From Candidatus Aerophobetes bacterium Ae_b3b (GTDB taxonomy: Bacteria > Aerophobota > Aerophobia > Aerophobales > AE-B3A), in the NCBI GenBank assembly GCA_005223085.1, contig NJBP01000052.1:1-13406 (forward strand): 13,406 nucleotides of DNA, read 5' to 3'. Each line of letters begins with the position of its first letter. The stretch's first letter is position 1. A program made the position numbers and the translations under genes. The notes beneath the pieces were generated by a model. It worked only from the letters and a program-made list of their open reading frames with translations, had not been told where the DNA came from and searched no databases. Below, in pieces: positions 1 to 13,406 of this stretch.

Positions 1-725
1 ACGGTGATAACGGATATGACTCGCTGGCAATGTTCGCCGAACAAGTCATCTGGTCGTTTGGGGGAGAGCTTGGCAACTATTCAACCTACAAAGTCGACGG
101 CTACCTGAACACTGAGGGTGCTATTGCAGGAATAGAGTACTATCATGATCTTTTTCAATTCGTGCCGCCGGGATTTGGTAACGCGTTCTACATCAAGTGT
201 AACGATGCTTTTGTCGCAGGGATAGTGCCGATGAGCTGTAACTATCTTGCGTTCTTCCCCGGCCTGGCAAACAAGGCAACCAATGAATACGCTGATGTCA
301 CCGGATACTTTGCTTGTCCTCCACAAGTTGGTCCGGACGGTGTAGAAAGACGATTCGCTGCTCTCGGGGGGCAGGGGGCTTCAGTAGTCTCCTATTCAAA
401 AAAGAAGGACCTCGCATTCAAATGGCTGGAGTGGTTCATAAAACCGGATACTCAAATGAAATGGGCGAAATTAGGCGGTTATACCTGCCACGCAGACACT
501 TTGGCCTCCGATGAATTCCTCAATGCAACCCCATACAACCCTACATTTAAGACATCAATGGAGATCTTCAAGGATTGGTGGGCGTGTCCAGAATACGACG
601 AGCTTCTCCGAACCTTCAGCGAAATAATTGCCGACTACGTTATCAAAGATAATGGTACCGCCGAGCAAGCTCTGGACAAATGCACAAAACAATGGGAATC
701 TATCTTTGAAGAGGCGGGATACTAA
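1..725 (+). CDS. ABC transporter substrate-binding protein, C-terminal part (sugar type)
   Basis: Extracellular solute-binding protein of a carbohydrate or polyol ABC importer, which captures substrate outside the membrane and delivers it to the permeases encoded next. The reading frame is open from base 3, so the gene starts before the window and about 240 C-terminal residues are present. Visible family features are the FGGELGNY stretch, a lobe rich in Trp and Tyr, the AFKWLEWFIKPDTQ helix typical of family 1 binding proteins, and a C-terminal helix (EQALDKCTKQWESIFEEAGY) of the kind that ends these proteins. The signal peptide is outside the window. The neighbours, two MalF/MalG-type permeases and two MalK-type ATPases, support the role strongly. 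The ligand cannot be read from the sequence. Confidence 0.88.
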   Translation, partial: GDNGYDSLAMFAEQVIWSFGGELGNYSTYKVDGYLNTEGAIAGIEYYHDLFQFVPPGFGNAFYIKCNDAFVAGIVPMSCNYLAFFPGLANKATNEYADVTGYFACPPQVGPDGVERRFAALGGQGASVVSYSKKKDLAFKWLEWFIKPDTQMKWAKLGGYTCHADTLASDEFLNATPYNPTFKTSMEIFKDWWACPEYDELLRTFSEIIADYVIKDNGTAEQALDKCTKQWESIFEEAGY

Positions 726-749
726 GACTAGTACTGGCCGCTAAAGGCT

Positions 750-781
750 CGCTTCCCCCGGGATTCTTCTCGGGGGAAGCG
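750..781 (+). promoter_or_regulatory. Intercistronic hairpin between binding protein and permease
   Basis: A perfect 11-bp inverted repeat (CGCTTCCCCCG at 750-760, CGGGGGAAGCG at 771-781) encloses a 10-nt loop. No T-run follows, so it is not a classical intrinsic terminator. Such hairpins between binding-protein and permease genes commonly stabilise the upstream mRNA or partly attenuate downstream expression, giving more binding protein than membrane subunits. That role is inferred here; the structure itself is directly visible. Confidence 0.7.
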
Positions 782-807
782 CCTATCTGGAAAAGTGCGA
801 GAAAAGG

Positions 808-1737
808 ATGAGTATATTTAAAAGATCCAAGGAAAACCGCACGAGAAACGGGCAAGTTTACTATCGGCCTATGCGGGATATCACGCTCCTACGACTCTTC
901 ATCTTCCCCACAATCATTTTGCTTATCGTGATAAATGTGTTTCCCTTATTCTGGTCACTGTTTCTTAGTTTTTCTCGTTACTCCGCCAAAATGCCAAACA
1001 TTTGGGGCAAAAATCCAAGGATGATCGGAACCGCAAACTATTCCCGCATCTTAACTGATCCTGACATATGGATTAGATTTATCACCACCGCTAAGTATGT
1101 GGTCTTGTCAGTCGGCGGAGAAATGATACTTGGTTTTGGCCTTGCTCTACTCATTTTTCGAAGCAATTTCAAAGGTAAGGGTCTAATAACAACTCTTTTG
1201 GTCCTACCGATGACAATGTCCCCGGTAATAGTGGGCCTGATGTGGCAATTGTTCTACGATCCCAACTGGGGTAGCTTCAACTACCTGCTGGGCTTGGGAA
1301 GGATAGATTGGGTTTCGGACCCGGCACGAAACTTGTACTCCATCGTCATTGTGGACATCTGGATGTGGACCCCCTTTGTAATGCTCCTTTCCATCGCAGG
1401 ACTTTCAGCTATTCCTAGGTACCTCTACGAAGCTGCCGAAATTGACCGAGCTTCATGGTGGCTTAAGTTCTGGAAAATAACCCTTCCCATGGTATATCCT
1501 CTTCTTCTGGTGGCTCTGATATTTCGCACTATCGAAGCCTTCAAAATATTTGACCTACCAATGGGAATAGTTGGGAGGGGAGCGGTCGCTCCTCGGCTGC
1601 TCGCCCTACATCTGTATAATGTGTCGTTTGTCACCTGGAAGACAAGCTATGGTTCTGCACTCGGCTATATCATGCTCATAATAATTATTGCAACCACAAG
1701 TATTTTCATCAAATACCTGAAGAAAGCAAAGCAATAG
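808..1737 (+). CDS. Sugar ABC transporter permease, MalF/UgpA type
   Basis: Integral membrane subunit of the importer, 309 residues, usual length for this family. A basic cytoplasmic N-terminus is followed by a first membrane segment (LFIFPTIILLIVINVFPLFWSL region) and about five more. The binding-protein-dependent permease domain covers the C-terminal two thirds. The EAA coupling loop that docks on the ATPase is visible around residues 209-230 (YEAAEIDRASWWLKFWKITLP). The glycine normally following the aspartate of this loop is an arginine here. The start is ATG at 808; AAAAGG abuts it, so Shine-Dalgarno spacing is poor. It lies 27 bases before the second permease and presumably forms a heterodimer with it. 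Confidence 0.92.
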   Translation: MSIFKRSKENRTRNGQVYYRPMRDITLLRLFIFPTIILLIVINVFPLFWSLFLSFSRYSAKMPNIWGKNPRMIGTANYSRILTDPDIWIRFITTAKYVVLSVGGEMILGFGLALLIFRSNFKGKGLITTLLVLPMTMSPVIVGLMWQLFYDPNWGSFNYLLGLGRIDWVSDPARNLYSIVIVDIWMWTPFVMLLSIAGLSAIPRYLYEAAEIDRASWWLKFWKITLPMVYPLLLVALIFRTIEAFKIFDLPMGIVGRGAVAPRLLALHLYNVSFVTWKTSYGSALGYIMLIIIIATTSIFIKYLKKAKQ

Positions 1738-1763
1738 GGACTCGATGGCTAGAGAGGGATTCT

Positions 1764-2711
1764 ATGGCCAGAATAGCTAACCGAAGACAAAAAATCGGTG
1801 GCTGGGTTTTGATAATAGTCCTGGCAGTGATTACTTTTGTTTATCTCGTACCCTTTTTGTATATTATAAATACATCTTTCAAACCATGGACAGGGATCAA
1901 GGAGTATCCACCCAAAGTCATATTCAAACCCTCAATTGGGAGCTTTATCAGAATTTTTACCTCTAGAACCGTCTACCCTCCAGGAGAGGTGCCGACCGAG
2001 GAAGAGATGGCCCGCATGAAGTGGTACGAACGCATCGTCTATAGAGAAACCAACGAAGAAGTCGTAAGATTAGGCGATCTGCCCCGAAGATATCTGAATA
2101 GTATTATTATCTGCTCAATAAGCACAATAATAACTGTAATCCTCGGAACAATCACTGCTTATGGTTTTTCGAGGTTCAAGGTCAGAGGTAAAGACGATCT
2201 TCTCTTTTTCATCCTGAGCACGAGAATGCTTCCGCCAGTAGTAGTAGTGATCCCGGTTTTTCTTATGTTCAGGTTCCTGGGACTAACCGATACTCACATT
2301 GGCCTGATACTTTTGTACGTTGCTTTTAATGTATCTTTTGCAGTCTGGGTACTGAAAGGGTTTATCGATGAAATTCCTACCGAATATGAAGAAGCAGCAA
2401 TGGTTGATGGATATACTCGTTTTCAGGTGTTCAGGAAGATCGTGGTTCCACAAGCAACTACGGGAATAGCAGCCACCGCGGTTTTCTGTTTCATATTCTC
2501 GTGGAACGAATATGCCTTCGCCTTTCTACTTTCAAGGAAAATTGCCCAGACAGTACCCGCGTGGCTCCCTTATCAGATGGGGGTGCTGGGATATGACTGG
2601 GGAGCCGCTGCAGCCGGAACCTTCATATTTCTGGTGCCTGTGATGGTCTTCACCATAATCTTAAGAAAGCATCTCCTCAGGGGCATTACCTTCGGAGCAA
2701 TAAGAAAATAG
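1764..2711 (+). CDS. Sugar ABC transporter permease, MalG/UgpE type
   Basis: Second membrane subunit of the importer, 315 residues. The first membrane segment (residues about 13-35) is followed by a long polar stretch of roughly 60-70 residues rich in Glu and Arg (PTEEEMARMKWYERIVYRE) before RYLNSI and the remaining five segments. MalG-type proteins usually have a shorter connection, so this extracytoplasmic loop is enlarged and may contact the binding protein. The EAA loop is canonical with its glycine (EEAAMVDGYTRFQVFRKIVVP). The C-terminal LRGITFGAIRK ending is typical of the family. GAGAGG upstream of ATG 1764 serves as ribosome binding site. Confidence 0.93.
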   Translation: MARIANRRQKIGGWVLIIVLAVITFVYLVPFLYIINTSFKPWTGIKEYPPKVIFKPSIGSFIRIFTSRTVYPPGEVPTEEEMARMKWYERIVYRETNEEVVRLGDLPRRYLNSIIICSISTIITVILGTITAYGFSRFKVRGKDDLLFFILSTRMLPPVVVVIPVFLMFRFLGLTDTHIGLILLYVAFNVSFAVWVLKGFIDEIPTEYEEAAMVDGYTRFQVFRKIVVPQATTGIAATAVFCFIFSWNEYAFAFLLSRKIAQTVPAWLPYQMGVLGYDWGAAAAGTFIFLVPVMVFTIILRKHLLRGITFGAIRK

Positions 2712-2763
2712 AGCAAAATCCAAAACTTACACTAAATCTGCGGAGTGAGGAGATCGCCTGAAT

Positions 2764-3027
2764 TTGGCGGAATTTCCGAGAAGTGCGAAAGAAGATGAAA
2801 GAATGATAGCATTTGTGGTGTGCGCAGCCTCTTATCTCCTAATTGCAGTAATCTTTTGGAAATTCAAAATATTGAGAAGGCAGTATCTAGAAGCAACTTT
2901 TATGTGGATTATGATTTTTGGAATAGTAGCTCTTTGCCAACCGTGGACGTTTTTTCTATACCAGAATGGCTTTGCCATTCTTTCGACCGGAACTCTTGGA
3001 TATATTCTGGCAATTCATATGAAGTGA
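2764..3027 (+). CDS. Small membrane protein of the ABC operon, unknown family
   Basis: A protein of 87 residues from TTG at 2764, or 74 residues from ATG at 2803, with three likely membrane segments: MIAFVVCAASYLLIAVIFW, FMWIMIFGIVALC, and AILSTGTLGYILAI. GAGGAG at 2747-2752 favours the TTG start; the ATG start has only a weak GAAAGA before it. It sits between the second permease and the isomerase, 24 bases before the latter, in the same direction, so it is probably an accessory subunit or regulator of the importer. The rhizobial glycerol importer operon glpSTPQUV also has a small membrane protein (DUF2160), an analogy by position only. A competing frame (2820-3050) codes for a less plausible, polar peptide. 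Confidence 0.62.
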   Translation: MAEFPRSAKEDERMIAFVVCAASYLLIAVIFWKFKILRRQYLEATFMWIMIFGIVALCQPWTFFLYQNGFAILSTGTLGYILAIHMK

Positions 3028-3051
3028 TTCTTTCCTTGAAAGGAGAGTAAG

Positions 3052-4017
3052 ATGGAACTAGGGGTAATGGCAAACTGCTTTTCCGACAAGTCATGGGAGG
3101 ATGCTTGCAAAGCAGCAAAGGATGCTGGCCTCAGCGCAATTGAACCTGGTTCTGGTGGTTTTGTGGGAAAAGCTCACTGTGATCCCGCTGCTCTACTAAA
3201 GAACCATGATGCAGTGAGAGAATTTAAAGAAACGGCTGAGAAAAACGAGCTCAAAATAAGTGCCCTCGCTTGTCACGGAAATCCACTTCATCCACAGAAG
3301 GAGATTTCTGATGAGCATACCAAAGATCTTGAGGCATCTATTGAGCTTGCATCAATGATAGGAGTGGGAGTAATTAACTGTTTTGCCGGGTGTCCCGGAG
3401 CCGGAGAAGATGCAAAATACCCAAACTGGATAACTTGTCCCTGGCCCACCTATTTTGAAGAGGCAGTCAAATGGCAATGGGAAAAGAAGGTGATTCCCTT
3501 CTGGAAGAAAATGGCAAAAAAAGCAAAAGAAGTGGGAATCAAGTTCGGTCTTGAGATGCATCCTGGAGATGTAGTTTATAATACTGAAGCCTTACTCAAG
3601 CTGAGAGAAGAAGTAGGCGCGGAAGAGATTTCATGCAACTTTGATCCCAGCCATTTATTCTGGCAGGGGATGGATCCCATTGTTTCGATGAGGTACCTGG
3701 GCAATGCAATAGTTCACGTTCATGCAAAAGACAGTAGAATCAACAGCTCAGTAGTTGATTTTCGAGGAGTAAATGACTGGAAGCATTATAGGGAACTGGC
3801 CAAAAGAGCATGGACATTTCGAACTGTTGGGTATGGCCACGGAGCGGAGTTCTGGAACAACTTTGTCTCGACCTTGAGATTCATCGGATACGACGGAGTT
3901 ATCAGTATCGAACATGAAGATCCCCTGATGTCGGTAAATGAAGGACTAAGCAAAGCCATTGAATTCTTAGGAAAGGTTCTTATTTATGAGAAGCCGGGTG
4001 AGATGTGGTGGGCCTAG
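3052..4017 (+). CDS. Sugar phosphate isomerase/epimerase-like TIM-barrel protein
   Basis: A 321-residue member of the xylose isomerase-like / AP endonuclease 2 TIM-barrel superfamily (COG1082-like). The metal-binding residues expected for the fold are visible: Glu168 (FGLEMHPG), Asp198 (NFDPSHLFWQG), His222/His224 (VHVHAKD) and Glu287 (ISIEHEDP). The C-terminal YGHGAEFWNNFVSTLR and IEHEDPLMSVNEGL motifs are characteristic of the epimerase-like subgroup found beside sugar ABC importers. It most likely isomerises, epimerises or otherwise converts the imported sugar or polyol in the cytoplasm; the exact reaction cannot be deduced. A strong AAAGGAG lies 6 bases before ATG 3052. The 92 bases that follow hold no gene. 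Confidence 0.85.
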   Translation: MELGVMANCFSDKSWEDACKAAKDAGLSAIEPGSGGFVGKAHCDPAALLKNHDAVREFKETAEKNELKISALACHGNPLHPQKEISDEHTKDLEASIELASMIGVGVINCFAGCPGAGEDAKYPNWITCPWPTYFEEAVKWQWEKKVIPFWKKMAKKAKEVGIKFGLEMHPGDVVYNTEALLKLREEVGAEEISCNFDPSHLFWQGMDPIVSMRYLGNAIVHVHAKDSRINSSVVDFRGVNDWKHYRELAKRAWTFRTVGYGHGAEFWNNFVSTLRFIGYDGVISIEHEDPLMSVNEGLSKAIEFLGKVLIYEKPGEMWWA

Positions 4018-4109
4018 ATGATGCAAATTCTGGCCCTCCCTAGCGAGAAGACATGAAAATAGACTGGGTGCATGAGGACGATTAGGAAAAGAAGGTAGTG
4101 ATTTCCTAG

Positions 4110-5213
4110 ATGGCAGAAATAGCTTTAAGGAACATTGTAAAGAGATTTGGCAGCCTTGTCGCCGTGAATAACCTTAATCTTCATATCAGAGACAAGGAAT
4201 TTGTCGTTCTTCTCGGACCCTCCGGATGTGGTAAAACTACCACCCTGAGATGCATCTCCGGCCTGGAAACACCCGACGAAGGAAAGATACTGATAGATGA
4301 GGAGGATGTCACCAACAAAAGAGCATCACAAAGAGATGTAGCGTTCGTCTTCCAGCTCTATGCTCTCTATCCTCATCTAACAGCTTACGGTAATATCGCC
4401 TTTCCTTTAGTGGCACAGGGACTTAGCAAGAAGAGGACCAGGCAGGAAGTAGATCGAGCGGCACAGATCCTCAGAATAAAGCACATATTGAACAAAAAAC
4501 CCAGGGAACTTTCGGGGGGAGATATGCAGAGAGTTGCCCTGGGAAGAGCTATTGTCCGAAGACCGAAAGTATTCTTACTTGATGAACCAATAGGCACTTT
4601 GGACGCAAAATTCAGAGAAGAAATGCGAGCTGAACTCAAGAAACTCCATGTTGATATTGGCGCTACCACCGTCTATGTAACTCACGACCAGGTTGAAGCA
4701 ATGTCCATGGGGGACCGTGTTGTCATAATGAATCTTGGAGTCTTACAACAAGTTGGAACACCCCATGAAGTATACAACAAACCCAAGAATCTGTTCGTGG
4801 CAAATTTCATTGGAAGTCCCGGAATGAATTTTATCAGCTGTAAACCGTTAAGAGGTCCCGGGGGTAAACTTGCCCTACGATTGCCCGTGGTCAACACCAC
4901 CATTGCAATCCCCGACGAAACTCAAACGATAATCATCGACAAGAAAAAGGAAGAAAAAGACTTAGTCTTAGGCGTCCGGCCGGAAAACGTGATATTCAGC
5001 AGAAAAGAGAAAAGCAACCATCTCCAAACAAGAGTTTACGTGGTCGAGACAATGGGCTCCTACAATATCACAGACGTAAGACTGGGCGATGAGACCATCA
5101 AGGTGCGCACTGCGCCAAGCATATTGCCAGAGGTTGGAGAAACCGTATATATTAGTTTTGATCCCCAAAGAATAAGCATTTTTGATGAGGAAACTGGTGA
5201 TTCGGTAGTGTAA
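4110..5213 (+). CDS. Sugar ABC transporter ATP-binding protein, MalK/UgpC type (first of two)
   Basis: ATPase subunit of 367 residues that powers the importer from the cytoplasmic side. All motifs are intact: Walker A GPSGCGKT at residues 36-43, Q-loop Gln82 (VFQLYALYPHL), signature LSGGDMQR from 134, Walker B VFLLDE at 154-159, D-loop TLDA, and switch His192 (YVTHDQVEAMSMGDR). A C-terminal TOBE/regulatory domain begins near residue 285 (LVLGVRPENVIF) and ends FDEETG. The signature has Asp where MalK usually has Gln. The GAAGG before ATG 4110 is about 14 bases away, a weak ribosome site. It is followed after 26 bases by a second, distinct ATPase, so the two probably pair as a heterodimer. Confidence 0.93.
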   Translation: MAEIALRNIVKRFGSLVAVNNLNLHIRDKEFVVLLGPSGCGKTTTLRCISGLETPDEGKILIDEEDVTNKRASQRDVAFVFQLYALYPHLTAYGNIAFPLVAQGLSKKRTRQEVDRAAQILRIKHILNKKPRELSGGDMQRVALGRAIVRRPKVFLLDEPIGTLDAKFREEMRAELKKLHVDIGATTVYVTHDQVEAMSMGDRVVIMNLGVLQQVGTPHEVYNKPKNLFVANFIGSPGMNFISCKPLRGPGGKLALRLPVVNTTIAIPDETQTIIIDKKKEEKDLVLGVRPENVIFSRKEKSNHLQTRVYVVETMGSYNITDVRLGDETIKVRTAPSILPEVGETVYISFDPQRISIFDEETGDSVV

Positions 5214-5239
5214 CGAACCATCAACCAGAAGGTGCACCA

Positions 5240-6328
5240 ATGGCCAGCGTAAGATTAGCTTCCCTGACAAAAACTTTCGGCCAAGTAACTGCGGTAGACA
5301 ATATAGATTTAGAAATCGACGACAGAGAATTTTTTGTTCTCCTTGGTCCAACCGGAGCAGGAAAAACCACGACCCTAAGACTTATAGCAGGACTAGAAAA
5401 ACCAGACCAGGGGGAGGTATATCTGGGCAATGTTTCAGTAAATGATCTTAGCCCCGCCTTAAGAGATGTTGCTTTTGTATTTCAATACTATACTCTTTAT
5501 CCTCACTATACTGTGCGGCAAAATCTCGAATTTCCTCTAAGGTCAAAGCTTAGAAGACTGTCTGAATCAGAAATTGATGCTAAAGTGAGTGAAGTTGCCG
5601 GGGTCCTGCACATCGAGTCGCTACTAGGCCGAGAAACAGTTAATTTGAGTGGTGGAGAAATGCAACGTGTGGCGATAGGCAGAGCAATGGTCAGAACTCC
5701 AAAAGTCTTTCTCATGGATGAGCCTTTATCAAATCTGGACGCAAAACTGAGAGAAGAAATGAGGACGGAGCTTGCCAGACTCCACCTGGATCTCGGATTC
5801 ACTTTTTTTTATGTAACTCATGACCAAATCGAAGCAATGACAATGGGTGATAGAATCGCAGTGCTTAATGAAGGCAGAATTCTTCAGATTGGCACCCCTG
5901 ATGAAATATACAACTCGCCAGAAAACGTTTTCGTGGCCAAGTTTGTGGGAAGCCCCACAATTAACTTATTCGAGGCGAGCATAGAAACAAGTACTTTAGT
6001 GGTCGGAAAGAAAACACTGGTTTGCGCCATTCCTGGAACACAGCGAAGCTCGCTCGAAAAATACACTAAGAGAGAATTGATTTTGGCAATAAGGCCGGAA
6101 GACATTGAAGTATCGAAAGAGAAAAAGAAAGCTGATTCATTCAAATGTACAGTGTACTTTACTCAGAGCATGGGGGTAGAAGATATCTTAAACCTAAGAA
6201 TCAATGATCTTGTCTTGAGAGCGCTTGTCCCTCCGAAACTCCTGGCTAGAGTCGGCGATACGGTCTACGCCAGTATCAATATGAAGCGCTCACATTTATT
6301 TGACTCTGAAACAAATATGCGCCTGTGA
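5240..6328 (+). CDS. Sugar ABC transporter ATP-binding protein, MalK/UgpC type (second of two)
   Basis: Second ATPase of the importer, 362 residues, clearly a paralogue rather than a copy of the preceding gene. Walker A GPTGAGKT is at residues 36-43, Q-loop Gln82 (VFQYYTLYPHY), signature LSGGEMQR at about 136-143, Walker B VFLMDE at 156-161, D-loop NLDA, and His194 (YVTHDQIEAMTMGDR). The TOBE region (LILAIRPEDIEV) is more diverged from MalK than that of its partner, and it ends with LFDSETN. Both ATPases keep every catalytic motif, so neither looks like a dead subunit. AGAAGG lies about 7 bases before ATG 5240. A terminator-like hairpin follows the stop, so this is probably the last gene of the operon. 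Confidence 0.93.
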   Translation: MASVRLASLTKTFGQVTAVDNIDLEIDDREFFVLLGPTGAGKTTTLRLIAGLEKPDQGEVYLGNVSVNDLSPALRDVAFVFQYYTLYPHYTVRQNLEFPLRSKLRRLSESEIDAKVSEVAGVLHIESLLGRETVNLSGGEMQRVAIGRAMVRTPKVFLMDEPLSNLDAKLREEMRTELARLHLDLGFTFFYVTHDQIEAMTMGDRIAVLNEGRILQIGTPDEIYNSPENVFVAKFVGSPTINLFEASIETSTLVVGKKTLVCAIPGTQRSSLEKYTKRELILAIRPEDIEVSKEKKKADSFKCTVYFTQSMGVEDILNLRINDLVLRALVPPKLLARVGDTVYASINMKRSHLFDSETNMRL

Positions 6329-6331
6329 AAT

Positions 6332-6367
6332 AAAGACTGCCAGCGGGGTGCCCCTCTAGCGGTCTTT
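6332..6367 (+). terminator. Probable terminator of the ABC importer operon
   Basis: AAAGACTGC (6332-6340) pairs with GCGGTCTTT (6359-6367) over 9 bp with one G-U pair, and the GC-rich interior GGGGTGCCCC can extend the structure. It starts 4 bases after the stop codon of the second ATPase. The T-run is only three bases and sits inside the stem, so this is a weak intrinsic terminator or an mRNA 3'-end stabiliser. Confidence 0.5.
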
Positions 6368-6381
6368 GCCGGAAAAACTTA

Positions 6382-6592
6382 TTATTCATTATCCCCCACC
6401 GGGTTTTCCCTCAAGATGACCCGGTAAACCCTTAGCCTCTTCGACTCGAGAATTTCCTTACCCTTTTTGAGCTGCTGGTAGCCTTTCTTTCTTGCCCGGA
6501 GGACTATCTCACACAAGGATCCTCTGGGTTACTTTTTTGTTTACCGGACGCTTCCTGATCTTACCTAACAGCCCTTCTGAGGTTTCACCCTT
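6382..6592 (-). pseudogene. Broken minus-strand coding remnant, unknown product
   Basis: Read on the minus strand from 6592, an open stretch encodes 27 residues beginning KGETSEGLLGKIRKRP and running to VTQRILV, then stops. A shift of one base at 6511 opens a second frame at 6510 that continues EIVLRARKKGYQQLKKGKEI and ESKRLRVYRVIL and ends at a stop codon at 6382-6384. The two parts join into about 70 residues of smooth, basic, protein-like sequence. No ATG, GTG or ribosome site precedes the first part, so this is probably a decayed or frame-damaged gene end. I do not recognise the family. It may also be chance, since the pieces are short. Confidence 0.35.
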
Positions 6593-6628
6593 TTAGAAAT
6601 TTTGGGGAAAGTCCTAGAGACGGTTTTC

Positions 6629-6656
6629 TTGACAAATAGGAAGGTCTAGCTACAAT
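6629..6656 (+). promoter_or_regulatory. Sigma70-type promoter for dnaN
   Basis: TTGACA at 6629-6634 and TACAAT at 6651-6656 are separated by 16 bases, close to the vegetative consensus. Transcription would start near 6663, giving a leader of about 160 bases before dnaN that contains the hairpin repeats at 6675-6788. This is the best promoter match in the window and is placed correctly for the dnaN-recF-dciA block. Confidence 0.65.
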
Positions 6657-6674
6657 AAACTCAGTCTTGGTAGG

Positions 6675-6757
6675 TACTCAGTGAACCCCGCCATTGCGAA
6701 GCGAAGCAATCTCGGTAGTCGCAGGTAGCCGCAGGCTTCAGCCTGCGCAAAATCTTA
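6675..6757 (+). repeat. Composite REP-like repeat, copy 1
   Basis: This 83-base segment recurs almost unchanged at 12130-12211. It has two modules: a CATTGCGAAGCGAAGCAATCTC element, and a perfect hairpin CGCAGGC-TTCA-GCCTGCG at 6730-6747 (7-bp stem, 4-nt loop). A lone GCCTGCG follows at 6758-6764. Here the element lies in the predicted 5' leader of dnaN. No coding potential or transposase accompanies it, so it behaves like a short dispersed non-autonomous repeat. Confidence 0.85.
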
Positions 6758-6770
6758 GCCTGCGTTGATA

Positions 6771-6788
6771 CGCACCCTAAAGGGTGCG
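6771..6788 (+). repeat. Hairpin element beside repeat copy 1
   Basis: CGCACCC (6771-6777) and GGGTGCG (6782-6788) form a perfect 7-bp stem with loop TAAA. The 4-base loop and 7-bp GC-rich stem mirror the hairpin 24 bases upstream, so the two probably belong to one family of palindromic units. It lies 37 bases before the proposed dnaN start codon. The copy of the composite repeat at 12130 lacks this unit. Confidence 0.65.
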
Positions 6789-6824
6789 GCTAGCCAAAAA
6801 GCAAGATCAGCAAAGGAGAAAAGA

Positions 6825-6953
6825 GTGAAGTTCACCTGTAAGAAAAACGATTTTTTAGAGGGGATGCGGGTGGTAGTACGCCTTAACCAGTGCAACACTT
6901 CCTATACTTACCCACGTTTTGATGGTAGCTAAGGAAGGCAGGATAAGTCTGTG
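6825..6953 (+). pseudogene. dnaN: 5' end of dnaN, split over two reading frames
   Basis: GTG at 6825 follows AAGGAG (6813-6818) by 6 bases and encodes MKFTCKKNDFLEGMRVVVR, a standard beta-clamp N-terminus. In that frame a stop follows at 6930. Entering another frame at GCC 6880 gives ALTSATLPILTHVLMVAKEG and then RISL, which matches the conserved TLPIL segment of the clamp, ending at 6951 just before a stop at 6952. Skipping TG at 6952-6953 restores the first frame at ACC 6954 (TATNL). The joined product would be about 370 residues, the normal family length. The two shifts look like loss of two bases at CGCC (6879-6882) and gain of TG, so they cancel. Sequencing error, real mutation or recoding are all possible. 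Confidence 0.85.
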
Positions 6954-7937
6954 ACCGCTACCAATCTCGCAACTACTATTCAGTCTTCTTTTGAAGGCCA
7001 GGTTCGAGAAAAAGGTGAGATTTGCCTACCGGGTGATAAGATTTTTAGCATCATAAGAGAGCTCCCTCCCGGGGAGGTAAATCTAGATGTTGCTCATACC
7101 AAAGCAACTATAAGCTGCGAGAAGGCAATTTTCCATCTTCTTGGTCTTTCTTCGGACGAGTTTCCCGAGATTCCCAGTCTGGAAGCAAAACAGACTTTCT
7201 CTGTCTCCTCAGAAAACTTGAGAGAGATGATTCAGCGAACGGTTTTTGCTGCCTCCCGGGACGAAACACGTCAAAATTTAAACGGGGTGTATCTTGAGGC
7301 GGGAGAGAAAGAGTTAAAGATGGTAGCCACTGATGGAAGACGCCTGGCCTTTATTCGCGCGCCTTTTGGGGTTTCAGAACAAATCCGGGCTGAGATTATA
7401 ATCCCCATACCGGCACTACAACAGCTAGTCCGAATCCTGGATCAGGAAAAAGAAGTAAAGATAGGAATAAGCCAAAAACAGATCTTCTTTCAGATGGAAC
7501 CTGTACTTCTTATTTCTCAATTGGTCGAAGCGAAGTTTCCTAACTATAGGGACGTGATTCCTGCCGAATACAACATAGCAATCTTTACCGACAGAGACCA
7601 GCTATATGGTGCCGTGAGACGGGTTTCTCTCCTGGCTGACGAGAAGTCACGCCTGGTCAAATTTAAATTACAAGGAGACATTTTGTGGGTAAGTGCTAAT
7701 GCTCCGGAAATGGGTCAGGCACGGGAGGAGCTTACGGTAAGGACGGAAGAGAAGGGTGAGATCGAAATAGGCTTTAATTCTGCCTATCTCCTGGATGCCT
7801 TAAAAAATCTGGGAGAAGGAGAGATCTGTCTCGAATTAACAGATTCTGTAAACCCAGGACTGATTCGACCCAGTGGGAATAAAGACTATATCAATGTGGT
7901 GATGCCGGTAAGACTTGAGACAGAGGAGCCTGAATAG
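6951..7937 (+). CDS. dnaN: DNA polymerase III subunit beta (sliding clamp), uninterrupted part
   Basis: The beta clamp encircles DNA and tethers the replicative polymerase and repair factors. The uninterrupted frame covers 328 residues and lacks the first 40 or so of the family; these are encoded just upstream in shifted frames. Family marks are TATNL, the CLPGDKIFSIIRELP segment, MVATDGRRLAFI in the second domain, FPNYRDVIP, and the closing YINVVMPVRL, which forms part of the protein-binding pocket. GTG 6951 is an unlikely true start because it lies inside the conserved first domain and has no close ribosome site. The gene is followed by recF, the usual order. The stop codon lies in the first unit of a 7-bp tandem repeat. 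Confidence 0.93.
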   Translation: MTATNLATTIQSSFEGQVREKGEICLPGDKIFSIIRELPPGEVNLDVAHTKATISCEKAIFHLLGLSSDEFPEIPSLEAKQTFSVSSENLREMIQRTVFAASRDETRQNLNGVYLEAGEKELKMVATDGRRLAFIRAPFGVSEQIRAEIIIPIPALQQLVRILDQEKEVKIGISQKQIFFQMEPVLLISQLVEAKFPNYRDVIPAEYNIAIFTDRDQLYGAVRRVSLLADEKSRLVKFKLQGDILWVSANAPEMGQAREELTVRTEEKGEIEIGFNSAYLLDALKNLGEGEICLELTDSVNPGLIRPSGNKDYINVVMPVRLETEEPE

Positions 7938-7979
7938 TGAATAGTCGTTAGTGAATAGGGAATAGTGAATAGTATTTAG
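7931..7979 (+). repeat. 7-bp tandem repeat overlapping the dnaN stop codon
   Basis: Seven consecutive 7-base units end in TAG: TGAATAG, TGAATAG, TCGTTAG, TGAATAG, GGAATAG, TGAATAG, TATTTAG. The pattern continues more weakly to about 8000 (CGACTAA, ATACTAG, CGACTGA). The first TAG is the stop codon of dnaN. Four units are identical, so copy-number change by slippage is plausible, and would not alter the protein. Confidence 0.8.
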
Positions 7980-7991
7980 CGACTAAATACT
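7971..7991 (+). repeat. Perfect inverted repeat after dnaN
   Basis: AGTATTTAG (7971-7979) and CTAAATACT (7983-7991) form a 9-bp stem with a 3-nt loop CGA. It is AT-rich and has no T-run after it, so it is a weak terminator candidate. It could be a protein-binding palindrome or a by-product of the tandem repeat it overlaps. Confidence 0.7.
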
Positions 7992-7998
7992 AGCGACT

Positions 7999-8051
7999 GA
8001 AATATCTTAGCTGATATACAGCGATGAAGGGAAAGAGGCCCGAGATATTTC
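7999..8051 (+). promoter_or_regulatory. Long-range inverted repeat in the recF leader
   Basis: GAAATATCT (7999-8007) is exactly complementary to AGATATTTC (8043-8051), enclosing 35 bases, and one G-U pair can extend the stem inward. The right arm ends 5 bases before the AAGGA that serves recF. In mRNA this could tune recF translation or protect the transcript. Function is inferred from position only. Confidence 0.45.
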
Positions 8052-8067
8052 TTGATAAGGAAAGGAG

Positions 8068-9189
8068 TTGTGGGTAAAAAATCTATTTGTATCTAACTTT
8101 CGCAACTTCGCACGCCTGGATTTGGAATTTTCTCCTCGATTGAATCTTTTCTGGGGAGATAATGGAGAGGGTAAGACCAATTTCCTGGAGTCTCTTTACT
8201 GTCTGGGACACGGCACATCTTTTCGCACCAAGACTGATGAAGAGCTAATTAAGTGGGGACAACCTAGTTTATATCTAAAGGGAGAGGGGTTTAAGTCGGA
8301 GAGACTTTTTACCTATGAGGTTGTGCTTGATCGCAAGATCTCTAAGGTTAGGAAGGTAGACTCCCACCGGGTAGGTTTACGAAACCCTACTAAATGGCTC
8401 TGGATGGTTACTTTCTCCCCGGAGGATATCTGGTTAGTTAAGGGTTACCCTCAACAGAGACGAGATTTTCTGGATGCTAAACTGCCCTTGTTTAATTTCC
8501 GCTACTCTTACCTAAGATCTTCTTACCTTAGAGTTCTCTCTCAGAGAAATCATCTTTTTTTTCTGAAGAGGATCAGAAAATCCATCAACCAAGAGCTAGA
8601 CATTTGGGATGAACAGTTAGTTGAGTTAGGTTCGAAGATAGTTAAGCTACGTCTAGAAGGGCTGGAAAAGCTAGAGTTCTTTTTTAAAGAGATTTATCCG
8701 AGGGTGATGGGGAGGGATTCTAAGATTGGTCTAATTTACAGATCTTCTTTTTTAAAGGATCCCACCCCAATCATAAGCGAAGAGGAGATAATAGAGATTT
8801 TCCGAAAAGAGTTAAAACTAAAAAGAAAAAAGGAGTTGGAACTAGAGACAACCCTCGTTGGACCTCACCGGGACGATTTTCTTATTCTTGCCGATGGGAT
8901 TGACTTACGTTGTTTTGGCTCTCAAGGGGAACAGAGGATAGCCACTCTCTCTTTAAAATTGGCCGAGCTTGGTCTGGTGAGCTTAAGGGAAGGTGAGCAT
9001 CCAGTGACTCTCCTGGACGACGTTGCCTCTGAACTCGATCCTAAGAGGCAGAAACTGCTACTGGACCTGGTGAAAGAGCAAAGTCAGGTATTTATTACTA
9101 CCACCCACCTTTCTTTATTTGAGCCATCTTTTACCAAAGAGGGCTGGCTTTATCAAGTGAAAGACAAGAGGGTAAAAAGAAAGAAATGA
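8068..9189 (+). CDS. recF: DNA replication/repair protein RecF
   Basis: RecF is an SMC-like ATPase that binds gapped DNA and, with RecO and RecR, loads RecA. The 373-residue product has normal family length. Visible are the N-terminal NFRNFARLDLEF strand, Walker A GDNGEGKTN at residues 30-38, GPHRDDF at 265, the signature SQGEQR at 285-290, Walker B VTLLDDVASELD from 313, and TTTHL with His347. The start is TTG at 8068: stops in this frame at 8053 and 8056 exclude anything upstream, and AAGGA at 8057-8061 is 6 bases away (a second AAGGAG abuts the start and is too close). It follows dnaN by 130 bases of repeat-rich DNA and overlaps the next gene by ATGA. Confidence 0.95.
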   Translation: MWVKNLFVSNFRNFARLDLEFSPRLNLFWGDNGEGKTNFLESLYCLGHGTSFRTKTDEELIKWGQPSLYLKGEGFKSERLFTYEVVLDRKISKVRKVDSHRVGLRNPTKWLWMVTFSPEDIWLVKGYPQQRRDFLDAKLPLFNFRYSYLRSSYLRVLSQRNHLFFLKRIRKSINQELDIWDEQLVELGSKIVKLRLEGLEKLEFFFKEIYPRVMGRDSKIGLIYRSSFLKDPTPIISEEEIIEIFRKELKLKRKKELELETTLVGPHRDDFLILADGIDLRCFGSQGEQRIATLSLKLAELGLVSLREGEHPVTLLDDVASELDPKRQKLLLDLVKEQSQVFITTTHLSLFEPSFTKEGWLYQVKDKRVKRKK

Positions 9190-9668
9190 AACCAAATAAT
9201 TTTCCTTCCTCGGTCGGTGAAGTATTGGAGAGGCTTTTTAATAAATTGAGCCTAGATAAGAAGCTAAAAGAAGTAAACGCATTAAAGCTATGGGAGGAGG
9301 TGACAGGGGAGAAAATAAGCCAACATAGCTTTCCTCTTTTTGTAAGAAAAGGAAACCTCTTTGTTAGAGTGGATAATTCAGGATGGCTGACTCAACTCAC
9401 CTACCTCAAGTGCGAGATAATATCGGAATTAAATAAGAGACTGGGAGGAGAGTCAATAAAAAACATCTATTTTCGATTGGGCGAGGTTAAAAAAAAGAGA
9501 AAAGGGGAAATCAAAGCGGCCAAAGTAAAGATTGACTTAGAAAAAGGGGAATTGGCAAGAATAAAAGAAAATCTGAAAGGGGTAAAGAATAAGTCTTTCC
9601 AGCCGGTTCTCTCACGAATTTTGATAAAAGACAAAAAAATTAAAAAAGAAAGACCGCACGAGCCTTAA
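9186..9668 (+). CDS. DciA-like DUF721 protein (putative replicative helicase loader/operator)
   Basis: A 160-residue protein whose first 100 residues match the DUF721/DciA pattern: SVGEVLERLFNKLSL, LWEEVTGEKISQHS, then FVRVDNSGWLTQLTYLK and LNKRLGGESIKNIYFRLG. In bacteria without DnaC or DnaI, DciA associates with the DnaB helicase and supports its loading. The remaining 60 residues are very basic (about every third residue Lys or Arg) and may bind DNA. The start ATG overlaps the recF stop by 4 bases, which implies translational coupling. Its place next to recF and dnaN is common for this family. The stop codon lies inside the palindrome CCTTAATTAAGG (9663-9674). Confidence 0.85.
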   Translation: MKPNNFPSSVGEVLERLFNKLSLDKKLKEVNALKLWEEVTGEKISQHSFPLFVRKGNLFVRVDNSGWLTQLTYLKCEIISELNKRLGGESIKNIYFRLGEVKKKRKGEIKAAKVKIDLEKGELARIKENLKGVKNKSFQPVLSRILIKDKKIKKERPHEP

Positions 9669-9674
9669 TTAAGG

Positions 9675-9699
9675 CCGCAAATTGACTGCGGTAATTTTT
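9675..9699 (+). terminator. Short intrinsic terminator after dciA
   Basis: CCGCA (9675-9679) pairs with TGCGG (9687-9691) around a 7-nt loop and is followed by TAATTTTT. It lies just after the dciA stop and the palindrome CCTTAATTAAGG. The stem is short, so termination may be partial. Confidence 0.5.
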
Positions 9700-9709
9700 G
9701 TGATAGAAT
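9682..9709 (+). promoter_or_regulatory. Possible extended -10 promoter before pcm
   Basis: TTGACT (9682-9687) is 16 bases from TAGAAT (9704-9709), which is preceded by TGA, giving an extended -10 motif. The -35 box overlaps the terminator stem. A start near 9716 would fall inside the AAAGGAG ribosome site (9712-9718), which argues against use exactly as drawn. Confidence 0.35.
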
Positions 9710-9724
9710 ACAAAGGAGTAGAGG

Positions 9725-10381
9725 TTGAACTACAAAAGGCTGCGCCAGGGGATGGTAAAAGATCAGCTCATCGCCCGGGGGATTAGTGATGAGAGAGTAC
9801 TGGCAGTTTTTTATAAGGTAGAACGGGAAAAATTTGTTCCTTCTGATCTACGAAAAGATGCTTATGGAGATTTTCCACTATCCATTGGCGAGGGACAGAC
9901 AATCTCTCAACCTTATATGGTTGCCCTAATGACTCAGAGCCTGGAGTTGAAGGGGTGTGAGAGAGTTCTTGAAATCGGTACCGGTTCAGGATACCAAACG
10001 GCCATTCTGACAGAGCTGAGTGAACAAGTTTATAGTGTAGAGAGAATAAAAAGTCTAGCTCAAAAAGCAGAGTCACTTTTAAAAAAGTTGGGATATTCTA
10101 AGGTTAAGACCTTTGTCAGCGATGGAACTATGGGATGGGAGGAGTTTTCTCCCTATGACCGTATTCTGGTAACCGCCGGGGCTAAACAAGTACCCCAGCC
10201 TTTGGTAAATCAACTTAAGGACGAGGGGATAATGGTCATACCGGTGGGAAATGTCTACTCCCAAGAATTAAGAGTAATTAGAAAAAAGAAGGGGCGGGTG
10301 AGAAGTACAACTGTGGAGAGATGTATTTTTGTCCCCCTGATAGGAAAGTACGGTTGGAGTGAGAATGTTGGAGCCGAGTAG
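9725..10381 (+). CDS. pcm: Protein-L-isoaspartate O-methyltransferase
   Basis: Methylates isoaspartyl residues formed in ageing proteins, using S-adenosylmethionine, as the first step of their repair in the cytoplasm. The 218-residue length is typical. Visible are the ISQPYMVALMT motif at 60-70 that shapes the substrate site, motif I VLEIGTGSGYQT at 81-92, VYSVER at 102-107, VSDGTMGW near 131 (usually GDGT), YDRILVTAGAKQVP from 144, and the C-terminal FVPLIGKYGW. The start is TTG 9725 with AAAGGAG 6 bases before it. The end overlaps the next gene by 17 bases, so the two are probably co-translated. Confidence 0.95.
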   Translation: MNYKRLRQGMVKDQLIARGISDERVLAVFYKVEREKFVPSDLRKDAYGDFPLSIGEGQTISQPYMVALMTQSLELKGCERVLEIGTGSGYQTAILTELSEQVYSVERIKSLAQKAESLLKKLGYSKVKTFVSDGTMGWEEFSPYDRILVTAGAKQVPQPLVNQLKDEGIMVIPVGNVYSQELRVIRKKKGRVRSTTVERCIFVPLIGKYGWSENVGAE

Positions 10382-10853
10382 TCTATTGGCAAGACCTGAG
10401 ATCTTAACCTTCTTTTTAAGCATGCTTCCTATTTCGGAGCTGCGAGGAGGACTTCCTTTTGCTTTATCACAGGGATTTTCTCCTCTGAAGGCTTATTTGA
10501 TAAGCGTAGCCGGCAACATATTACCGGTATTTCCTCTTCTTTTGCTGCTTAGAAGGTTATTTATCTTTTTCGGGCGATATAAAATAACCGAAAAGACTCT
10601 TAACTGGACCCTGGCACGAGCCCGAAAGAGAGAGGATTTAGTAAAACGATATGGATTTGGAGGTCTTATTCTACTGGTAGCTATTCCTCTTCCCGTCACC
10701 GGAGCCTGGACAGGAACTCTGGTGAGTTTTCTTTTGTCAATGAAGATTAGGCACTCCTTTCTTGCTATCTGCATTGGAGTAGGGATAGCCGGAATCATAG
10801 TTCTTGGACTCAGCTTGGGAGGGATAGGGCTGTGGGGCTTGATAAGAAGCTAA
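10365..10853 (+). CDS. Small multidrug export-like membrane protein (COG2426 / Sm_multidrug_ex)
   Basis: A 162-residue integral membrane protein with about four membrane segments. It carries the family motif PISELRGGLPFALSQGFSP near residues 21-39, followed by NILPVFPLLLLL, a basic cytoplasmic stretch (ARARKREDLVKRYG), then IPLPVTGAWTGTLVSFLL and a C-terminal glycine-rich segment. The family is named small multi-drug export protein, but its transport role is poorly supported. ATG 10365 is chosen because GGAG lies 5 bases before it; GTG 10359 is the alternative, two residues longer. It overlaps the end of pcm. Confidence 0.85.
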   Translation: MLEPSSLLARPEILTFFLSMLPISELRGGLPFALSQGFSPLKAYLISVAGNILPVFPLLLLLRRLFIFFGRYKITEKTLNWTLARARKREDLVKRYGFGGLILLVAIPLPVTGAWTGTLVSFLLSMKIRHSFLAICIGVGIAGIIVLGLSLGGIGLWGLIRS

Positions 10854-10941
10854 GCTATACTATTTATTTTTCCTTCAGACATATCATGCTTCAGCGGGTT
10901 AAAATAAGCAAGATTTTTTAAGGAATGGACGATTTATTGCC

Positions 10942-10980
10942 TGTCATTGCGAACAGAGTGAGCGAAGCAATCTCAAGAGA
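10942..10980 (+). repeat. Partial REP-like repeat, copy 3
   Basis: TGTCATTGCGAACAGAGTG followed by AGCGAAGCAATCTC matches the first module of the repeats at 6675 and 12130, but the GCAGGC hairpin module is missing. ATTGC and GCAAT form short inverted ends. It lies in the gap before the tRNA gene; the rest of that gap (10854-11014) shows nothing else clear. Confidence 0.6.
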
Positions 10981-11014
10981 TGCTTGATTTGCTCTATAGA
11001 TTATATTTCCTCGT

Positions 11015-11093
11015 CGGGATGTAGCGCAGCCTGGTTTAGCGCGCCTGCCTCGGGTGCAGGAGGTCGTGGGTTCAAATCCCGCCATCCCGACCA
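11015..11093 (+). tRNA. tRNA-Pro (anticodon CGG)
   Basis: A complete cloverleaf: acceptor stem CGGGATG (11015-11021) with CATCCCG (11083-11089), discriminator A, and CCA encoded at 11091-11093. The anticodon arm is CCTGC-CTCGGGT-GCAGG with anticodon CGG at 11051-11053, reading CCG. The T arm is GTGGG-TTCAAAT-CCCGC. G follows the anticodon, as in other tRNA-Pro species. The leading C of the acceptor stem is the usual bacterial tRNA-Pro identity feature. Confidence 0.97.
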
Positions 11094-11122
11094 AAATGAA
11101 GGATTTGAAGCCGACCCGAACG

Positions 11123-11135
11123 CCTCCGGCGGAGG
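11123..11135 (+). repeat. Short palindrome after tRNA-Pro
   Basis: CCTCC-GGC-GGAGG forms a 5-bp stem with a 3-nt loop, followed by AATGAGCGCAGCGAATGTC, which resembles the GCGAAGC-type dispersed repeats. It separates the tRNA from the LysM gene. Its GGAGGA could also be mistaken for a ribosome site. Confidence 0.4.
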
Positions 11136-11200
11136 AAGAATGAGCGCAGCGAATGTCAGCGAGGAGATTCCAACTATTCTATCAAACGCTCCTAAAGAAA

Positions 11201-12103
11201 ATGAAATTGGTCAGTAGGACTATCTTCGACAAGAGAAGAGGGGCAGTTTTTGCTCTTACCGTTGTTCTTAGCAGCTTTGTTTTGCTAGGTAATGCCTGGA
11301 GTTCTTCTGTTCCACCTTCTCGAGTTTATACGGTAAGACCAAAAGATACTCTCTCTGCTATAAGCAGGCGCTATGGTATCTCCTTAAAGCGAATTCTAAA
11401 AATAAACGCTCTTTCACTTCGTGACAAGATTTATCCGGGCCAAAAGCTCCTCATTCCCTATAAGATGGGAGTGTGGCATCCAGTCAAAAAGTACGAGACC
11501 TTATGGAGAATTGCTCGTACTTATGGAGTTTCTCTGGAGGAGATCAAACAGGCCAATCGCTTATCTTCCAATGAAATCAAGGTGGGCCAAAAATTATTTA
11601 TTCCCAAGGCTACTGAGGTCAAACCCATAAAAATCCCTGATTATCTTTTATCAGAAAAGAAAGTTCTGATCCAGCCAATTTTGCCAGAAAAGAAAGTTGT
11701 GAGCCAGCCAGAACCTATAGGTACGCAAGAGGAAAAATTATCTTTCCTCTGGCCCATTGAGGGTGAAGTAATCGGCTATTTTGGAGATAAAGGAAACAAA
11801 GGAATAGATATCGCCGCTTCTGAGGGAACTACCGTTGTTGCCCCTGCTGATGGAATAGTGGAGCTTGCCGGATATGGAAAAGAACCTGGAAACTTACTGA
11901 TGATTAAACACAGAAAGGAAGGACTGATTACTGTATATACGTATCTATCCTCTTGGCTGGTAAAGAAGGGGGATAAGGTAAAGAAAGGAGACCCCATCGC
12001 TACAGTAGGAATCACAGGGAACGCGAAGAACCCTTGCCTTCATTTTGAAGTTCGCAAAATAGGAACTGTAGAGCCAGTAAATCCTCTATATTATCTCCCC
12101 TAA
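11201..12103 (+). CDS. LysM-repeat protein with degenerate M23 (LytM) domain
   Basis: An exported cell-wall protein of 300 residues. A basic N-terminus and hydrophobic segment (AVFALTVVLSSFVLLGNA, 15-32) form a signal peptide or anchor. Two LysM domains, which bind peptidoglycan, lie at about 41-86 and 90-135. A linker with a repeated EKKV follows, then an M23 domain at 180-298. Most catalytic positions are changed: Asn199 replaces the zinc-binding His of HxxxD (NKGID, Asp203 kept), Tyr248 replaces His in YAHL, and Cys279 replaces the first His of HLH (His281 kept). It is therefore probably not a peptidase but an NlpD/EnvC-like activator of amidases or a structural wall binder. ATG 11201 is preferred because it gives a normal signal peptide; ATG 11153 would add 16 residues. 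Confidence 0.88.
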   Translation: MKLVSRTIFDKRRGAVFALTVVLSSFVLLGNAWSSSVPPSRVYTVRPKDTLSAISRRYGISLKRILKINALSLRDKIYPGQKLLIPYKMGVWHPVKKYETLWRIARTYGVSLEEIKQANRLSSNEIKVGQKLFIPKATEVKPIKIPDYLLSEKKVLIQPILPEKKVVSQPEPIGTQEEKLSFLWPIEGEVIGYFGDKGNKGIDIAASEGTTVVAPADGIVELAGYGKEPGNLLMIKHRKEGLITVYTYLSSWLVKKGDKVKKGDPIATVGITGNAKNPCLHFEVRKIGTVEPVNPLYYLP

Positions 12104-12129
12104 GGTAGCTAACGGCCTTAAAAGGTAAA

Positions 12130-12211
12130 TACTCAGTGAACCCCGTCATCGCCAGCGAAGCAATCTCGGTAGTCGCCGGTAGCCGCAGGCTTCAGCCTGC
12201 GCAAAATCTTA
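12130..12211 (+). repeat. Composite REP-like repeat, copy 2
   Basis: An 82-base segment nearly identical to 6675-6757, from TACTCAGTGAACCCCG to CAAAATCTTA, including the perfect hairpin CGCAGGC-TTCA-GCCTGCG at 12184-12201. Differences are concentrated in the CATTGC/CATCGC part. It lies between the LysM/M23 gene and the HPr gene, and the sequence on both sides differs from copy 1, so the repeat unit has clear ends. Confidence 0.85.
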
Positions 12212-12288
12212 ATAGAACGTCCTTCACTGAACATTTACGAGGCTAATTATAGATGTCCATCATTTTTAGTAAAAAGGGAACTTATGTG

Positions 12289-12552
12289 ATGCAACAAGAG
12301 GTTGAGATAACTAACAAAGTAGGTTTACATGTTAGACCAGCTTCCATGTTAGTGGAGACCGCCAGTAAGTTCAAATCTGATATCTGGATAGAAAAAGATG
12401 GTCAGGAAGCTAATGGAAAGAGTATTATGAGTCTCTTATTACTCTCCGCCCCCCAGGGTAGCAAAATCAGCGTCAAAGCAGAAGGACCAGATGCTGCCGA
12501 GGCTGTTCAAGCTCTGGTAAAGATAGTTAAAGACAAATTTGGTGAGGAGTAA
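12289..12552 (+). CDS. ptsH: HPr phosphocarrier protein
   Basis: A small cytoplasmic phosphocarrier of 88 residues, normal for HPr. The active-site His14 lies in GLHVRPAS, where enzyme I transfers phosphate from phosphoenolpyruvate. Ser45 in NGKSIMSLLLLSAPQG corresponds to Ser46, the target of HPr kinase/phosphorylase. GPDAAEAVQALVKIV and the acidic end are typical. No enzyme I, EII or hprK gene is in the window, so this could be a sugar PTS component or a regulatory HPr. ATG 12289 with GGGA 9 bases before it is preferred; ATG 12253 would add 12 residues absent from the family. It is followed by serS after 19 bases. Confidence 0.93.
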   Translation: MQQEVEITNKVGLHVRPASMLVETASKFKSDIWIEKDGQEANGKSIMSLLLLSAPQGSKISVKAEGPDAAEAVQALVKIVKDKFGEE

Positions 12553-12571
12553 CCTGACTGAAGGTTGAAAG

Positions 12572-13406
12572 ATGCTTAGTGCAAAATGGGTAAGGGATAA
12601 TCTAGATGCCGTGAAGGAGAGTTTAAAGAAAAGAGGCGTCCAAATCAATTTTGATAAATTCCTTGCCACGGACAGCTTACGGCGGAACCTTATCCAGGAA
12701 ATTGATAGGCAGCGACATATGCAAAATATGCTTTCCAAGGAAATAGGTAAGTCGAAGAGTCAAGGTGAGAATCCTGGTCCTCTCATGCTGGAGATGCGGA
12801 GCATCTCCAGCAATATTGAAGAGCGGGAGAAAAAGGCAAAAAAAATGAAGAAGGGCACTCTAGATTTCCTTCTTCTTCTCCCCAATCAGCTCCATCCAGA
12901 TGTTCCTTCAGGCTCTGAAAATGTGGAAGTAAGAAGGTGGGGAACACCCCCTAGATTTGATTTCCCCCCCCAAGATCACCAGAGGCTGGGGGAGAGCCTG
13001 GGAGTGCTTGATTTCAAAAGAGCAGCTAAGGTAACCGGAAGCGGATTTGTTTTCTATAAGGGATTAGGCGCTCGCCTTGAGAGAGCTCTTATTAACTTCA
13101 TGTTGGATCTTCACATCAGCCGGGGGTATGAGGAGCTTCTCCCTCCCTTTATGACCAATAAAGCTGCTACCACGGGAACGGGGCAACTGCCCAAGTTTGA
13201 GGATGACCTTTATCGATGTACAAAGGAAGATTATTACCTGGTTCCTACAGCGGAGGTCCCGGTGACTAACTTCCATCGGGAGGAGATTCTGGAAGAGGAA
13301 AACCTTCCCTTGTCCTATGTCGCTTACACTCCCTGCTTCCGGAGAGAAGCAGGTACTTATGGTAAAAAGATCCAGGGAATCATCAGGCAGCATCAGTTTA
13401 ACAAAG
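12572..13406 (+). CDS. serS: Seryl-tRNA synthetase, N-terminal part (truncated by window end)
   Basis: Charges tRNA-Ser with serine. The frame is open from ATG 12572 to the window end, giving 278 residues of the usual 420-430. The N-terminal coiled-coil arm that grips the tRNA long variable arm spans about residues 25-110, with [17 protein letters not shown] and [14 protein letters not shown]. Class II catalytic sequence follows: [61 protein letters not shown] (serine pocket) and motif 2 [13 protein letters not shown]. The segment after motif 2 reads [12 protein letters not shown] where DTRGLIR is usual. AAGG 7 bases before the ATG is the ribosome site. It lies 19 bases after HPr in the same direction. 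Confidence 0.94.

Follow-up and report, generated by a model that had tools for sequence, protein, structure and literature searches.

The window analysed here is an entire contig (C47) of 13,406 bases, from an 86-contig, 2.04 Mb assembly of an uncultured, Aerophobetes-type bacterium. The forward strand carries dnaN, encoding the beta sliding clamp of DNA polymerase III, at positions 6825-7937, in the gene order dnaN-recF-dciA. All three clamp domains were matched in Pfam (PF00712, which is domain I, PF02767 and PF02768), and an intact orthologue is present in the metagenome-assembled genome Candidatus Aerophobetes CSMAG_2676 (JAUWXE010000066.1), referred to below as the sibling, which was the only congener in the comparison set. 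The sibling dnaN is 88% identical at the DNA level and shares the GTG start, the ribosome binding site and the order of the three genes; it encodes a protein of 369 aa in one frame throughout, unlike the window's gene, which carries indels near its start and has a dispersed repeat directly upstream. No other dnaN, nor any other copy of its 5' segment, was found elsewhere in this 88.6% complete assembly, and no same-strain dnaN copy was found in viral contigs. One genome of the same order (G011) has a second, more distant dnaN-like gene beside its normal one, at positions 4688-5629 of contig C182.

The single uninterrupted frame of around 370 codons expected of DnaN is interrupted in the window by two breaks of two bases each and by a stop codon. 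A Shine-Dalgarno-like AAAGGAG motif lies within 6811-6824, 5' of the GTG at 6825, and is kept in the sibling; the frame that follows opens with VKFTCKKNDFLEGMRVVV, bearing out the view of the first-pass annotation that this is a normal clamp start. At the first break (6873-6880), alignment with the sibling and 14 relatives from the order indicates that two bases are missing, together with an adjacent substitution. From 6880 to 6951 it is the +1 frame that encodes a conserved clamp segment, ALTSATLPILTHVLMVAKEGRISL. At the second break (6950-6953), two extra bases form a tandem TG, converting CTG to CTGTG and generating a GTG codon at 6951, after which the first frame returns at 6954, reading TATNL. 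These frame changes had been described in the same terms in the first-pass annotation, and the alignment with the sibling contains exactly two gaps inside dnaN, of -2 near 6876 and +2 (TG) at 6952. The first break had also been specified as CGCC in place of CGCGCC; two bases are indeed missing, but this CGC/GCC placement is only one of several within 6873-6880, a range that cannot be narrowed because the missing bases fall in the VQN codons, which are conserved in most relatives.

The readable residues of the three segments (18 + 24 + 327) join to give 369 aa, against 369 in the sibling, in keeping with the length of about 370 originally proposed. The accompanying statement that the breaks cancel holds only formally, in that they sum to zero: a TAA codon at 6930-6932, in the original frame, lies between them, so in no protein made from the gene would they cancel out. 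Because of this stop codon, an unshifted ribosome starting from 6825 would terminate after 35 codons, and a full-length clamp would need two opposite frameshifts. Because of the same TAA, the idea that the breaks are a compensatory (suppressor) pair of frameshifts, enclosing a stretch that is changed yet open, was rejected. A hairpin-driven template switch between the break sites was also considered, but the match involved, TGGTAG/CTACCA, is at 6 bases too short to be meaningful. As anticipated, gene callers would be expected to report a 328-codon open reading frame beginning at its first start codon (6951-7937), in which domain I is short of about 42 residues at its N-terminal end; the Pfam match to this domain in the downstream reading frame begins only at profile position 45 of 120.

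The displaced segment has a mean local alignment score of 73.9 against 15 relatives, whilst 1,000 shuffles of it have a mean of 20.2 and a maximum of 37.5, and its two other frames score 14.5 and 17.2 against the same relatives. Clamp similarity at the N terminus is present in the shifted frame, far above the shuffled background. Comparison with the closest genomes, which had been recommended at the outset, found domain I open in a single frame, free of stop codons, in all 15 of the other genomes of the phylum having a dnaN hit, the sibling included. Between window and sibling, the displaced segment shows 0.111 substitutions per base, the majority at third positions of its own frame, a rate that equals the 0.114 found for the rest of the gene. 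Hence this segment was normal coding sequence until very recently. Across dnaN, three of 61 invariant sites are changed in the window, and the relatives, with a single exception, have between zero and three; there being no clear excess of changes at such sites, gene-wide relaxed selection was rejected. One glutamate that is invariant in the order relatives (in the motif TNLE) is replaced by alanine (GCA) at 6969-6971, 18 bases past the second break.

The quality of the surrounding assembly was assessed using those sibling genes whose alignment spanned 80% or more of the gene, a survey covering approximately half of each genome. Amongst the 114 sibling-aligned genes (112 kb), only dnaN is interrupted internally in this genome; the remaining flagged cases were differences in upstream start or the boundary between an rdgB-like and a coaE-like gene, these names being readings of the translations. 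The latter pair, HAM1/RdgB-like and coaE-like, forms one fused frame in the sibling (L124, 1165-2334) and a pair of neighbouring genes in the genome of the window (L042, 10360-11524). The frame-break count is thus not raised across the assembly, nor would a local fault require it to be. The probability of two independent indels falling within 78 bases in that much sequence is about 0.001, hence a single local cause is likely. In the sibling itself, breaks were found at L116 13951-13976, in a gene that reads as pnp (2 bases), and at L112 3867-3888, in one that reads as lpd, encoding lipoamide dehydrogenase (a single base, within a run of C). Breaks in housekeeping genes therefore occur in assemblies of this genus, and those of the sibling may themselves be errors.

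Lying 28 bases 5' of dnaN, at 6667-6796, is a copy of a dispersed, hairpin-forming repeat, 130 bases long and hairpin-rich. No such copy lies directly upstream of dnaN in the sibling, similarity to which begins only past the repeat, at 6799. A 216-base query holding this repeat gave 57 matches in its own genome, two others of which have 95% identity over 126-129 bases. Within the window, copies of the approximately 130-base repeat are found at 6667-6796 and 12124-12211, with arms such as GCAGGCTTCAGCCTGC and GCACCCTAAAGGGTGC; this genome has many copies, whilst the compared half of the sibling has few. The family is possibly MITE-like or REP-like. The two breaks are situated 77 and 155 bases beyond the end of the repeat, inside the length of a short read.

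The first-pass annotation had offered three readings of the breaks: a wrong assembly, ribosomal frameshifting, or a re-initiated short clamp. The first is the best supported, and the breaks probably reflect a local fault of assembly or consensus calling, the gene itself being intact. The locus would then be an ordinary beta-clamp gene, the first 43 codons of which are misrepresented in the assembly: in the organism, dnaN would be read without interruption between the GTG at 6825 and the stop codon at 7937, like the gene of every relative, and the cell's own DNA would be free of the two indels. A local fault near the high-copy repeat would have dropped two bases at around 6876 and doubled a TG at around 6951; from this proximity we infer that the repeat helped to cause it. 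As expected of an artefact, the breaks are private to one assembly whilst the homologues are intact. An error is also favoured by the TAA between the breaks, by the lack of any other dnaN in the assembly, by the normal coding pattern of the displaced segment, by the essentiality of dnaN in E. coli, where a frameshift at the matching position abolishes clamp function (PMC4045847), and by the frequency with which assembly gives rise to spurious pseudogenes (PMC11017572). Frame transitions that occur as singletons and have BLASTp validation are expected by the authors of GeneTack to stem from sequencing error, not from true indels (PMC3711429). Counting against an error, however, the assembly is otherwise clean, and the additional TG resembles a natural tandem duplication. 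Indels introduced by sequencing usually fall in homopolymers, and both of these lie outside them. The replacement of the invariant glutamate near the second break also counts against an error, and could hint at real relaxed selection. If an error is indeed responsible, the value of the finding is solely that of a correction: gene callers would give a 328-residue clamp, wrongly started at 6951, and the record would be unfit as evidence for a short clamp.

These same observations lend something to the strongest alternative, that the indels are genuine and private to a strain, or to part of the population, leaving a broken dnaN allele, and that a working clamp comes either from a second copy missing from the assembly or from intact cells living alongside. 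The cleanness of the assembly elsewhere, the natural character of the tandem TG duplication and the nearby change to glutamate are all consistent with this, as are the breaks in pnp and lpd of the sibling, though these are possibly errors too, and a second dnaN could be missing from a genome at this level of completeness. Nevertheless, a mutation that is lethal through loss of an essential gene would not be expected to predominate in a population, and the rest of dnaN lacks a clear excess of changes at invariant sites. We therefore regard genuine mutation as an unlikely, though not negligible, explanation.

Much less credible is that the indels are real and that a 328-residue clamp is started at the new GTG, aided by the upstream AGGCAGGA. 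The inserted TG itself generates this codon, no start codon precedes it in the long downstream reading frame, and an AGGA lies seven bases upstream of it; however, these Shine-Dalgarno-like letters are codons common to the sibling, which has no GTG at this position, and the product would be missing around 42 residues of domain I. In addition, an E. coli dnaN frameshifted at Leu49-Glu50 does not support viability (PMC4045847), and a short clamp is judged very improbable. In the remaining reading, a full clamp is made because programmed ribosomal frameshifting occurs twice, by +1 near 6879 and then by -1 (or +2) at CTG TGA (6949). The three segments do add up to a normal-length clamp, and the TGA that ends the shifted frame overlaps the resumed one, but this reading is highly improbable: direct inspection of the sequence shows neither a slippery heptamer nor a +1 site like that of prfB at the two breaks, the RNA folds no more stably than shuffled sequence (z of -0.16, against 0.73 in the sibling), the frame break is conserved in no relative, and two opposite shifts, both efficient, would be required in an essential gene. 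It is likewise very doubtful that the indels are real and fixed, with the cell relying either on a clamp made from the GTG at 6951 without approximately its first 42 residues, possibly complemented by a separate N-terminal peptide, or on one made by double frameshifting. Even together, functional recoding and a short clamp remain improbable. Were either real, it would be a striking exception, an intact clamp being essential where this has been tested, in E. coli.

The programmed frameshift genes of bacteria, such as prfB (+1) and dnaX (-1), have defined slip sites that are conserved across species. As with these genes, a full-length product from the window's dnaN would depend on a change of frame; unlike them, it has neither a defined slip site nor conservation between species. 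None of the titles and abstracts listed in a literature search showed a naturally frameshifted dnaN. The nearest engineered parallel is the -1 frameshift allele used in plasmid shuffling in E. coli, where dnaN is essential: the frameshift, at L49-E50, lies at the matching position in the protein and results in a non-functional clamp, but it is a deliberate, single change, and the strain depends for its survival on a plasmid-borne dnaN (PMC4045847). Spurious pseudogenes derived from assembly are common in public bacterial genomes (PMC11017572). The window's gene departs from these in having two breaks that together restore the frame, within an assembly showing no general excess of breaks, and that study left out metagenome-assembled genomes; like them, however, it combines an internal stop with a frame break in a well-conserved gene, and does so privately in one assembly.
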